DNA from: Burkholderiales bacterium
GTDB taxonomy: Bacteria > Pseudomonadota > Gammaproteobacteria > Burkholderiales > Burkholderiaceae_E
Length of the DNA: 64,000 nucleotides
Direction: 5' to 3'
Assembly (NCBI GenBank): GCA_027487815.1
Contig: JAIYCW010000055.1
Coordinates: forward strand, 1-64,000
The notes below the pieces were generated by a model. That model saw only the letters and a program-made list of their open reading frames with translations, was not told the origin of the DNA and searched no databases. Below are positions 1-64,000 of this stretch, one piece after another. The position numbers were made by a program, and so were the translations under genes. Numbering within the stretch: the stretch's first letter is position 1; every line of letters starts with the position of its first letter.

Positions 1-62
1 TGGAGTATGTTGACCCCGGCACGATTGCTCAGGCACTGCGTGATCGGCGTCGACTGGGTTGA
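1..62 (+). CDS. 3' end of an unidentified CDS (partial)
   Basis: Reading from base 3, an open frame of 19 codons ends in TGA at 60-62. The visible residues finish with an arginine-rich tail (ALRDRRRLG). That is too little to name a family. It is called because this frame enters from the left edge and the next gene starts only about 100 bases further on. A competing frame starting at base 1 stays open to about 172, but it runs through a T-rich stretch and over the start of the next gene, so it is less likely to be coding. Confidence 0.35.
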   Translation, partial: EYVDPGTIAQALRDRRRLG

Positions 63-160
63 CCGGATCAAGGCTTTGGCATTGACGATGAGCCGTTTGG
101 ATTGTCGGGTTTTTTTACAGTGTTTTGTGACTGATTTTGCAGCTCTTCTGAGGGAAAAAC

Positions 161-874
161 ATGGCTGAATTGGGCCAGGCACTCGGGGCCTTGGTACTGC
201 TTGTTGCGGGTATGGTCATGGGATGGTTGTGGCAGCGCAGTCGTAAACCTGCAGCGCCAGCAGCCCCAGTGCTGTACTCACAACTGACCGAATTGCGGGC
301 AATTGGCGAATTGTCGGTGTTCAAGGCGGTCAGTAAGGATCTGCTAACCCAAGTCGACCATAGTTTTGGCGAGTTTGGTCGCAAATACCTCAGCTGGGCC
401 TTCACCAAAAAGAAGCTCGCGATGGTGTTTGAATTCGAAATGGATTTTCGCTACGACCTGCGCAGCGAACTGATGCGCATCGAAACCGAGCCAGCGGATG
501 CCACCGGGCAAAAGAGAGTGTTTGTTGTGTTGCCGCCTTGCCGGGTGGATGTTTCGATCCGCAGCCTCTCGTTTTACGACGAGCAGCGTGCCCGCTTCCT
601 GCCCTGGTTGTTGCCTGATCTCGTGCAGGGGTTTTTTGATGGACGCTTCTCGGAAGAGGACAAAAACCGCTTGATCGCATCAGCCAAGGAGCATGCTGCA
701 GCTCAGGCGGCTATGCTTGCCGAGCGGTATCAGCCTGCTGTTGAACGCTCAGCTTTGCTGACCCTACAAGCCCTGACACGCCCGCTCGGGTATGCCGAAA
801 CCCGGATTCAGTTTGCCGCGCAGTCGCAAGTCGGCGCGGTCGAGGCTAGTGCGGCTTTGAGGTTGGCTGATTAG
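161..874 (+). CDS. DUF4230-type membrane-anchored protein
   Basis: The predicted protein has 237 residues. A single hydrophobic segment at about residues 7-27, followed by Arg-Ser-Arg-Lys, suggests an N-terminal anchor with the rest outside the cytoplasm. The region from about residue 45 to 200 (LTELRAIGELSVFKAV, then a Lys-rich turn and VFEFEMDFRYDL) resembles the DUF4230 family, whose biochemical function is unknown. The ATG at 161 is preceded by a GAGG ribosome-binding motif (150-153). The gene appears to stand alone: upstream there is about 100 bases of T-rich sequence and downstream about 250 bases before the next gene. The family assignment rests on recognition of the sequence pattern, not on a search. 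Confidence 0.72.
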   Translation: MAELGQALGALVLLVAGMVMGWLWQRSRKPAAPAAPVLYSQLTELRAIGELSVFKAVSKDLLTQVDHSFGEFGRKYLSWAFTKKKLAMVFEFEMDFRYDLRSELMRIETEPADATGQKRVFVVLPPCRVDVSIRSLSFYDEQRARFLPWLLPDLVQGFFDGRFSEEDKNRLIASAKEHAAAQAAMLAERYQPAVERSALLTLQALTRPLGYAETRIQFAAQSQVGAVEASAALRLAD

Positions 875-979
875 CCGCTGGGTTTGGGTTGGCAGTCGCT
901 TTTTTAGGCAGGTCAGCCGTCGAGGCGGTCGATATCAAAAATACTGCGCCGCAACAACATCTAATCCGAAAGGATGAGA

Positions 980-1056
980 CTTTCGTCACATTTGGTGTTG
1001 GATTTTGTCGCTTTTTTTTACACTGGGCCAAAGAGTTTGATACTGCGTGACAAAAG
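980..1056 (+). promoter_or_regulatory. candidate upstream activator sites for the PEP-CTERM gene
   Basis: The decamer CTTTCGTCAC at 980-989 is repeated in inverted form as GTGACAAAAG at 1047-1056, with one mismatch. A third related half-site, TTTTGTCG, lies at 1003-1010. All three sit about 25-120 bases upstream of the sigma-54 promoter at 1082-1098, where enhancer-binding proteins of NtrC type usually bind. The repeats are seen directly; the regulatory role and the identity of the binder are inference. The rest of the 875-1081 gap shows no convincing gene. Confidence 0.35.
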
Positions 1057-1081
1057 CTTTTGATTTTTAGAGGGAATTTAC

Positions 1082-1098
1082 TTGGCATGAAGCTTGCT
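1082..1098 (+). promoter_or_regulatory. sigma-54 (RpoN) promoter
   Basis: TTGGCATGAAGCTTGCT matches the sigma-54 consensus TGGCACG-N4-TTGCW with one deviation (T for C). The invariant GG (1084-1085) and GC (1096-1097) are separated by exactly 10 bases. The transcription start would fall near 1109, giving a short leader that contains the ribosome-binding site AGGAGG just before the ATG at 1128. Sigma-54 control with the PrsK/PrsR two-component pair is known for PEP-CTERM genes in floc-forming betaproteobacteria such as Zoogloea, which fits the downstream gene. Confidence 0.85.
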
Positions 1099-1127
1099 TC
1101 ACGATAGATCATCCAATAGGAGGTTCC

Positions 1128-2030
1128 ATGAAGAAGTTACTTTTGTCGATGGCTTTGTCAGTGTCCGCTTTATCGGCCTACGCCGGCCCCGTAATCATCG
1201 CAGGCACTGATGCCGATGATCACGGCTCGGTATCTGGGGGAGTAAACCGAACCGGTTGGTTTTTCATGCAACGTGCTCTGGAGAACATAGCTCCTCAGGT
1301 CACGAACGGGAGTACCCGAATCGTTTGTATCGGTTGTAACGGATCCACCGCGTCCAGCGCATTGCAAAGCGCCCTGTCACTGTCAAGTATCGCGCCAACC
1401 TGGACCTCAGTTTCGCTGACTTCAACAACCGACATTACCAACTTCTTTAACGGTACTGGGACTGTTAATGTAAACAACACTGGCATGGTTTACATGCCTA
1501 CCGTGGATAGCAACGTGGGTGGCGGTATTACAAACGCGCAGTTGGCTATCGTTAACGCCAATGCTGCTGCGCTTAACACGTTTGTTGGTAACGGTGGCGG
1601 GCTGTTCACCCAAGAACAGGCCAACTCGAATATCGGTTATGGCTGGCTGTCCACCCTTCTGCCAGGCTTGTCTGCCCGCGGCGACAATGGAGGGCCCGAT
1701 TTTGACTCGAACACCCTGACCGTAACCCCTGCAGGCTTGGCTGCTTTCCCAGGCCTCAACGATACGATCATCAGCTCTGCAACTCCGTGGCACGCCTGGT
1801 TTACCACTACTGGTAACTTTGGTGGCTTGAGTGCCTTGGTGACAGGCCCGGTTGAAAGTGGTCCCGGCGGTGCGATTCAGCAGCAGCCTGTGGTACTGGG
1901 CGCATCCGGAGCCGGAGGTGGCAGTATCACTACACCGCCTCCACCTACCGGTTCTGTGCCGTTACCAGGAACTTTGGCATTGCTGGGTCTCGGATTGATC
2001 GCTTTCTCGGCCAAGCGCCGCGCAGCCTAA
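1128..2030 (+). CDS. PEP-CTERM sorting-domain protein
   Basis: The 300-residue exported protein has an N-terminal signal peptide (MKKLLLSMALSVSALSAYA, cleavage near residue 19). It ends with a classic exosortase tripartite tail: a short VPLPGT motif, a hydrophobic stretch LALLGLGLIAF, and a basic end SAKRRAA. The motif is a VPLP variant of the usual VPEP. The central part is rich in Asn, Thr, Ser and Gly; its strand-helix pattern around GGGITNAQLAIV and FVGNGGGLF recalls amidotransferase-like folds, which is only an inference. A Gly/Pro-rich linker (TTPPPPTG) precedes the sorting signal. Such proteins are processed by an exosortase and delivered to the surface or exopolysaccharide matrix. No exosortase gene is in this window. 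Expression is probably sigma-54 dependent. Confidence 0.88.
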   Translation: MKKLLLSMALSVSALSAYAGPVIIAGTDADDHGSVSGGVNRTGWFFMQRALENIAPQVTNGSTRIVCIGCNGSTASSALQSALSLSSIAPTWTSVSLTSTTDITNFFNGTGTVNVNNTGMVYMPTVDSNVGGGITNAQLAIVNANAAALNTFVGNGGGLFTQEQANSNIGYGWLSTLLPGLSARGDNGGPDFDSNTLTVTPAGLAAFPGLNDTIISSATPWHAWFTTTGNFGGLSALVTGPVESGPGGAIQQQPVVLGASGAGGGSITTPPPPTGSVPLPGTLALLGLGLIAFSAKRRAA

Positions 2031-2043
2031 TCAATTTTGATGC

Positions 2044-3471
2044 TCAAAAAGAACCCGCTTCGGCGGGTTTTTTGTTGTTTGCGTTGGCTCCCAAGGCTTC
2101 GACCAGCTCGCGAAATCGCTTGGGTTCAATGCGCATGGTGGAGTCGGTCGTCTCGTAAATGGAACGGCTCAGCGAGCGCAGCGCATTAAACGGGCTAACG
2201 CCTGAACGAGCTCGGAGGGCGGCTTCAATCAATCCGGATTGCCGCTGCAGCATGTCCCAATACGAAGCGATGCGGTTGAGTTCCTGCAGTTCTTCAAAGC
2301 TCAAGTCTCGGGTTCGCAAGACTTCGTAGGGAACCGCAGGGCTATAGGTCATCGCAAAAGCTTCGGTGTGCCGAATAATCGGTGTGCCACGCAGGCGTTT
2401 CAGGATGCCGAGCTGAATGTCATGATCGCGGCCCTGCGCAAGTCCAAGCCAATCAACCAAGGCATCAAAGCCGCGCCCGAAGCTCGCCATGTCTTCGCCC
2501 GGGAGGCCGGCAATCAGATCGAGATGCAGGTGAGCATGGGTGTTTTCCACCAGCCAGCGAATATTGGCCTCAGCTTTGGCATTGTCCTGGCGCCGTGAGA
2601 TCAGGGCTTGCACCGCTGGGTTGAGCGTTTGAATGCCGATTTCGAATTGCAGGGCTCCAGGCACAAACTCGATGATCAATTCGCGCAGCGCTTCAGGCAG
2701 ATGGTCCGGGATCACTTCGAAGTGCGCAAACACCGGGTCGGTGGCGCTTTGGCGGTCCAGAAAGAATTGCAATATCGCACGGCTGGTATCGATCTTGAGA
2801 TTGAAGGTGCGGTCGATAAACTTGAAGGTCCGCGCCCCGCGCTCATATAAATACTTAAGCTCGGCGAGTACCCGATCCAGCTCGAATCCCCAAGCGGTTT
2901 TATCCAGGGAACTCAGGCAAAACTCACACTTGAAGGGGCAGCCGCGCGAAGCTTCGAAATAGGTCAAGCGGTGGGCAATATCGGTGTCGGTGTAGAGCGC
3001 ATAGGGGGAAGCCAGCTGTGCCAGATGATTTACTGAGCTGCTGTCGCCGGGAATCTGCTTCATCAGGGGCTGGGGGCCAAGCAGCAGTTGCTCGCACAGG
3101 CGCCGAAAGGCGAATTCACCCGGCCCGCTCACTACATGATCGGCAAGTGCGCACAGGCGCTGGGTTTCAGACTCATAACTCACTTCGGGCCCACCCACTA
3201 CCACCTTGATCTGCGGCGCAAGCAGCTTGAGCAGCCTCACAATCGCGGTAGTTTGCTCAACATTCCAGATATAGACCGAGAACCCAATGATCCGTGGGCT
3301 TAGCGCAAGAATCTTCTCGACCGCCACGGTGGTGCGTATGCCGATCACCAACTCAAGCAGGCTGCTGCGCGGCTCCAGCGAACCTAAATTGGCCTTGAGC
3401 CAGCGCAGTGCAAGGCTCGTGTGCGACCACCTGGCATTCAGGGTGCACAACACGATGTCGGAAGATGTCAT
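2044..3471 (-). CDS. B12-binding domain radical SAM protein (DUF4080 type)
   Basis: The 475-residue protein starts with a cobalamin-binding-like Rossmann region (residues about 5-130, including IIGFSVYIWN and VVGGPEVSYE). A radical SAM core follows with the cluster motif CPFKCEFC (CxxxCxxC) near residue 180. The C-terminal part, with FNALRSLSRSIYETTDS, resembles the DUF4080 domain found in this class. The substrate is unknown; relatives are generally annotated as B12-binding radical SAM methyltransferase-like proteins. The last codons (KKPAEAGSF) are encoded by the intrinsic terminator shared with the convergent PEP-CTERM gene, so the extreme C-terminus is set by the hairpin. It is divergent from the nitrile hydratase operon, with only 39 bases between the two start codons. 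Confidence 0.85.
   Translation of the reverse strand: MTSSDIVLCTLNARWSHTSLALRWLKANLGSLEPRSSLLELVIGIRTTVAVEKILALSPRIIGFSVYIWNVEQTTAIVRLLKLLAPQIKVVVGGPEVSYESETQRLCALADHVVSGPGEFAFRRLCEQLLLGPQPLMKQIPGDSSSVNHLAQLASPYALYTDTDIAHRLTYFEASRGCPFKCEFCLSSLDKTAWGFELDRVLAELKYLYERGARTFKFIDRTFNLKIDTSRAILQFFLDRQSATDPVFAHFEVIPDHLPEALRELIIEFVPGALQFEIGIQTLNPAVQALISRRQDNAKAEANIRWLVENTHAHLHLDLIAGLPGEDMASFGRGFDALVDWLGLAQGRDHDIQLGILKRLRGTPIIRHTEAFAMTYSPAVPYEVLRTRDLSFEELQELNRIASYWDMLQRQSGLIEAALRARSGVSPFNALRSLSRSIYETTDSTMRIEPKRFRELVEALGANANNKKPAEAGSF
2052..2074. terminator. bidirectional intrinsic terminator
   Basis: The stem AACCCGC/GCGGGTT (2052-2058 and 2063-2069) closes on a TTCG tetraloop and is followed by a T run on the plus strand. 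An A run (2046-2050) lies upstream and serves as the T run on the minus strand. It sits just after the PEP-CTERM stop and inside the last codons of the minus-strand radical SAM gene, and can stop transcription from both sides. Confidence 0.9.
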
Positions 3472-3510
3472 GGCTTCAATGATAAGCGGTGCTGTTCTAC
3501 ACTGCGGGTG

Positions 3511-4158
3511 ATGAACTCAACTGCCAATCCCCTTGAACCTGCTTTGCCGCACTCGCATGCCTCCCAGCCTGATGAACTGACTTTACGGGTCCAGGCTATT
3601 GAGGCCTTGCTGGTGGCCAAGGGCTATGTCGATCCTGCAACTGTAGATCGCTTTATTGAAGTCTATGAGCATGAAGTGGGGCCGCATCTGGGGGCCAAGG
3701 TTGTAGCTCGCGCCTGGGTGGATCCTGCCTTTGCGCAAGCGTTGCGTGACGATGCGACGCGGGCTGTGCAGGAGGTGTTTGATATCTCCGGGCGGCAAGG
3801 TGAGCATCTGGTGGTGGTGGAAAACACGCCCGACTTGCACCACTTGGTGGTATGCACCTTGTGTTCATGCTATCCCTGGACGGTGCTGGGCCTGCCACCG
3901 GTCTGGTACAAATCTGCGGCCTATCGCAGTCAGGCAGTAATGGATCCTCGCGGTGTACTCAAGCAATTTGGGCTGCAGCTGCCGCAGACCACCAAAATCC
4001 GGGTGTGGGATTCCACGGCCGAAATTCGTTATCTCGTGATTCCCCAGCGGCCACAGGGCACTCAGGGTTGGGACGAGGCGGCGCTGGCGGCTTGTGTGAG
4101 CCGTGATGCCATGATCGGGACCGCGCTTGCAGTTGTTCCGGAATCGGTGGACGCATGA
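3511..4158 (+). CDS. nitrile hydratase alpha subunit, cobalt type
   Basis: The 215-residue protein is the metal-bearing subunit of nitrile hydratase, which hydrates nitriles to amides in the cytoplasm. The metal-claw motif CTLCSC is at residues 115-120, followed by YPWTVLGLPPVWYKS, as in the family. Thr at the second position of the motif is the form associated with non-corrin cobalt; iron enzymes carry Ser. The ATG at 3511 is chosen because it gives the usual family length; the frame is open further upstream, but that would run across the divergent gene's start. A weak -35/-10 pair (TTCAAT at 3475, TACACT at 3498) would put the transcript start almost at the ATG, so the message may have a very short leader. 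The stop overlaps the beta-subunit start (ATGA). Confidence 0.92.
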   Translation: MNSTANPLEPALPHSHASQPDELTLRVQAIEALLVAKGYVDPATVDRFIEVYEHEVGPHLGAKVVARAWVDPAFAQALRDDATRAVQEVFDISGRQGEHLVVVENTPDLHHLVVCTLCSCYPWTVLGLPPVWYKSAAYRSQAVMDPRGVLKQFGLQLPQTTKIRVWDSTAEIRYLVIPQRPQGTQGWDEAALAACVSRDAMIGTALAVVPESVDA

Positions 4159-4877
4159 ATGGCGCGCATGATCTGGGCGGGCAGATGGGCTTCGGGCCGG
4201 TGCAGCCCGAGACCAACGAGCCAGTGTTTCATGCGCCCTGGGAGCGCCGAGCCCTTGGGCTGACCCTGGCGGCGGGAGCCTTGGGCCAGTGGAACATTGA
4301 TATGTCGCGCAGCGCTCGCGAAAGCATTCATCCCGCCCAGTATCTCGCGTTGAGTTACTACGAAATCTGGCTGGAGGGGATCAGGCGGCTGATGCTGGCT
4401 CGGGGAATGCTTGAGACTGCCGACTGGCCGTCTCTGAGCGGCGCTGTATCGACTATCGGGCCTCCACTCACACCAAGCCCTGCGGCGGCAAGCTTTGCGG
4501 GAGCGCCCAGCCTGACACCGTTGCCGAGAAGTGCAGTGGATGCCTTGCTTAAGCGCGGCTCGCCCACTTTGCGCGCCATTGAGACGCCTGCCCGGTTTGC
4601 GGTAGGTGATTCGGTGCGCACGATTCTTACTCACCCCACAACCCACACCCGTTTGCCAAGATACGCACGTGGTAAAGCCGGGAAAATAGTCGGTGTGCAT
4701 GGCGGGCACGTGTTTGCTGATGCGCATGCGCAAGGCGATCCGCAGGTGCAGTGGCTTTACACCGTGTGTTTTGAAGCCGGCGAGCTTTGGGGGCCGCACA
4801 CCAGCGCGGATGAAGTGTGCATTGATTGCTGGGAGTCTTATCTGCTGGAAGGACCCCCAAGCGGGTGCGACCGCTGA
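4155..4877 (+). CDS. nitrile hydratase beta subunit
   Basis: The 240-residue protein begins with MNGAHDLGGQMGFGPV, the typical beta-subunit start that wraps around the alpha subunit. The helical N-terminal half (FHAPWERRALGLTLA and SYYEIWLEGI) is followed by an SH3-like C-terminal half (FAVGDSVRT, LPRYARGKAGKI, VQWLYTVCFEAGELWG). Alpha and beta form the heterodimer with the active site at their interface. The start codon overlaps the alpha stop by four bases, and the stop overlaps the activator gene start (TGATG), so all three proteins are translationally coupled. Length and motifs are normal. The beta/alpha split and sizes argue against the related thiocyanate hydrolase, which has three subunits. 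Confidence 0.92.
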   Translation: MNGAHDLGGQMGFGPVQPETNEPVFHAPWERRALGLTLAAGALGQWNIDMSRSARESIHPAQYLALSYYEIWLEGIRRLMLARGMLETADWPSLSGAVSTIGPPLTPSPAAASFAGAPSLTPLPRSAVDALLKRGSPTLRAIETPARFAVGDSVRTILTHPTTHTRLPRYARGKAGKIVGVHGGHVFADAHAQGDPQVQWLYTVCFEAGELWGPHTSADEVCIDCWESYLLEGPPSGCDR

Positions 4878-5263
4878 TGCAGCCACCGGCCCGCTTCGGT
4901 GAGCCCTGGCAGGCCCGCCTTTATGCGCTGATTGACAGCATGCGTGCGCGTGGCGAGCTGGACGGCGAACTTTGGCGCAAGCGGGTTGATGAAAGCCTGG
5001 TGCGCCTTCGGGCGGGTGAGGGTAGCTTAGTAAATGAAGAGCAGGTGCCCGCGGTTGAAGGGCTGTGTGTGGCCGAGCGCCAACTCTGGCAGGCCTGGCT
5101 TCTCAGCTTCGAAGCCTGGCTGCGTGAAACCGGAGTGGCTGCGCCGATGCAGCTGGGTTCGTTGCGCCAGGCGCTCAGGATTTCAAGTGAAATTGATCCC
5201 GATGCGCAAGAGCCCAAGGAGCGTTTAGTCGCTTGGGCTTTAGGGCTGAGTAAGACGCGATAG
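4877..5263 (+). CDS. nitrile hydratase accessory protein (activator)
   Basis: The 128-residue protein resembles the small nitrile hydratase activators. It carries [13 protein letters not shown] near the N-terminus, matching the F-x2-PW-x-A-x2-YAL signature shared by activators and beta subunits. In characterised cobalt-type systems this protein forms a complex with the alpha subunit and helps cobalt insertion. The ATG at 4877 overlaps the beta-subunit stop by one base; a longer in-frame start at 4826 would lie within the beta gene and is not needed. The 3' end overlaps the convergent pyrD gene by 24 bases. No amidase or cobalt transporter gene is adjacent. Confidence 0.85.
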
Positions 5264-6283
5264 CGCGCGTGCGCATTCGCCAACCAGACTGGGGCCGCGA
5301 TAAATCAGGCCTGTGTAGAGCTGCACCAGATTGGCTCCGGCCTCAATCTTGGCAACAGCATCCTGGCTGCTCATGATGCCGCCCACGCCGATGATGGGAT
5401 AGCGTTTGCCCAGCGCCTTGCGCAGACTTGCGATCACACGATTGGAAGCCTCAAGCACAGGCGCGCCAGATAGACCACCCGCTTCATTGGCATGCGCATG
5501 GCCTTGCACCGCGCTGCGCTCAATCGTGGTGTTGGTGGCGATAACGGCATCAATCTGGTAGCGCTTCATCGCAGCTGCAACCAGCTCGACTTGCTCGTCA
5601 TCCATGTCCGGCGCAATTTTCAAGGCTAGGGGCACCAGGCGTTTGTGCTGATCCGCAAGCTGCGATCGTTTGGTCTGCAGTCCCTGCAGCATCGCATCCA
5701 GCGCATCTCCGGATTGCAGGGCACGCAGATTTTTGGTGTTGGGCGAGGAGATGTTGACAGTGACGTAATCCGCCCAGGGGTACACCTTCTCCAGGCAAAT
5801 CAGATAGTCATCCAGCGCATGCTCAATTGGCGTGGCGGCATTTTTGCCGATGTTCAGGCCAAGGATGCCGGTAAATCCTGCCCGCCGCGCTTTGCGCACG
5901 TTAGCCACAAACTCATCGGCGCCTGCGTTGTTAAATCCCATGCGGTTGATCAAGGCCTGATGCTCGGCGAGCCTGAACATACGCGGTTTGGGATTGCCGG
6001 GTTGGCCGAGCGGCGTCACGGTACCGACTTCGACAAAGCCAAAGCCCATCGCATTCCATGCCGGGATATGCGCCCCGTTTTTATCCAGCCCTGCTGCCAG
6101 ACCAACCGCATTCGGAAAGGTCAGGCCCATGAGCTTGACTGGCGCTTTGACTGAAGCGCCAGCCACCAGCCTAAGCCCGAGTTTGGCCCCGGGGGCATCG
6201 AGCGCGCGCAGGGTCAGGTCGTGGGCCGCTTCGGGATCGAGTGCAAAAAGCCAGGGTTTGGCGAAAGAATAGGGCGAGATCAC
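5240..6283 (-). CDS. pyrD: dihydroorotate dehydrogenase (quinone), class 2
   Basis: The 347-residue protein oxidises dihydroorotate to orotate in pyrimidine synthesis, passing electrons to membrane quinones. The N-terminal helix region ([22 protein letters not shown]) is the class 2 membrane/quinone-binding extension. FMN-barrel motifs include [10 protein letters not shown], the Ser-containing [11 protein letters not shown] that marks class 2 catalysis, and GVGGIMSS followed by [16 protein letters not shown]. Length is normal. It is the last gene of a minus-strand group with nudix, aat and bpt upstream (69-base gap to bpt). Its 3' end overlaps the convergent nitrile hydratase activator gene. 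Confidence 0.97.
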
Positions 6284-6352
6284 GGGGTGGTTATGCAGCG
6301 CGATGGTGGCAGTTGGGCCGCCATGCTACCTGAGGGCTGAGGCAAGCTGGCG

Positions 6353-7102
6353 CTATTCGTGTTCGGCGCTGATGCCGGGGCGATGCGCTACCCAATGCCC
6401 GTTAATCAACACCTCGGCGGGCTGAAACCGCGCTTTATAGTCCATCTTCGGGCTGTCTTCAATCCAATAGCCGAGATAAAGGTACTGCAGGTTGAGCGAC
6501 TTGGCCTGTTCGATTTGCCAGACAATGTTGTAGTTGCCGTAGCTCGCATCTTCGACGCTGGGGTCGTAGAAGGTGTAGACCGAGCTCAACCCATCATCCA
6601 GCATGTCGATGATTGAAACGATGCGAAGCGCGCCATCGGGTTCGCGAAACTCCACCAAGCGGGTATTGATTCGGCTTTGCAGCAAAAACTGCGCGTATTG
6701 ATCGCGGCTATCCTGATCCATGCCACCGCCCGCATGACGCACCTTTTGATACTGCAAATACAGCTCATAGTGCTCTGGTGAAAATCCAAGTCGCGCCACC
6801 AAAGCGCGAAGATTGCGATGCTTGGCAAAGGCCCGCTTATGGCTGCGGGTAGGTTGATACTGCTGCACTGGAACGCGCAGTGCGATGCAAGCGCGGCAGC
6901 CATCGCAATGGGGTCGGTAGGTGAATACTCCGCTGCGACGAAAACCTGATTTGATCAGCTCGCTATAAACATCGGCATTGATCAGATGATTTGGGGTGGC
7001 CACTTGCGAGCGAGCCTGCTTACCCGGCAGATAGCTGCAGGGGTAAGGTGCCGTCGCATAAAACTGCAACGCGGCGAAGGGGAGTTCGTTGAGTTTTGTC
7101 AT
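6353..7102 (-). CDS. bpt: aspartate/glutamate leucyltransferase
   Basis: The 249-residue protein belongs to the bacterial Bpt/Ate1-related family that transfers leucine from leucyl-tRNA to proteins with N-terminal Asp or Glu, marking them for the N-end rule pathway. Family features are [16 protein letters not shown] near the start, a Cys-rich CDGCRAC cluster at about residues 67-73, and the C-terminal acetyltransferase-like fold with [22 protein letters not shown]. It lies 67 bases downstream of aat, the other N-end rule aminoacyl transferase. The two probably act together with ClpS/ClpAP, which are not in this window. Confidence 0.95.
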
Positions 7103-7169
7103 CAGGATCGGGTGAAGGCCGCGGGTGGAATCACCCTCAATGCGTCACGGCCTGACTACACTTTGCAGT

Positions 7170-7910
7170 CTAGCACTTTGCCTGCGAGTGTTGAACAGGT
7201 GCACTGGAATCAAGCGCGAGCCTGACCGACGACCAGTCTGGCCCAGGCAGTTGGCTCAATCGGTGGAGGTCACGCAGGAAAGTAGCGCGCTCAATTTCCC
7301 GGGCGCCGAATGAAGCAAGATGCCCGGTGTTTTGCTGGCAATCGATGATTTCGAAGCCCAATTCCTGCAACTTGCGGGCCCACACCACCAGCGCGACTTT
7401 TGAGGCATCCGCGCGACGGGTAAACATCGATTCGCCGTAAAACATTTTCCCAAGCGCCACGCCATACAAGCCACCGATGAGTTCGCTGCCTTCCCACACT
7501 TCCACCGAGTGGGCGAGGCCGGCCCGGTGCAGCGCGGTATAGGCTTCAATAATCACCTCGCTGATCCACGTGCCGTCTTGGTCGGGGCGGGGCAGGGCGC
7601 ATTGACTCATCACCTCAACAAACGCGGTATTCATCCGCACCTCCCATTGTCCGGAGCGCCCCAGGGAGCGCATCTTCTTGGCCAGGCTATGGGTGACCCG
7701 AAGCTCGTTGAGGTGCAACACCATCCGCGGGTTGGGGCTCCACCAGAGCACTGGCTGGCCTTCGGAGAACCACGGGAAAATGCCCTGGGCATAAGCTTCA
7801 ACCAGGCGCTGCGCACTTAAATCCCGCCCCGCGGCCAGCAGCCCATTGGGCTCGATCAGGGCGGTATCCGGAGCGGGCAAAGCCTGCCCGGGGTCGACCC
7901 AGGGAATCAC
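7170..7910 (-). CDS. aat: leucyl/phenylalanyl-tRNA--protein transferase
   Basis: The 246-residue protein attaches Leu or Phe from the tRNA to proteins with N-terminal Arg or Lys. Motifs are GLLAAGRDLSAQRLVEAYAQGIFPW, then WWSPNPRMVL, and the C-terminal FEIIDCQQNTGHLASFGAREI. All are typical of the family and the length is normal. The start overlaps the stop of the upstream nudix gene by four bases, so the two are coupled. Together with bpt downstream it gives this locus both bacterial N-degron aminoacyl transferases. Confidence 0.96.
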   Translation of the reverse strand: MIPWVDPGQALPAPDTALIEPNGLLAAGRDLSAQRLVEAYAQGIFPWFSEGQPVLWWSPNPRMVLHLNELRVTHSLAKKMRSLGRSGQWEVRMNTAFVEVMSQCALPRPDQDGTWISEVIIEAYTALHRAGLAHSVEVWEGSELIGGLYGVALGKMFYGESMFTRRADASKVALVVWARKLQELGFEIIDCQQNTGHLASFGAREIERATFLRDLHRLSQLPGPDWSSVRLALDSSAPVQHSQAKC

Positions 7911-8449
7911 TTTTTAGGGGTGTAGCGAATCGCGTCGGTATGCAGCGGCATCATCCCGGCCGGGAGATCCTCGATAAACCAGCGCAAGGTTTTCGCCACG
8001 GTTGGAAAAGCGAGCTGCTCCCAAGGCACCTCTTCGGGGCTGACCCAAATCGCATCCAGGCTTTCTTCGCCCGGATCAAGCGCATCGCTGCTCGCGCTTG
8101 CCAGGTAAAAGAGGTGAGTCTGATGCACATGGGGCACATCAATCACCGCATAGAGTTTCTCGATCGCGGCCTCTACCCCAGCCTCTTCCAGGGTTTCGCG
8201 AGCTGCACCCTGGGCGGTGGTTTCTCCGTTTTCCATGAATCCTGCAGGCAGCGTCCAAAATCCGTAGCGCGGCTCGATCGCCCGTTTGCACAGCAGGATC
8301 TTGCCCCCGAAGGTAGTCACCGTCCCCAGCACCATCTTTGGGTTTTCATAGTGCACCGTGCCACAAGCTTCGCAGCAAAAGCGCAGCCGGTTGTCGCCGG
8401 GCGGAATCTTCTGGACAACAGCATGTGCGCAGACCGAGCAAAACTTCAT
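7907..8449 (-). CDS. NUDIX hydrolase with N-terminal zinc ribbon
   Basis: The 180-residue protein has an N-terminal four-cysteine ribbon (CSVC at residues 4-7 and CCEAC near 25-29) and a complete Nudix box, GFMENGETTAQGAARETLEEAGV, which matches G-x5-E-x7-REUxEExGU. It should hydrolyse a nucleoside diphosphate linked to another moiety. The zinc ribbon plus Nudix layout recalls NADH pyrophosphatase-like proteins, but the protein is shorter than NudC and the substrate cannot be told. It is the first gene of the minus-strand nudix-aat-bpt-pyrD group. The opposite-strand rpsF promoter lies about 75 bases away. Confidence 0.9.
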   Translation of the reverse strand: MKFCSVCAHAVVQKIPPGDNRLRFCCEACGTVHYENPKMVLGTVTTFGGKILLCKRAIEPRYGFWTLPAGFMENGETTAQGAARETLEEAGVEAAIEKLYAVIDVPHVHQTHLFYLASASSDALDPGEESLDAIWVSPEEVPWEQLAFPTVAKTLRWFIEDLPAGMMPLHTDAIRYTPKK

Positions 8450-8522
8450 GGGTTCTCGTCAAACTGGATGACTTTTGAGTGTAGCAGGAGGCCCCCTGCG
8501 CTGCAGACAAGCCTGACCGGGT

Positions 8523-8551
8523 TTGCCAATAAGCCCCTAACCGGCTATTAT
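8523..8551 (+). promoter_or_regulatory. sigma-70 promoter of the rpsF operon
   Basis: TTGCCA (8523-8528) and TATTAT (8546-8551) are separated by exactly 17 bases. This is a strong housekeeping promoter, as expected for ribosomal protein genes. The predicted transcript start is near 8558. Confidence 0.8.
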
Positions 8552-8557
8552 CGCGGG

Positions 8558-8698
8558 TTCCCTTGGTGGGCGAAGTTTGACGCTTTTACCCACCCTTGCC
8601 CAGCCATGTTGGCTGGCGAGTCCCTAAGGGACGTTGTTTGTCGCCACTGCAGATTCGTCTGCGGCTTTAGCGAAGCAATGCCATTCTAAGGAGAAACC
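8558..8698 (+). promoter_or_regulatory. structured 5' leader of the rpsF operon
   Basis: The roughly 140-base leader between the predicted transcript start and the rpsF ATG has three small perfect hairpins: CAGCCA/TGGCTG (8601-8615), GTCCC/GGGAC (8620-8632) and GCAGA-TTCG-TCTGC (8649-8662). A ribosome-binding site AAGGAG lies just before the ATG. Leaders of rpsF operons in many bacteria carry an S6:S18-binding regulatory RNA. I cannot confirm that the conserved motif is present here, so autoregulation is an inference. Confidence 0.4.
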
Positions 8699-9100
8699 AT
8701 GCGTCACTATGAAATCGTCCTGATCGTGCATCCGGACCAAAGCGAGCAGGTGCCCGCCATGATCGAGCGTTATAAAGCTGCGATCGAAGGCACCGAAGCC
8801 ACTCCTGCCGACCAGCGCGGCAAAATCCATCGGGTTGAAGACTGGGGTCGTCGCCAGTTGATGCATCCGATTCAGAAAGTGGCCAAGGCTCACTACATTC
8901 TGATGAATATCGAGTGCCCGAAAGCAACCCTGGAAGAGCTGGAAAACGGCTTCCGGTTTAATGATGCCATTTTGCGCCACCTCACCGTGGTGATGCATAA
9001 AGCAGAAACGGCAGCCTCCCCAATGTGGAAGCAGATTCAGCGCGAAGAGGCCCGTAAGGCCGCCTCGGATACGCCAGCACCTGCCCCCGCTGCGGCTTGA
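8699..9100 (+). CDS. rpsF: 30S ribosomal protein S6
   Basis: The 133-residue protein opens with [18 protein letters not shown] and contains [30 protein letters not shown], all typical of S6. It ends in an Ala/Pro-rich tail common in betaproteobacteria. S6 binds the 30S platform together with S18, encoded two genes downstream. A consensus AAGGAG lies upstream of the ATG. It is the first gene of the operon rpsF-priB-rpsR-rplI. Confidence 0.98.
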
Positions 9101-9113
9101 AGTTCAGGAGAGC

Positions 9114-9434
9114 GTGACCAATCAGGTTGAACTAACGGGTTTGTGGGCTCCGCGCGAAACGCTGCGTTTTACCCCCGCCGCCGTACCAGTGATCGATGGA
9201 TTGCTGGAATATGCGGGCACGGTGCAGGAGGCAGGACATCAGCGCCAGGTGCAGCTTCATATCCGGATCAAGGTTGTTGGGCCACTGGCCCATGCGGCTG
9301 GCCGACAGGCAGCAGGCTCCAGGATCCGGGTGCGAGGTTTTTTGGCTCCCCAACGTTTAGGCAGTCGCAGCCTTGTGTTGCATGCCCAAAGTTTCGAACC
9401 CGCCAGTGCTGAATCGTCAGGCTCCAACGCTTAA
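9114..9434 (+). CDS. priB: primosomal replication protein N (PriB)
   Basis: The 106-residue single-domain OB-fold protein binds single-stranded DNA and works with PriA in replication restart. The position between rpsF and rpsR is diagnostic, as is the opening (ELTGLWAPRETLRFTPAAVPV). The GTG start at 9114 is preceded by AGGAG at 9106-9110, which decides the start. It lies 13 bases after the rpsF stop. Confidence 0.92.
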   Translation: MTNQVELTGLWAPRETLRFTPAAVPVIDGLLEYAGTVQEAGHQRQVQLHIRIKVVGPLAHAAGRQAAGSRIRVRGFLAPQRLGSRSLVLHAQSFEPASAESSGSNA

Positions 9435-9458
9435 CACCCCTATTTATTCGAGGTTCTT

Positions 9459-9734
9459 ATGGCTTTCACTCGCTCCTTTAACAAAGACAAAAAGCCCCGT
9501 CGTCCGGCGCAAAGTGCTTTGTTCAAGCGGAAAAAATTCTGCCGCTTCACCGCCGATAAGGTTGAATACATCGATTACAAAGATGTCGACACCCTGAAGG
9601 ATTTCATCACTGAAACCGGCAAGATCATTCCTGCTCGCCTGACTGGCACCAGTGCCAAGTATCAGCGTCAGCTCACCACCGCAATCAAGCGCGCCCGGTT
9701 TTTGGCTTTGATGCCATTCACCGATAACCACTAA
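9459..9734 (+). CDS. rpsR: 30S ribosomal protein S18
   Basis: The 91-residue basic protein has the S18 core [21 protein letters not shown] and the C-terminal [26 protein letters not shown]. It forms a platform heterodimer with S6. A GAGG motif lies ahead of the ATG. It is 24 bases downstream of priB and 14 bases upstream of rplI. Confidence 0.98.
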
Positions 9735-9748
9735 GCACGGAGTCCAAC

Positions 9749-10201
9749 ATGCAAATCATTTTGCTAGAGAAAGTAGTCAACCTCGGCGGGCTGGGTGATG
9801 TGGTCAAGGTCAAGGATGGCTATGCCCGCAACTTCCTGATCCCTGAAGGCAAAGCACGTCGTGCAACAGCCAACGCGATTGAAGAGTTCAAGGCGCGCCG
9901 TATTGAGCTTGAAAAAGTGCAAGCCGAAAAGCTGGCCACTGCGCAGGCCCTGGGCGAAAAGCTCAACGGCTCGGTAATCGATATCAGCCAGAAGGCTGGC
10001 GTGGATGGCCGCCTGTTTGGTTCGGTCACTACCTTTGATATCGCTGATGCATTGGCTCGCAAGGGTCACGCGATCGTCAAGGCCATGGTGCGTTTGCCAG
10101 CGGGCCCGCTCAAGACCGTGGGCGAGCATGCCATCGAAGTTGCTCCGCATACCGATGTGGTCACCACCGTGACAGTGCGCGTTATTGGTGAAGCTGCTTA
10201 A
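9749..10201 (+). CDS. rplI: 50S ribosomal protein L9
   Basis: The 150-residue protein has the L9 signature [36 protein letters not shown], a long central helix, and a C-terminal domain with GRLFGSVT. L9 extends from the 50S subunit near the L1 stalk and helps reading-frame maintenance. The last five codons including the stop are exactly duplicated in tandem just downstream (see 10187-10216), without affecting the protein. Confidence 0.98.
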
Positions 10202-10216
10202 GGTGAAGCTGCTTAA
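10187..10216 (+). repeat. 15-base perfect tandem duplication across the rplI stop
   Basis: GGTGAAGCTGCTTAA occurs at 10187-10201 and again at 10202-10216 with no gap. The first copy encodes Gly-Glu-Ala-Ala-stop at the end of rplI. The second repeats the same codons and stop in the same frame, so it adds a backup stop codon. It looks like a recent slippage duplication. Confidence 0.95.
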
Positions 10217-10284
10217 GGTGTAGACTGCACGCGGCGTATTCAGGCTGCCTTCGATTGAAGCTGGCCAGATGCGTCGGGTCAAAG

Positions 10285-10318
10285 AGCCCTGGGGTGCTTC
10301 GCGCTTCGGGGCTTTTGT
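10285..10318 (+). terminator. possible intrinsic terminator after rplI
   Basis: AGCCC (10285-10289) can pair with GGGCT (10309-10313) around a loop that is itself partly self-complementary. TTTTGTTTT follows. It lies between the rpsF operon and dnaB. The stem is short, so termination may be partial and dnaB may be partly cotranscribed. Confidence 0.45.
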
Positions 10319-10333
10319 TTTAGGGGGGTAGGC

Positions 10334-11746
10334 ATGGCACAAACTGAGCATCCATCCGGGTTTTCGCAGCAGCGAAGCCGTCCGGTCGACCCCCAGATTG
10401 CGCAGCTTCGCATGCCGCCCCATTCCATCGAAGCCGAGCAATCGGTGCTGGGTGGGTTGCTGCTGGATAACGAGGCTTTTGACCGGGTAGCCGATATTCT
10501 GCGCGAGGCGGATTTTTACCGCCTCGACCATCGATTGATCTGGCAACGCATTTCGCTGCTGATCGAGCGCAGCCAGCCCGCCGATATCGTCACTGTCTAT
10601 GAATCACTGCAATCCATTGGCAAAGCGGATGAAGCCGGCGGGTTGACCTATCTAAGTGCGTTGGCTCAGGAGACTCCCTCCGCTGCAAACATCCGCCGCT
10701 ATGCCGAGATCGTGCGTGATCGTGCAGTGCTGCGCCAATTGATCAGCACAGCCGATGAGATTGCCACCACTGCGCTGAATCCCCAGGGAAAAGATACCCG
10801 GCAACTGCTCGATGAAGCTGAATCCAAGGTGTTCCAGATTTCCGAGGATGGCTCACGCGGAACCACCGGGTTTCAGAATCTGCAGGATCTGCTTGGGCAG
10901 GTTGTCGATCGGGTGGATGAGCTCTTTAACCAGGCCAATCCCAACGATGTCACTGGCGTGCCCACAGGCTTTGCCGATCTCGACCGGATGACCTCAGGGC
11001 TGCAGTCTGGCGATCTGGTGATCGTTGCAGGCCGCCCCTCGATGGGCAAGACCAGTCTGTGTATGAATATCGCCGAGGCTGTCGCGGTCGAGCAGGGCTT
11101 GCCGGTGGCCGTATTCAGTATGGAGATGGGTGCGGTGCAGCTGGCCTTGCGTATGGTCTGTTCGGTAGGGCGGCTGGATCAGCAGCGCTTGCGCACCGGG
11201 CGCCTGAATGATGAGGATTGGCCGCGCCTGACCAACGCAATTCAGAAGATGCAGGAAGCGCAACTCTTCATCGATGAAACGCCTGCCTTGAATGCGCTGG
11301 AGCTCAGGGCGCGTGCACGTCGCTTGTCGCGTCAATGCGGTCAGCTTGGCCTGATCGTGATCGATTATTTACAGCTCATGTCTTCCCCGTCCTCGGGTGA
11401 AAACCGCGCAACTGAAATCAGTGAAATATCGCGCTCACTCAAGGCCCTCGCCAAGGAACTCAAGTGCCCGGTGATCGCGCTTTCGCAGCTCAATCGATCG
11501 CTGGAGCAGCGCCCCAACAAGCGGCCAGTGATGAGTGATTTACGCGAATCAGGAGCGATAGAACAGGACGCCGATGTGATTCTCTTTATCTATCGCGACG
11601 AGGTGTACAACCCGGACTCGCAAGATAAGGGCACGGCCGAAATCATTATCGGCAAACAGCGTAACGGCCCAATTGGTACGGTGCGGGTGACCTTCGTTGG
11701 AGCCTACACCAAGTTTGAGAACTTCACGCCAGCTACCAGTTATTAA
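10334..11746 (+). CDS. dnaB: replicative DNA helicase DnaB
   Basis: The 470-residue protein is the hexameric replication-fork helicase. The N-terminal domain (MPPHSIEAEQSVLGGLLLDNEAFD) is followed by a linker and the RecA-like ATPase with the Walker A motif GRPSMGKT at about residues 233-240. The Walker B region LIVIDYLQLM, and SQLNRSLEQRPNKRPVMSDLRESGAIEQDAD, follow. The length is standard and no intein is present. A run of six G residues (10323-10328) sits where the ribosome-binding site should be. It is downstream of the rpsF operon and convergent with the phoH-like gene. Confidence 0.98.
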   Translation: MAQTEHPSGFSQQRSRPVDPQIAQLRMPPHSIEAEQSVLGGLLLDNEAFDRVADILREADFYRLDHRLIWQRISLLIERSQPADIVTVYESLQSIGKADEAGGLTYLSALAQETPSAANIRRYAEIVRDRAVLRQLISTADEIATTALNPQGKDTRQLLDEAESKVFQISEDGSRGTTGFQNLQDLLGQVVDRVDELFNQANPNDVTGVPTGFADLDRMTSGLQSGDLVIVAGRPSMGKTSLCMNIAEAVAVEQGLPVAVFSMEMGAVQLALRMVCSVGRLDQQRLRTGRLNDEDWPRLTNAIQKMQEAQLFIDETPALNALELRARARRLSRQCGQLGLIVIDYLQLMSSPSSGENRATEISEISRSLKALAKELKCPVIALSQLNRSLEQRPNKRPVMSDLRESGAIEQDADVILFIYRDEVYNPDSQDKGTAEIIIGKQRNGPIGTVRVTFVGAYTKFENFTPATSY

Positions 11747-11761
11747 GCACTAGAAGCGAAG

Positions 11762-11788
11762 TGCCCACCGCAGCTGCTGTGATGGGCA
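11762..11788. terminator. long hairpin between convergent dnaB and phoH-like genes
   Basis: TGCCCA at 11762-11767 pairs with TGGGCA at 11783-11788. The stem continues inward past one C-A mismatch to give 11 pairs (one of them G-T) and a three-base loop. No T run follows on either strand, so it is not a textbook terminator. The position between two convergent stops suggests transcript-end formation for both genes. Confidence 0.5.
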
Positions 11789-11795
11789 TGCCCTG

Positions 11796-13517
11796 TTAAA
11801 GCGCTTCCGCTGCGAAATCTGCAAGCCTGGAGCGCTCCCCACGCTGCAAGGTGATATGACCAGCATGCACCCAGCCCTTGAAGCGGTCCACCACATAGGT
11901 CAGGCCCGATGAGCCTTCGGTGAGGTAGGGCGTATCGATCTGCGCGATATTGCCCAGGCAGACCACTTTGGTGCCCGGCCCGGCGCGGGTGATCAGGGTC
12001 TTCATTTGCTTGGGCGTGAGATTTTGCGCTTCATCAATGATGAGAAACTTGTTGATGAAGGTGCGCCCGCGCATGAAGCTCATGGATTTAATCCTGATCC
12101 TTGAGCGGATCATGTCCTGAGTGGCCTGCTTGCCCCATTCGCCAGCAGCCGGATCCCCTTGCTGAAGCACCTCGAGATTATCCTCAAGCGCGCCCATCCA
12201 GGGTTGCATCTTTTCTTCTTCGGTGCCGGGCAAAAAGCCAATCTCATCGCCCACCGGCACAGTGGCTCGGGTCATGATGATTTCGGTGAAGCGCCGCGCG
12301 TCAATGGTTTGGGCCAAACCAGCGGCGAGCGCGAGCAAGGTTTTGCCGGTGCCCGCTTGGCCAAGCAGGGTCACAAAATCGACTTCTGGATTCATCAGCA
12401 GATTCATCGCAAAGTTTTGTTCACGATTGCGGGTGGTGATGCCCCACACTGCATTTTTGTGATGCGTGAAATCCTTGAGCGTTTGCAGCACTGCGCTGCG
12501 GCCATTGATTTCCTTGACCTGAGCTGCCAGGGGCATTTGCCCTTCGAAGAACACAAACTGGTTCAGCATGAATCCGCTGACCAGGGGACCGGTCACGCGA
12601 TAAAACGTGTGGCCACCTTGTTGCCAGGATTCGATGCCTTTGCCGTGCTTATCCCAGAAATCAACTGGCAGCTGCAGCAGGCCCGAGTAAAGCAGGTCGC
12701 TGTCTTCCAGCACCTGATCATTGAAGTAATCCTCTGCCGCGAGCCCAAGGGTGCGGGCCTTGATCCGCATATTGATGTCCTTGGACACCAGCACGATCTC
12801 CCGCCCCGCTTGCTGCTCCTGGAGCGCGCGCACTACGCTCAGGATTTGATTGTCGGCTTTGCCAACCGGCAGGCTGGCCGGCAAGAGGTTATCCATCACC
12901 CGGGTCTGAAACAACAGACGGCCTGAGGCATCGGTGTTGCCCAGCGAATCGAGGGGGAGTCCGGCTTCAATGCCACTTTGAGCCTTGGCCATCAGCTCAT
13001 CCAGGGTGCGGCTTACCGAGCGCGCATTGCGCGAAACCTCGGACATCCCCTTCTTGTGGTTATCAAGCTCCTCCAGCGTCATCATGGGCAGGAACACGTC
13101 ATGCTCATCAAACCGGAATAGCGCGCTGGGATCATGCATCAACACATTGGTGTCGATCACAAAAAGCTTGGTCGGGCCGGAGCTGCGCGTGCGCGGCCGG
13201 GACTCCTTGGCTTTGGGTGGCGGCAGCGCCCGTTTTGCGCCGGCTGGTTCGCTTGACCCGGGCGCCGGGGAGTCTTTGCTGCGCGCCACTGGTGTCTTGG
13301 CACTCGGTGCCGCACCGTTGGGCGTCAGAGCCACGACTTTGGGCGTACTTTCGCCTGAAGTGCGCAGGGATGCGGGCAATGCTGAGGGATGGGTCGGGGG
13401 GGGCGACTTGCCCGGTCGGGCGGTCAGTAAAAGCGCCGGGGCCGTGGTTTTGGCGCGAGGCAGGTCAGAAAGATCGAGGATGGAGGCTGGTTTTGTGGGT
13501 GCTTTGGGCAGTGGCAT
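11796..13517 (-). CDS. PIN domain - PhoH family ATPase
   Basis: The 573-residue protein has three parts. Residues 1-115 are a low-complexity extension rich in Pro, Ala, Ser, Thr and Lys. A PIN nuclease-like domain begins with LFVIDTNVLMHDP at about 117. The C-terminal PhoH ATPase domain has a Walker A motif GQAGTGKT near residue 385, and FLIIDEAQNL. This PIN-PhoH architecture is that of YlaK/PhoH2-type proteins, which act as RNA helicase/nucleases in characterised relatives. The N-terminal extension looks disordered. It begins 3 bases after the peroxiredoxin stop, in a Mth938-bcp-phoH minus-strand operon. Confidence 0.9.
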   Translation of the reverse strand: MPLPKAPTKPASILDLSDLPRAKTTAPALLLTARPGKSPPPTHPSALPASLRTSGESTPKVVALTPNGAAPSAKTPVARSKDSPAPGSSEPAGAKRALPPPKAKESRPRTRSSGPTKLFVIDTNVLMHDPSALFRFDEHDVFLPMMTLEELDNHKKGMSEVSRNARSVSRTLDELMAKAQSGIEAGLPLDSLGNTDASGRLLFQTRVMDNLLPASLPVGKADNQILSVVRALQEQQAGREIVLVSKDINMRIKARTLGLAAEDYFNDQVLEDSDLLYSGLLQLPVDFWDKHGKGIESWQQGGHTFYRVTGPLVSGFMLNQFVFFEGQMPLAAQVKEINGRSAVLQTLKDFTHHKNAVWGITTRNREQNFAMNLLMNPEVDFVTLLGQAGTGKTLLALAAGLAQTIDARRFTEIIMTRATVPVGDEIGFLPGTEEEKMQPWMGALEDNLEVLQQGDPAAGEWGKQATQDMIRSRIRIKSMSFMRGRTFINKFLIIDEAQNLTPKQMKTLITRAGPGTKVVCLGNIAQIDTPYLTEGSSGLTYVVDRFKGWVHAGHITLQRGERSRLADFAAEAL

Positions 13518-13520
13518 AAA

Positions 13521-13982
13521 TTAAAGCTGTTGAACAAATTGCAGGACTTCTTCCACATGGCCGGGTACCTTCACACCGCGCCACTCATGCACCAGCTTGC
13601 CCGCGCTATCCAGAATGAACGTCGAACGTTCGATCCCCCGCACGGGTTTGCCATACATTTTTTTGTCTTTCATCACCCCGAATTCAAGGCATAGCGCCTC
13701 TTCGGGGTCCGCGATCAGCTCGAAGGGCAATTCAAGTTTTGTCTTGAATCCCTGATGGGTGCGCAAACCGTCGCGGCTGACGCCCACCACCGTGGCGCCC
13801 GCTTTGGCAAACGCCTTGATGTGATCACGGAAGTCACCAGCCTGCGTGGTGCAGCCCGAGGTGTTGTCTTTGGGGTAGAAATATAGCACCAGGGTTTTGC
13901 CTGAAAAGGCCGAGAGCTTGAACTCGCCACCGGTGGATACGGCGGTGAAATCCGCCACTTTCTTGCCAACTTGAACACTCAT
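13521..13982 (-). CDS. bcp: thioredoxin-dependent peroxiredoxin, Bcp/PrxQ type
   Basis: The 153-residue protein reduces peroxides in the cytoplasm. The peroxidatic Cys44 lies in the motif NTSGCTTQAGDFRD. Many Bcp proteins have a resolving Cys five residues later; here that position is Gly49. Another cysteine, Cys98 (EEALCLEFGV), is placed like the resolving Cys of the alternative PrxQ subclass, so the enzyme may be an atypical 2-Cys form using Cys98, or 1-Cys. The C-terminal RSTFILD and WRGVKVPGHVEEVL are family-typical. It lies between the Mth938-like gene and the phoH-like gene. Confidence 0.93.
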   Translation of the reverse strand: MSVQVGKKVADFTAVSTGGEFKLSAFSGKTLVLYFYPKDNTSGCTTQAGDFRDHIKAFAKAGATVVGVSRDGLRTHQGFKTKLELPFELIADPEEALCLEFGVMKDKKMYGKPVRGIERSTFILDSAGKLVHEWRGVKVPGHVEEVLQFVQQL

Positions 13983-13995
13983 GCGCTAAACGATA

Positions 13996-14364
13996 TCACA
14001 CCAAAATTGCAGCCAAGACCTGCCGGCCTTCCGACATGAGAATGTTGTAGGTGCGGCACGCGGCCTGGGTATCCATCATTTCAATGCCAATTCTTTGGGC
14101 ATGCAGCCCTTGCAGCAGCCGTGGATGCACAAAGCGCTGCCGCTCACCGGTGCCGAGCACAATCAAGGCCGGCTTGAATTCGAGCAACTCGGTGAAATCT
14201 TCCGCAGTAAGCGTCTCAAAGCTGGTTGGCCGCCAGCGCTTGAGCACCAATTCGGGCATGACCACCAGCGAGTGATCGAAGCGCTGGGCGTTGATTTCAA
14301 TATAGCCCGCGCCATATGCGGTGACGGTGTTGAGGCTGGCAGTGGTTTCGGCGTGCAGTTTCAT
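13996..14364 (-). CDS. Mth938-like (DUF498) domain protein
   Basis: The protein has 122 residues from the ATG at 14364. It belongs to the small Mth938/NDUFAF3-like family (FDHSLVVMPELVLKRW, PALIVLGTGERQRFVHP, IGIEMMDTQAACRTYNILMSEGR). Related eukaryotic proteins help complex I assembly; the bacterial role is not established. A TTG four codons upstream is possible but lacks a better ribosome-binding site. It is first in the Mth938-bcp-phoH group and divergent from alaA. Confidence 0.87.
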   Translation of the reverse strand: MKLHAETTASLNTVTAYGAGYIEINAQRFDHSLVVMPELVLKRWRPTSFETLTAEDFTELLEFKPALIVLGTGERQRFVHPRLLQGLHAQRIGIEMMDTQAACRTYNILMSEGRQVLAAILV

Positions 14365-14449
14365 TAGGACCAGCAAGGGGGATGCAGGACAGGAAAAACA
14401 AGCCTAAATGTTACGATAACGAGCTGATTTTCCGAAGGATTCCCGCAAA

Positions 14450-15730
14450 ATGAACTCCCCTACCTCCGAGGGCTTGCTGAGAGCTGGCAAGGGCACGGCT
14501 GCTGCCGGCATGCGTAGCCTGCGCAAGTCTGACAAGTTGGCCAATGTCTGTTACGACATTCGTGGCCCGGTAATGGCGGCCGCCAAGCAAATGGAGGAAG
14601 ACGGGCATCGCATCATCAAGCTCAATATTGGCAATCTGGCGCCCTTCGGCTTCGAAGCCCCAGATGAGGTGCGCCAGGATGTGATTGTGAATCTGGGCAA
14701 TGCGTCGGGCTACTCTGATTCGCGGGGTCTTTTTGCAGCCCGCAAGGCGATCATGCACTACACCCAGCTCAAGGGGATTGCCGGAGTGCAGATGGATGAC
14801 ATCTTCATCGGCAACGGGGTGAGCGAGCTGATTGTGATGGCGATGCAAGGCCTGCTCAATAGCGGCGATGAGGTGTTGGTGCCTGCACCCGATTACCCTT
14901 TGTGGACCGCAGCGGTAAGCCTGGCGGGCGGCACTCCCCGGCATTACATTTGCGATGAGGGTGCCGATTGGTTGCCTGATCTGGACGATATGCGCCGCAA
15001 GATCACCCCCAGCACTCGGGCCATGGTGGTGATCAATCCAAACAACCCGACCGGGGCACTTTATCCGCCGGAGTTTTTGCGCGAGCTGGTGGAGATCGCA
15101 CGCCAGCATCAGCTGATCGTGTTTGCCGACGAGATCTACGACAAGATGCTCTATGACGGCGCTGAACATACATCGATAGCCTCGCTTGCCGATGATGTGT
15201 TGTTCGTCACCATGAACGGGCTCTCAAAAAACTACCGCGCTTGCGGGTATCGCTCCGGCTGGATGGTGCTCTCGGGTGAAAAACGTCATGCCTCGGACTA
15301 TATCGAAGGCCTGGGAATTCTCGCCTCGATGCGCCTATGCGCCAATGTGCCGGGGCAGTATGCGATCCAGACTGCTCTTGGGGGCTATCAAAGTATCAAT
15401 GATCTTGTCGGGCCCAAAGGCCGGCTGACCCGTCAACGCGATCTGGCCCATGCCTTGATTACCGCGATCCCCGGGGTGAGTTGCGTGAAGCCCAAGGCCG
15501 CGCTCTATCTCTTTCCGAAGCTTGATCCTGTGATGTATCCGATCGTGGATGATCAGCAGTTCATCCTTGAATTGTTGCAGGAGCAGCAGGTCTTGGTGGT
15601 GCAGGGTTCGGGCTTTAACTGGCCCACGCCCGATCATTTGCGGATTGTGTTTTTGCCCAATGCGGATGACCTCACCGAGGCCTTTGGTCGGTTGGAGAAG
15701 TTCCTGAGTGCTTATCGAAAACGTGTGTAG
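14450..15730 (+). CDS. alaA: alanine/glutamate transaminase AlaA
   Basis: The 426-residue PLP-dependent class I aminotransferase closely follows E. coli AlaA in segments such as LANVCYDIRGPV, KLNIGNLAPFGFEAPDE, NGVSELIVMAMQ, VPAPDYPLWTAAVSL and FADEIYDKMLYD. The catalytic lysine lies in MNGLSKNYRACGYRSGWM. It makes alanine from pyruvate and glutamate. The N-terminus is about 20 residues longer than in E. coli. An AAGGA motif precedes the ATG. It is the first gene of a run with hom, thrC, moeA, moaD and moaE; hom starts 9 bases after its stop. Confidence 0.95.
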   Translation: MNSPTSEGLLRAGKGTAAAGMRSLRKSDKLANVCYDIRGPVMAAAKQMEEDGHRIIKLNIGNLAPFGFEAPDEVRQDVIVNLGNASGYSDSRGLFAARKAIMHYTQLKGIAGVQMDDIFIGNGVSELIVMAMQGLLNSGDEVLVPAPDYPLWTAAVSLAGGTPRHYICDEGADWLPDLDDMRRKITPSTRAMVVINPNNPTGALYPPEFLRELVEIARQHQLIVFADEIYDKMLYDGAEHTSIASLADDVLFVTMNGLSKNYRACGYRSGWMVLSGEKRHASDYIEGLGILASMRLCANVPGQYAIQTALGGYQSINDLVGPKGRLTRQRDLAHALITAIPGVSCVKPKAALYLFPKLDPVMYPIVDDQQFILELLQEQQVLVVQGSGFNWPTPDHLRIVFLPNADDLTEAFGRLEKFLSAYRKRV

Positions 15731-15739
15731 AAAATCGTC

Positions 15740-17068
15740 ATGACAAAAGAATTAAGGGTAGGGCTTGCCGGTATCGGCACGGTAGGCGCGGGCACGTTTG
15801 ATGTGCTGGCGCGCAACCGGGAAGAAATCATGCGGCGCGCCGGACGCGCAGTGCGCATCGAGGCTGTGGCTGATATCAACACCGAACGTGCCAGGCAAAT
15901 TACGGCCGGGCGGGCCCGCGTGCTTGATGACGCCTTTGCTCTGGTGGCCGACCCCGAGATTGATGTGATCATCGAGCTGATTGGCGGCTATGGCATCGCC
16001 AAAACATTGGTTCTGGCCGCGATTGCTCAAGGCAAGCATGTGGTCACCGCCAACAAGGCTTTGCTTGCCCTGCATGGCAACGAGATCTTCGCCAAAGCTC
16101 GCGAAGCTGGCGTCACTGTGGCTTTTGAAGCCGCAGTGGCTGGAGGAATACCCATCATCAAGGCGATGCGGGAGGCCATGGCGGCTAACCGGATCGAGTG
16201 GGTGGCTGGCATCATCAATGGCACGACCAATTTCATCTTGTCCGAGATGCGCGACAAGGGCCTGCCATTTGCTGAGGTGCTCAAGCAGGCACAAGCTCTG
16301 GGCTATGCCGAGGCCGATCCGACCTTTGATATTGAAGGCGTTGATGCGGGGCACAAGATTGCGATTCTTTCGGCCCTGGCATTTGGCACGCCATTGCAGT
16401 TTGAAGGCGCTCATATCGAGGGCATCACCAAGCTGGAAAGCAAGGATATTAGGTACGCCGAGCGTCTCGGTTACCGCATCAAGCTTTTGGGCATGACTCA
16501 GCGGCGCAGCATGGGCGAGGGCAAGGAAGGGTTGGAGCTGCGGGTGCATCCGACCCTGATTCCTGCCGCGCGCTTGATCGCAAGCGTTGAAGGCGCGATG
16601 AATGCTGTCTGGGTGAAGGGCGATGCGGTGGGCCACACCATGTACTACGGCAAGGGCGCGGGTGCCGAACCGACGGCAAGCGCGGTGATTGCCGACCTGG
16701 TGGATCTCGCGCGTGCGTTGGATGGCCCGATGGAGCAGCGCGTGCCTGCCCTGGCTTTTCAGGCCGATCAGGTGCGGGTGTTGCCGGTGTTGCCGATTGA
16801 AAGCATCGAAAGCGCTTACTACCTGCGTATTCAGGTGGCCGACGAGCCGGGCGTGTTGGCCGATATCACCCGGATTCTTGCGGATCAGGAGATCTCCATC
16901 GATGCGGTGCTGCAGCCCGAACCGGCGGAGGGCGAAGCACAAACCGACATCATCTTGCTCACCCACCGTTGTGTAGAAGGCCATGTGAAGCGTGCGATGG
17001 CGTCAATCCAGGCTTTGACCACTGTGCTGGCGCCGCTGGTGATGATTCGATTGGAAGACCTGAGCTGA
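15740..17068 (+). CDS. hom: homoserine dehydrogenase
   Basis: The 442-residue enzyme reduces aspartate semialdehyde to homoserine for threonine and methionine synthesis. The N-terminal Rossmann motif GLAGIGTVGAGTF, the HVVTANKALLA segment, the catalytic region GIINGTTNFILSEM and YAEADPTFDIEGVDAGHK are present. A C-terminal ACT domain (LRIQVADEPGVLADITRILADQEISID) suggests feedback inhibition by threonine. This is the monofunctional form without aspartokinase. The stop overlaps the thrC start by one base. Confidence 0.98.
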   Translation: MTKELRVGLAGIGTVGAGTFDVLARNREEIMRRAGRAVRIEAVADINTERARQITAGRARVLDDAFALVADPEIDVIIELIGGYGIAKTLVLAAIAQGKHVVTANKALLALHGNEIFAKAREAGVTVAFEAAVAGGIPIIKAMREAMAANRIEWVAGIINGTTNFILSEMRDKGLPFAEVLKQAQALGYAEADPTFDIEGVDAGHKIAILSALAFGTPLQFEGAHIEGITKLESKDIRYAERLGYRIKLLGMTQRRSMGEGKEGLELRVHPTLIPAARLIASVEGAMNAVWVKGDAVGHTMYYGKGAGAEPTASAVIADLVDLARALDGPMEQRVPALAFQADQVRVLPVLPIESIESAYYLRIQVADEPGVLADITRILADQEISIDAVLQPEPAEGEAQTDIILLTHRCVEGHVKRAMASIQALTTVLAPLVMIRLEDLS

Positions 17069-18477
17069 TGCGCTATTTATCTACGCGCGGTGGCATGGCA
17101 CCCAGCGCATTTAGTGAAATCCTGCTGGGTGGCCTGGCGCCTGATGGAGGTTTGGTGGTGCCGCAGGCTTATCCCCAAGTGGAGCCCGGCACCTTGGCCC
17201 AGTGGCGCAGTTTGAGCTACCCGGCGCTTGCCTTCGAGATATTGAGCCTCTACGCCACGGATATCCCTGCGCAAGATCTGCGTCGTCTGGTGTTCGCTGC
17301 CTATACCGAAGAGACCTTTGGGTCACCAGACATTACGCCGCTGCGACCCCTGGAAGAGGGACTGTCCTTGTTGGCGCTTTCCAATGGCCCCACGCTCGCC
17401 TTCAAGGATGTGGCGATGCAAATGCTTGGGCAATTGTTTGAATATGCGCTTGCACAGCGTAATGAGGCGTTGAATATTCTTGGGGCCACCTCTGGGGATA
17501 CCGGCAGCGCAGCTGAATATGCCATGCGCGGCAAGCGTGGTGTGCGTGTGGTAATGCTCTCGCCGTCTGGCCGGATGAGCCCATTTCAGCAGGCCCAGAT
17601 GTTCAGTTTGAAAGATCCCAATATTGTGAATGTCGCGGTGCAGGGCGTTTTCGATGATTGCCAGGATATGGTGAAGGCCATCTCCAATGATCTGCAGTTC
17701 AAGGCCCGCTGGAAAATCGGCACGGTGAACTCCATCAACTGGGCGCGTGTTGTGGCTCAGGTGGTGTATTACTTCAAGGGCTATTTTGCTGCCACGTCCG
17801 ACAACGAGCAGCGGGTTTCGTTTGCTGTGCCCTCCGGCAACTTCGGTAATGTGCTGGCGGGGCATATTGCGCGGATGATGGGTTTGCCTATTGCGCGGCT
17901 CGTGGTAGCGACCAATGAAAACAATGTGCTGGATGAATTTTTCCGCACTGGGCGTTATCGTGTAAGAAAGTCTTCGCAAACTTTCGAAACCTCCAGCCCG
18001 TCGATGGACATTTCCAAGGCCAGCAATTTCGAGCGGTTTGTGTTTGACTTGATGCAGCGCGACGGTGACCGGGTAAAGGCCTTGTGGCAGCAAGTTGAGC
18101 AAACCGGCGAGTTTGATTTGAGCAGTGATCCCTTGTGGGCTCGGATGCCGGAATTTGGCTTGGTTTCAGGCACCAGTACGCACGCCAATCGGTTGGCGAC
18201 AATTCGGGCGGCTCATGAAAAGTATGGTGCTGTGATTGATCCGCATACGGCCGATGGGGTGTATGTAGCGCAGCAATACCGCGAGCCCGGTGTGCCCATG
18301 ATCGTGCTCGAAACCGCTTTGCCGGTGAAGTTTGCCAGTACGATCCGTGAGGCCCTGGGGATAGAGCCACCGCGCCCGCCGGCATTCGAAGGCATTGAGG
18401 CCTTGGGTAAGCGTTATGTGTGGATGCCTGCCTCGGTGCCCATGCTGCGTGAGCTGATAGAACGGCGTTGTGCGTGA
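17068..18477 (+). CDS. thrC: threonine synthase
   Basis: The 469-residue PLP enzyme converts phosphohomoserine to threonine. The start MRYLSTRGGMAPSAFSEILLGGLAPDGGLVVP is typical of the long ThrC class, and NGPTLAFKDVAMQ carries the PLP lysine. GATSGDTGSAAEYAMRGKRGVRVVMLSP and VPSGNFGNVLAG follow. The ATG at 17068 overlaps the hom stop (TGATG); a longer in-frame start inside hom is not needed. The kinase step (thrB) is not in this window. The stop overlaps moeA by a GTGA junction. Confidence 0.97.
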   Translation: MRYLSTRGGMAPSAFSEILLGGLAPDGGLVVPQAYPQVEPGTLAQWRSLSYPALAFEILSLYATDIPAQDLRRLVFAAYTEETFGSPDITPLRPLEEGLSLLALSNGPTLAFKDVAMQMLGQLFEYALAQRNEALNILGATSGDTGSAAEYAMRGKRGVRVVMLSPSGRMSPFQQAQMFSLKDPNIVNVAVQGVFDDCQDMVKAISNDLQFKARWKIGTVNSINWARVVAQVVYYFKGYFAATSDNEQRVSFAVPSGNFGNVLAGHIARMMGLPIARLVVATNENNVLDEFFRTGRYRVRKSSQTFETSSPSMDISKASNFERFVFDLMQRDGDRVKALWQQVEQTGEFDLSSDPLWARMPEFGLVSGTSTHANRLATIRAAHEKYGAVIDPHTADGVYVAQQYREPGVPMIVLETALPVKFASTIREALGIEPPRPPAFEGIEALGKRYVWMPASVPMLRELIERRCA

Positions 18478-19709
18478 AGAGTTTCGAGCAAGCGCTGGAG
18501 CTTGTGATTGAGCGCGCGCGGCTCGCTTGCGAGTCACTGTCGGCAACACAGCCCGTCGAACGAGTGCCCACCATGCAAGCGCTGGGGCGGGTGTTGGCCG
18601 AGGACTTGCGCTCCGAAATTGATGTTCCCCCGCAAGACAACACCCAAATGGACGGCTATGCAGTGCGCAGCTCAGATCTTGAGCAAGCGGCAGGCCAGCC
18701 CATGCGGGTGTCACAAAGGATTCCCGCTGGTGCGATCGGTCAGCCATTGGAGCCGGGCACAGTAGCGCGTATTTTTACCGGTGCCTTTGTCCCGCAAGGG
18801 GCCGATGCGGTAGTGATGCAGGAGGCTGTGCAAATCCATGGTGCGGATGGGTCGATGGTGAGTTTTGCCCAAGCGCCGCAGCCCGGGCAGTGGATTCGAA
18901 GGCGCGGGGAAGACGTCACGCGCGATCAAGTCGTCGTGTCGGCCGGAACAATATTGACACCCCAGGCCTTGGGTCTGGCCGCCTCGGTTGGCCTAGCTCA
19001 AATCGCGGTGCGGCCCCGCTTGCGGGTGGCTTGTTTCTTTACTGGTAATGAGTTGGTGATGCCGGGGGAGCCACTGCCGGCCGGATCGATTTACAACAGC
19101 AATCGCTTCGTACTGGTCAACCTGTTGCAGGCGCTGGGTTGTGAGGTCAGCGATCTCGGCATCGTCAAAGATAATCTGGATGCGACCCGTGCCGCGCTGC
19201 GCGCTGCTGCAGCCTCTTGCGATGTGATTTTGACCTGCGGCGGCGTGTCTGTCGGCGAAGAAGATCACGTGAAGCCTGCAGTTCAGGCCGAGGGCTCCTT
19301 GGACGTGTGGCAGGTGGCGATCAAGCCGGGTAAGCCGATTGCGTTTGGTCAAGTGGGGCGTGCCCAGTTTGTCGGGTTGCCCGGCAATCCTGTGTCTGCT
19401 TTTATCACTTTTCTGATGCTAGTGCGCCCCTTCCTTTTGCGCATGCAAGGGGTCACCGCGCCGCAGGCTTTGCAGCCGCCTCGTTTGCCAGTGCGCGCCG
19501 GATTTGCCTGGTCCAACCCAGACAAGCGGCGTGAGTTTTTGCGCGTGCGGCTACAGCCCGATGGCTCGCTCGCGCTGTTTGCCAATCAGAGCTCGGGCGT
19601 GTTGACCTCCACGGTGTGGGGCGACGGGATAGTGGATAACCCCGCTGGTCAGGCGATCTCGCCTGGGGATACGGTGCATTATTTGCCTTTTGAGCGTTTG
19701 GGGGCGTGA
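18474..19709 (+). CDS. moeA: molybdopterin molybdenumtransferase MoeA
   Basis: The 411-residue protein inserts molybdate into adenylylated molybdopterin. Motifs include PQDNTQMDGYAVRSSDL, IFTGAFVPQGADAVVMQE, the MoCF-type segment ILTCGGVSVGEEDHVKPA, and KPGKPIAFGQVG with FVGLPGNPVSAFITF. The GTG at 18474 overlaps the thrC stop as GTGA and is preferred; a TTG two codons upstream is the alternative. The coupling of a cofactor gene to threonine synthesis genes recurs in Burkholderiales and need not imply shared function. The stop overlaps the moaD start. Confidence 0.96.
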   Translation: MKSFEQALELVIERARLACESLSATQPVERVPTMQALGRVLAEDLRSEIDVPPQDNTQMDGYAVRSSDLEQAAGQPMRVSQRIPAGAIGQPLEPGTVARIFTGAFVPQGADAVVMQEAVQIHGADGSMVSFAQAPQPGQWIRRRGEDVTRDQVVVSAGTILTPQALGLAASVGLAQIAVRPRLRVACFFTGNELVMPGEPLPAGSIYNSNRFVLVNLLQALGCEVSDLGIVKDNLDATRAALRAAAASCDVILTCGGVSVGEEDHVKPAVQAEGSLDVWQVAIKPGKPIAFGQVGRAQFVGLPGNPVSAFITFLMLVRPFLLRMQGVTAPQALQPPRLPVRAGFAWSNPDKRREFLRVRLQPDGSLALFANQSSGVLTSTVWGDGIVDNPAGQAISPGDTVHYLPFERLGA

Positions 19710-19963
19710 TGTTGACCTTGCGTTTTTTTGCGAGTGTGCGCGAGCAGATCGGTTGTGATACCGAAGAGATCGAGCGTCCGCCGGGTGTAAACACCGTGGC
19801 CGAGTTGCGAGCGTGGTTGCAACAGCGCGGCGGCGCCTGGCAAGAAGCGTTTGCCGAAGGGATTGCGCTGCGCGCAGCAATTCATCATCAGATGGTGAAA
19901 GCCGACGCTGTCTTGCCTCAAAGTGGTGAGGTCGCTTTTTTCCCTCCGGTGACAGGCGGCTAG
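19709..19963 (+). CDS. moaD: molybdopterin synthase sulfur carrier subunit
   Basis: The 84-residue ubiquitin-like protein has MLTLRFFASVREQIG at the start and ends in Gly-Gly (PPVTGG). The C-terminal glycine is thiocarboxylated and donates sulfur to make molybdopterin. The ATG at 19709 overlaps the moeA stop by one base; a GTG one codon earlier is also possible. moaE follows after 3 bases. Confidence 0.95.
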   Translation: MLTLRFFASVREQIGCDTEEIERPPGVNTVAELRAWLQQRGGAWQEAFAEGIALRAAIHHQMVKADAVLPQSGEVAFFPPVTGG

Positions 19964-19966
19964 GCG

Positions 19967-20431
19967 ATGCCGGTACGGGTTCAAACCGAAGACTTTGATG
20001 TCAGCGCTGAGCTGAAGGCCCTGCGCGCCGGGCGTCCGCAAGTGGGCGCCGTGGCCATGTTCGTCGGCACAGTGCGCGATATCAATGAAGGTGATGCAGT
20101 GAGCGCAATGGAGCTTGAGCACTACCCCGGCATGACCGAATCGAGCCTGCAAGCCATGATTGATCAGGCCCATCAGCGTTGGGATGTGCTCGATTGCCTG
20201 ATTGTCCATCGCGTCGGGCGCTTGGCCCCGTTGGACCAGATTGTGCTGGTGATCGTGAGCTCAGCCCATCGCAAGCAGGCCTTTGAAGCCTGTGAATATT
20301 TGATGGACTTTCTGAAAACCGAGGCCCCCTTCTGGAAAAAGGAAAGTACTCTGGAAGGTACGCGCTGGGTTGAGGCTCGTGAGACGGATGAGGCGGCTGC
20401 TGCGCGTTGGGCCCAACCCCCAGCGCCTTAG
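19967..20431 (+). CDS. moaE: molybdopterin synthase catalytic subunit
   Basis: The 154-residue protein pairs with MoaD to convert cyclic pyranopterin monophosphate to molybdopterin. Family segments are GAVAMFVGTVRD, LEHYPGMTESSLQAMIDQA, IVHRVGRLAPLDQIVLVIVSSAHRKQAFEACEYLMDFLKTEAPFWKKE, including the catalytic lysines. It is the last gene of the alaA-hom-thrC-moeA-moaD-moaE run, ahead of the clpB heat-shock promoter. Confidence 0.97.
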   Translation: MPVRVQTEDFDVSAELKALRAGRPQVGAVAMFVGTVRDINEGDAVSAMELEHYPGMTESSLQAMIDQAHQRWDVLDCLIVHRVGRLAPLDQIVLVIVSSAHRKQAFEACEYLMDFLKTEAPFWKKESTLEGTRWVEARETDEAAAARWAQPPAP

Positions 20432-20458
20432 CCCCAAAAGCTTTGTGGATCCGCGGCG

Positions 20459-20487
20459 CTTGAAAAGCGCTGCCTGCCGCCCAATAT
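20459..20487 (+). promoter_or_regulatory. sigma-32 (heat-shock) promoter of clpB
   Basis: CTTGAAA (20459-20465) matches the sigma-32 -35 consensus exactly. CCCAATAT (20480-20487), 14 bases further on, is close to the -10 consensus CCCCATNT. The transcript would start near 20494, with a short leader containing AGAGGT before the ATG at 20512. The element lies entirely between moaE and clpB. Confidence 0.85.
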
Positions 20488-20511
20488 GTCGGTGCAAGAG
20501 GTAAACACACT

Positions 20512-23121
20512 ATGCGACCCGATAAATTCACCACTCAGTTTCAGGCAGCCCTGGGCGATGCCCAAAGCTTGGCCCTGGCTAATGATCATCAATATATTGA
20601 TCCGATCCATGTGCTCGCTGCGCTCAGCGCCCCAAGCACGCCATCGGCGGCTATCATCGAGCGCGCTGGGGCCAAGGCGGCGATGCTTCGTGCGCAGCTC
20701 GAGGCGGCGATCAAACGTTTGCCGCAGGTGCAGGGCACCAATGGTGAAATTCAGGTGGGTCGGGAGCTGGCGGGCTTGCTGAACCTGACCGAACGTGAAG
20801 CCCAGAAGCGTGGCGATCAATATGTGGCCAGCGAATTATTTCTGCTGGCTGCCAGCCGCGACAAGGGACCTGCAGGCGAATTGATGCGGGCAGCCGGGCT
20901 GACGCCGGCCGCACTTGAGCAGGCGATTGATGCCGTGCGTGGCGGGCAGGGGGTCAATGATGCTTCGGCTGAAGGCCAGCGCGAAGCCCTGAAGAAATAC
21001 ACGATTGATCTTACTGAACGTGCCAGGATGGGCAAGCTCGATCCTGTGATTGGCCGTGATGATGAGATTCGCCGTGCCATCCAAATTTTGCAACGTCGTA
21101 CGAAAAACAATCCTGTGCTCATCGGCGAACCTGGCGTCGGTAAAACCGCAATCGTGGAGGGCCTGGCCCAGCGCATCATCAATGATGAAGTGCCCGAGAG
21201 CCTGAAGGGCAAGCGGGTGCTGGTGCTGGACCTGGCAGCACTTCTGGCGGGTGCGAAGTTCCGTGGGGAATTCGAGGAGCGCCTGAAAGCCGTGCTCAGC
21301 GATCTGTCGAAAGATGAGGGGCAAACCATCGTCTTCATCGATGAAATTCACACGATGGTGGGGGCGGGCAAGGCCGAGGGCGCGCTCGATGCGGGCAACA
21401 TGCTCAAGCCGGCGCTGGCCAGGGGCGAGCTGCACTGCATTGGCGCGACCACGCTGGATGAGTACCGCAAGTTCATTGAAAAAGACGCCGCACTGGAGCG
21501 CCGCTTCCAGAAGGTTTTGGTAGGCGAACCCACTGTGGAGGCTACCATCGCCATCCTCCGTGGTTTGCAGGAGCGCTACGAGCTCCACCACGGCGTGGAC
21601 ATCACCGATCCGGCCATCATTGCGGCGGCCGAGCTCTCCAATCGCTACATCACCGATCGGTTTTTGCCTGATAAAGCGATTGACCTGATTGATGAGGCGG
21701 CGGCGCGCATCAAGATGGAAATTGATTCCAAGCCCGAGGTGATTGATAAGCTCGATCGCCGGGTGATTCAGCTCAAGATTGAGCGTGAGGCGGTGCGCAA
21801 GGAAACCGACGATGCTTCGCGCAAACGCCTCGATTTGATTGATGCTGAAATTGAGAAGCTGGGCAAGGAAGTCGCCGATCTGGAAGAGATCTTGCGGGCT
21901 GAAAAGGCCGCTGTGCAAGGCAGCGCGCAGATCAAGGCCGAGATCGATAAACTCAAGGCGCAGGTCGCGGATCTGCAACGCAAGGGCCAATTCGATAAGC
22001 TCGCCGAGATTCAATACGGCAAGTTGCCTGAGCTCGAAGGCAGACTGAAGTCAGCTACAGCCTCCGAGGTGGCGCGCTCGGCCAGCGGCTCGGCAACGCC
22101 GCGGTTGCTACGCACTCAGGTGGGTGCCGAAGAGATCGCCGAAGTTGTGTCGCGGGCCACTGGCATTCCGGTCTCGCGCATGATGCATGGCGAGCGCGAC
22201 AAGCTGCTCAAGATGGAGGCTGCGCTGCATCAGCGAGTGGTGGGTCAAAGCGAAGCTGTACAAGCTGTCAGCGACGCCATCCGCCGTTCGCGGGCTGGGC
22301 TTTCAGACCCGGATCGGCCTTACGGCTCCTTTCTTTTTCTGGGCCCCACTGGTGTGGGTAAAACCGAGTTGTGCAAGGCGCTTGCGGAATTCTTGTTTGA
22401 CGCGCCCGATCATCTGATTCGTATCGACATGAGCGAGTACATGGAAAAGCATTCGGTCGCCCGGCTGATCGGAGCACCCCCTGGCTATGTCGGTTATGAC
22501 GAGGGCGGCTACCTGACCGAACAGGTGCGGCGCAAGCCCTATTGCGTGATCCTGCTTGATGAGATCGAGAAGGCTCATCCGGATGTGTTCAACGTCCTGC
22601 TTCAGGTGCTGGATGATGGGCGCCTGACCGACGGCCAGGGTCGCACGGTGGACTTCAAGAACACGGTTGTGATCATGACCAGCAATATTGGCAGCAGCGA
22701 GATACAGCGGCTTTCCTCAGACCCGGCCACCGATGACAAGGACTTGATTCGCGAAGCCGTGATGATTGAAGTGCGCAAGGTTTTTCGGCCTGAGTTCATC
22801 AATCGTATTGATGAGGCAGTGGTGTTCCACGGGTTGGATGCCTCTGACATCACGGCAATTGCCCGTATCCAGCTGCGACAGCTTGAAGCTCGTCTGGCGG
22901 CGCGTGACCTGGTGCTATCGGTAAGCGAAGAAGCGTTGGCGCATTTGGCCAAGGCGGGTTTTGATCCGGTTTACGGGGCCAGGCCGTTGAAGCGGGCCAT
23001 TCAACAGCAAATCGAAAACCCGCTGGCAAAGCTGGTGCTCGAGGGACGCTTTGGCCCGAACGATGTTGTGCCTGTGGATGTTCGGGACGGTGAGCTCAGT
23101 TTTGAGCGCGTGGTGCATTAA
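20512..23121 (+). CDS. clpB: ATP-dependent chaperone ClpB
   Basis: The 869-residue hexameric disaggregase cooperates with DnaK to rescue aggregated proteins. The N domain ([22 protein letters not shown]) is followed by the first AAA+ module with Walker A GEPGVGKT at about 205-212. The middle coiled coil covers about 410-530, and the second AAA+ module has Walker A GPTGVGKT at about 611-618 with [13 protein letters not shown]. The length is standard. It is driven by the sigma-32-type promoter just upstream. The 3' end overlaps the convergent response-regulator gene by 26 bases. Confidence 0.98.
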
Positions 23122-23725
23122 CCAAACCAAGTTCCAGGGCTCGGGCCACGGCTTGAGCCCGGGTGTTCACCTGAATCGCGGAAAACAGTGACCGCAGATG
23201 CACTTTGATGGTGTTCTCGGAGATGTGCAGGGCTTGGGCCACCTCTCGGTTGGAATGGCCTCGTGCCAAAAGCTCGAGCACCTGCTGCTGACGGGTACTC
23301 AAGCTCGGTAATTCGTGTGCGCCCGACCGTTTCGCAATTTCTGACAGGACGCGACCTGACTGAGTCAGGCACCGGTCAAGGATATCCAGGATGTCTTCAC
23401 GCTGGGCGATCTTGGGGATGAATGCTGCAGCTCCGGCCTCGAGCGCCAATGCGCGGGCATCCTGGGGCGGTTGACCCGAAAAAATCACAAAAACACCGTC
23501 GCCGATATGTTGCTGAATCATCGACAGCACGCGATCAGGCGAAGCATCAGGCAAATCCAGATCAACAATGGCCAGGTCAGTCGGCCCTTGCGTAAGCACG
23601 GAAACAGCATCACCCAAACAGGTACAGACTACGATCTGAGCGTCTGCGTAATGATCCTGCAGCAGCATGCCCACCGCTTGCGTCATGAGCGGATGGTCAT
23701 CGAGAACCAAAATGCGCAGGGGCAT
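23096..23725 (-). CDS. LuxR/NarL-family response regulator
   Basis: The protein has 209 residues from the ATG at 23725, with GGAG upstream. A receiver domain (about 1-120) has the acidic pair Asp9-Asp10, phosphoacceptor Asp55 (IVDLDLPDA) and Lys near PKIAQRED. A LuxR-type helix-turn-helix follows ([43 protein letters not shown]). A TTG three codons upstream is less likely. No histidine kinase is adjacent, so it is an orphan here and its target genes cannot be inferred. The 3' end overlaps clpB. Confidence 0.92.
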
Positions 23726-23891
23726 CGTCAGCAACTCCAGGATTGGGCCCGATCAGGGGTAAAAAGCGAGCTCAATCCTAGCCTACTCAAAATTCGTCCT
23801 CGCCGCAGTATCTTTTGCGGCCACTGACGCAACTTTTTTCACGCTTTTGTGGTCTACTTGCGTCCGAATTTGTCCCTCAAGGTCTGACACC

Positions 23892-26135
23892 ATGAAATTT
23901 CGCTTTCCGGTCATCATCATAGACGAAGACTGGCGTTCCGATTCCTCCAGTGGCCTGGGTATTCGCGCTCTGGCCAAGGCGCTTGAAGAAGCCGGCACCG
24001 AGGTCGTCGGAGGGTTTACCTACACCGATGTCAGCATGGTGGCCAACCAGGCAGCCCGCGCCAGTGCGTTTGTGGTGTCGATTGATGATGAAGAAATCAA
24101 TGAAGACGGCGATGAGTCGAATGCCGTCAAGGCGCTCAAGCAATTCATTGTTGAAACCCGGCGGCGCAACAGCGATGTGCCGATTTTTTTATTTGGCGAA
24201 ACTCGCACCTCCCAGCATCTGCCCAATGATGTCCTGAAAGAGCTGCATGGTTTTATCAACATGTTTGAGGACACTCCGGAATTCACGGCCAGGGCAATTC
24301 TGCGCGAAGCCAACAACTACCTGAAATCGATCGCGCCACCGTTTTTCAAGGCGCTGGTGGAATACGCAAGCGAGGGTTCCTACTCCTGGCACTGCCCGGG
24401 CCATTCGGGCGGCGTGGCGTTTTTGAAAAGTCCGGTCGGGCAGATGTTTCACCAGTTTTTTGGCGAGAACATGCTGCGGGCCGATGTGTGCAACGCGGTA
24501 GACGAGCTCGGGCAGTTGCTTGATCACACCGGGCCGGTAGCGGCTTCGGAGCGCAACGCGGCGCGGGTGTTTGGATGCGATCACTTGTTTTTCGTGACCA
24601 ACGGAACCTCAACCTCCAACAAGATTGTGTGGCATGCCAACGTGGCCACCGATGATGTGGTGGTGGTGGATCGCAATTGCCACAAGTCGGTGTTGCATGC
24701 CCTGATGATGACGGGCACGGTGCCGGTGTTTCTACAGCCCACGCGCAATCATCTTGGAATTATTGGCCCGATTTCCCAGGAGCAGTTCTCACCAGCGGCT
24801 ATTCAGGCCAAGATTCGCGCCAATCCGCTAGTCAAGGATAAAGAGGCCAAGCCTCGGGTAATGACGATCACCCAGTCGACCTACGATGGTGTGCTCTATA
24901 ACGTTGAGCGTATCAAGCAGAACCTCGGCAATTACATCGATGTGCTTCACTTCGATGAGGCCTGGTTGCCCCACGCGGTGTTTCACCCTTTCTATCATGA
25001 GATGCATGCGATTGGCCCGAATCGGCCGCGCAGCGCTGATTCGCTGATCGTGGCTACCCAGTCCACCCACAAGCTCTTGGCGGGTCTGTCTCAGGCCTCC
25101 CAGATCTTGATCCAGGATGCGCAGAATCGGCCTCTGGACCGGCATCGCTTCAATGAAGCCTTTTTGATGCACACCTCGACCAGTCCGCAATACGCAATCA
25201 TTGCCTCGTGCGATGTGGCCGCTGCGATGATGGAGCCTCCGGGCGGGCTGGCATTGGTGGAAGAAAGTATTTCCGAAGCACTCGACTTCCGCCGCGCCAT
25301 GCGCAAGGTCGATGCCGAGTTCGGCAAATCCTGGTGGTTCCAGGTCTGGGGCCCCAAAGAGTTTGATCATGCCGGAGTGGGCAAGCGTGAGGAGTGGTTC
25401 CTCAAGTCCAACGAAAAGTGGCATGGCTTTGGCAAACTCGCTTCGGGCTTTAACATGCTCGATCCGATCAAGGCCACTATTGTCACGCCAGGCTTGGATA
25501 TCGCAGGCAAGTTTTCCAGCTCGGGTATCCCCGCGGCAATCGTCACGAAGTATCTGGCCGAACATGGTGTGATTGTTGAGAAGACCGGTCTTTACTCGTT
25601 TTTTGTAATGTTCACTATCGGCATCACCAAGGGCCGTTGGAATACTCTGGTGACCGAGCTGCAGCAGTTCAAGATGGACTACGACCAGAATCAGCCTTTG
25701 TGGCGTGTGATGCCGGAATTTGTTCAGGCGCATCCAGAGTACGAGCGGGTCGGTTTGCGCGATCTCGCCCAGCAGATTCATGAAGAGTATCGGCGCCTGG
25801 ATATTGCCCGGGTTACTACCGAGATGTATCTCTCCGAAATGGTGCCTGCGATGAAGCCTTCAGATGCGTTTGAGTGCCTGGCCCGCAGGCAGGTGGAGCG
25901 AGTGCCGATTGATGATTTGGAGGGCCGGATCACCACCATGTTGGTCACGCCCTATCCGCCAGGCATTCCATTGCTTATTCCAGGTGAGCGGTTTAACCGG
26001 GCCATCATTGAATATCTCCAGTTCGCCCGCGAGTTCAACGCGCGCTTTCCCGGTTTTGATACCGATGTGCATGGACTGGTTGTGGAAAGTGACCGCGAAG
26101 GCGATCGTTACTTCGTGGATTGTGTGCGTAACTAG
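23892..26135 (+). CDS. PLP-dependent lysine/arginine/ornithine decarboxylase
   Basis: The 747-residue fold-III type (AdiA/LdcC/SpeF-like) decarboxylase has an N-terminal receiver-like wing domain (residues about 1-130). The PLP core contains WHCPGHSGGVAF, FVTNGTSTSNKIV, DRNCHKSVLHALM, LHFDEAW and the cofactor lysine in STHKLLAGLSQAS, and a C-terminal domain follows. It releases CO2 from a basic amino acid, giving cadaverine, agmatine or putrescine; the exact substrate cannot be told by eye. The ATG at 23892 is chosen because the family starts with the wing domain; the frame is open 45 bases further upstream. No antiporter is adjacent. The 3' end overlaps the RDD gene by four bases. Confidence 0.93.
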   Translation: MKFRFPVIIIDEDWRSDSSSGLGIRALAKALEEAGTEVVGGFTYTDVSMVANQAARASAFVVSIDDEEINEDGDESNAVKALKQFIVETRRRNSDVPIFLFGETRTSQHLPNDVLKELHGFINMFEDTPEFTARAILREANNYLKSIAPPFFKALVEYASEGSYSWHCPGHSGGVAFLKSPVGQMFHQFFGENMLRADVCNAVDELGQLLDHTGPVAASERNAARVFGCDHLFFVTNGTSTSNKIVWHANVATDDVVVVDRNCHKSVLHALMMTGTVPVFLQPTRNHLGIIGPISQEQFSPAAIQAKIRANPLVKDKEAKPRVMTITQSTYDGVLYNVERIKQNLGNYIDVLHFDEAWLPHAVFHPFYHEMHAIGPNRPRSADSLIVATQSTHKLLAGLSQASQILIQDAQNRPLDRHRFNEAFLMHTSTSPQYAIIASCDVAAAMMEPPGGLALVEESISEALDFRRAMRKVDAEFGKSWWFQVWGPKEFDHAGVGKREEWFLKSNEKWHGFGKLASGFNMLDPIKATIVTPGLDIAGKFSSSGIPAAIVTKYLAEHGVIVEKTGLYSFFVMFTIGITKGRWNTLVTELQQFKMDYDQNQPLWRVMPEFVQAHPEYERVGLRDLAQQIHEEYRRLDIARVTTEMYLSEMVPAMKPSDAFECLARRQVERVPIDDLEGRITTMLVTPYPPGIPLLIPGERFNRAIIEYLQFAREFNARFPGFDTDVHGLVVESDREGDRYFVDCVRN

Positions 26136-26629
26136 GGCGCTGTGATTTTTGGGGCGCGCGGCGGGACCGGAACAATCACCAGCCGCGTGCCTGCGGCAAT
26201 ATCGTACAGGGTGCGTGACTGCTTATCGACGAGTGCCCAGGCGGCAGGGATCAACCCCAAAGCCAGCCAGCCAAGGCCGGCATAGTGGGCCAAGGCCAGC
26301 ACTCCCAGCATGAATAAACAAATCACCGCATAGCGAACTGTGGCGCGCAGTGGAGTGATCGGTTTTTGGTGTGTGTCGTGAAGCATGACTTCAACCGTTT
26401 TCATCGGCAAAGTGCGGCGCCCTGCGCTCCAGAAGTAAACAAAGTACACGCCAATCACTGCACAGATGAAGATTTGATATCCGAGTGCTTTTGCCCCTGG
26501 CTGGCCTTTGAACTGGGTCAAACTCGAATAGGCGTAGGCAAAAAAGAACCACACCCCGAACAGGATGATGCTCTCATAGGTCATGCTCATGAAGCGGCGC
26601 CAAAAGCGCGCAGGGGCGAACTCATTCAT
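26132..26629 (-). CDS. RDD family membrane protein
   Basis: The 165-residue protein has three to four hydrophobic segments (about 15-38, 47-68, 105-130). The N-terminal Arg-rich FWRRFMSMTYESIILFGVWFFFAYA is characteristic of the RDD family. Some RDD proteins take part in ion or osmolyte transport; function is unknown here. It is the last gene of a minus-strand cluster behind the sigma factor, DUF3619 and DUF3106 genes, 9 bases downstream of DUF3106. Confidence 0.88.
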   Translation of the reverse strand: MNEFAPARFWRRFMSMTYESIILFGVWFFFAYAYSSLTQFKGQPGAKALGYQIFICAVIGVYFVYFWSAGRRTLPMKTVEVMLHDTHQKPITPLRATVRYAVICLFMLGVLALAHYAGLGWLALGLIPAAWALVDKQSRTLYDIAAGTRLVIVPVPPRAPKITAP

Positions 26630-26638
26630 GGCCAGATT

Positions 26639-27409
26639 TTACTGGCGTTCGGTGTTCGAGGAACTTCCTGGGGGCATTGTGGCGGACCCGGGAGCTACTG
26701 CACCAGTAGTTGAGCCAGGTGCCGGGGCTGGGGTCGGTGCCGGATCAACCGCAAGCACGCGGACCGTCTCGGCTGGCAGCTCGGCTGGGGAGGGCTCGGG
26801 TTGGGCGAGCACCGGCTTTGCACTGCGCGAAGGCTTGCGAGTCACAGCGCTAAGTGCAGGGCTCATCGGCTGAGCCGCCTCTTTGGCTAAGGCCGTGCGC
26901 GAACCAGCGTGTTTTGCGGCAGTGTTGGAGGTGGATCCGTTAGAACGCAAAACTTGCTGTTGCTCTGGGGTCAGGGTTTGATAACTCTCCCATTGCGCAA
27001 CGCGTTGCTCGGACGGCAGTGATTTTGCCAGCCGATAGTTTTGCCGCGCCAGGCGCCTTTGATCCGGAGAAAGTTTGGCCCATTCCACGATACGGCCCTG
27101 AGCCTTCGCACGTTCGTCTTGCGACATGTTCGGAACCCGGTTCGCGAGGCTCACCCAAGCGCGTTTTTCCTCAGCAGGCAGTGTGTTCCACTGATCGGCA
27201 AACGGGGCCAGGAGCTGTTGCTGGTCGGCTCTCAGATCCTTCCACAGTGGCTGGCCAAGGCTTGGAATAACTCGGCTGACCGGCTGCTGGGCTTGGATCG
27301 GTTGAGCAGCCAGCAGCGCCAGGCAACCCAACACGCAAGCGGCCAGGATGCTTTGGCCCAAATGCCTTTGCATCCTTGTTACACCGCGAATTGCCTGGGC
27401 CCAGCTCAT
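26639..27409 (-). CDS. DUF3106 domain exported protein
   Basis: The 256-residue protein has a signal-like hydrophobic segment at about residues 20-41 ending in QPIQAQQ. A helical region with repeated short motifs follows (LRADQQQLLAPFADQWNTLPAEEKRAWVSLANRVPNMS, LSPDQRRLARQNY, LTPEQQQVLRSNG), as in DUF3106. The C-terminal 100 residues are Pro/Ala/Ser-rich and probably disordered. Function is unknown; a periplasmic location is inferred. The start is 2 bases after the DUF3619 stop, so the genes are coupled. The conserved linkage to a sigma factor suggests a role in the same envelope-related response. Confidence 0.85.
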   Translation of the reverse strand: MSWAQAIRGVTRMQRHLGQSILAACVLGCLALLAAQPIQAQQPVSRVIPSLGQPLWKDLRADQQQLLAPFADQWNTLPAEEKRAWVSLANRVPNMSQDERAKAQGRIVEWAKLSPDQRRLARQNYRLAKSLPSEQRVAQWESYQTLTPEQQQVLRSNGSTSNTAAKHAGSRTALAKEAAQPMSPALSAVTRKPSRSAKPVLAQPEPSPAELPAETVRVLAVDPAPTPAPAPGSTTGAVAPGSATMPPGSSSNTERQ

Positions 27410-27411
27410 GC

Positions 27412-27819
27412 CTACTCGCGATTGTTCTTGATAAACACGCCAAAGCCCTTGTCGGCATAGGCCTCAATCGGGACTTCATCAACCAGCATGGCTTCATCAA
27501 GATCGGCTGTCTCAGCCGCTTTTTCAAAGTCATCCCAAACACTGATCGAATAGAGTCCCACCGCAATCAGGACAATCGGGAGCAAAGAAAGGGCCTTGAG
27601 CCACCAACTCGGACGATCCTCGCCGCCCATTGCAATCGCCGCTTGCCCGGTTGACTGCCCCGGGGCGGCGGAGGTGATTTGCAGTGTGACCGATCGTTGT
27701 GCCAAAGCAACGGCTTGGAGCCTGGCTTGGTCGAGCCGATGTGTGACGCGATAGGGCAGATGGTCACTGCCTTCTTGGAGATGCGCTACGAGACGCTGAG
27801 GAAAGGAATCTTGTTTCAT
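27412..27819 (-). CDS. DUF3619 family protein, candidate anti-sigma factor
   Basis: The 135-residue protein starts at MKQDSFPQRLVAHL (ATG at 27819), overlapping the sigma-factor stop by four bases. A cytoplasmic N-terminal part (about 1-65, with YRVTHRLDQARLQAVALAQ) is followed by one transmembrane helix (LKALSLLPIVLIAVGLYSI) and an acidic periplasmic tail. Single-pass topology and coupling directly behind a sigma-factor gene are the usual marks of a membrane anti-sigma factor, but no zinc-binding anti-sigma motif is visible, so this is an inference. A longer in-frame start would lie within the sigma gene. Confidence 0.8.
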   Translation of the reverse strand: MKQDSFPQRLVAHLQEGSDHLPYRVTHRLDQARLQAVALAQRSVTLQITSAAPGQSTGQAAIAMGGEDRPSWWLKALSLLPIVLIAVGLYSISVWDDFEKAAETADLDEAMLVDEVPIEAYADKGFGVFIKNNRE

Positions 27820-28385
27820 AATGTAATGCCTTGGGCTTTGAGAGCAGCAGCCAGAGTGTGGGTCGCTCTGGAGCAGTGAGTTTTTACACTGCCCTCCGAA
27901 CACCCCATTGCTGCAGCGGTTTCGGCCACGTCAAGCTCCTCCCAGTAACGCAGCAGGAAGGCTTCTCGTTGACGGCGCGGCAATTTGTTGATTTCCGTCT
28001 CGATTCTGCCCAAAATCTGCTCCCGAGAGACCTTGGTTTCAGTACTTTCGGCCCGCTCCGAACCCGACTCGAGTTCCAGCGTTTCCAGCGGGTCACTTTC
28101 CCCGCCATCATCATGATCCGGCATCAGGTGCGAGAGCACCGTTGTCCAGGTGTTTCTAACTTTCTGGCGCCGAAAATAGTCGGTGACCAGATTCTGCTGG
28201 ATCCTCGTGTAAAGCAAGGGAAGCTCCGCAGCAGGGCGATCCGAGTATTTCTCGGCCAGCTTCATCATCGCATCCTGCACGATGTCAAGGGCAGCATCTT
28301 CATCGCGCACGGCAAACATCGCCTGCTTAAAGGCGCGTCGCTGGGTCGATTCAAGAAAGTCCGAAAGTTCCTGGGCTGATGCCAT
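27816..28385 (-). CDS. RNA polymerase sigma factor, ECF/sigma-70 family
   Basis: The protein has 189 residues from MASAQELSDFL. Region 2 (RAFKQAMFAVRDEDAALDIVQDAMMKLAEKY, LLYTRIQQNLVTDYFRRQKVRN) and region 4 (INKLPRRQREAFLLRYWEELDVAETAAAMGCSEGSVKTHCSRATHTLAAAL) are clear, joined by an acidic linker with a run of Asp/Glu. An 85-residue in-frame extension upstream is rejected because it runs across the divergent ilvB leader and is not protein-like. It is first in the cluster sigma-DUF3619-DUF3106-RDD and probably controls it. The signal sensed is unknown. Confidence 0.93.
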   Translation of the reverse strand: MASAQELSDFLESTQRRAFKQAMFAVRDEDAALDIVQDAMMKLAEKYSDRPAAELPLLYTRIQQNLVTDYFRRQKVRNTWTTVLSHLMPDHDDGGESDPLETLELESGSERAESTETKVSREQILGRIETEINKLPRRQREAFLLRYWEELDVAETAAAMGCSEGSVKTHCSRATHTLAAALKAQGITL

Positions 28386-28432
28386 GGGCTCACAACAAAA
28401 CCCCGTGATCCTACCATCGTGGCGCGGCGAGC

Positions 28433-28462
28433 TTGACCAGCCCCAGCTGTAACAAGTATGCT
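28433..28462 (+). promoter_or_regulatory. candidate promoter and leader of ilvB
   Basis: TTGACC (28433-28438) and TATGCT (28457-28462) are separated by 18 bases, a fair sigma-70 match. The resulting leader of about 170 bases (to 28638) contains the short inverted repeats GACC-ATCA-GGTC (28547-28558) and GGTCC-T-GGACC (28555-28565), which share bases and exclude each other. No clear leader peptide rich in Leu, Ile or Val is seen, so classic attenuation is not supported. Confidence 0.45.
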
Positions 28463-28638
28463 TCGCGGCCGCTACGGAGCTTTTAAAGGACGTGGCGCCA
28501 AAGGGGGAGTGCCATTCCAAGAGGATGGTTGCTCCAAATCCAATCAGACCATCAGGTCCTGGACCAATGTCTGTGTCGACGCGAGTGCGTTGGTGCCGGC
28601 GGCCGGGCTCCCTGAATCTAGTTGAGGATGTCAACAGC

Positions 28639-30363
28639 ATGGAATTGACCGGCGCAGAGATCGTCGTGCGTTGCCTTCAGGAAGAAGGCGTAAAGCATCT
28701 ATTTGGCTACCCAGGTGGCGCTGTGCTTTATATCTACGACGAAATATACAAACAAGACAAATTCGAGCACATCTTGGTGCGTCATGAGCAGGCAGCTGTT
28801 CATGCGGCTGACGCCTATGCGCGCAGCACTGAGCAAGTGGGCGTGTGCATCGTTACCAGTGGGCCGGGCGTTACCAACGCTGTCACTGGCATCGCGACAG
28901 CCTACATGGATTCGATCCCCATGGTCATCATCAGTGGCCAGGTGCCGAGCCATGCGATTGGCCAGGATGCCTTTCAGGAGTGCGATACGGTGGGGATCAC
29001 CCGGCCGTGCGTGAAGCACAACTTCCTGGTGAAAAACGTCAAGGATCTGGCTGAAACGATGAAAAAAGCGTTTCACATCGCCGCGACCGGACGCCCAGGG
29101 CCCGTGCTGGTGGATATCCCGAAGGACATCACGCGCGACAAGTGCAAGTTTGAATATCCGAAGTCAGTGGCGATGCGCTCCTATAACCCGGTGGTTAAAG
29201 GGCATCAGGGCCAGCTCAAGAAAGCGGTTCAGCTATTGCTCGGTGCTCAGCGCCCGATGATTTACACCGGTGGCGGCGTTATCCTGGCCAACGCATCGAC
29301 CGAGCTCAACGAGTTCGTGGACTTGCTGGGCTACCCCTGCACCAACACGCTGATGGGTTTGGGTGGCTATAAAGCCAGTGATCCGAAGTTCGTCGGTATG
29401 CTGGGTATGCACGGGACTTATGAGGCCAACAACGCGATGCAGAATTGCGATGTGTTGGTGGCCATTGGCGCGCGCTTTGATGACCGCGTGATCGGTAACC
29501 CAAAGCATTTCGCACAAAATCCGCGCAAGATCATTCATGTGGATATTGATCCCTCATCGATCTCCAAGCGCGTGAAGGTCGATGTGCCGATCGTGGGCGA
29601 GATCAAGGAAACCTTGCGCGATCTGTTGTCCGCTGTCCGTGAAGCCATGGCGGCTGGCACCAAGCCGGATGGCACAGCCCTTAATGCGTGGTGGGCGCAA
29701 ATCAATGAATGGCGCAAGCGCGATTGCCTGTCTTATGACCGCAAAGCAAAAACCATCAAGCCTCAGTTCGCGGTGGAAAAGCTCTGGGAGATCACCCATG
29801 GCGATGCCTTTGTGACCTCCGACGTCGGGCAGCATCAGATGTTTGCCGCCCAGTTTTACCGCTTCGATAAGCCACGCCGCTGGATCAACAGCGGCGGCTT
29901 GGGCACAATGGGTGTGGGCCTGCCTTATGCGATGGGTGTATTGCTCGCGCACCCTGGCGCCAAGGTGGCCTGCGTGACAGGTGAGGGCTCGATACAAATG
30001 TGTATCCAGGAGCTTTCCACCTGCAAGCAGTACAACCTGCCGGTGAAGATCATCAATCTGAACAATCGCTACCTGGGCATGGTGCGCCAGTGGCAGCAGA
30101 TCGAATACGGCAAGCGCTACTCCGAGTCATATATGGATGCGCTGCCTGACTTCGTGGCGCTCGCTGAGGCCTATGGACACGTGGGGATGCAAATCACCCG
30201 TCCGGAAGATGTTGCCCCGGCGCTTGAAAAAGCGTTTTATGGCGAATGGAAGGATCGGCTGGTGTTTCTGGACATCATTACCGATCAGGAAGAAAACGTC
30301 TGGCCGATGGTGCAGGCTGGCAAAGGGCTGACCGACATGATCGTCAGCGCCGAAGAGCTGTAA
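28639..30363 (+). CDS. ilvB: acetolactate synthase large subunit
   Basis: The 574-residue ThDP enzyme condenses pyruvate to acetolactate (or makes acetohydroxybutyrate) for valine, leucine and isoleucine synthesis. Motifs are FGYPGGAVLYIYDEIY, HEQAAVHAADAYARSTEQVGVCIVTSGPG, IYTGGGVILANA, and the ThDP-binding region ACVTGEGSIQMCIQELSTCKQYNLPVKIINLNNRYLGMVRQWQ. The ATG at 28639 follows GAGGA by 10 bases and gives the standard length; the frame stays open for 49 codons upstream, but that segment is not family-like. ilvN follows after 10 bases. Confidence 0.97.
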   Translation: MELTGAEIVVRCLQEEGVKHLFGYPGGAVLYIYDEIYKQDKFEHILVRHEQAAVHAADAYARSTEQVGVCIVTSGPGVTNAVTGIATAYMDSIPMVIISGQVPSHAIGQDAFQECDTVGITRPCVKHNFLVKNVKDLAETMKKAFHIAATGRPGPVLVDIPKDITRDKCKFEYPKSVAMRSYNPVVKGHQGQLKKAVQLLLGAQRPMIYTGGGVILANASTELNEFVDLLGYPCTNTLMGLGGYKASDPKFVGMLGMHGTYEANNAMQNCDVLVAIGARFDDRVIGNPKHFAQNPRKIIHVDIDPSSISKRVKVDVPIVGEIKETLRDLLSAVREAMAAGTKPDGTALNAWWAQINEWRKRDCLSYDRKAKTIKPQFAVEKLWEITHGDAFVTSDVGQHQMFAAQFYRFDKPRRWINSGGLGTMGVGLPYAMGVLLAHPGAKVACVTGEGSIQMCIQELSTCKQYNLPVKIINLNNRYLGMVRQWQQIEYGKRYSESYMDALPDFVALAEAYGHVGMQITRPEDVAPALEKAFYGEWKDRLVFLDIITDQEENVWPMVQAGKGLTDMIVSAEEL

Positions 30364-30373
30364 GGAGAGCACC

Positions 30374-30865
30374 ATGAGACATATTATTTCTGTGTTGCTC
30401 GAAAACGAAGCTGGCGCGCTTTCCCGGGTGGTGGGTTTGTTTTCCGCGCGGGCCTACAACATTGAGACCCTGACTGTTGCGCCCACTGAGGATCCTTCGC
30501 TTTCACGCATGACGATTGTCACCAGCGGATCGGACGACATCATCGAGCAAATCACCAAGCACCTGAACCGGCTGATCGAAGTCGTCAAGGTGGTGGACTT
30601 GATCGAAGCGCCCTACATCGAACGCGAACTCATGCTGATCAAGGTGCGGGCGGTTGGCAAAGAGCGTGAAGAGATCAAGCGTATGGCCGATATTTTCCGC
30701 GGCCGGATCATTGATGTGACAGACAAAACCTACACCCTCGAGCTCACCGGCAATGGCCAAAAGCTTGATGCCTTTATCGAAGCCCTCGATCGCACAGCGA
30801 TTCTGGAAACTGTGCGCACTGGCGCTTCGGGCATTGCCCGGGGCGAGCGGGTGCTGCGCGTCTGA
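30374..30865 (+). CDS. ilvN: acetolactate synthase small subunit
   Basis: The 163-residue regulatory subunit of acetolactate synthase starts with MRHIISVLLENEAGALSRVVGLFSARAYNIETLTVAPTEDPSLSRMT, an ACT domain that confers valine inhibition. The second, C-terminal ACT-like part follows (ELMLIKVRAVGKEREEIKRMADIFRGRIID). TAAGGAGAG serves as stop of ilvB and ribosome-binding site. It sits between ilvB and ilvC, 52 bases before ilvC. Confidence 0.97.
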   Translation: MRHIISVLLENEAGALSRVVGLFSARAYNIETLTVAPTEDPSLSRMTIVTSGSDDIIEQITKHLNRLIEVVKVVDLIEAPYIERELMLIKVRAVGKEREEIKRMADIFRGRIIDVTDKTYTLELTGNGQKLDAFIEALDRTAILETVRTGASGIARGERVLRV

Positions 30866-30908
30866 GTGAATCAGCGCGCCTGAACCCTGTGATTATTTTT
30901 CTCTTTAG

Positions 30909-31934
<1,026 letters not shown>

Positions 31935-31994
31935 TCACGCTTCTTTGCAGCGGCGCCGGGTGATACTGGCCCGTGTGATGATTCGCTGTTTAGC

Positions 31995-32036
31995 AGGGCA
32001 CAGAAGCTTTTGAGGGTTCTGTGCCCTGAGTGTTTT
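31995..32036 (+). terminator. strong hairpin after ilvC
   Basis: AGGGCACAGAA (31995-32005) pairs perfectly with TTCTGTGCCCT (32017-32027), an 11-pair stem with an 11-base loop, followed by GAGTGTTTTA. It lies between the ilvC stop and the next ATG and probably ends the ilv transcript, although the T run begins a few bases late. Confidence 0.7.
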
Positions 32037-32049
32037 ATCATCCTCGATT

Positions 32050-32943
32050 ATGACTATCGTAACTGCAGCGGCCGCTCCGGCCACCGTCCCCTCCACCGCT
32101 TTGCCAGCGCAGTGGCAAGACTGGATTGCCAATAACATTGTGCAGGGCTGTATCGATGTGGATATGGTCAGGGTGATGGTGGAAAACGGCTTCGAGCCAG
32201 TGTTCTCGGCGCATGCGATCAGCGTGGTGCGCGCCATGACCGAGCGGGTGCGCCAGCAAGTGCCCGGGATGCTCACCGACTATCAGGCGGATGCGATTCG
32301 CTTGCCCTCGTCGGGGCGTGTTCGCGCGGCTGACCGCGAGGTGCAGATCGGATTTGTGCTGCGCAATCCCAATGTGGCTTTGATTGAGAACCTGTTGAGC
32401 GATGATGAATGCGCCAAGATGATTCAGCTCTCGGCAGGCAAGCTGCGTCGCTCGGAGGTGGTCGCTACAGAGCAGGCCGGGTATGAGGTCAGCCAGGTGC
32501 GCACCAGCGACGGCACCCATTTTCAGCGCGGTGAAAATGCTCTGGTGACCCGAATCGAGGCACGGCTTGCGGCGCTGTGCGGTGTGCCGATTGAGCATGG
32601 TGAGCCTTTGCAAATCCTGCATTACCAGCCCGGCGGGCGCTATCTGCCGCATCACGATTACTTCGAATCCGATCAGATCGGCGGCCAGGCCAGCCTTCAG
32701 CAAGGCGGGCAGCGCATCATCACGGTGGTGACCTATCTGAACGATGTGCCCGAGGGCGGCGACACGACCTTTCCCGAGCTGGAGCTCGCCATCAAACCCA
32801 GGCGCGGGTGTGCGGTGTACTTTGAGTATCACAATCACGCCGGTCAGGTGGATCCTCGCTGTTTGCATGCGGGAGAGCCCGTGATACGCGGGGAGAAGTG
32901 GATTGCTACCAAGTGGATTCGTAAACACCCCTATCATGGATAA
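32050..32943 (+). CDS. 2-oxoglutarate/Fe(II)-dependent oxygenase, prolyl 4-hydroxylase type
   Basis: The 297-residue protein has a helical N-terminal part (to about 100) and a double-stranded beta-helix oxygenase domain. Iron ligands are His201 and Asp203 in LPHHDYF and the distal His273 in CLHAGEPV; Lys283 is placed to bind 2-oxoglutarate. The HxD...H...K pattern and VTYLNDVPEGGDTTFPEL are those of the P4Hc family that hydroxylates proline in proteins or peptides. The substrate is unknown. It stands between ilvC and pssA, separated by the ilv terminator. A CAAGCC-AACG-GGCTTG hairpin (32947-32962) without a T run lies just after its stop. Confidence 0.92.
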   Translation: MTIVTAAAAPATVPSTALPAQWQDWIANNIVQGCIDVDMVRVMVENGFEPVFSAHAISVVRAMTERVRQQVPGMLTDYQADAIRLPSSGRVRAADREVQIGFVLRNPNVALIENLLSDDECAKMIQLSAGKLRRSEVVATEQAGYEVSQVRTSDGTHFQRGENALVTRIEARLAALCGVPIEHGEPLQILHYQPGGRYLPHHDYFESDQIGGQASLQQGGQRIITVVTYLNDVPEGGDTTFPELELAIKPRRGCAVYFEYHNHAGQVDPRCLHAGEPVIRGEKWIATKWIRKHPYHG

Positions 32944-33024
32944 TCACAAGCCAACGGGCTTGCCTTCCATCCGCTTGCTCACCAGGCTTACCTTGCGCTC
33001 ATTTCGTTTCCAACAGGCTCTTTC

Positions 33025-33891
33025 ATGACTCCAGATCCCGGTCCGGCACCCCGTAAACGTCGCCTGCGTCCATTGCGGGTCCGGAGGGTTGAGCATGCTG
33101 CGCATCAGAATGGAAGTGTTGCACCGGTGGCTTCGGTGCGGCGCAGCCGCGGTATCTATCTATTGCCCAATCTGTTTACGCTTGCGGCCTTGTTTTGCGG
33201 GTTCTTCGCCATTGTGCAGGCGATGAACCAGCGCTTTGAGATTGCTGCGATTGCCACCTTTCTGGCGATGGTGCTCGATGGCCTGGATGGACGCGTCGCG
33301 CGGATGACCAATACTCAAAGCGCGTTTGGCGAACAGTTCGACAGCCTCTCGGATATGGTGTCTTTCGGCGTGGCTCCCGCCTTGATCATGTATGAGTGGA
33401 CGCTCTTCAGTCTGGGCAAGTGGGGCTGGCTCGCTGCGTTCATCTATTGCGCTGGCGCAGCACTTCGGCTTGCGCGTTTTAATGCCAATATCGGTGTGGT
33501 TGATAAGCGTTTCTTCCAGGGCATGCCCAGCCCGGCGGCCGCTGCATTGGTGGTGGGTCTGGTGTGGGTTGTCACGGACCTGCGAGCGACCAAATGGATC
33601 GAATACACCGCTGAAGATTTGCGGTGGTGGGCCTTCGTACTCACCATATACGCCGGCCTGACGATGGTGTCGAATGCGCCTTTTTACAGCTTTAAAACCT
33701 TCAACCTTAAACGCTCGGTGCCTTTCATCGTGATGCTCGCGATGATGGCTGTGTTTGTGCTGATTTCCGCAGATCCGCCCATGGTGCTTTTTGGTCTGTT
33801 TATTGCCTATGGCCTGTCGGGTTGGGTGTTATGGACCTATCGAATGGCGCGAGGTGAGAAGGCGCCATGGTCGAACAAACCCAGCGCCTAA
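33025..33891 (+). CDS. pssA: CDP-diacylglycerol--serine O-phosphatidyltransferase
   Basis: The 288-residue integral membrane enzyme makes phosphatidylserine. The CDP-alcohol phosphotransferase motif DG-x2-GR-x8-G-x3-D-x3-D lies at about residues 85-110 (DGLDGRVARMTNTQSAFGEQFDSLSD). A basic N-terminus (KRRRLRPLRVRRVEHA) precedes the helices NLFTLAALFCGFFAIVQAM and later ones, around six to eight in total. The usual partner psd (decarboxylase) is often adjacent in related genomes but is absent here. The 3' end overlaps the convergent MFS gene by four bases. Confidence 0.95.
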   Translation: MTPDPGPAPRKRRLRPLRVRRVEHAAHQNGSVAPVASVRRSRGIYLLPNLFTLAALFCGFFAIVQAMNQRFEIAAIATFLAMVLDGLDGRVARMTNTQSAFGEQFDSLSDMVSFGVAPALIMYEWTLFSLGKWGWLAAFIYCAGAALRLARFNANIGVVDKRFFQGMPSPAAAALVVGLVWVVTDLRATKWIEYTAEDLRWWAFVLTIYAGLTMVSNAPFYSFKTFNLKRSVPFIVMLAMMAVFVLISADPPMVLFGLFIAYGLSGWVLWTYRMARGEKAPWSNKPSA

Positions 33892-35054
33892 CGCGCGCGC
33901 TGCAGCAATACAATGGCCGACCCGGAAAGCAGCACGGCCGCTGCAGCCAGCATGGCCGTATTAAGCCCATAACGGTCAGCTAATCCACCAGCCAGGACCG
34001 GACCCGCAGCTTGGCCAATCGCAAAGATCATGGTGAACAGGTTCATGCACTTGGCCCATTGCGCGGGGGGCAGGGAAAGCCTGACCAGAGCCATCACCGA
34101 GCCCGGCACCATGAAAAATGATCCGCCCACAAGTAGTGCTGAGATGATCAGCGCTGCAAGCTCGCCGGAGATCAGCGGGACAACAGTACCCAACGCGGTG
34201 CAAAGCGACGCGCTCGCAAAGGTGGTGGCAGGCCACCATCGGGCCATCGGTTGGCGCCACAGCCAACCTGACGCGGTGACTGCCAAACCCAGGATGACCC
34301 ACACCCCCATCGACCAGGTCACGCCCAATTGCTTCTCCCGCATCCAGGCCACCACAAAGGTGAGATACACGATATAGCCGACACCAAACAGAAAGTAGGC
34401 GATCAATGCCGGTGTGAAGGGGCGCCAGGCAATCGGCTGACTGGAGATCTCGCTGGTTTTTCCACCAATCTCGCGTGCCATCTTGGCAGGCCACACCGCC
34501 AAGGCAAGGCCGGCCAGCCCAAGCACCATCCAGCCAGTCGGCCATCCCCAGTGTCCGTCGAGCACAGGCAGGAGCAAGCCCCCGCTTAGCGCAATGCCTA
34601 GCCCGCCACCCGCGTAATAGATTGCAATGGCGGCTGCGGCATCATCTTTATTGTCTGGAAACCTGGCGGCAATTAATGCGCCTCCGCATGAAAACACCCA
34701 CGCTGAGCCAATGCCGGCGAGCAAGCGCCACAGCATCATCCACCACAGGTCCGTGGTCAGGCCACACAAGCCCAGGGTGAGTACTGTGGTGGCAAGACCG
34801 CCAATAAAAAGTGTGGCGGGGCGCCGGTAGGCCAACAGCCACATGCCAGCCAATGCACCCAGGCCATAGCCCAGCGAATTGGCGGTGTTGAGCCAGCCTG
34901 CGAGCGCATAGTCCCAGCGCAAATCATCACGCATCACCGGCAGCAAAATTGCATAGGCAAACCGGCCAAAGCCGTTGACCACAGCGATTGCGCTTGCAAA
35001 CACCAATGCGCTCCACAGCGCTCCGGGCGCCCGGAGTAGTCCGGGGCTAGACAA
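33888..35054 (-). CDS. MFS transporter, YbfB/YjiJ family
   Basis: The 388-residue protein has about 12 membrane segments. The opening LVFASAIAVVNGFGRFAYAILLPVMRDDLRWDYALAGWLNTANSLGYGLGAL is typical of the YbfB/YjiJ group of the major facilitator superfamily. The substrate is unknown. The start codon is immediately after the stop of the RND outer-membrane gene (no intervening base), so it is very likely the fourth gene of that efflux operon. Its 3' end overlaps pssA. Confidence 0.88.
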   Translation of the reverse strand: MSSPGLLRAPGALWSALVFASAIAVVNGFGRFAYAILLPVMRDDLRWDYALAGWLNTANSLGYGLGALAGMWLLAYRRPATLFIGGLATTVLTLGLCGLTTDLWWMMLWRLLAGIGSAWVFSCGGALIAARFPDNKDDAAAAIAIYYAGGGLGIALSGGLLLPVLDGHWGWPTGWMVLGLAGLALAVWPAKMAREIGGKTSEISSQPIAWRPFTPALIAYFLFGVGYIVYLTFVVAWMREKQLGVTWSMGVWVILGLAVTASGWLWRQPMARWWPATTFASASLCTALGTVVPLISGELAALIISALLVGGSFFMVPGSVMALVRLSLPPAQWAKCMNLFTMIFAIGQAAGPVLAGGLADRYGLNTAMLAAAAVLLSGSAIVLLQRAR

Positions 35055-36506
35055 TCACCAGGCTCCCCCAAGTGTCTTGGCCAGTGTGATCACCGCCTGC
35101 AGCCGTGCGGACTGCAGCTGAACCAGGGCGCGTTCCTGCGCGAGGGTCTGGCGTTGGGTTTCCAGCAATTCAAAAAATGGTGTTACCCCGGCCGCATGGC
35201 GACGCTGGGTCAGGCGTGAAGCTTCCCGGCTGGCTTGCAGCGCCTGGTTTTGCGCTGCAGTCTGTTCGGTGAGGCTGCGCAGTCCAAGCAAGGTGTCTTG
35301 TACCTCACCAAAAGCGCCGAGTACTTGTTGACGATAGTTGGCCACGCTTTCTTCATAACCCGCTTGTGCACGAGAGAGATTCGCTTGATTCCTGCCGCCA
35401 TCCAGCAAGGGAATGCTGAGGGCCGTGCCGACGAATGGGCCTAGCAGCCAAGTGCGGCTGCTCCAGCGAAACAGATCGCCCAAATCCGAGGACTCAAAAC
35501 CTCCACTGCCGGTGAGCCGCAAGGCCGGGAAGAAGGCTGCCTTGGCCACGCCAATCCGCTGATTGGCTGCCGCCATCTGGCGCTGTGCAGCAGCAATGTC
35601 GAGTCGCCGCTCAAGCAGGCTAGAGGGCAACCCTGCGGGCAGCGCAGGCAGGGGAGCATTGGCTTGCACCAAGGCGCCAGCGGAATGAATAGCCAGCGCT
35701 GGCTGGCCAACCAGCACACCAAGAGTCTGCGCCAGTTGATCAGCCGCACCAATCAGGCGTGAGCGCTCGGCCTGCTGAGCTGCAACATCTGCCATCACAC
35801 GCTGAACATCCAGGGCGGTGGCGTCGCCGAGCTCGACGCGCTTTCTCAAAATGCGCAGTTCCTGCTCGCGCAGTTCAATTGACTTGCTCAATAACTGCGC
35901 CTCAGCGCGCTGGCTTTGTTGTCCGTAGTAAGCCGAAGCAATCGTGGCACTCAGGCTGAGCTTGAAATGTTCAAGCAATGCTGCCTGGGATTGCGCATCC
36001 AATCGGGCCGCCTGCGTGCTGGCCGCGATCCGTCCAAACAAATCCACTTCGTAGGCCACAGATACTGGAGCACGCCAAAAAGTGCGGGCTGGCACATCCG
36101 ATCCTGGTGGCAATCCGCTGGCTGCAGCCGAACTGCGGCTTCGTGTTGGCCCAATGCCGGTAGAGGCTTGCAGAGCGCCGTCAGCCGCCTGCACACCGAT
36201 CAGCGCTTGCGCTTGCTTTAAACGCGCTGCTGCAACCGCCAGCGACGGACTGTTGGCGAGGCCTTGTTCGATCAATTGTTGCAAGGTCGCATCATTCAAC
36301 ACCGCCCACCACTGGCCTTTGGACGCGCTATCCTGGGGTCTGGCGCTTTGCCACAACCCCGCCTCACTAGACGGCAAGTCCACCGTGTATTGGGGGGGTA
36401 ATGCAGTCTCAACTGGCGCAGAGCTGGGCACCAAAGACTGGCAGCCACCGAGCAGTGCAATCGCGCCCATTGCAACGGGCAGAGCCCGCAAACTCAAGCG
36501 GCTCAT
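35055..36506 (-). CDS. RND efflux outer-membrane lipoprotein (OprM/NodT family)
   Basis: The 483-residue TolC-like channel has a lipobox LLGGC at residues 18-22, so it is lipid-anchored in the outer membrane. Two repeated efflux-protein domains are seen, with PSLAVAAARLKQAQALIGVQAADG, VSVAYEVDLFGRIAASTQAARLDAQSQ and RRLDIAAAQRQMAAANQRIGVAKAAFFPALRLTGSGGF. It overlaps the inner-membrane pump gene by four bases and completes the tripartite system. The MFS gene follows directly. Confidence 0.95.
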   Translation of the reverse strand: MSRLSLRALPVAMGAIALLGGCQSLVPSSAPVETALPPQYTVDLPSSEAGLWQSARPQDSASKGQWWAVLNDATLQQLIEQGLANSPSLAVAAARLKQAQALIGVQAADGALQASTGIGPTRSRSSAAASGLPPGSDVPARTFWRAPVSVAYEVDLFGRIAASTQAARLDAQSQAALLEHFKLSLSATIASAYYGQQSQRAEAQLLSKSIELREQELRILRKRVELGDATALDVQRVMADVAAQQAERSRLIGAADQLAQTLGVLVGQPALAIHSAGALVQANAPLPALPAGLPSSLLERRLDIAAAQRQMAAANQRIGVAKAAFFPALRLTGSGGFESSDLGDLFRWSSRTWLLGPFVGTALSIPLLDGGRNQANLSRAQAGYEESVANYRQQVLGAFGEVQDTLLGLRSLTEQTAAQNQALQASREASRLTQRRHAAGVTPFFELLETQRQTLAQERALVQLQSARLQAVITLAKTLGGAW

Positions 36507-39500
36507 TTCGAAGCTCCCTTGGCAAATGGCAGGCGCACCAGTACATAAAACACAGGGGTCAGAATCAGACCAAAAAAGGTCACCCCCAACATGCCCGAAA
36601 ACACCGCCACGCCCATGACATGACGCATTTCACTGCCTGCTCCTTGCGAAAACACCAAGGGCAAGACGCCCATAATGAATGCGAACGAGGTCATCAGGAT
36701 GGGGCGCAGCCGCAGGCGGCAGGATTCCAGAGCAGCTTCAATCACGCTGCGCCCTTGCTCCTCGAGCTCGCGCGCAAACTCGATAATCAGAATCGCGTTT
36801 TTCGCCGATAACCCCACCAATACAAACAAGGCTATCTGGGTAAACACGTTGTTATCCCCCCGGGTGAGATACACGCCGGCGAGCGCCGAGGCGATGGCAG
36901 CAGGCACGATCAGGATGACTGCCAGCGGCAAGGTCCAGCTCTCGTATTGCGCAGCCAACACCAGATAGACCAGCAGCAAACATAAGGGAAACACGAAGAT
37001 CATCGTGTTGCCAGCGAGGATCTCCTGATAGGTCAGATCGGTCCATTCATAGGCGATCCCTTTGGGTAGGGTTTCCTTGAGGATGGACTCCATCGCAGCT
37101 TGCGCCTGGCCGGAAGAAAAGCCTGGCGCGGCCCCGCCATTGAGGTCGGCGGTGACAAACGCGTTATAGCGTTGCACCCGATCTGGCCCGAAAGTGTTGG
37201 TCACTTCGAGTAAGGTATTGATCGGTACCAAATCGCCTTTCGCGTTGCGCACCTTGAGCAGATTGATGTCTTCGGCTTTGGAGCGATAGGGCGCATCGGC
37301 CTGCACCACCACCTGGAAGGTGCGGCCGAACTTGTTAAAGTCATTCACGTAAAGCGAGCCCAGGTTGATCTGCAAGGTCTCGAACACGTCACCCAGCCGC
37401 ACGCCTTGTTGTTTGGCGCGGGTGCGATCAACATCGGCATTCAGGCTCGGCACATTCACCTCATAGCTGGAAAACACGCCAGCCAGTTGAGGGGTTTGCC
37501 ATGCCTTCATCTGCACCGCTTTAGTGGCTTGATAGAGTGCATCAAAGCCCAGATTGGCGCGATCTTCGATTTGCAGGCGAAAACCGCCAATGGTGCCCAG
37601 GCCATCAACAGCGGGGGGTGGAAACACGGCCAGAAACGCATCCTGGATCTGGCCCAATGAGCCATTCAATCGCCCTACGGTGGGGAATAGCTGGGTGTCG
37701 GGACTCTTGCGCTTATCAAAGTCTTTCAAGGTAAAAAACACGATGCCTTCGGAAGGCGACGCGGTAAATCCGTTGATCGACAGACCGGCAAATGCAGCGG
37801 CCGCTTCCACCGCAGGATCTTTCAAGCCGATCTCAATCATCTGATTGATGACCTTTTCGGTGCGATCAAGCGAGGCGGCTTCGGGCAGCTTGGCAAACGC
37901 CACCAGGTATTGCTTATCCTGGGTGGGTACAAAGCCCGAGGGTACGGCTTTGAATAGCCAGAAAGCAGCGCCTGCCAAAGCAACATAGAGCAGGAGCGCC
38001 AATGATTTGCGCCCGAGGATGCCACTTACCGAGCGGCTGTAGGTGCGTGAAGCGGCACCAAAGGATCGGTTGAACAGGCGAAAAAATCCACCGAATACCG
38101 TATCAATGATTCGTGTAAGCACGTCTGGCTTGGCATCGTGAGGCTTGAGCAAGGCTGCCGCCAAGGCCGGTGACAAGGTCAGCGAATTGATCGCCGAAAT
38201 CACAGTGGAGATCGCAATCGTGAGGGCGAATTGCCGGTAGAACTGCCCGGTGAGCCCCGATACAAAAGCAATCGGCACAAACACTGCGCACAGCACCAGG
38301 GCAATTGCGATGATCGGCCCCGATACTTCACGCATGGCCTTGTAGGTGGCTTCACGCGGCGATAAGCCCTCTTCAATGTTGCGCTCGACGTTTTCGACCA
38401 CGACGATCGCATCGTCGACTACAATCCCAATGGCCAACACCAGGCCAAACAAAGTCAGGGTGTTGATCGAAAATCCGAAAGCCAGCATGACTGCAAATGT
38501 GCCCACAATCGAGACCGGCACCGCAAGCAAAGGAATGATGGAAGCCCGCCAGGTTTGCAGGAACACAATCACTACCAGCACTACCAGGGCGATAGCTTCA
38601 AGCAGGGTCGATACCACCGCATTGATCGAAGCGCGGACAAACTGGGTGGGGTCGTAGGCAATCTCGTAATCGAGCCCGGCGGGAAAATTCGCCTTTAGCT
38701 CATTCATCTTGCTGCGCACATCATTGGAGAGCTGCAGGGCATTGGCAGTGGGGCTCTGAAACACCGCAATTGCCACCGACGCTTTGGTATTTAGTTTGCT
38801 GCGCAGTGCATAGGCATTGCCGCCAAGCTCCATCCTCGCAACATCCTTCAAGCGCACGATCGCGCCTTCGTTGGCCCGCACAATGATCTCGCCAAACTCC
38901 TGTTCCGTTTCGAGCCGGCCCTTGGTGGTGACGTTGATTTGGAAAGGCGCATTGGCTGATGGAGGTGCACCGATCACGCCAGCTGCTGCCTGCTGGTTTT
39001 GCTCGCGAATCGCATTGACCACATCACTGGCAGTTAAACCACGGCCAGCGAGCTTGAGCGGATCGACCCAAATGCGCATCGCGTAGTCGCCGCCCCCGAA
39101 CACGATGACCTCGCCCATCCCCGAGATGCGCGCGAGCTCGTCCTTGATATTGAGCGTGGAGTAATTGCGCTGATACAGCTCATCAAGTGAGTTGTCAGGC
39201 GAGTACATGTTCACCACCATCGTGAGGGATGGGGAGGACTTGGCGGTTGTGACGCCTATGCGACGCACCTCTTCAGGTAAACGTGGCAGCGAGCGCTGCA
39301 CCCGGTTTTGCACCTGGGTTTCGGCTTGCTCGACATTGGTGCCGATCTTGAAAGTAATGGTGAGGGTGAGCGAACCATCGCTGGTGGATTGCGAGCTCAT
39401 GTAGAGCATGTTCTCCACACCATTGATCTGCTCTTCCAGGGGCGAGGCCACGGTCTCGGCAATCACCTTTGGATTGGCCCCGGGATATTGGGCTCGCACC

Positions 39501-39637
39501 ACCACGGAGGGCGGGGCCACCTCAGGGTACTCGGAGATGGGAAGCTGGAAAATCGAAATGCATCCGGCCATGAAGACCAGAATCGACAGGACAGCCGCAA
39601 AAATCGGGCGGTCGATGAAAAAGCGCGACAGGTTCAT
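36503..39637 (-). CDS. RND multidrug efflux pump, HAE1 (AcrB) family
   Basis: The 1044-residue proton-driven pump starts MNLSRFFIDRPIFAAVLSILVFMAGCISIFQLPI. It has 12 predicted membrane segments and two large periplasmic loops. The proton-relay aspartates Asp408-Asp409 lie in GIVVDDAIVVVENVERN. GLSPREATYKAMREVSGPIIAIALVLCAVFVPIAF is typical of HAE1. The specificity cannot be read from the sequence. It is flanked by its adaptor (upstream, no gap) and outer-membrane channel (four-base overlap). Confidence 0.97.
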   Translation of the reverse strand: MNLSRFFIDRPIFAAVLSILVFMAGCISIFQLPISEYPEVAPPSVVVRAQYPGANPKVIAETVASPLEEQINGVENMLYMSSQSTSDGSLTLTITFKIGTNVEQAETQVQNRVQRSLPRLPEEVRRIGVTTAKSSPSLTMVVNMYSPDNSLDELYQRNYSTLNIKDELARISGMGEVIVFGGGDYAMRIWVDPLKLAGRGLTASDVVNAIREQNQQAAAGVIGAPPSANAPFQINVTTKGRLETEQEFGEIIVRANEGAIVRLKDVARMELGGNAYALRSKLNTKASVAIAVFQSPTANALQLSNDVRSKMNELKANFPAGLDYEIAYDPTQFVRASINAVVSTLLEAIALVVLVVIVFLQTWRASIIPLLAVPVSIVGTFAVMLAFGFSINTLTLFGLVLAIGIVVDDAIVVVENVERNIEEGLSPREATYKAMREVSGPIIAIALVLCAVFVPIAFVSGLTGQFYRQFALTIAISTVISAINSLTLSPALAAALLKPHDAKPDVLTRIIDTVFGGFFRLFNRSFGAASRTYSRSVSGILGRKSLALLLYVALAGAAFWLFKAVPSGFVPTQDKQYLVAFAKLPEAASLDRTEKVINQMIEIGLKDPAVEAAAAFAGLSINGFTASPSEGIVFFTLKDFDKRKSPDTQLFPTVGRLNGSLGQIQDAFLAVFPPPAVDGLGTIGGFRLQIEDRANLGFDALYQATKAVQMKAWQTPQLAGVFSSYEVNVPSLNADVDRTRAKQQGVRLGDVFETLQINLGSLYVNDFNKFGRTFQVVVQADAPYRSKAEDINLLKVRNAKGDLVPINTLLEVTNTFGPDRVQRYNAFVTADLNGGAAPGFSSGQAQAAMESILKETLPKGIAYEWTDLTYQEILAGNTMIFVFPLCLLLVYLVLAAQYESWTLPLAVILIVPAAIASALAGVYLTRGDNNVFTQIALFVLVGLSAKNAILIIEFARELEEQGRSVIEAALESCRLRLRPILMTSFAFIMGVLPLVFSQGAGSEMRHVMGVAVFSGMLGVTFFGLILTPVFYVLVRLPFAKGASK

Positions 39638-40873
39638 TTACTTTTTGGCCTTGTCGCTATCAGCCGCCGGAGGATTCACAACTTGCAACATCGGCACTTC
39701 GCTGGGTGCAATACCCATGCCAGGGCGAATACGCTGCAGGCCATTGACGACGACTTTCTCGCCTGCCTTCAAGCCACTGAGGATCACCCGTAGACCAGCT
39801 AGCGCCGGGTCGTCGCTGGTGGAGCCTACGGTGATGGCCCGCTGCTCGGGGGCATTGTTCGCCCCGACTACGACCACAAACTTGCGGTTCTGATCGGTGC
39901 CAATTGCTTGCTCGGCAACCAATACTGCTTTGCTAGCCCCGGTTGGCGCCTGGTCAAGCCGCACCCGGGCAAACAGGCCCGGTGTGAACTGGCCTTTCGG
40001 GTTGGCAAACACCGCGCGCAGTCGAATCGTGCCACTGGCCGGGTCAAGCCGGTTATCGACAAAAGCAATCTTGCCCGCGTGTGGGAACCCCGCTTCGTTG
40101 CTCAGGCCCATGGCGACTTTTGCACCCACCGCCTGAGCAGCACCACCCAAGCGCAAATACAGGCGCTCATCGGCATCGAAGCTCAGATAGATCGGATCGT
40201 TCGCCACGATGCTTGTGATGGCTGCAGCACCGTTGGCTTCGACCAGGTTGCCCGCGGTGAGCTCGGCTCGCCCAATTCGCCCTGAGATGGGCGCAGTCAA
40301 GCGGGTGAAGCTCAAATTCAGGCGCGCTGAATCAATGCTGGCCTGCGCGGAGCGGATCGACACCTCCAGATCGCGGACACTTGCCGCACGCTCGTCCACT
40401 TCGCGTTGAGTGGCGGCTTGCTCAGCCAGGAGCTTTTGGGATCGTGTAAGTTCTGCGCGCGCGAGTTCAAGCCGGTTTTTGAAGCCTGCCTGGGACGCCT
40501 CCTGGCGCGAGAGTTCTTGCTGAAACGGTCGGGGATCAATACTGACCAGGAGATCGCCCTTGCGCACCAACGCGCCTGCTGTGAAGTGAACCTTTTCAAT
40601 CACGCCAGCCACTCGGGAGCGCAGTTGTACCTGCTCTACTGCTTCAAGCCTTCCGGAAAATTCAAAGCGCTCGGAGACTTCGCGCTCGATGGCGGCTGCA
40701 ACGGTGACCGGAAGCGCAGGAGGGGGCCCAGCAGGGGTTGCAGGATTTGGAGTATCCGGGGCTTTCGAGCAGGCCGCCAACACAACCAACCCGGCGAGCA
40801 GTGCGGTTCGACAGGCGCCAAATGAACGGGTTCTGGGAGTTTGGGCGATCGTGCGAGGCAACATGCGGGGCAT
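39638..40873 (-). CDS. RND efflux periplasmic adaptor (AcrA family)
   Basis: The 411-residue membrane fusion protein has a lipoprotein signal with lipobox LAAC at about residues 32-35 (CSKAPDTPN follows). The barrel-sandwich and hairpin regions are SERFEFSGRLEAVEQVQLRSRVAGVIEKVHFTAG and the coiled coil ELSRQEASQAGFKNRLELARAELTRSQKLLAEQ. LTAPISGRIGRAELTAGNLVEA and the C-terminal LKAGEKVVVNGLQRIRPG complete the fold. It is the first gene of the four-gene operon. No TetR-type repressor gene is adjacent, unlike many acrAB operons. Confidence 0.96.
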   Translation of the reverse strand: MPRMLPRTIAQTPRTRSFGACRTALLAGLVVLAACSKAPDTPNPATPAGPPPALPVTVAAAIEREVSERFEFSGRLEAVEQVQLRSRVAGVIEKVHFTAGALVRKGDLLVSIDPRPFQQELSRQEASQAGFKNRLELARAELTRSQKLLAEQAATQREVDERAASVRDLEVSIRSAQASIDSARLNLSFTRLTAPISGRIGRAELTAGNLVEANGAAAITSIVANDPIYLSFDADERLYLRLGGAAQAVGAKVAMGLSNEAGFPHAGKIAFVDNRLDPASGTIRLRAVFANPKGQFTPGLFARVRLDQAPTGASKAVLVAEQAIGTDQNRKFVVVVGANNAPEQRAITVGSTSDDPALAGLRVILSGLKAGEKVVVNGLQRIRPGMGIAPSEVPMLQVVNPPAADSDKAKK

Positions 40874-40963
40874 CCGAACTGGAGGAAGCCTTCGATAATG
40901 CCATAGCAGTTTAAAGTGGTGGTTTCCGCCTCAGCTTGGCGCTTACTTCAAACTTTTGACACT

Positions 40964-41917
40964 ATGACCCCACACTTGACCTCCCCTCAAACTTCCGTGG
41001 CCCCTGTTTCGGTGGGTCTTATTGGTCTGGGCGCCATGGGCATGGGCATGGCAACCTCGCTGCGCCGCGCAGGCTATCTGGTCCATGCTTATGACCTGCG
41101 GCCAGGAGTGGCCGCTGAGTTTGCAAGCCAAGGCGGTGTGGCTTGCAGTTCCCTGCAAGAGCTCGGAGAGGCCTGCTCGGTCGTGGTGAGTGTCGTGCTC
41201 AATGCAGCGCAAGTCGAAGCGGTATTACACGGCGCTGGCGACAGTGCGCAAGGATCGAGGGGTGTGTTGGCTGCAATGCGGCCCGGAGCTACTTTTGTAA
41301 TGTGCTCCACGGTTGATCCCGCTCGATCCATCGCTTTTGAATCACAAGCACAAGCGCGCGGTGTGCATTATGTGGATGCTCCAATATCAGGTGGAGCGGT
41401 GCGGGCGGCCAAGGGAGAGCTGACCATCATGTCTTCTGCAAGTGCGCAAGCTTACGAAGCCGCTGGGCCTGTGCTCGATGCCATGGCCGCCAAGGTGTAT
41501 CGACTGGGCGATCGGGCAGGGATGGGCAGCAAAGTCAAGATCATCAATCAACTGTTGGCAGGCGTGCATATTGCCGCTGCAGCCGAGGCGATGGCGCTAG
41601 GGCTGCGCGAAGGGGTCGATGCGAATGCCCTCTACGAAGTCATAACTCATAGCGCCGGCAATAGCTGGATGTTTGAGAACCGCATGGCCCATGTATTGGC
41701 GGGCGATTACACGCCGCTTTCAGCCGTGGACATCTTTGTGAAAGACCTCGGACTAGTGTTGGATACCGCGCGCGCGAGCAAGTTTCCTTTACCGCTGTCT
41801 GCGACTGCGCACCAGATGTTCATGCAGGCTTCAAGCGCGGGCTATGCGCACGAGGATGACAGCGCGGTGATCAAGATTTTTCCGGGGATCAAGTTGCCGC
41901 GCGGCTCAGCAGATTGA
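40964..41917 (+). CDS. NAD(P)-dependent 3-hydroxyacid dehydrogenase (3-hydroxyisobutyrate dehydrogenase/LtnD family)
   Basis: The 317-residue beta-hydroxyacid dehydrogenase has the Rossmann motif GLIGLGAMGMGMA, the substrate loop DAPISGGAVRAAKGELTIM and the catalytic lysine region GMGSKVKIINQLLAGVH. HSAGNSWMFENR and VDIFVKDLGLVLDTA follow. L-threonate dehydrogenase-like enzymes share these features; the substrate is not certain. The ATG at 40964 gives the family length; an upstream in-frame GTG would run into the divergent adaptor gene region. The 3' end overlaps the convergent carboxylase gene by 29 bases, suggesting a linked catabolic role. Confidence 0.88.
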   Translation: MTPHLTSPQTSVAPVSVGLIGLGAMGMGMATSLRRAGYLVHAYDLRPGVAAEFASQGGVACSSLQELGEACSVVVSVVLNAAQVEAVLHGAGDSAQGSRGVLAAMRPGATFVMCSTVDPARSIAFESQAQARGVHYVDAPISGGAVRAAKGELTIMSSASAQAYEAAGPVLDAMAAKVYRLGDRAGMGSKVKIINQLLAGVHIAAAAEAMALGLREGVDANALYEVITHSAGNSWMFENRMAHVLAGDYTPLSAVDIFVKDLGLVLDTARASKFPLPLSATAHQMFMQASSAGYAHEDDSAVIKIFPGIKLPRGSAD

Positions 41918-44900
41918 GCTGGGCGATCAGCCAGGCTCGGGTATCGCTTGGGTTGATCACATGATCGATTTCCAGGTAGCTTGCCATGTTGAGAGCCTTG
42001 CCTTTTTCATAAGCTGCATCAAGCAGGCTTTGAAACCGGGCTTCGCGCTGATCAGCCGGGCAAGCTTCAAGCTCCTTGCGATAGCCCAGCCGCACTGCAC
42101 CTTCCAATCCCATGGCACCAAACTCGGCTTGCGGCCAGGCAACAATGTTGGAGGGGGCAGCAAAACTACCCCCAGCCATCGCTTGCGCCCCCAGGCCATA
42201 GCCCTTGCGCAGTACAACCACCAGTAACCCGGAGTTCAGCTCACCGGCTGCGTTGAAAAGTCGTGAGGCTTTGCGCACCATGCCTTGTGCCTCGGATTGA
42301 GGCCCCACCATAAATCCTGGCGTATCGCATAAGGAAATCACTGGTAGATGCCATTTGCGCATCAGATGCAAAAAGTCATGCATCTTGTCGCATGCGTCTG
42401 CATCCAGGGCTCCGCCAAGATGCTTGGGATTGTTGCTCATCAACCCGATTGGTTTACCGCCGATGCGCGCAAGGCCGGTGACCACGCCCACTCCATACGC
42501 AGCGCGCAGCTCGATAAAGGTATCGACATCGACCAAGCCGCGAATCACATCGCGCACCTCATAGACGCGCAAGCGGTTGTGCGGTATAGCATGCTCGAGT
42601 GCGTCAGACGCAGGGGCAGGCGCATGGTGCGTCGAGTTTTGCAGCAAACCAACGATTTGTCGTGCAATCAGGGTCGCTTCACGATCATCCTCACACAGCA
42701 CATCAATCACGCCGTTGGCCGCTTGAACTTTGCTTGGGCCGACCGCATCAGCAGGTACAACGCCCAAACCTCCCCCTTCAATCATGGCTGGCCCACCCAT
42801 ACCAATGCTGGAGTCGCGTGTGGCGATCAGCAGGTCACTGGCTCCGGCCAAGGCCGCATTGCCTGCAAAGCAGCGCCCCGCCACCACAGCAATTCGGGGC
42901 ACCACTCCCTCGAGCCTGCCGTAGTGCCAGAAGGTGGTGCAATCCAGGCCTGCCACGCCGAGCCAGTCCACATCTCCAGGGCGACCGCCTCCGCCTTCTG
43001 CAAAGATCACCACAGGCAGCTTGTGGCGATGCGCGAGACTCAGCAAGCGATCGGATTTTTTGTGGTTGAACATGCCCTGCGTACCAGCAAGCACGGTGTA
43101 GTCATAGGCCATCACCGCAACCTGGGCAGAAGGAGCGTTCAGATGGTCGGCATTGATGGTGCCGATCCCTGTAATCAGCCCATCAGCCGGGGTATTGGCC
43201 ACCAGATCATCCAGGCTGCGCCGGGTGCGTTGAGCGGCAATTGCAAACCCGCCGTATTCACGCAGGGAATCGGGATCGAGCAAGAGCGCGACGGATTCGC
43301 GGGCACTCATCAAGCCGCTGGCATGACGTTTGGCCATTGCCTGCGGTCGAGCAGCGTCTGCAAGCAGGGCCTGGCGAGATTGCAGTTCGATCCACGCGGG
43401 CGAGTGCGACTTTGGGTTCATGCTCGGCGCTTCATCTCGCTGCGAACCATCGACGGCTTGAAGCAGGGCGAGCACCTGATTGGGTTGAATGATCGCGCCC
43501 GGTTCCGTCGTGAGGCGCACTATTAGCGCCGCTGTTTGGGCAAGCACCTCATGCTCCATTTTCATCGCCTCGACAATCGCGCATACCTGGCCTGCTCGGA
43601 TACTGTCGCCCGGATGCACCAGCCATTGCACCAATCGGCCCGGCACCGGGCTGATCAGCTCTTCGGCTGGCGACGCCTGTTCTTGGGTAGCCTCAAGGTG
43701 AGGGCGCGTTTGGCTCCAGCGCTCAAACCACAACACATCGGGTGATTCATGCTGCGGAGTTCCGACCAATACTTTGAGGGCTTGCGCGGCAGCAGCCATT
43801 TCAGCAAGATTGGTGGCAATACCTTCGATTTGTACTTCGGCCATGGCGCTAAGCAGATCTTGAAAGAGCGCAACACGATTCTGGTCGGGCCGGCTGACGA
43901 TTAGCTTCGCGACCATGCTGTCATACAGCCCGTTGCATCCGGCGCCTGCTTCCAAGGCGCTATCCACACGAACTGCTGGGCCACCCGGCCAGTTGAGCCG
44001 CGTGATGGTGCCGGTGCTTGGCATCCACAGAGGCCCTTGTTCGGCATTGATCCGCACTTCAATGGCTTGCCCACGGCTTGCGGGCTCAAGGGCAAGATCC
44101 AGATGTTCGAGCGTAGCGCCCTGGGCGATGCGCAATTGGAGCTCGACCAAATCCAGGCCGGTGAGCTGCTCAGTCAAGGTGTGCTCGATCTGCAAGCGCG
44201 GATTGGCTTCAATGAACCATGAGGTGTTGCCATTGACCAAAAACTCGAGGGTAGTGAGGGAGCGCAACTTGAGCTCGTGTGCCATGTCGAGGCTGGCTTG
44301 CTTGAGCTGCTGCTGCAGCGCGGGGCTAAGGTCAGCAGCAGGAGCGAGTTCGATCAGCTTTTGGTGGCGCCGTTGGATGCTGCAATCACGCGAGCCCAGG
44401 ATTTGCACTGCCCCTTGGCCGTCGCCAATGACCTGTATTTCAATATGCCGCGCATGCTCAATAAGGGCCTCGAGATACAAACCCGCTTGGCCAAATGCGC
44501 GCTGCGCTTCCTGACTGGCTGCATCAAAAGTAGATTGCAACTCTTCGGTGTTGCGAATTATCCGGATTCCCCGACCACCGCCGCCCGCAATTGCTTTGAG
44601 CATCATGGCCGGGCTTTGGCCATCCGCACGAGAGCCATTGCGCCAATATGCAAGCGCGCCTTCCAGGTTAACCAGTGGTGCACTGGCTTGCGGGCATGAG
44701 ATGCCAAGCTGGGCGGCAAGTCGCAAAGCGGCCTGTTTGTCGCCAAGGGTTTTCAAAGTATCCGGGGTGGGGCCGATCCAACCGATTCCTGCGTCGTCAA
44801 GGGCTTGTGCCAGGGCCGCATCTTCGCTAAGGAATCCGATGCCGGGATGCACCCATTGCGCACCGCTCGCTTGAGCTTGCGCAACAATCCAGCTGCGATC

Positions 44901-45080
44901 CAAATACGCTTGCGGTCCGGCAGCAGGGTGCACTACCGTAGCGCAGGCGAGCCGGGCGGGTAGGCTTTGCGCGTCGTCTTGAGAACACAAAAGCGTTGTG
45001 GTCCATCCGAGGCGTCGCGCAGTGCGCAAGATTCGTAGTGCAGACTCCGCGCGGTTGGCGATCAGCAGATGTGGGGTCAT
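41889..45080 (-). CDS. single-chain biotin-dependent acyl-CoA carboxylase
   Basis: The 1063-residue polypeptide joins all three functions of an acyl-CoA carboxylase. A biotin carboxylase domain (about 1-450) has the ATP-grasp loop KAIAGGGGRGIR and FLVNGNTSWFIEANPRLQIEHTLTEQ. A biotinyl domain follows with the biotin lysine Lys507 in EAMKMEHE. A carboxyltransferase pair (about 560-1063) has GIGTINADHL, VMAYDYTVLAGTQGMFNHKKSDRL and CDTPGFMVGPQSEAQGMVRKASRLF. This resembles the single-chain long-chain-type acyl-CoA carboxylases rather than the usual two-subunit propionyl- or methylcrotonyl-CoA carboxylases. The start MTPHLLIANR is family-typical. It follows the isomerase gene by 9 bases. Confidence 0.9.
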   Translation of the reverse strand: MTPHLLIANRAESALRILRTARRLGWTTTLLCSQDDAQSLPARLACATVVHPAAGPQAYLDRSWIVAQAQASGAQWVHPGIGFLSEDAALAQALDDAGIGWIGPTPDTLKTLGDKQAALRLAAQLGISCPQASAPLVNLEGALAYWRNGSRADGQSPAMMLKAIAGGGGRGIRIIRNTEELQSTFDAASQEAQRAFGQAGLYLEALIEHARHIEIQVIGDGQGAVQILGSRDCSIQRRHQKLIELAPAADLSPALQQQLKQASLDMAHELKLRSLTTLEFLVNGNTSWFIEANPRLQIEHTLTEQLTGLDLVELQLRIAQGATLEHLDLALEPASRGQAIEVRINAEQGPLWMPSTGTITRLNWPGGPAVRVDSALEAGAGCNGLYDSMVAKLIVSRPDQNRVALFQDLLSAMAEVQIEGIATNLAEMAAAAQALKVLVGTPQHESPDVLWFERWSQTRPHLEATQEQASPAEELISPVPGRLVQWLVHPGDSIRAGQVCAIVEAMKMEHEVLAQTAALIVRLTTEPGAIIQPNQVLALLQAVDGSQRDEAPSMNPKSHSPAWIELQSRQALLADAARPQAMAKRHASGLMSARESVALLLDPDSLREYGGFAIAAQRTRRSLDDLVANTPADGLITGIGTINADHLNAPSAQVAVMAYDYTVLAGTQGMFNHKKSDRLLSLAHRHKLPVVIFAEGGGGRPGDVDWLGVAGLDCTTFWHYGRLEGVVPRIAVVAGRCFAGNAALAGASDLLIATRDSSIGMGGPAMIEGGGLGVVPADAVGPSKVQAANGVIDVLCEDDREATLIARQIVGLLQNSTHHAPAPASDALEHAIPHNRLRVYEVRDVIRGLVDVDTFIELRAAYGVGVVTGLARIGGKPIGLMSNNPKHLGGALDADACDKMHDFLHLMRKWHLPVISLCDTPGFMVGPQSEAQGMVRKASRLFNAAGELNSGLLVVVLRKGYGLGAQAMAGGSFAAPSNIVAWPQAEFGAMGLEGAVRLGYRKELEACPADQREARFQSLLDAAYEKGKALNMASYLEIDHVINPSDTRAWLIAQLNLLSRAAT

Positions 45081-45089
45081 GAAAAGCGA

Positions 45090-45740
45090 TCAGCGAATAT
45101 TGCGTTGAATGCCTGCGCCTACCCGACGGGCCTCGGCCCAGGCGGTTTGCTGGAAAAAAGGATCGTCATTGAGCCAGGCATCAATCAGCGCGGTAGCATC
45201 GAAGCCCCAAAAGAGTTGCGCCGATTGATCGCTCGTATCATCCCAGCAGCGCGCGGTAGGCACGCCAAACACATCCTGTGCGATGGCTTTTTCGGTATTA
45301 CTTATCAGCTGTGCCTTGACCTCGGCATCATCGAGTTGCTCGGGCCTGATGCCCAGTTCCTCTAGCAAGCTTGACCAGCTTTGTGGTTCGTTCGGAAGCT
45401 GGCCTTGCGCCCAAACATAATTAAAAAGGCGCTCGACGACCTCAAGACAGTTGCCCTTGAGAATCGAGAGGCGCAGCAGGGGCAATGGATTAAAAGGGTG
45501 GCTCGACGGGAAGCGCAAATCAATCTGGTTCAGGTGGGCCTGCCAGGCAATGGTTTCATAGGTCACCTGGCGCTTGCTTGGCAATTCGGCGGGCCCTTTG
45601 GTGTCCCAATGTTTAAGCAAGCCAGCAAATAACACCGGGCGCAGATGCAGTTCGGCGCGTTGGCTGAATCTGCGCAGCTGGGTGCTCTGAAGATAGGCAA
45701 ACGGCGAAATGAAGTCAAACGACCATTCAAGATGCTTCAT
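45090..45740 (-). CDS. DsbA-family oxidoreductase, 2-hydroxychromene-2-carboxylate isomerase type
   Basis: The 216-residue thioredoxin-fold protein of the kappa GST/HCCA isomerase group starts LEWSFDFISPFAYLQSTQLRRF. It contains WQAHLNQIDLRFPSSHPFNPLPLLRLSI and the C-terminal VFGVPTARCWDDT...LFWGFD. Named members isomerise hydroxychromene carboxylate in naphthalene degradation, but most relatives have unknown substrates. It lies between the crotonase and carboxylase genes with gaps of 3 and 9 bases, so the three are one transcription unit. Confidence 0.85.
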   Translation of the reverse strand: MKHLEWSFDFISPFAYLQSTQLRRFSQRAELHLRPVLFAGLLKHWDTKGPAELPSKRQVTYETIAWQAHLNQIDLRFPSSHPFNPLPLLRLSILKGNCLEVVERLFNYVWAQGQLPNEPQSWSSLLEELGIRPEQLDDAEVKAQLISNTEKAIAQDVFGVPTARCWDDTSDQSAQLFWGFDATALIDAWLNDDPFFQQTAWAEARRVGAGIQRNIR

Positions 45741-45743
45741 CGC

Positions 45744-46631
45744 TCAGGCCTGGGGTGGATCGGTAAAAGTGCGCAGCGCAGGCAGGTCTGGGAATTCAGC
45801 TGCGCGCCCGGCCTTGCGAGCCTCGATGGCTTCGGTCACTGAGGCAGGATCCCAGAAGCCCGATTGCAAGGTGCCCATGTACTTCAAGCTATCGGTGACC
45901 CCATGATCACGCGCAAAGTTGATCGCTTGTTTGCTGCCCCAGATCGCAGCGGGCGGCTTGCTCGCGATCTCTCGGGCCATTGCCTGGGCAGCTGCGAGCA
46001 CGGCATCGTGATTCTCGAAGGTCTCGTTGACCAGGCCATGGGTGAGGGCACGAGATGCTGGCAAACGGCAGCCTGTATAGGCCATTTCGCGCACCAGCGC
46101 ATCGGGGATCAGCTTCGGTAAACGTTGCAGGGTGCCCAAGTCGGCAATCATGCCGATATTGATCTCCTGAATACAAAAAAAGCTATCGCGGGTCGCCAAG
46201 CGAATATCAGCGCAGCAGATCAAATCCACGCCCCCGCCGATGCAGCCGCCCTGAATTGCTGCGATCACGGGCATCCTTAGTTCGGCAAGTTTGGTGAATG
46301 CACGCTGCATGTCGTCGAGCATCAGCGCGATATTGCCACGCCCACCCACGCTGCTTGAATCCATGGTGATGCCCGAGCTAAACATATCCAGCGCCATGCC
46401 GGCCGTGAAATGCTTGCCGGTGGAACTGAGAATAAGCACGCGAGCCTGCCCGGAGCGCTGAAGGGTGTCTACACTGGTTTCAAGCTCGCGCCAGAACTGC
46501 GGATTCATCGTATTCATGGCCTGCGGCCGACTCATCTGCAAATGGGCGATGCCCCGCTCAACAGTCAGCACGAAGCAAGGCGCAGCCTCGGCGGCAGTGT
46601 CAGGAGACGGAGCAGTTTCAACTTTGGACAT
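45744..46631 (-). CDS. crotonase, delta3,5-delta2,4-dienoyl-CoA isomerase-like
   Basis: The protein has 295 residues from the ATG at 46631, preceded by AGGAAAG; a TTG nine codons upstream is an alternative. The active-site region GGCIGGGVDLICCADIR...FFCIQEINIGMIADLGTLQRLPK has Asp136, Glu156 and Asp164. The 20- and 8-residue spacing between these acids equals that of the catalytic acids in the mammalian dienoyl-CoA isomerase ECH1. It should act in beta-oxidation of unsaturated fatty acids, though other crotonase activities cannot be excluded. It is first in the three-gene group with the DsbA-fold isomerase and carboxylase. Confidence 0.88.
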   Translation of the reverse strand: MSKVETAPSPDTAAEAAPCFVLTVERGIAHLQMSRPQAMNTMNPQFWRELETSVDTLQRSGQARVLILSSTGKHFTAGMALDMFSSGITMDSSSVGGRGNIALMLDDMQRAFTKLAELRMPVIAAIQGGCIGGGVDLICCADIRLATRDSFFCIQEINIGMIADLGTLQRLPKLIPDALVREMAYTGCRLPASRALTHGLVNETFENHDAVLAAAQAMAREIASKPPAAIWGSKQAINFARDHGVTDSLKYMGTLQSGFWDPASVTEAIEARKAGRAAEFPDLPALRTFTDPPQA

Positions 46632-46748
46632 CGCGGGCTTTCCTGGGGGAAGGTTCAACAGATTGGGAATGATAAGACGGGGTCTCTAAAACGCACTTCA
46701 CACGAGCCGGTAAACTTCAATCCACCAAGCCCAATGTAAGTCTGAGCG

Positions 46749-49319
46749 GTGCGAGGTGACCAGTGGAAAAACATAGGGCGTAGTGTGGCAAATCTTTTGG
46801 GTTCTTGGGTGGCGAGTGTGCGCTTGGGCGTGATTCTGGCCCGGCGTGACTGGCGGGCGGGTGAGTTGGGCCTGCTTCTGGCTGCGGTAGTAGTCGCAGT
46901 TGCGGCAATCGCAAGTGTTGGTTTTTTCGTGGATCGGATGACCCAGGCCTTGCGCTCACAGGCCACGGCCCTGCTCGGGGCCGATTTGGTTATTGCCTCG
47001 GATGCTCCAGTGCCAAGCTCTTTTCTTGCCCGCGCTCAGGAGCTCGGGTTGCAGCGTGCTGATACTGTGAACTTTCCAAGCATGGTGCTTGCGGGAGGCA
47101 AGTCCCAACTGGCGTCGATCAAAGCTGTGAGCCAGGGGTATCCCTTGCGCGGTGCGGTAAGGCTGTTTGAAAAAGGATTAAACGGTCCCGACCGCGCAGC
47201 CACGGCGACGCCGCAAAAAGGTGAGGTCTGGATGGACCCTCAGATCGCTCAACAGCTGGGGCTCGAAGTCGGAGCGAGCCTCGCGCTGGGCGATAGTCGA
47301 TTCAGACTCACCCAGATGATTTCGATGGAGCCCGATCGCGGCGCCAACTTTGCCAACTTTGCGCCCCGCGTGATGATGCGCCTGGATGAACTGGCTGCCA
47401 CCGAGCTTGTGCAGCCTGCCAGCCGGGTCACGTACCGCCTGTTGCTGGCTGGCTCGCCACCCCAAATTGCACAGTACGCGGCTTGGGTCAAAGGCCGAAT
47501 CGAGGGCGAAGGGCTCAAGGGGCTGCGGGTCGAATCATTGGAGCAAGGCCGCCCGGAGCTGCGCACCACCCTTGACCGGGCACAAAAGTTTCTCGCTTTG
47601 GTGGCATTACTCACCGCTTTGATTGCAGCAGTTGCCATTCTTTTGGCGACTCGGCGTTTTGCTCAGCGCCACCTTGATGGATGCGCGGTAATGCGGGCTG
47701 TTGGGGTTGGTCAATCGCGGCTGGCCGGTGCCCTGTGTGTTGAACTGCTGATGCTCGGGGTGGCGGGAGCAGCAATCGGGGTGGCCATTGGTTGGGGTAT
47801 GCACTGGGCTTTGGTCGCCGCAATTGCGCCGGTGATGAAGCTAAGCTTGCCGCCGCCAACCGTGTGGCCCGCGATACAAGCGCTGGCTTGCGGCCTCGTG
47901 CTGCTCATGGGTTTCGGGGCTTACCCGTTTTTACGCCTGGCCAAGGTACCGCCTCTGCGCGTGTTGCGCCGGGATTTGGGAGGGGTGGGCACCGGCGCTT
48001 TGATATCCATTGTAAGTGCGCTGGTCAGTTTTGCGGGGCTGCTGTTGTGGCTGGCGGGCGATATGAAGCTGGCAGCTGTTGCACTGGGCGGCTTTAGTGG
48101 CGGGATCGTGGTATTCGTGGTGGTGGTGTGGGCAGTGATCCAGGGCATCGGTGTGCTGCGCAAGCGGCTGGAGACGGGCTCCACACCGGCAGTCATCCGC
48201 ATCGCGCTTGCATCCTGGGCCCGGCGCGCGGGTGGCACGATTGCCCAAACGGTGGCGCTTGCCATCGGGTTGATGGCGCTGATTCTGCTCACGGTCACTC
48301 GCACCGACTTGATTGAGGGCTGGCGTCAGGCTTCACCTGCAGACGCACCAAACCGGTTTGTGATCAATATTCAGCCCGATCAGAGCGAGCTTGTGAGCGC
48401 GGCTTTCAAGCAGGCAAACCTCACTCAAGCGAGCCTTTACCCCATGATTCGTGGGCGCCTGATTGCAGTGAATGATCAGCCGATCAAGGCCGATGGGGTG
48501 GACGGGGACCGGGCGGCGCGAATGGTGGAGCGTGAGTTCAACCTTTCCTACACAGATGAGCAGCCAGGCCACAATAAAACCGTTTTGGGTCGATGGATCA
48601 ACCCAGCCGCCGCCGAAGCTTCAGTGGAGACTGGCATCGCCAAGACTCTTGGCTTGAACATTGGTGATTGGTTGAACTTCGATGTGGCTGGTGAGGTGGT
48701 CAAGGTCCGTGTTGTGGGGCTACGCAAGGTGGCCTGGGACTCGATGAAGGTGAACTTTTTCGTGATCATGTCAGCCAATGTGATGCGCGATTTGCCGCAA
48801 ACCTATGTCACGTCGTTTCATCAGGTTGAGGGCACGGCCGACCTTGCGAATCAGCTGGTACAAACCTATCCCAACCTTACCGTGTTTGACACCGGTAACA
48901 TCGTGCGCCAGGTGCAAGCAATGCTCGATCAGGTGGTGCGTGCAGTGCAGTTTCTGTTTGTACTGACCCTGGCGGCGGGCATTGTGGTCCTGTATGCAGC
49001 GCTGGCTAGTTCGCGCGACGAACGCATTCGCGAATCAGGCTTGATGCGCGCGCTGGGTGCTTCGCGGGCTCAGTTGGTTCGATCACAAACCATTGAGCTG
49101 GGACTATCTGGGGCGCTTGCTGGCTTTCTGGCAGCAATCGGTGCGACTGTGATCGGGATGGTGTTGGCGCAGCAGGTGTTTCAGTTTGAGTACTCCGCAA
49201 GATGGTGGGTAGTGGCTGCGGCGACAGTGTTTGGCGCACTTCTTGCGATTGTTGCCGGGCGAGCGGGGCTGCAGGGCGTGCTCAATACGCCGCCAATCAA
49301 CACCCTGCGTCAAGCTTAA
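46749..49319 (+). CDS. FtsX-like ABC transporter permease (YbbP type)
   Basis: The 856-residue membrane protein has two FtsX-type permease modules. The first membrane helix is LGLLLAAVVVAVAAIASVGFFVDR. A large periplasmic region follows, then helix groups near 285-420 and 440-510, a second periplasmic domain, and terminal helices FLFVLTLAAGIVVLYAALASS and LSGALAGFLAAIGATVIGMVLA. E. coli YbbP has this layout and works with the ATPase YbbA. No ATPase gene is adjacent here. The GTG at 46749 is used; another GTG 12 codons later (46785) is equally possible. Confidence 0.88.
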   Translation: MRGDQWKNIGRSVANLLGSWVASVRLGVILARRDWRAGELGLLLAAVVVAVAAIASVGFFVDRMTQALRSQATALLGADLVIASDAPVPSSFLARAQELGLQRADTVNFPSMVLAGGKSQLASIKAVSQGYPLRGAVRLFEKGLNGPDRAATATPQKGEVWMDPQIAQQLGLEVGASLALGDSRFRLTQMISMEPDRGANFANFAPRVMMRLDELAATELVQPASRVTYRLLLAGSPPQIAQYAAWVKGRIEGEGLKGLRVESLEQGRPELRTTLDRAQKFLALVALLTALIAAVAILLATRRFAQRHLDGCAVMRAVGVGQSRLAGALCVELLMLGVAGAAIGVAIGWGMHWALVAAIAPVMKLSLPPPTVWPAIQALACGLVLLMGFGAYPFLRLAKVPPLRVLRRDLGGVGTGALISIVSALVSFAGLLLWLAGDMKLAAVALGGFSGGIVVFVVVVWAVIQGIGVLRKRLETGSTPAVIRIALASWARRAGGTIAQTVALAIGLMALILLTVTRTDLIEGWRQASPADAPNRFVINIQPDQSELVSAAFKQANLTQASLYPMIRGRLIAVNDQPIKADGVDGDRAARMVEREFNLSYTDEQPGHNKTVLGRWINPAAAEASVETGIAKTLGLNIGDWLNFDVAGEVVKVRVVGLRKVAWDSMKVNFFVIMSANVMRDLPQTYVTSFHQVEGTADLANQLVQTYPNLTVFDTGNIVRQVQAMLDQVVRAVQFLFVLTLAAGIVVLYAALASSRDERIRESGLMRALGASRAQLVRSQTIELGLSGALAGFLAAIGATVIGMVLAQQVFQFEYSARWWVVAAATVFGALLAIVAGRAGLQGVLNTPPINTLRQA

Positions 49320-49330
49320 GAAGGCCGCCG

Positions 49331-49744
49331 ATGATTCAGGAGCCTGCCGAACCGGATGCGCCCAGCTTGTATGTCTTGCTTGGCGAAGAAGCGGGCATTC
49401 GTGGCTTGGTGGATCGCTTCTATGACTTGATGGATCTGGATGAGCAATTTGCTGACCTTCGCAGCCTTCATCCGGCTTCGTTGGAGGGTTCGCGAGACAA
49501 GCTCTTTTGGTTTTTGTGCGGTTGGTCCGGCGGGCCAGATTATTATATTGAGCGCTATGGGCACCCAAGGCTACGAGCCAGGCACTTGCCTTATGCGATA
49601 GGTGTTAAACAGCGTGATCAGTGGCTGGTGTGTATGGCCCAAGCGATGCAGGACCAGGGGATGGATAGCGGCGGCGCATTGTTTGAACGCCTTTTGGGAT
49701 CGTTTGCCGGCACTGCGGATTGGATGCGTAACCAGGCGGGTTAG
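49331..49744 (+). CDS. group II truncated haemoglobin
   Basis: The 137-residue globin has FYDLMDLDEQFADLRSLHP, the loop WSGGPDYYIERYGHPRLRARHLPYAIG with the proximal histidine, and DQWLVCMAQAM with the Trp typical of group II (trHbO). Such proteins bind oxygen and are linked to oxygen handling or peroxide and NO chemistry. The ATG at 49331 follows AAGAAGG and lies 11 bases after the permease stop. An upstream in-frame start would lie within the permease gene. Confidence 0.93.
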   Translation: MIQEPAEPDAPSLYVLLGEEAGIRGLVDRFYDLMDLDEQFADLRSLHPASLEGSRDKLFWFLCGWSGGPDYYIERYGHPRLRARHLPYAIGVKQRDQWLVCMAQAMQDQGMDSGGALFERLLGSFAGTADWMRNQAG

Positions 49745-49753
49745 CGCAAGTCC

Positions 49754-50101
49754 TCAGGGCAGGCGGCAGGCCTTGAACTCGGGATCAAACGTGCCGCCCT
49801 TGGCCTTGCAATCTCCCACCGGGCTTGGGGCTTTGAGCCACGCAGGTCGCTTGTCCGGGGGAGCCGAGGTACCGGAGGGTTGGCCCGAAACAGCATCGCG
49901 GCTCATCACATTGAGTGGCTGCTTCGGAGTCCAGGGCTTGGCATCCGGCTGATTGTTGCAGGGCTGGTCGGTGTATTCGATTTTGCCGGCAGCGTTCTTG
50001 CATTTGAAAGTGGCTGCGGTGGCATCTCCGCTCAGGGTCTGCACCATCACTACGGAGGCAAAAGTAAGCGCTTGGGCTATGCTGCGATTCAAAATGGCCA
50101 T
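49754..50101 (-). CDS. DUF4124 domain exported protein
   Basis: The 115-residue protein has a signal peptide (to about residue 29, ending ATAA). The DUF4124 core is TFKCKNAAGKIEYTDQPC, with the paired cysteines and the YTDxPC motif. A Pro-rich linker and a Cys-containing tail (VGDCKAKGGTFDPEFKACRLP) follow. Function is unknown; a periplasmic location is inferred. It is convergent with the globin gene and divergent from rmuC, with only 15 bases between the two starts. Confidence 0.85.
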   Translation of the reverse strand: MAILNRSIAQALTFASVVMVQTLSGDATAATFKCKNAAGKIEYTDQPCNNQPDAKPWTPKQPLNVMSRDAVSGQPSGTSAPPDKRPAWLKAPSPVGDCKAKGGTFDPEFKACRLP

Positions 50102-50116
50102 AAGGATGGGAAGCGA

Positions 50117-51421
50117 GTGGCAAACCAGGCTAGCGTAGCAAGCAGTGGGTGGAGCAGCATTGAGATCGGCCTGATGGTCGCTTTGGTGTTACTGGTGGTG
50201 ATGATCGTGTTGCAATGGACCAGCGCGCGTCAACTGGCCCGTGATTTGGCGATCGGGTTGCGCGATCAGCGCGAAGAAATTGCCGCCTCGGTGGCGCGCA
50301 GTTCCGCCCAGATTGTGCAGCAGATGGCAGTCCTGTCGGCTGTGCAGAATCAGCGGGTTGATGCGTTTGAAGCCCAGCTTGGCAAACTCACCGAAGCCAA
50401 TGAAGCCCGCCTTCGCGATATTCGGCACACCCTCGAAACCCGCCTCGCGGAGCTCTCGCGCGATAACCAGATCAAGCTCGATGAGATGCGCAACACTGTC
50501 GATGAAAAGCTGCAAGCCAGCCTGGAGCAGCGGTTCAGCGCGTCTTTCAAGCAAGTGGCCGAGCGTTTGGAGCAAGTGCACAAGGGCCTGGGTGAGATGC
50601 AGGTGCTGGCGGGCAGTGTGGGCGATCTGAAGCGGGTATTGGCTAATGTCAAAACCCGGGGGCAATGGGGCGAGGTTCAGCTCGCGGCGCTTTTGGAGCA
50701 GATCCTTACCGCTGATCAATATGCCGCCAATGTAGCAACCATCACCGGCTCAAGCGAACGGGTTGAATTTGCCTTGCGCCTGCCCGGCACGGGTCGGCGT
50801 GGGACTGGTGAGGCGCCGGTCTGGCTGCCGATTGATGCCAAATTCCCGATGGAGTTCTATGAAAAGCTCTTGATGGCGCAGGAGGCCGCAGACACCGCGC
50901 TGATGGAGAGTAGCGTCAAGGCGTTGATCGGCCGGGTACGCGACGATGCGAAATCCATCCGCAGCAAGTATTTGGCGCCGCCGATGACCACAGATTTCGG
51001 CATCATGTTTCTGCCGACGGAGGGCCTGTATGCCGAAGTTGCGCGCCAGCCCGGGCTGCTGGATGAGCTTCAGCGAGAACAGCGGGTGGTGATTGCCGGG
51101 CCAACAACATTGGGCGCAATTCTGACCAGTTTGCAGATGGGGTTTCGTACGCTGGCGGTTGAGCAACGCTCGAGCGAGGTGTGGCAATTGTTGGGCGCAG
51201 TTAAGACGGAGTTTGGGCGCTTTGGTGAGGTGTTGGCCAAAACCCATGATCAGCTCCAGCGCGCCGCGAAAACGATTGATAGTGCAGGGGTGCGTACCCG
51301 AGCGATCGAGCGGCATCTGCGCCAAGTGGAAACCCTGCCTGGCGAAGCAGCCAAAGCGATGCTGGGATTGGAGCCAGAAGTGAATACCGAGCCAGACAAA
51401 GACGGCGAAGCGCCGGGTTGA
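50117..51421 (+). CDS. rmuC: DNA recombination protein RmuC
   Basis: The protein has 434 residues from the GTG at 50117. An N-terminal membrane helix (IGLMVALVLLVVMIVLQW) is followed by a long coiled coil (about 40-170, heptad-rich with LTEANEARLRDIRHTLETRLAELSRDNQIKLDEMRNTVDEKLQ). The nuclease-like RmuC core follows with NVKTRGQWGEVQLAALLEQIL, LPIDAKFPMEFYEKL and FMFLPTEGLYAE-like segments. It is thought to limit inversions at short inverted repeats. The start is chosen after GGGAAG and at the start of the membrane helix; the frame is open across the divergent gene, but that part is not protein-like. Confidence 0.92.
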   Translation: MANQASVASSGWSSIEIGLMVALVLLVVMIVLQWTSARQLARDLAIGLRDQREEIAASVARSSAQIVQQMAVLSAVQNQRVDAFEAQLGKLTEANEARLRDIRHTLETRLAELSRDNQIKLDEMRNTVDEKLQASLEQRFSASFKQVAERLEQVHKGLGEMQVLAGSVGDLKRVLANVKTRGQWGEVQLAALLEQILTADQYAANVATITGSSERVEFALRLPGTGRRGTGEAPVWLPIDAKFPMEFYEKLLMAQEAADTALMESSVKALIGRVRDDAKSIRSKYLAPPMTTDFGIMFLPTEGLYAEVARQPGLLDELQREQRVVIAGPTTLGAILTSLQMGFRTLAVEQRSSEVWQLLGAVKTEFGRFGEVLAKTHDQLQRAAKTIDSAGVRTRAIERHLRQVETLPGEAAKAMLGLEPEVNTEPDKDGEAPG

Positions 51422-51460
51422 GTACAGGCGCTAAAACTTCACGATACAAACAATGCATTT

Positions 51461-51585
51461 CGCATTGTGGCAAAGACAAGGTGCGTTGCAGCATTCTGTT
51501 TTTTCATTGTGGAATGTAATTTCCCGCATCGTAAAATTCAGGCAATAAGTCTAATCATTTCAATGGCTTGCGAAATGTGACAAAG
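51461..51585 (+). promoter_or_regulatory. repeated operator-like sites upstream of aceA
   Basis: CGCATTGTGGCAAAG (51461-51475) and CGAAATGTGACAAAG (51571-51585) share 12 of 15 bases in the same orientation and start exactly 110 bases apart. A partial third copy, CATTGTGGAATG, is at 51505-51516. The first copy overlaps an inverted repeat AATGC-ATTTC-GCATT (51452-51466). The arrangement suggests several binding sites for a regulator on one face of the helix; the regulator is unknown. Confidence 0.5.
51508..51537 (+). promoter_or_regulatory. candidate aceA promoter
   Basis: TTGTGG (51508-51513) and TAAAAT (51532-51537) are 18 bases apart, giving a start near 51544 and a leader of about 119 bases. 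The -35 overlaps the middle operator-like repeat. An alternative pair (TTGGCA at 51586, CATAAA at 51611) is weaker. Confidence 0.4.
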
Positions 51586-51622
51586 TTGGCATTTGGATGT
51601 TGCCACGCACCATAAAGTTGAT

Positions 51623-51646
51623 AACCTTACGGCACTAAGGTTTTTT
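51623..51646 (+). promoter_or_regulatory. terminator-like hairpin in the aceA leader
   Basis: AACCTTA (51623-51629) pairs perfectly with TAAGGTT (51636-51642) around the loop CGGCAC, directly followed by T residues to 51646. The ribosome-binding site GGAG (51652-51655) and ATG (51663) come straight after. It could act as an attenuator or as a stabilising stem; the stem has only two G-C pairs, so it is not strong. Confidence 0.5.
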
Positions 51647-51662
51647 CCTACGGAGTGTAATC

Positions 51663-52979
51663 ATGGCATCACGCGAATTAGAAGCACAAAAGCTGCAAAA
51701 AGATTGGTCGGAGAATACTCGTTGGCGCGGTATCAAGCGCAGCTTCAGCGCAGACGATGTGATCCGCCTGCGTGGATCGGTTCAGGTCGAACACACCTTG
51801 GCCAAGCGCGGCGCAGAAAAGCTCTGGAACTCGGTTAACACCGAGCCTTTCGTGAATTCCCTCGGCGCCTTGACCGGTAACCAGGCCATGCAGCAGGTCA
51901 AAGCCGGTTTGAAAGCAATTTACCTCTCCGGCTGGCAGGTCGCAGGCGACGCTAACCTGGCCGGCGAAATGTATCCCGATCAGTCGCTCTATCCCGCAAA
52001 TTCGGTGCCGATGGTTGTCAAGCGCATCAACAACACCTTGACCCGCGCTGACCAGATTCAGTGGATGGAAGGTAAAAACCCTGGCGATGCAGGCTATGTC
52101 GATTTTTTCCAGCCTATCGTGGCTGACGCAGAAGCCGGCTTTGGTGGCGTGCTGAATGCATTTGAGTTGATGAAATCGATGATTGAAGCCGGTGCCGCTG
52201 GTGTTCACTTCGAAGATCAATTGGCTTCGGTAAAAAAATGCGGCCACATGGGCGGCAAGGTATTGGTTCCGACTCGCGAAGCCGTCGCCAAGCTGAGCGC
52301 GGCTCGTTTGGCAGCTGATGTCATGGGTACACCGACGGTTCTGTTGGCCCGCACCGATGCGGAAGCGGCAGATCTGGTCACTAGCGATGTTGATGAAAAC
52401 GATCGCCCCTTCCTGACAGGTGAGCGCACCATCGAAGGCTTTTACCGCACACGTAACGGTTTGGAGCAATCGATCTCGCGCGGCTTGGCATATGCACCTT
52501 ATGCCGACATGATCTGGTGCGAAACCGGTAAGCCTGACCTTGAGTTTGCCAAGCAGTTTGCTGAGGCGATTCACAAACAGTTCCCAGGCAAATTGTTGGC
52601 CTATAACTGCTCGCCTTCGTTTAACTGGAAAAAGAACCTCGACGAAGCCACGATTGCGAAGTTTCAGCGTGAGCTGGGTGCAATGGGCTACAAGTTCCAG
52701 TTCATTACCCTGGCAGGCTTCCATTCATTGAACTACTCCATGTTCAACCTGGCCTACGGCTATGCACGCAATAACATGAGCGCGTTTGTTGAACTGCAGG
52801 AGGCCGAGTTCGCAGCTGCTGAGCGCGGCTTCACCGCAGTGAAGCATCAGCGCGAAGTCGGCACGGGCTACTTCGATGCCGTGACAACAACCATTGAGCG
52901 CGATGCTTCGACCGCCGCCCTGAAAGGCTCGACAGAAGACGAACAGTTTTTCGAAGAGGGTAAGCGCAAGGCTGCCTGA
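51663..52979 (+). CDS. aceA: isocitrate lyase
   Basis: The 438-residue glyoxylate-shunt enzyme splits isocitrate to glyoxylate and succinate, allowing growth on acetate and fatty acids. The catalytic KKCGH motif (Cys193) lies in [17 protein letters not shown]. Other family segments are [36 protein letters not shown]-like [35 protein letters not shown], and [11 protein letters not shown]. The length is that of the short bacterial form. GGAG precedes the ATG by 7 bases. Malate synthase is not in the window. It is monocistronic with a strong terminator and a complex 5' region. Confidence 0.98.
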
Positions 52980-53048
52980 GGCCCTGCGTGTGTCCATCGG
53001 CCTGCCTGGCAGGTTTGATGGATTGGAGGAGACATCCAGTTATGCCCC

Positions 53049-53077
53049 AAGCCCGCCATAAGAGCGGGCTTTTTTTT
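53049..53077 (+). terminator. intrinsic terminator after aceA
   Basis: AAGCCCGC (53049-53056) pairs with GCGGGCTT (53064-53071) around CATAAGA and is followed by eight T residues. The 120 bases that follow, up to the pilin gene, contain only short inverted repeats such as GAGGC-AATA-GCCTC (53132-53145). Confidence 0.93.
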
Positions 53078-53199
53078 GGGTCTAGCCTTGTGGCCTAGGC
53101 TCATCGTGCTAGTCCAAAGAGCTCGACCATCGAGGCAATAGCCTCAAGCGATCTGACCCCAGACAATCTCCTGACCGATCAACGTTTCAGGAGAAGCCG

Positions 53200-53517
53200 A
53201 TGAAGTTCACAGCACATAGCGTTTTTGCCAAGCAGGCTAAGATCCAAAGCGCACTTAGAGGCCAGAGCAGGCGCCAGGGAGGGCAGGGAATGACGGAGTA
53301 TCTCGTCATCGTCTCGATTGTTGCGGTGGCAGCCATCGGGGTGTATTCCCTCTTCGGGCAAACGCTGCGCAATCAAACCGCAGGTCTTGCCATGGAGGTG
53401 GCCGGGCAAGACGCAGCGGCTGCGATTGGTAACGCACAAGCCAATGCCAATACCGCGCAGGGTAATGCAAATACTCGCAAGGGTCTGGATAACTACAACC
53501 TGCAAAACCGTCCCTAA
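53200..53517 (+). CDS. type IVb (Flp-like) pilin candidate
   Basis: The 105-residue protein has a 28-residue basic leader ending in Gly-Gly. QGMTEYLVIVSIVAVAAIGVYSLFG follows, which fits the type IVb rule of cleavage after Gly28 with Glu at +5 and Tyr at +6, then a hydrophobic helix. The C-terminal third (GNAQANANTAQGNANTRKGLDNYNLQNRP) is rich in Asn, Gln and Ala and looks low-complexity. It is longer than classical Flp pilins. AGGAG precedes the ATG. As the first gene of the Tad-type locus it is the best candidate for the major pilin, but a minor subunit role is possible. Confidence 0.75.
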   Translation: MKFTAHSVFAKQAKIQSALRGQSRRQGGQGMTEYLVIVSIVAVAAIGVYSLFGQTLRNQTAGLAMEVAGQDAAAAIGNAQANANTAQGNANTRKGLDNYNLQNRP

Positions 53518-53541
53518 GGCCGCAAGGTCAGGCGCTCCGAG

Positions 53542-54900
53542 ATGCAGCCCATCAAGTCTTCTGCCCAACAGGGTCAGGCCCTGGTTGCAGGCTTACTCAT
53601 GCTTGTTGTGGCGAGCGTGAGCTTGTTTTGGTGGTTTGGCACCAGCCAAACGATCCATATGCGACAGAAGCTTGAAACCGCCTCGGATGCTGCGGCCTAT
53701 AGCGCTGCGGTGCATCGTGCACGAGTGCTGAATTACATCGCCTATAGCAACCGGGCCATTATTGCCCAAGAGGTCGCTATCGCGCAGGCTGTGACTCTAG
53801 CTTCATGGTCTGCGTATTTTTCGAATTTACTGCAAACCGGCGGCACGGTGCTATCGGCTGCATATCCGCCCGCTGCTCCGTTTGTTCAAACCGCACAAAG
53901 CGTTGCGGATGCCGCGCGGGATATGGCTACGCAAACTGCCCAGATCGAGATTTGGGCGCGAGGCTCAAGCGGCACGGGTTACAAAAATTTGCTTGCCCTC
54001 AGTCAGCAGGCGATGCTGTTGAGCGCAGGAGTGATGGGCATGGGCGCAGTAGCGTTCGAAGTGGCTCATGCAAATGACAATCGGTTCTTCGCCTTTGCCC
54101 TCACTGACAATCACGCCTTTGATCGTATGGTGAAGCTGTATTCGACCGATACCGAAAAAGAGCGCTTGCGAGATATGGTGCTCATGAGTCTGGATGAGTT
54201 CGTGAAGGGGCCACGTTCGCTCGATCTGCGAATGCTGCTTTTGCCCTCTGGATGCTTTGGCCAGACCCTAAACCTGAGCCAATGGTTCCAAACATTGCGC
54301 AAGCGCGGTGGCACAGAACTCTCGGCCGATAGGCAGCGCTGGGAGGCGGCAGATACCGCATCGCTTCATGATTGGCGTCGCCGTGGATTCATCTTCAGGA
54401 GCTGTCGGGAATCCGAGCTGTTGGCAATGGGGTGGGGCGGTGCTGAAGCCGCTGATACTGAGCTCAGCCAGTCCCTGCAAGGCAATCCGGGCGGTACGTT
54501 CATCAACGGCTCGGCAAGCCAGATGGCTTCAAGCGATGTCAGCAATCGCAGCTTTAATGGCTACTCCGGAATTACTGAAGTGCATGACCTCGACTATGCC
54601 GCTTTAGGCACAGGCACCTTGCCGGGATCAAGGGTCGTGGTGCTGGCCTATGCGAAGGGCGAGGATGTCCGCACTGCCAACACCTTGAATGTCGGCGTAG
54701 GACGCTTAAGGCTTCAAGAAGCATGGGCGCGTGATCGTATGTGGTCCATGTCAGCTGCTGAGGTGGTGTTTCAAAAGCCCGCAGCCCTGTTAGGCCAAGT
54801 TGACGAACTGCCATCGCTATATGCTCCGTGGTGGCAGGCGCGTCTGTCTACGCCTAGTGCAGTGGAACACACTGTGGCGCAGGGCTATGTCGGACTGTAA
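53542..54900 (+). CDS. TadG-like pilus assembly protein
   Basis: The 452-residue protein starts with QQGQALVAGLLMLVVASVSLFWWFGTSQTIHMRQKLETASDAAAYSAAVHRARVLNYIAYSNRAII. A single N-terminal helix, then an Ala/Ser/Asp-rich segment, is typical of the TadG-like N-terminal domain. The rest is a large, presumably exported region without a recognisable domain. The Gly-Gln-Ala-Leu before the helix resembles the processing site of the neighbouring pilins, but Glu+5 is replaced by Gly in this protein. It is 24 bases after the pilin stop, and its 3' end overlaps the TadE-like gene by 14 bases. Confidence 0.75.
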   Translation: MQPIKSSAQQGQALVAGLLMLVVASVSLFWWFGTSQTIHMRQKLETASDAAAYSAAVHRARVLNYIAYSNRAIIAQEVAIAQAVTLASWSAYFSNLLQTGGTVLSAAYPPAAPFVQTAQSVADAARDMATQTAQIEIWARGSSGTGYKNLLALSQQAMLLSAGVMGMGAVAFEVAHANDNRFFAFALTDNHAFDRMVKLYSTDTEKERLRDMVLMSLDEFVKGPRSLDLRMLLLPSGCFGQTLNLSQWFQTLRKRGGTELSADRQRWEAADTASLHDWRRRGFIFRSCRESELLAMGWGGAEAADTELSQSLQGNPGGTFINGSASQMASSDVSNRSFNGYSGITEVHDLDYAALGTGTLPGSRVVVLAYAKGEDVRTANTLNVGVGRLRLQEAWARDRMWSMSAAEVVFQKPAALLGQVDELPSLYAPWWQARLSTPSAVEHTVAQGYVGL

Positions 54901-55696
54901 GCGCAAACTCGGTGGCCAGGCCCTCGCGGAGACCCTCGTGAGCATGGTGGCACTTTTGCCGATGGCTTATGCCGCGATTTACCTCGGCAAGTTGGTGACC
55001 TTGCGTCAGGCCAATCATCAGGCCGCGCACGCGCTGGTGTTTGAGTGCACCGTCAGACCAGAGCAATGCGCTGATCCCGCCCAGCATGATGCGTTTATTG
55101 ATGAGCAACGTCGCCGCGAATTCAGTCGCGCAGATGCTGGAATCCACACCCAGGAGCGATTGACGGCCTCGGTTCAGGGCACTGAGCGGCAGGCGCTTTG
55201 GAGCAGCCGCAAAGGGCAACCGATGCTGGCCAGCTATGGTGATATCGGAATGCGGATAGCGCCCGAGCGTTTCGATGCCGGCTTGGGTTGGGTGGGCACA
55301 GCGGGAGCGCAAGTCATGAGCTGGTTCGACAACACGGCTGGCCCCGCCCGATTTGGCCTGAATATCCAGCAAGGCATGTTCGTGGCACGTACTCAGACAG
55401 GTGTGCAGCAGCAGGAGTGGTTTGGGGCGCGTTCAATACAATCGCGAGCTGCGATCTTGACCGACACCTGGGCAGCTTCGAGTGCTTCTGGTTCCGAGTC
55501 TACAAGCGTAATGCAACGCGTGGACCAGGGTAACCGCCTGCCCTTGCACGCCGATGTTGCGATTGATCTTGCTTACGCGCCCACCCGAGGTTTTATCAGT
55601 TTGATGGATGCCGTCGGGCTGGAGCCGCAAGCTGGTCTATTTCGATATCACCACGCTGATGCTTCACTGGTGCCAGTGGATCGGCGGGTGCCATGA
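54887..55696 (+). CDS. TadE-like pseudopilin/pilus assembly protein
   Basis: The protein has 269 residues from the ATG at 54887. After a short basic start (MSDCKRKLG), GQALAETLVSMVALLPMAYAAIYLGKLVTLRQANHQAAHALVF gives a pseudopilin-like helix, with Gly10 as a possible cleavage site and Glu at +5. Two cysteines (FECTVRPEQC) follow closely and may form a disulphide. The remaining 200 residues have no recognised domain. The ATG is inside the previous gene, whose stop is 14 bases later. The next start overlaps its stop by four bases. Confidence 0.72.
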   Translation: MSDCKRKLGGQALAETLVSMVALLPMAYAAIYLGKLVTLRQANHQAAHALVFECTVRPEQCADPAQHDAFIDEQRRREFSRADAGIHTQERLTASVQGTERQALWSSRKGQPMLASYGDIGMRIAPERFDAGLGWVGTAGAQVMSWFDNTAGPARFGLNIQQGMFVARTQTGVQQQEWFGARSIQSRAAILTDTWAASSASGSESTSVMQRVDQGNRLPLHADVAIDLAYAPTRGFISLMDAVGLEPQAGLFRYHHADASLVPVDRRVP

Positions 55697-56427
55697 AGCT
55701 GAATCGAGGCTCACCTATCGCCAGTCCCTTGCTTGTGGGGTTGCTGAGCGCAGGCCTGGTTTCAGGCAGTGTCGCGCAGATGCTGGCGGGTGAACCGGCA
55801 AGCGCTGCCTTACCTTTCCCTGCTCGTCTCGTGCAAGCCGTCCCCTCGGCGCAGATTGCTTCCCATCGGGTCAGTATCGAACAATTTGAGTCCGCATGGT
55901 CGGTGCAAAGAATCATTCAGGCCTTACGTGTTTATTGGCAGGGCCGCCCGGATGCCTTAATGATCGAACCTGCCTCGAGCCCTTGGCAAATGATCTCGAT
56001 CAAAACCGCAAGCATGACGATCAACTATCAGCTTCAAGCTTCGGGTGCCGGGGCGATTGGTCTGATATCGCGTTGGGTTGAATTGCCCGTGTTGCCCTGT
56101 AAAACATTGGGCGCTGAAAGTGGGCTGGTTGCGAGCCGCTGCATGGTGCATATCGAGGGCACACAGCGTGTCACCACTGAACACCTCAGTACGCACGAGT
56201 CCTTAAGCCAGGCGTGGGGCCGGCTTGAGCGCTCAATGCGCAAGAACGCTTTGCACCCTCTGCCTGGAAGCCTCAAAACTGAGGGGGATGTGCGGCATGG
56301 AATGTGGAGCGCAGCAGGGCGCGAGTGGAGTGTCACCGGGGTCAGCACTGCCAATGGCGCCGCACTGACAGTATTGAGCCGCGAAAACCACCCTTTCGGG
56401 GTGAATACAAGGGGAGGTGAACGATGA
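55693..56427 (+). CDS. exported protein of unknown function in the Tad locus
   Basis: The 244-residue protein is not recognised. A hydrophobic N-terminal segment (SPLLVGLLSAGLVSGSVAQMLA, about residues 11-32) suggests a signal peptide or anchor. The remainder is mixed alpha/beta-like with two cysteines (LPCKT and SRCMVHIEG), which could pair in the periplasm. It overlaps the gene before and after it by four bases, so it is clearly expressed with the pilus genes and probably helps pilus assembly or the periplasmic machinery. No canonical Tad component matches it. Confidence 0.7.
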   Translation: MKLNRGSPIASPLLVGLLSAGLVSGSVAQMLAGEPASAALPFPARLVQAVPSAQIASHRVSIEQFESAWSVQRIIQALRVYWQGRPDALMIEPASSPWQMISIKTASMTINYQLQASGAGAIGLISRWVELPVLPCKTLGAESGLVASRCMVHIEGTQRVTTEHLSTHESLSQAWGRLERSMRKNALHPLPGSLKTEGDVRHGMWSAAGREWSVTGVSTANGAALTVLSRENHPFGVNTRGGER

Positions 56428-56621
56428 AAACTTTAGGGCGATTGGATCAGAGGCCGTTGAATCTGCAATACACACGCGGTCAGGCCATGGTGGAATGGCT
56501 GATAGCCGTTTCGCTGCTCTGTCTGGCGGTGGTCAGTGTTCAGGGAGGGCCATTAGAGCAAACGGTGAGTGCGATCGGCGCGCACTATCAGCGCTATACC
56601 CATGCAATGGCGCGACCATGA
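56424..56621 (+). CDS. small pilin-like protein
   Basis: This 65-residue protein has a leader of about 19 residues, then G-QAMVEWLIAVSLLCLAVVSVQG. Cleavage after Gly would leave Glu at +5 and Trp at +6, the type IVb pattern with Trp for Tyr. Only about 20 residues follow the helix. It overlaps the previous gene by four bases and cpaB by four bases (ATGA), so it is a real coupled gene and a plausible minor pilin or pseudopilin. Confidence 0.72.
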   Translation: MKTLGRLDQRPLNLQYTRGQAMVEWLIAVSLLCLAVVSVQGGPLEQTVSAIGAHYQRYTHAMARP

Positions 56622-57556
56622 TGAGTGCACTGATTCACAGGCTTAGAGGGTTGGGCGCTTTGTGGCAGAGGCCGGGAGTACGGTTGGGTGGCCTGGCACT
56701 ATTGGCACTAGGGTTCGCGGGCCTTGCAGCCCTCGCAGCCGAGGGTTACTTGCAAGGCGAGTTGGAGCAGCAGCGGGCGCAGAACGCTCCCACGCAGCAC
56801 TGGGTCGAGGTCATTGTGGCCAAGCGGGATCTTGGGCTCAATGAAACGCTCGACGAAGCCAGCGCAGCTGTTCGTAAGTTGCCGCGCGAATACTCGGTAA
56901 GCGGCGCGCTTTCACCTGATCATTTTGACCAGTTCAAGGGGCAACGTCTCGCAGTCGCTGTGCGATCGGGCGAACCGGTCCTGATGCATCACCTGGTCCC
57001 CAGCCAGACGGCCTCGCTTGCCACTCGCGTGCCCGAGGGCGTCCGAGCCATTACGATCCTCGTCGATGAAGTGAATTCGCTGTCGGGGATGCTGCAGCCT
57101 GGTGACCATATTGATCTGCAGGCCTCGATTCGCCCACCAGCAGTTCCAGGGTTACCAAGCCCAGCCGAAATCACCGGGCTATTGCTACAGGATGTGCCAG
57201 TGATGGCTACTGGAAAGCAGGCGCGGCCTCTGGCGGAAGACCCACAACAGCAACGCCCCTTCACCGCGATCACAGTCGAGGTCGATCCCCACGCCGCCCA
57301 ACGTCTGATCGTAGCCCAGCGCACCGGAAAGCTCACCGCCATGCTGCGTAATCGCAATGACCGGCAGCCCGTAGCGCAAAAGCCGCTCGATATCTTTGGT
57401 CTGCTGCAAATGCGACCCGCCCAAGCGGCTGTGGCTGCCCAGGCAGCGCCAGAGGTGATTGTTGGGGGCAAGGGCCCGCTCAAAGCCACCGAACCCTCTG
57501 CAGCGACCCAAGGTTCTGCACCAAACCCTCCACCAGTAGCGGCCGTTAAGCCATGA
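56618..57556 (+). CDS. cpaB: Flp pilus assembly protein CpaB
   Basis: The 312-residue protein has an N-terminal membrane helix (LGGLALLALGFAGLAALAAEGYL). A SAF domain follows (VEVIVAKRDLGLNETLDEASAAVRKLPREY, GQRLAVAVRSGEPVLMHHLV), then the CpaB/RcpC segment VPEGVRAITILVDEVNSLSGMLQPGDHIDLQAS. The C-terminus is Ala/Pro-rich. It lies in the periplasm and helps the secretin. The ATG at 56618 overlaps the small pilin stop; a longer upstream frame covers that gene and is rejected. The secretin gene start overlaps its stop. Confidence 0.92.
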   Translation: MMSALIHRLRGLGALWQRPGVRLGGLALLALGFAGLAALAAEGYLQGELEQQRAQNAPTQHWVEVIVAKRDLGLNETLDEASAAVRKLPREYSVSGALSPDHFDQFKGQRLAVAVRSGEPVLMHHLVPSQTASLATRVPEGVRAITILVDEVNSLSGMLQPGDHIDLQASIRPPAVPGLPSPAEITGLLLQDVPVMATGKQARPLAEDPQQQRPFTAITVEVDPHAAQRLIVAQRTGKLTAMLRNRNDRQPVAQKPLDIFGLLQMRPAQAAVAAQAAPEVIVGGKGPLKATEPSAATQGSAPNPPPVAAVKP

Positions 57557-58947
57557 ATCAAGCCATTCAACTATCTCAAAAGCTCAGGGCTTTGCTCCTG
57601 CTCGGTCTGGTTAGTATCTTTGGTGCATCGGCGCTGTTTGCCCAGGATGCAGTACGAAGCGAGCAACAGATCACACTTTATGTTGGTCAGGCTCATGTTC
57701 TCAACGAACCCGCGGTGCGCAGGATTGTCGTGGGCAACGGCCGGGTGGTTCAAGCCACTGCGCTTGATGACAAGCAGGTACTGCTGATCCCGGAAGCGCC
57801 GGGGCAAAGCACGATTCATTTGTGGAATCGTCAGAATCAGGAGCGCCATTTCGTCATCAATGTGCTGGCCCATGACACCGCACGAATGTTCGAGGAGGTG
57901 CGGTTGATGCTGGGGCCACAAACCAATCTCAAGCCGCGCATTGTTGGTGATCGAGTGCTGCTTGAAGGTCTCAGTCAAAACGATGAGCAATCCCAGCGGG
58001 TAGCCGAGGTGCAAAAGCGTTTTCCCCAGATGGTTAACCTCGTCGGCAGGGTAGGCATCGAGCGCATGATCGGGATGGACGTTCGCATGGTGGAGATCAA
58101 GCGCGAGGTATTGCGCAACATTGGTGTGAAATGGAATGGTTCAGCCAATGGCCCCTCGTTCGGAATCCTTGGCGATTTGCATCGCTCCAGCGCCTTTCAA
58201 AGCGGCGGTGCGGCCAGTAACTTTCCCGGTTTGAACGCTGCGCCACGCGTTGCCCCTTTTGCGACATCCCTCGGGCTGGCAAGTTCAATCACGTCCATGC
58301 TGAATTTTCTCGTGCAAAACGGCGACGCAGTCATTCTTGCGGAGCCTCGATTGTCTTGCCGCAGCGGTGGGTCAGCCCGCTTCATCGCCGGGGGCGAGCT
58401 ACCGATCCCAGTGTCTACAGGTTTGGGAGCCACCACCGTGATGTTCAAGGAATACGGGGTGAAGTTTGATGTGAATCCCGTGGCTAATGAGCAGGGTGTA
58501 ATCGCTGCAAAGATAGCCACAGAAATCTCCGCGATCAACTTTGAGGTGATGGTGCGGGAAGTGCCCGGGTTGACCAAGCGGCGCGCCGAAACCGAGGTCA
58601 ATCTTCGTGAAAACGAAACCCTGGTGATTGCGGGGCTGGTTACCGAGGATTCTTCGCGCAGCGTTGACAAAGTGGCAGGCTTGGGTGAGCTGCCGATCCT
58701 GGGGCCTTTGTTTCGGTCCAGGCAGTTCCGGGATCGAGTGACAGACCTTGTGGTCTTTATCACTCCTTCATTTGTGACTCCGGAGTCGGATCGGCTTGAG
58801 GCCCAAAGCATGGCCCGGGAAATAGAACCCGCCCGACCCCTGCCTGCGCCAGTATCAGGTTCAAGCTCGGTGCCGACACCAAGTGTTCAGCAGCATTGGC
58901 GCGAACGCTACAAGCAGCAGCGCGACAAGCTTCCCATGATGGAGTGA
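57553..58947 (+). CDS. rcpA: Tad secretin RcpA/CpaC
   Basis: The 464-residue outer-membrane secretin has a signal peptide (cleavage near FAQD at about residue 32). The pilus-assembly N-terminal domain (ITLYVGQAHVLNEPAVRRIVVGNGRVVQATALDDKQVLLIPEAPGQSTIHLW) is followed by a BON-like part. The secretin core (LAEPRLSCRSGGSARFIAGGELPIPVS, GVKFDVNPVA, LRENETLVIAGLVTEDSSRSVDKVAGLGELPILGPLFRSRQFRDRVTDLVVFITPSFV) then follows. It forms the outer-membrane channel for the pilus. It is coupled to cpaB by four bases, and the ATPase gene follows after 3 bases, without the usual tadZ in between. Confidence 0.95.
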   Translation: MNQAIQLSQKLRALLLLGLVSIFGASALFAQDAVRSEQQITLYVGQAHVLNEPAVRRIVVGNGRVVQATALDDKQVLLIPEAPGQSTIHLWNRQNQERHFVINVLAHDTARMFEEVRLMLGPQTNLKPRIVGDRVLLEGLSQNDEQSQRVAEVQKRFPQMVNLVGRVGIERMIGMDVRMVEIKREVLRNIGVKWNGSANGPSFGILGDLHRSSAFQSGGAASNFPGLNAAPRVAPFATSLGLASSITSMLNFLVQNGDAVILAEPRLSCRSGGSARFIAGGELPIPVSTGLGATTVMFKEYGVKFDVNPVANEQGVIAAKIATEISAINFEVMVREVPGLTKRRAETEVNLRENETLVIAGLVTEDSSRSVDKVAGLGELPILGPLFRSRQFRDRVTDLVVFITPSFVTPESDRLEAQSMAREIEPARPLPAPVSGSSSVPTPSVQQHWRERYKQQRDKLPMME

Positions 58948-58950
58948 CGC

Positions 58951-60576
58951 ATGGCCAGCCTGGGTATCAGTATTCGACATGACGGGGGCGCTGCGCGCTA
59001 TTGCGAAATAGATGCGTTTCCCTGCTCCATCGGACGCGCGTCAAGCAGCCAGATCCAGCTTTCGGGCTGGCGTGTGGGCCGCGAGCACGCACAGCTTGAG
59101 CGGGTGGGTGATGGCTTCAAATGGGTCGACCGCGGTAGCCTCACTGGCAGCCGAATCAATGGTCAACGCGTCACCGAGTTTGGCCCGCTTAATGAATCGG
59201 ATGTGATTGAGGTAGGCGACTATCAATTGCAGGTAGTGGTGTTAAACGCTGCTGCACTTGCTCAGAAACCCACTGCGATTCATGGTGGAGTTGAGGCCAA
59301 CCTGAACCAGTCGAATTCCATTCAAGGGCTCGGCTCGTCCCCTTTTGGGTCCGACCAGAGTGCACTACAGGAGGACCGCTTAGTACAACGCCTGCATCGC
59401 GAACTACTTCAGAAGATGGACCTTCGTCATTCCAGCGTCCAGCACTACACCCCAGCCCAGTTGAAGGCGGAAACAGCCCGGCATCTTGAAGCCTTAGTGG
59501 AGCAAACTGGCTTGCAAGCGAGCGCGCGAGTGAGTCAACGTGTTTTGGATGAAGCGGTTGGGTTGGGGCCGCTGGAAGAACTTATCGCCGACCCCGAGAT
59601 TAGCGAAATCATGGTCAATCGATATGACCAGGTGTTTGTTGAGCGCAACGGCCGGCTCAATGCATGCCAAGCAAAGTTCAGCTCGGAGCAGGCCTTGCGC
59701 GCGATCATTGACCGAATTGTCAGTCCCCTTGGTCGCCGCGTGGATGAGGCGTCCCCGATTGTCGATGCCAGGCTTCATGATGGCTCCCGAATCAACGTGA
59801 TAGTTCCTCCTCTTGCTCTGCGTGGTACGGCACTGACCATTCGCCGTTTTAACCGCGCCTTCTTTTCACCTACCCAGCTCGTAGAGTCAGGAACCTGTAG
59901 CGCGGAGATGATGCGCTATCTCCAGGACGCAGTTCATGCACGTAGCAGCCTGGTGGTGAGTGGCGGCACGGGTAGTGGAAAAACTACGATGCTGAATTTA
60001 TTGGCGCAGTTCATCGATCCAGATGAGCGGGTCGTCTCCATCGAAGATGCGGCGGAACTGCAACTGGGCTTAAGCAATTGGATCGCGCTGGAATGTCGCC
60101 CACCAAATAGCGAATCTCAGGGTGAAGTGACGGTTCGGACTTTGGTGCGTAACGCACTGCGAATGCGGCCAGATCGCCTCTTGGTCGGGGAATGCCGCGG
60201 CGCAGAGGCCGTGGATATGCTGCAAGCGATGAACACCGGTCACTCGGGCTCCATGACCACGCTTCACGCCAATAGCGCACGCGATAGTCTGGCCCGGCTG
60301 GAGACCATGACTCTGATGGCCAACCTTGAGCTGCCAATCCAAGCAATTCGTGAGCAGATTGCATCTGCGATTGGGGTTGTGGTTCAAATGCAGCGCCTTC
60401 GCAGCGGCCAGCGTGTAATGAGCGAAATCGTTGAGCTCACTGGCTTGGAAGGTGCGCGTATCCAGCTTCAGCCCATGTTTGCTTGGGACAGTACAAATCA
60501 ACAGTTTCAAGCCAGTGGCTTGCCGTCCCGGGTGATCAGTGCCCTGTCAAGCGTTGCGCAAGAGGCTCATGTATGA
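58951..60576 (+). CDS. tadA: TadA/CpaF pilus ATPase with N-terminal FHA domain
   Basis: The 541-residue protein begins with an FHA domain (about residues 20-95: [47 protein letters not shown]). The CpaF/VirB11-type ATPase follows, with the Walker A motif GGTGSGKT at about 338-345, IEDAAELQL and the His box [23 protein letters not shown]. The FHA Arg is present, but the usual Ser before Arg-x-His is Gly, so phosphothreonine binding may be weakened. The ATPase powers pilus assembly from the cytoplasm. FHA-CpaF fusions occur in some bacteria but are not the standard Tad form. tadB starts inside its stop (ATGA). Confidence 0.93.
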
Positions 60577-61424
60577 CTCTCCTCGTGTTGAGCGTGCTGG
60601 CCAGCGCCGCGGCTGTGGGCGTTCTGGTTTGGATTCTGGCTTGTGCCCTTCCTCCAGCCCTGCAAGCGCAGCAACGGCACTTCAAGGGTCAAATTGGCCT
60701 GGGTTTGCGTACCGTCGCGCTATACATCGACCCGGGTCAGCTGTGGATAGGGCAAATGCTCCTGGCGGTGATTCTGGGCCTGACTGTGCTGGGGTTAAGC
60801 GGCTCAGTTGGATTAACTCTGCTCATTGTTGGCGTGATGGGGCTCACCCCGAGATTAGTTATCTGGCGGATGCGTCGCGTGTACCTTCAACATGTGCGCG
60901 AGCAATTACCTGATGCCATGCGGATGATGGCTGCCGGCTTGAAAGCAGGGGCGGGTCTATGGAGTGTCATTGACCTGCATGCCAGGGAGCTACCTCATCC
61001 CCTTCGGGTGGAGTTCGAAATGTTGTTGCGCGAACAGCGCCTCGGTCAAGGGGTGGAGCCTAGCCTTTTAGCCCTCCAGGCTCGATGCCCGATGGAGGAA
61101 ATGCGGCTCTTCGTGGCGTTGCTGCGGATGGGGCACGGTAGTGGTGGCAGCCTGGCGCAAGCCCTCAACGCACTAGCCCTGAGCTGCCAGCGCAAACTGG
61201 AGCTGGAGGGCAAAACCGACGCACTCACTGCACAGGGGCGTCTGCAAGCGATTGTGATGGGGCTGTTGCCCAGCGCATTGCTGCTGATGTTGCATGTGGT
61301 CGACCGCGATAGCGCACGACTGCTGACCCACACCTTCAATGGGCAAGTAGCGCTTGCCTGCGCACTGCTGATGCAGTTACTCGGATTTGTGCTGATTCGG
61401 CGCATAGTGCGCATCGAGGTTTGA
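60573..61424 (+). CDS. tadB: Tad inner-membrane platform protein TadB
   Basis: The protein has 283 residues from the ATG at 60573, overlapping the ATPase stop. A first helix (LLVLSVLASAAAVGVLVWILACALP) and a helix pair around residue 65-90 are followed by the type II secretion F domain: REQLPDAMRMMAAGLKAGAGLWSVIDLHA, LRMGHGSGGSLAQALNALA. Terminal helices include QAIVMGLLPSALLLMLHVV. It forms the inner-membrane platform with TadC. The longer frame upstream lies in tadA. Confidence 0.92.
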   Translation: MTLLVLSVLASAAAVGVLVWILACALPPALQAQQRHFKGQIGLGLRTVALYIDPGQLWIGQMLLAVILGLTVLGLSGSVGLTLLIVGVMGLTPRLVIWRMRRVYLQHVREQLPDAMRMMAAGLKAGAGLWSVIDLHARELPHPLRVEFEMLLREQRLGQGVEPSLLALQARCPMEEMRLFVALLRMGHGSGGSLAQALNALALSCQRKLELEGKTDALTAQGRLQAIVMGLLPSALLLMLHVVDRDSARLLTHTFNGQVALACALLMQLLGFVLIRRIVRIEV

Positions 61425-61430
61425 CGCGAT

Positions 61431-62366
61431 ATGAATAGCCTCCAAGTCTTATGGTGGATGGCGATTGTGAGCCTGGGGGTCACTGTGGCGTGTGCGGTCA
61501 TGGTGTGGGTAAAGATTCAGCACACCACTATCGATAACCGTACCCCTCTCAAGCCGACCAGCAGGGTTGGAACAATAGGCACGATCATCAGCTTGGGCAA
61601 GATCATCGCCGCCGTCTTTCTGCTTGAACCGTGGCGGCAAAAAGGTTTGAGCCAGCGTGCTGACCGGGCTTTGGTTCAAAAGCTAAAGCGTGCTGGTTTG
61701 GATCGAGCCATCACGTCTCCTGAATTTCGTGCCCTTCAACTGGGAAGCTTCGCGATTGGGATATGTGTAGGCGGTGTTTTGGTCAGGCTGGTTTCTTTGT
61801 TGCGCGCCGATCTGGGCACGGGAGCGGCAGCGATGCTGTTGGTTTTACCTGGCGTTGTCGCTTTTCTAATGACCCACGCCTGGATACGCGACAGGTCGCG
61901 CTCCCGCCGCGCTGCTGTCTTGAGGGATTTGCCCTTTGTGCTTGATCTGATGACACTCGGGATTGAATCTGGGCAAAGTCTTTCAGCAGCACTGGTGTTG
62001 GTAATTGAAAAGGCTGCCCCCGGGCCTTTGCTCGAGCATCTTCGAGTCCTGATGGCTCAGCTTAAGGCGGGCCAAACGCAGGAGGTGGCCTTGCGTGAGT
62101 TCGGCCAGGATATTGATGTGGCGTCGGTGCACGCGTGGGTCGCTGCGGTGTTGATCGCACACAAGCAAGGTGCGAGTTTGGCCGGGGTGTTTCGCGCGCA
62201 GGCCGAGCAGGTGCGCGTTGAGCGATTCCTGAGGGCCGAGAAGGCGGCAATGCAAGCGCCGGTCAAAATGCTTTTGCCCCTGGTGATCTTCATTTTTCCG
62301 AGCGCATTTATTGTCCTGTTTTTTCCTGTGATCAGTCGGCTTATGGCAGAAGGATTCCTAAAATGA
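61431..62366 (+). CDS. tadC: Tad inner-membrane platform protein TadC
   Basis: The 311-residue membrane protein has an N-terminal helix (LQVLWWMAIVSLGVTVACAVMVWV) and a central pair near 105-150. The F-domain part is LRDLPFVLDLMTLGIESGQSLSAALVLVIEKA, LREFGQDIDVASVHAWVAAVLIAHKQGASLAGVFRAQAEQVRVERFLRAEKAAMQAPVKMLLPLVIFIFPSAFIVLFFPV. It pairs with TadB. It starts 6 bases after tadB, and its stop overlaps the DUF192 gene by four bases. Confidence 0.92.
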   Translation: MNSLQVLWWMAIVSLGVTVACAVMVWVKIQHTTIDNRTPLKPTSRVGTIGTIISLGKIIAAVFLLEPWRQKGLSQRADRALVQKLKRAGLDRAITSPEFRALQLGSFAIGICVGGVLVRLVSLLRADLGTGAAAMLLVLPGVVAFLMTHAWIRDRSRSRRAAVLRDLPFVLDLMTLGIESGQSLSAALVLVIEKAAPGPLLEHLRVLMAQLKAGQTQEVALREFGQDIDVASVHAWVAAVLIAHKQGASLAGVFRAQAEQVRVERFLRAEKAAMQAPVKMLLPLVIFIFPSAFIVLFFPVISRLMAEGFLK

Positions 62367-62689
62367 AGCTCTATCGGGCGCATCGATTCTTTGCTCGAGC
62401 ACGCGGGTTACTAGGGCGACCACGGCTGAAACTGGAGGAAGGGTTATGGCTCAAACCCTGCCGCAGTGTTCACACCTTTGGCATGCATTACTCAATTGAC
62501 CTGGTTTTTATTGATGGCAATGCGCAGGTTGTGAAATGCGTTGAATCGCTTTCACCTCGAAGCTTTGCGGCGTGTTCAATCGCGCACTCGGTCATTGAGT
62601 TTCCCCCCAAAACCATTGCCCTGGCCGGCATCCGGCCGGGCATGCATCTCAAGGAGATCGGTTGTGATGACTATGTATTTGCCGCCTAA
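62363..62689 (+). CDS. DUF192 family protein
   Basis: The 108-residue protein has the DUF192 pattern: FFARARGLLGRPRLKLEEGLWLKPCRSVHTFGMHYSIDLVFIDGNAQVVKCVESLSPRSFA. Function of the family is unknown; the fold is a small beta-barrel. No signal peptide is seen in this copy, so it is probably cytoplasmic. It is inserted between tadC and the TPR gene and coupled to both, which suggests a role in the pilus system. Confidence 0.88.
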   Translation: MKLYRAHRFFARARGLLGRPRLKLEEGLWLKPCRSVHTFGMHYSIDLVFIDGNAQVVKCVESLSPRSFAACSIAHSVIEFPPKTIALAGIRPGMHLKEIGCDDYVFAA

Positions 62690-63758
62690 TGCGTTTCCTC
62701 GCGATCAACCCGTCCGAGTGCATTGGCGTGATCGGGCTTTCAACCGCAGACTGATGGTGCTGGCTTGCTGGTGGCTTGCGATCGCGCCGTGCCTGGCTCA
62801 GGAGCCAATCAATCTGGAGAAGGCGAGGTCCGCCGGCAAATCCAGGCAAGTGATGGAGGTGTTGCACCCCAGCTCGGTACCAAGCAGCAATACCCCAATG
62901 AGTTCGGAGGCTCAGCGAATTCTCGGGCCTTTGGTGCTGCTCAGGCCCCTGTCGACGGACGCGATTGAACGCCTCTATGGGGAGGCTGATGGCCACTACC
63001 AAGGGCGAGCTCAGCGTCAAGCCTTTGATGCTCTGATGCAACTGCTTGAACTGGTTCCCGATCATGTTCCGGGCTGGCTCAGACTAGGCAATTTGTTGCA
63101 ACAACGCCATGACGTCACCCTCGCCAGTCGGGCGTATCGGCGGTGCGTGGAATTGAGCCGTATTCAGGGTGCGCAGGCCGCTGAGTTCGGGCATAAAGCA
63201 CTTTTTAATCTGGCTTCGATCAGTCTTCAGCGCGCCCAGGAGGCAGTGTTGGAGCTTGAAGGCTGGCAGGCTGTCAAAGAGCATCGCACCGCCCAAAGCG
63301 GGGTAGGGGAAGGGTCTGAAGCAGTTCGAGGAGACAGAGCGGGTAACGCGACGTCTGATGACAAGCTCAGGCCGGTAGTGGAACTTTTAAGCAATCGCTG
63401 GCAGGAGCTGCAAAGTGGTCTTGGAGCTCCCCAATCCTCTTCCCCTCCTATTCAGCTTGCAGCAAACGAAAGCGAGCAGGGCGTTTCCCCAAAGGTGCCG
63501 GTATACCAGGGATGGGCGAAGCGTCGCCAGCCTGGTCATCGGCAACTGGCTTTACCGCCGGAAGATGAGGTCAAAAAAGGCCAGGCACCTAGCAAGCCGG
63601 TAATGCGCGCTGGCGAGGGCTTGCAGGCTGCGCAGCCAAGGATTCAGGAGATGCGCACTACTCCTGAAATCATGAGCAATCCTGGGGCGCCAAGCCGTCC
63701 TCCAGAGGTGATTTATCTCAATGGTAAGCCAGGCGCTTCGACGAAGGCCTCCCGATGA
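62667..63758 (+). CDS. TPR protein of the Tad locus
   Basis: The 363-residue protein, from the ATG at 62667 after AAGGAG (62651-62656), has a signal-like segment (RRLMVLACWWLAIAPCLAQ). One to two TPR-like repeats follow (AFDALMQLLELVPDHVPGWLRLGNLLQQRHDVTLASRAYRRCVEL), then a long low-complexity C-terminal half rich in Gly, Ala, Ser and Pro. It sits where the TPR lipoprotein TadD is found in standard loci but has no clear lipobox. A GTG one codon earlier is an alternative start. The start lies inside the DUF192 gene; the stop overlaps the next gene (ATGA). Confidence 0.75.
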   Translation: MTMYLPPNAFPRDQPVRVHWRDRAFNRRLMVLACWWLAIAPCLAQEPINLEKARSAGKSRQVMEVLHPSSVPSSNTPMSSEAQRILGPLVLLRPLSTDAIERLYGEADGHYQGRAQRQAFDALMQLLELVPDHVPGWLRLGNLLQQRHDVTLASRAYRRCVELSRIQGAQAAEFGHKALFNLASISLQRAQEAVLELEGWQAVKEHRTAQSGVGEGSEAVRGDRAGNATSDDKLRPVVELLSNRWQELQSGLGAPQSSSPPIQLAANESEQGVSPKVPVYQGWAKRRQPGHRQLALPPEDEVKKGQAPSKPVMRAGEGLQAAQPRIQEMRTTPEIMSNPGAPSRPPEVIYLNGKPGASTKASR

Positions 63759-64000
63759 GGCCCCCCAGATACCGGGTAAAACTCGGGCGGCATTCGGGTG
63801 TGGCGCTAACCGAGCTTTTGATTAGCCTGCCGATTCTGGCGGCGGTTGGATTGGGTGGTTTGCAGGTGAGTCAGGTGATGCGCTGGCGAATTCATCTGGG
63901 CTATGTAGTCAACGAAGCGGCCCGCCAGGGAGTGCTCGACCATGCTCTGCCCATCGGGGTGGAAGCAGGGATAGCTCGCGGGCTTGCGCCGATCCTTGGG
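63755..64000 (+). CDS. TadE-like pseudopilin (partial, cut by window end)
   Basis: The 82 visible residues start MRPPRYRVKLGRHSG, followed by VALTELLISLPILAAVGLGGLQVSQVMRWRIHLGYVVNEAARQGVLDHA. A Gly followed by VALTE places Glu at +5, the pseudopilin signature, and the helix and NEAARQGV part are TadE-like. The start overlaps the TPR gene stop by four bases. The 3' end is beyond the window. Confidence 0.78.
   Translation, partial: MRPPRYRVKLGRHSGVALTELLISLPILAAVGLGGLQVSQVMRWRIHLGYVVNEAARQGVLDHALPIGVEAGIARGLAPILG

Follow-up and report, generated by a model that had tools for sequence, protein, structure and literature searches.

The window, a stretch of 64,000 nucleotides from a Burkholderiales bacterium (assembly GCA_027487815.1, contig JAIYCW010000055.1), contains a Tad pilus operon of a distinct sub-type, here designated FHA-Tad, in which an FHA domain is fused to the motor ATPase, tadZ and tadV are absent, and a DUF192 gene is present. 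All of its genes lie on the + strand; the names Flp, TadE and TadD were given by eye together with synteny. At the upstream end is a Flp-like prepilin (53200..53517), recognized by sequence and synteny with no Pfam match, relatives of which were seen in the other loci. It is followed by a TadG-like protein (53542..54900; Pfam Tad 0.0035, below the cut-off) and a TadE/F-like pseudopilin (longest ORF 54800..55696), assigned from its position and N-terminus and also lacking a Pfam match. Between the latter and rcpC lies the gene for an exported-looking protein, 'p4' (55693..56427), which has no Pfam or NCBIfam match, an apparent N-terminal signal sequence by eye, and relatives in many FHA-Tad operons. 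Then come RcpC/CpaB (longest ORF 56417..57556; Pfam RcpC 4.6e-24, SAF 4.2e-07), an RcpA/CpaC-like secretin (57553..58947; Pfam Secretin 4.1e-34) and the FHA-TadA motor ATPase.

Downstream of the motor are the platform proteins TadB (60573..61424; T2SSF 1.1e-10), whose start codon overlaps the tadA stop and whose longest ORF begins at 60483, and TadC (61431..62366; T2SSF 2e-13). The DUF192 (COG1430) protein (62363..62689; Pfam 1.9e-14) is a mark of the FHA-Tad operon. Two further genes were read by eye: a TadD-like repeat protein (62541..63758), with no NCBIfam match and a true start probably later than 62541, and a second TadE-like pseudopilin (63755..64000), which continues past the window and has 321 amino acids in L016. 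Among the features of Tad (T4cP) systems, the operon has a TadA/CpaF-type motor, TadB with TadC, and the RcpA secretin with RcpC; TadZ/CpaE and TadV were not found in it. Since the rest of the machine is present, TadZ/CpaE is read here as a feature of most Tad systems and not as a defining one.

The motor gene (58951..60576, + strand) is an open frame of 541 amino acids, separated by 3 bases from the end of the secretin gene at 58947, and there is therefore no room for tadZ at that place. Pfam detects FHA at residues 26–89 (5.6e-11) and T2SSE at residues 202–483 (4e-61), both over the cut-off. Coordinates and Pfam matches thus confirm the first-pass annotation of this DNA, which had described a TadA-type ATPase gene starting 3 bases past the secretin gene, an FHA domain at the N-terminus of its product, and no tadZ between the two genes. 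The FHA domain is also matched by Yop-YscD_cpl (1.2e-07; 32.4 bits, just under the cut-off of 33.2), and the motor by the TadA family TIGR03819 (1.6e-95, below its cut-off). In an AlphaFold2 model (mean pLDDT 82, pTM 0.65) an FHA-like run of strands occupies residues 1–100, followed by a disordered linker (residues 101–134, pLDDT <50) and a CpaF-like part. The order of domains is FHA (approximately 1–100), linker (101–134), a helical bundle from residue 135, with model helices at 135–155, 168–186 and 192–203, an NTD, and a C-terminal ATPase domain. The top Foldseek matches of the model in the PDB were the CpaF chains 8rjf, 9e24 and 8rkd. With its FHA domain, disordered linker, three-helix bundle, NTD and ATPase domain, the window motor belongs to the CpaF class III architecture. 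In L086, L098, L235 and L236 the FHA-tadA frame is split between two ORFs or interrupted within the FHA domain, by sequencing error or decay.

The flanking genome was searched for a tadZ/cpaE homologue, the check proposed at first pass. Neither the operon, nor the contig, nor the draft genome (91 contigs, 95.57% complete) yielded one with AAA_31, a TadZ protein or a TadZ profile. The remainder of the contig, to position 67,509, has no tadZ and contains, by eye, tadE-like and nucleotide-sugar genes. The best score of the TadZ profile in the draft genome was 24.7 bits; in other genomes the same search gave six matches, with scores between 86.6 and 307.5 bits, and two of these matches adjoin tadA in fetched loci (L274, L275). 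The single TadZ protein query returned nothing from the window genome (G000) at 1e-6. Seven AAA_31 matches in this genome were identified by eye as three ParA-like proteins, Mrp, an EpsG-like kinase, BchL and BchX, and its weak TadZ-profile matches as ParA-like, EpsG-like and BchX-like. TadZ_N (PF16968) also had no match in this genome but was dropped as a test, the control being silent too: it matches just one of eight TadZ proteins here at an E-value of 0.01 or below, and was replaced by the three queries named above. The ParA motif KGGxGxT, which misses TadZ in L239, L240 and L241, was replaced by the profile for spotting tadZ. The organism also appears, by eye, to carry bacteriochlorophyll genes, the BchL-like (L011) and BchX-like (L012) proteins both being specified on G000:C84.

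The distribution of the two traits was surveyed as the first-pass annotation had suggested, and FHA-TadA was not found together with TadZ: no TadZ match of at least 50 bits was present in any of 68 FHA-tadA loci, which belong to 16 families by database labels (best 28.2 bits), nor was a tadZ gene found elsewhere in the same locus. At least 2 kb lies upstream of tadA in 65 of the 68. The FHA domain was matched at an E-value of 0.01 or below in 33/34 and 25/25 motors scanned. Among 74 genomes of the family of the window organism, 66 have a tadA match at 1e-30 and 24 a TadZ match of at least 248 bits (next best 56.5 bits). No more than about 0.25 kb separates each of the 24 TadZ matches from a tadA match starting after the FHA region (residue 111 or later); eight of these loci were fetched and read gene by gene (L087–L094). 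The remaining 42 of the 66 tadA-bearing genomes, some incomplete, have no TadZ match over 57 bits, and include one assembled in one contig (G014) and one in six (G017). The gene order of the window recurs, as far as the contigs reach, in 31 family loci (L056–L086), and a ParA-type gene is absent from all 31; such a gene lies between the secretin gene and tadA in all eight of the FHA-less loci read.

A sample of 200 genomes of the order gave 78 listed matches, comprising 29 FHA-type and 38 FHA-less tadA genes of at least 400 bits and 11 weaker rows (<400 bits) that were set aside; up to six candidates were scored per genome, and some tadA genes may be missing. TadZ, checked with the single protein for G000, G014, G017, G022, G056 and G057 and with the profile for the other genomes, lay within about 0.5 kb of none of the 29 FHA-type genes as against 34 of the 38 FHA-less ones. 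The coupling of FHA fusion with absence of tadZ that the first-pass annotation had put forward is, on these figures and those from the 68 loci, real and recurrent. A draw of 397 genomes from the phylum, with three candidates scored per genome and the best rows, down to about E 1e-147, retained, served to find FHA types outside the order and not to establish absence; the matches listed included eight FHA-type loci, six from the class's other orders and two further ones from the order itself, and none of the eight had tadZ beside tadA. Sampling was confined to this phylum. Nor was TadZ matched in 77 named loci, mostly with Burkholderiales titles (Advenella, Massilia, Telluria, Noviherbaspirillum, Zeimonas and Lautropia among them), a set which overlaps the family genomes; L095, for example, is on a contig equal in length to G070:C11. 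Throughout the fetched loci no ParA-type gene was found beside an FHA-type tadA. L123 and L133, MAG contigs titled Bordetella parapertussis, have operons like those of the window family, and the title of L123 at least looks wrong, its length being that of contig G039:C125 from the window family. Genome G127 combines a TadZ-type Tad system with two FHA-Tad operons, L214 and L215, in the latter of which the FHA domain is weakly conserved.

TadZ was found in 15 of the 23 FHA-less loci examined, a figure biased low since L225–L229, L231, L232 and L234 were picked for having no TadZ match; 34/38 from the order sample is the fairer value. L227, counted as without TadZ, possesses in the tadZ place a ParA-like ORF with KGGLGAT and no Pfam match; L228 and L229 are very divergent; and L231, L232 and L234, where rcpA and tadA are the only genes visible and lie beside urease genes (by eye), say little. 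L225 (6047–13977) and L226 (5659–13597) are otherwise full-looking Tad operons with neither an FHA domain nor tadZ. They specify TadV by Pfam, RcpC, RcpA, TadA, TadB and TadC by profile, and TadE/G-like proteins by eye, and the genomes holding them (G238, G175) have no TadZ match over 36 bits and also carry FHA-Tad. Since both traits are lacking in these two operons, loss of tadZ does not require the FHA domain.

In a tree of 104 motors (66 FHA, 38 FHA-less), based on the part after the linker with the FHA columns excluded, the FHA motors formed one clan on a single branch (support 100/99). The window motor is fast-evolving, with an end branch of 1.21, and the placement of such long rows is unsure. 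Because all sampled FHA motors fall in one clan, the association of the FHA domain, the absence of tadZ and the other traits may go back to one event; the long retention of the paired traits argues for function. Among the further marks of the sub-type, a same-strand DUF192 gene is present downstream of tadA in 63 of 64 FHA loci (at least 3 kb downstream, at least 40 bits; from L056–L086, L202–L224, L230, L233, L235, L236 and L266–L273) versus 0 of 23 FHA-less loci. In the 64th (L220) it is upstream on the other strand. The figure of 63 is a recount per profile, a count with one label per ORF having given 59/64 and missed some. Of ten outer examples, eight score above the Pfam cut-off and one below, and L224 gives no match. 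The DUF192 protein is a possible unrecognised Tad component or ligand of the FHA domain. A TadV-like peptidase gene was detected, using query proteins two of which pass Pfam Peptidase_A24, in 0 of the 68 FHA loci (window included) versus 17 of the 23 FHA-less loci. The prepilins of FHA-Tad systems must therefore be cut by another peptidase, a task that would fall to a different type IV leader peptidase.

The Ser of SxxH and the Asn of the NG loop are taken here to be the key phosphopeptide contact residues in FHA domains. In the window the first motif reads RVGREHA, with Gly43 at the Ser place, and Thr65 occupies the NG-loop Asn place. The Ser-to-Gly change pointed out at first pass is therefore present, and is half of a group-wide pattern in which the Asn is lost too. 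Residues were counted in 68 FHA-TadA domains chosen without regard to Ser; the 77 named loci were excluded since the pattern by which they were found demanded Ala or Gly at that position. Ser is kept in 4/67 domains and replaced by Ala or Gly in 63/67, the NG-loop Asn is kept in 0/66, and a Trp stands three positions before the Ser place in 61/67. The GR-motif Arg or Lys is retained in 65/67, as is the His. The profiles with which the domains were found and aligned include the FHA domain of this clan itself; detection may be skewed towards similar domains as a result, but the residues read are unaffected. In the alignment, GarA and other solved relatives show S-R-x-H and N-G-T. FHA domains outside the motor served as a control in nine of these genomes: 15 of 19 keep both Ser and Asn versus none of the nine motor domains, which were read by eye (Fisher p 1e-4). 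Both residues are also present in the other FHA domain of the window genome (L282). In a Bdellovibrio FHA structure the cleft is described as also using an Arg and an Asn (PMC6733907). By these residues, FHA-TadA domains have lost their phosphothreonine contacts across the group and, probably, the ability to read phosphorylation. Some phosphate affinity is conceivable given the retained GR Arg or Lys and His, and four of the 67 domains keep Ser.

Among the views of the domain offered by the first-pass annotation were a link between assembly and Ser/Thr phosphorylation and the binding of an unphosphorylated partner, and the residue counts probably favour the latter. A phospho-switch, in which a Ser/Thr kinase would mark a partner that the FHA domain then recruits, as in type VI secretion (T6SS) regulation, could draw on the conserved GR and His positions and on a Hanks-type kinase that passes the Pfam cut-off in 20 of 23 chosen FHA-Tad genomes, the window genome having one; PMC12019362 describes the class III FHA domain as binding phosphothreonine, citing a review. 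The loss of Ser in 63/67 and of Asn in 66/66 domains, when both persist in most other FHA domains of the same genomes, weakens this link, as do the three genomes lacking a kinase over the cut-off (G169 and G429 with no match, G166 with none over it), and we consider such a switch improbable. Because the contacts are lost group-wide yet kept in those other domains, phospho-independent docking is more probable than switching by a kinase. In four family genomes (G014:C1, G017:C4, G013:C1 and G047:C30), some 63–80 kb separate a Hanks-type kinase gene from FHA-tadA, which is probably general synteny.

It is quite possible, although we would not bet on it, that TadZ is simply dispensable in this lineage and that the FHA domain does another job, for example autoinhibition or tuning of the motor, the two traits having come together on the same branch. 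In favour of this account, the sampled FHA-TadA proteins form a single clan, and the association may thus be a single event; the clade differs in several further ways at once (no tadV, a DUF192 gene), and the FHA-less operons L225 and L226, in genomes with no TadZ match over 36 bits, do without tadZ as well. It sits less easily with a pair of traits that holds in every one of 68 loci from 16 families, and with the adjacency of TadZ to nearly all FHA-less tadA genes in the order sample. We strongly disfavour the idea that another ParA/MinD ATPase does the work of TadZ in trans, or that tadZ is hidden in assembly gaps: although the window genome is a 91-contig draft with several ParA-type proteins, 42 of the 66 tadA-bearing family genomes, the one-contig and six-contig assemblies among them, have no TadZ match over 57 bits, and no ParA-type gene stands beside the FHA-type tadA in fetched loci.

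The preferred reading, to which a probability of roughly 0.5 is assigned, is that the motor-borne FHA domains are constitutive, phosphorylation-independent docking modules that help bring the motor to the inner membrane or keep it there. Three published findings make it the most likely one: in Caulobacter, the ring-shaped densities that surround the CpaF hexamer have been fitted with CpaE dimers (PMC13170226), TadZ is reported to act early as a hub which recruits other Tad parts (PMC6668835), and the FHA-fold ring of PrgH is reported to serve assembly without phosphothreonine binding (PMC3635987). If the motor forms a hexamer as CpaF does, six FHA domains would be displayed on disordered linkers, where the Caulobacter Tad machine has its ring of CpaE/TadZ dimers round CpaF. 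Candidate docking partners would be a cytoplasmic loop of the platform, the DUF192 protein, or other FHA domains. The FHA domain may take over the role of TadZ in particular, as suggested at first pass, and L225 and L226 count against this as a necessity. A fuller version, in which six phospho-blind FHA domains, perhaps with DUF192 as ligand, would form a docking ring that replaces TadZ/CpaE and so merge motor and positioning factor, is put forward tentatively and is rather unlikely.

Fusions of FHA to CpaF were already known, as the first-pass annotation had stated, from CpaF class III (PMC12019362) and from KilF (PMC8460266); what is new is that they consistently go with loss of TadZ. In open-licence PubMed Central no paper was found that connects FHA-CpaF with tadZ loss, with DUF192 or with the missing phosphothreonine residues. 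TadZ/CpaE has been called a ubiquitous component of Tad systems (PMC13170226), and a wide group of Tad operons without TadZ, whose motor possesses a different accessory domain, offers a natural comparison for what TadZ does. The results also warn that an FHA domain fused to a motor should not in every case be taken for a reader of phosphorylation.

CpaF class III was described in 2025 by its FHA domain and disordered linker, with Achromobacter xylosoxidans E3HIW0 as an example, and as 'mostly found in betaproteobacteria' (PMC12019362). The window motor shares with it the order FHA, disordered linker, helical bundle, NTD and ATPase domain, and the same distribution. Unlike the phosphothreonine-binding FHA domain set out in that paper, the domain studied here has lost the contact residues, and tadZ and tadV are absent; TadZ and CpaE go unmentioned in its main text. 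The canonical Tad/Cpa systems (Caulobacter, Aggregatibacter; L087–L094 here) have the secretin, RcpC, TadA, TadB and TadC genes in the same order as the window. The eight canonical-type loci possess tadZ and tadV, no FHA domain and no DUF192 match, the opposite of the window in each respect, and their TadA proteins, about 50% identical to the window motor over the shared part, fall outside the FHA clan. The Kil apparatus of Myxococcus xanthus, set beside the window by description, is likewise Tad-like with a motor, KilF, bearing an N-terminal FHA domain, but its genes lie in two clusters, it has several additional FHA proteins and no TadG, and it assembles at prey contact (PMC8460266); the main text of that paper mentions neither TadZ nor CpaE. 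A further parallel is the cytoplasmic domain of PrgH/YscD/MxiG of type III secretion, where an FHA fold is likewise part of a multimeric membrane machine and the phosphopeptide residues are reported to be poorly conserved, the difference being that there the domain is on a membrane ring protein and in the window on the motor ATPase (PMC3635987).
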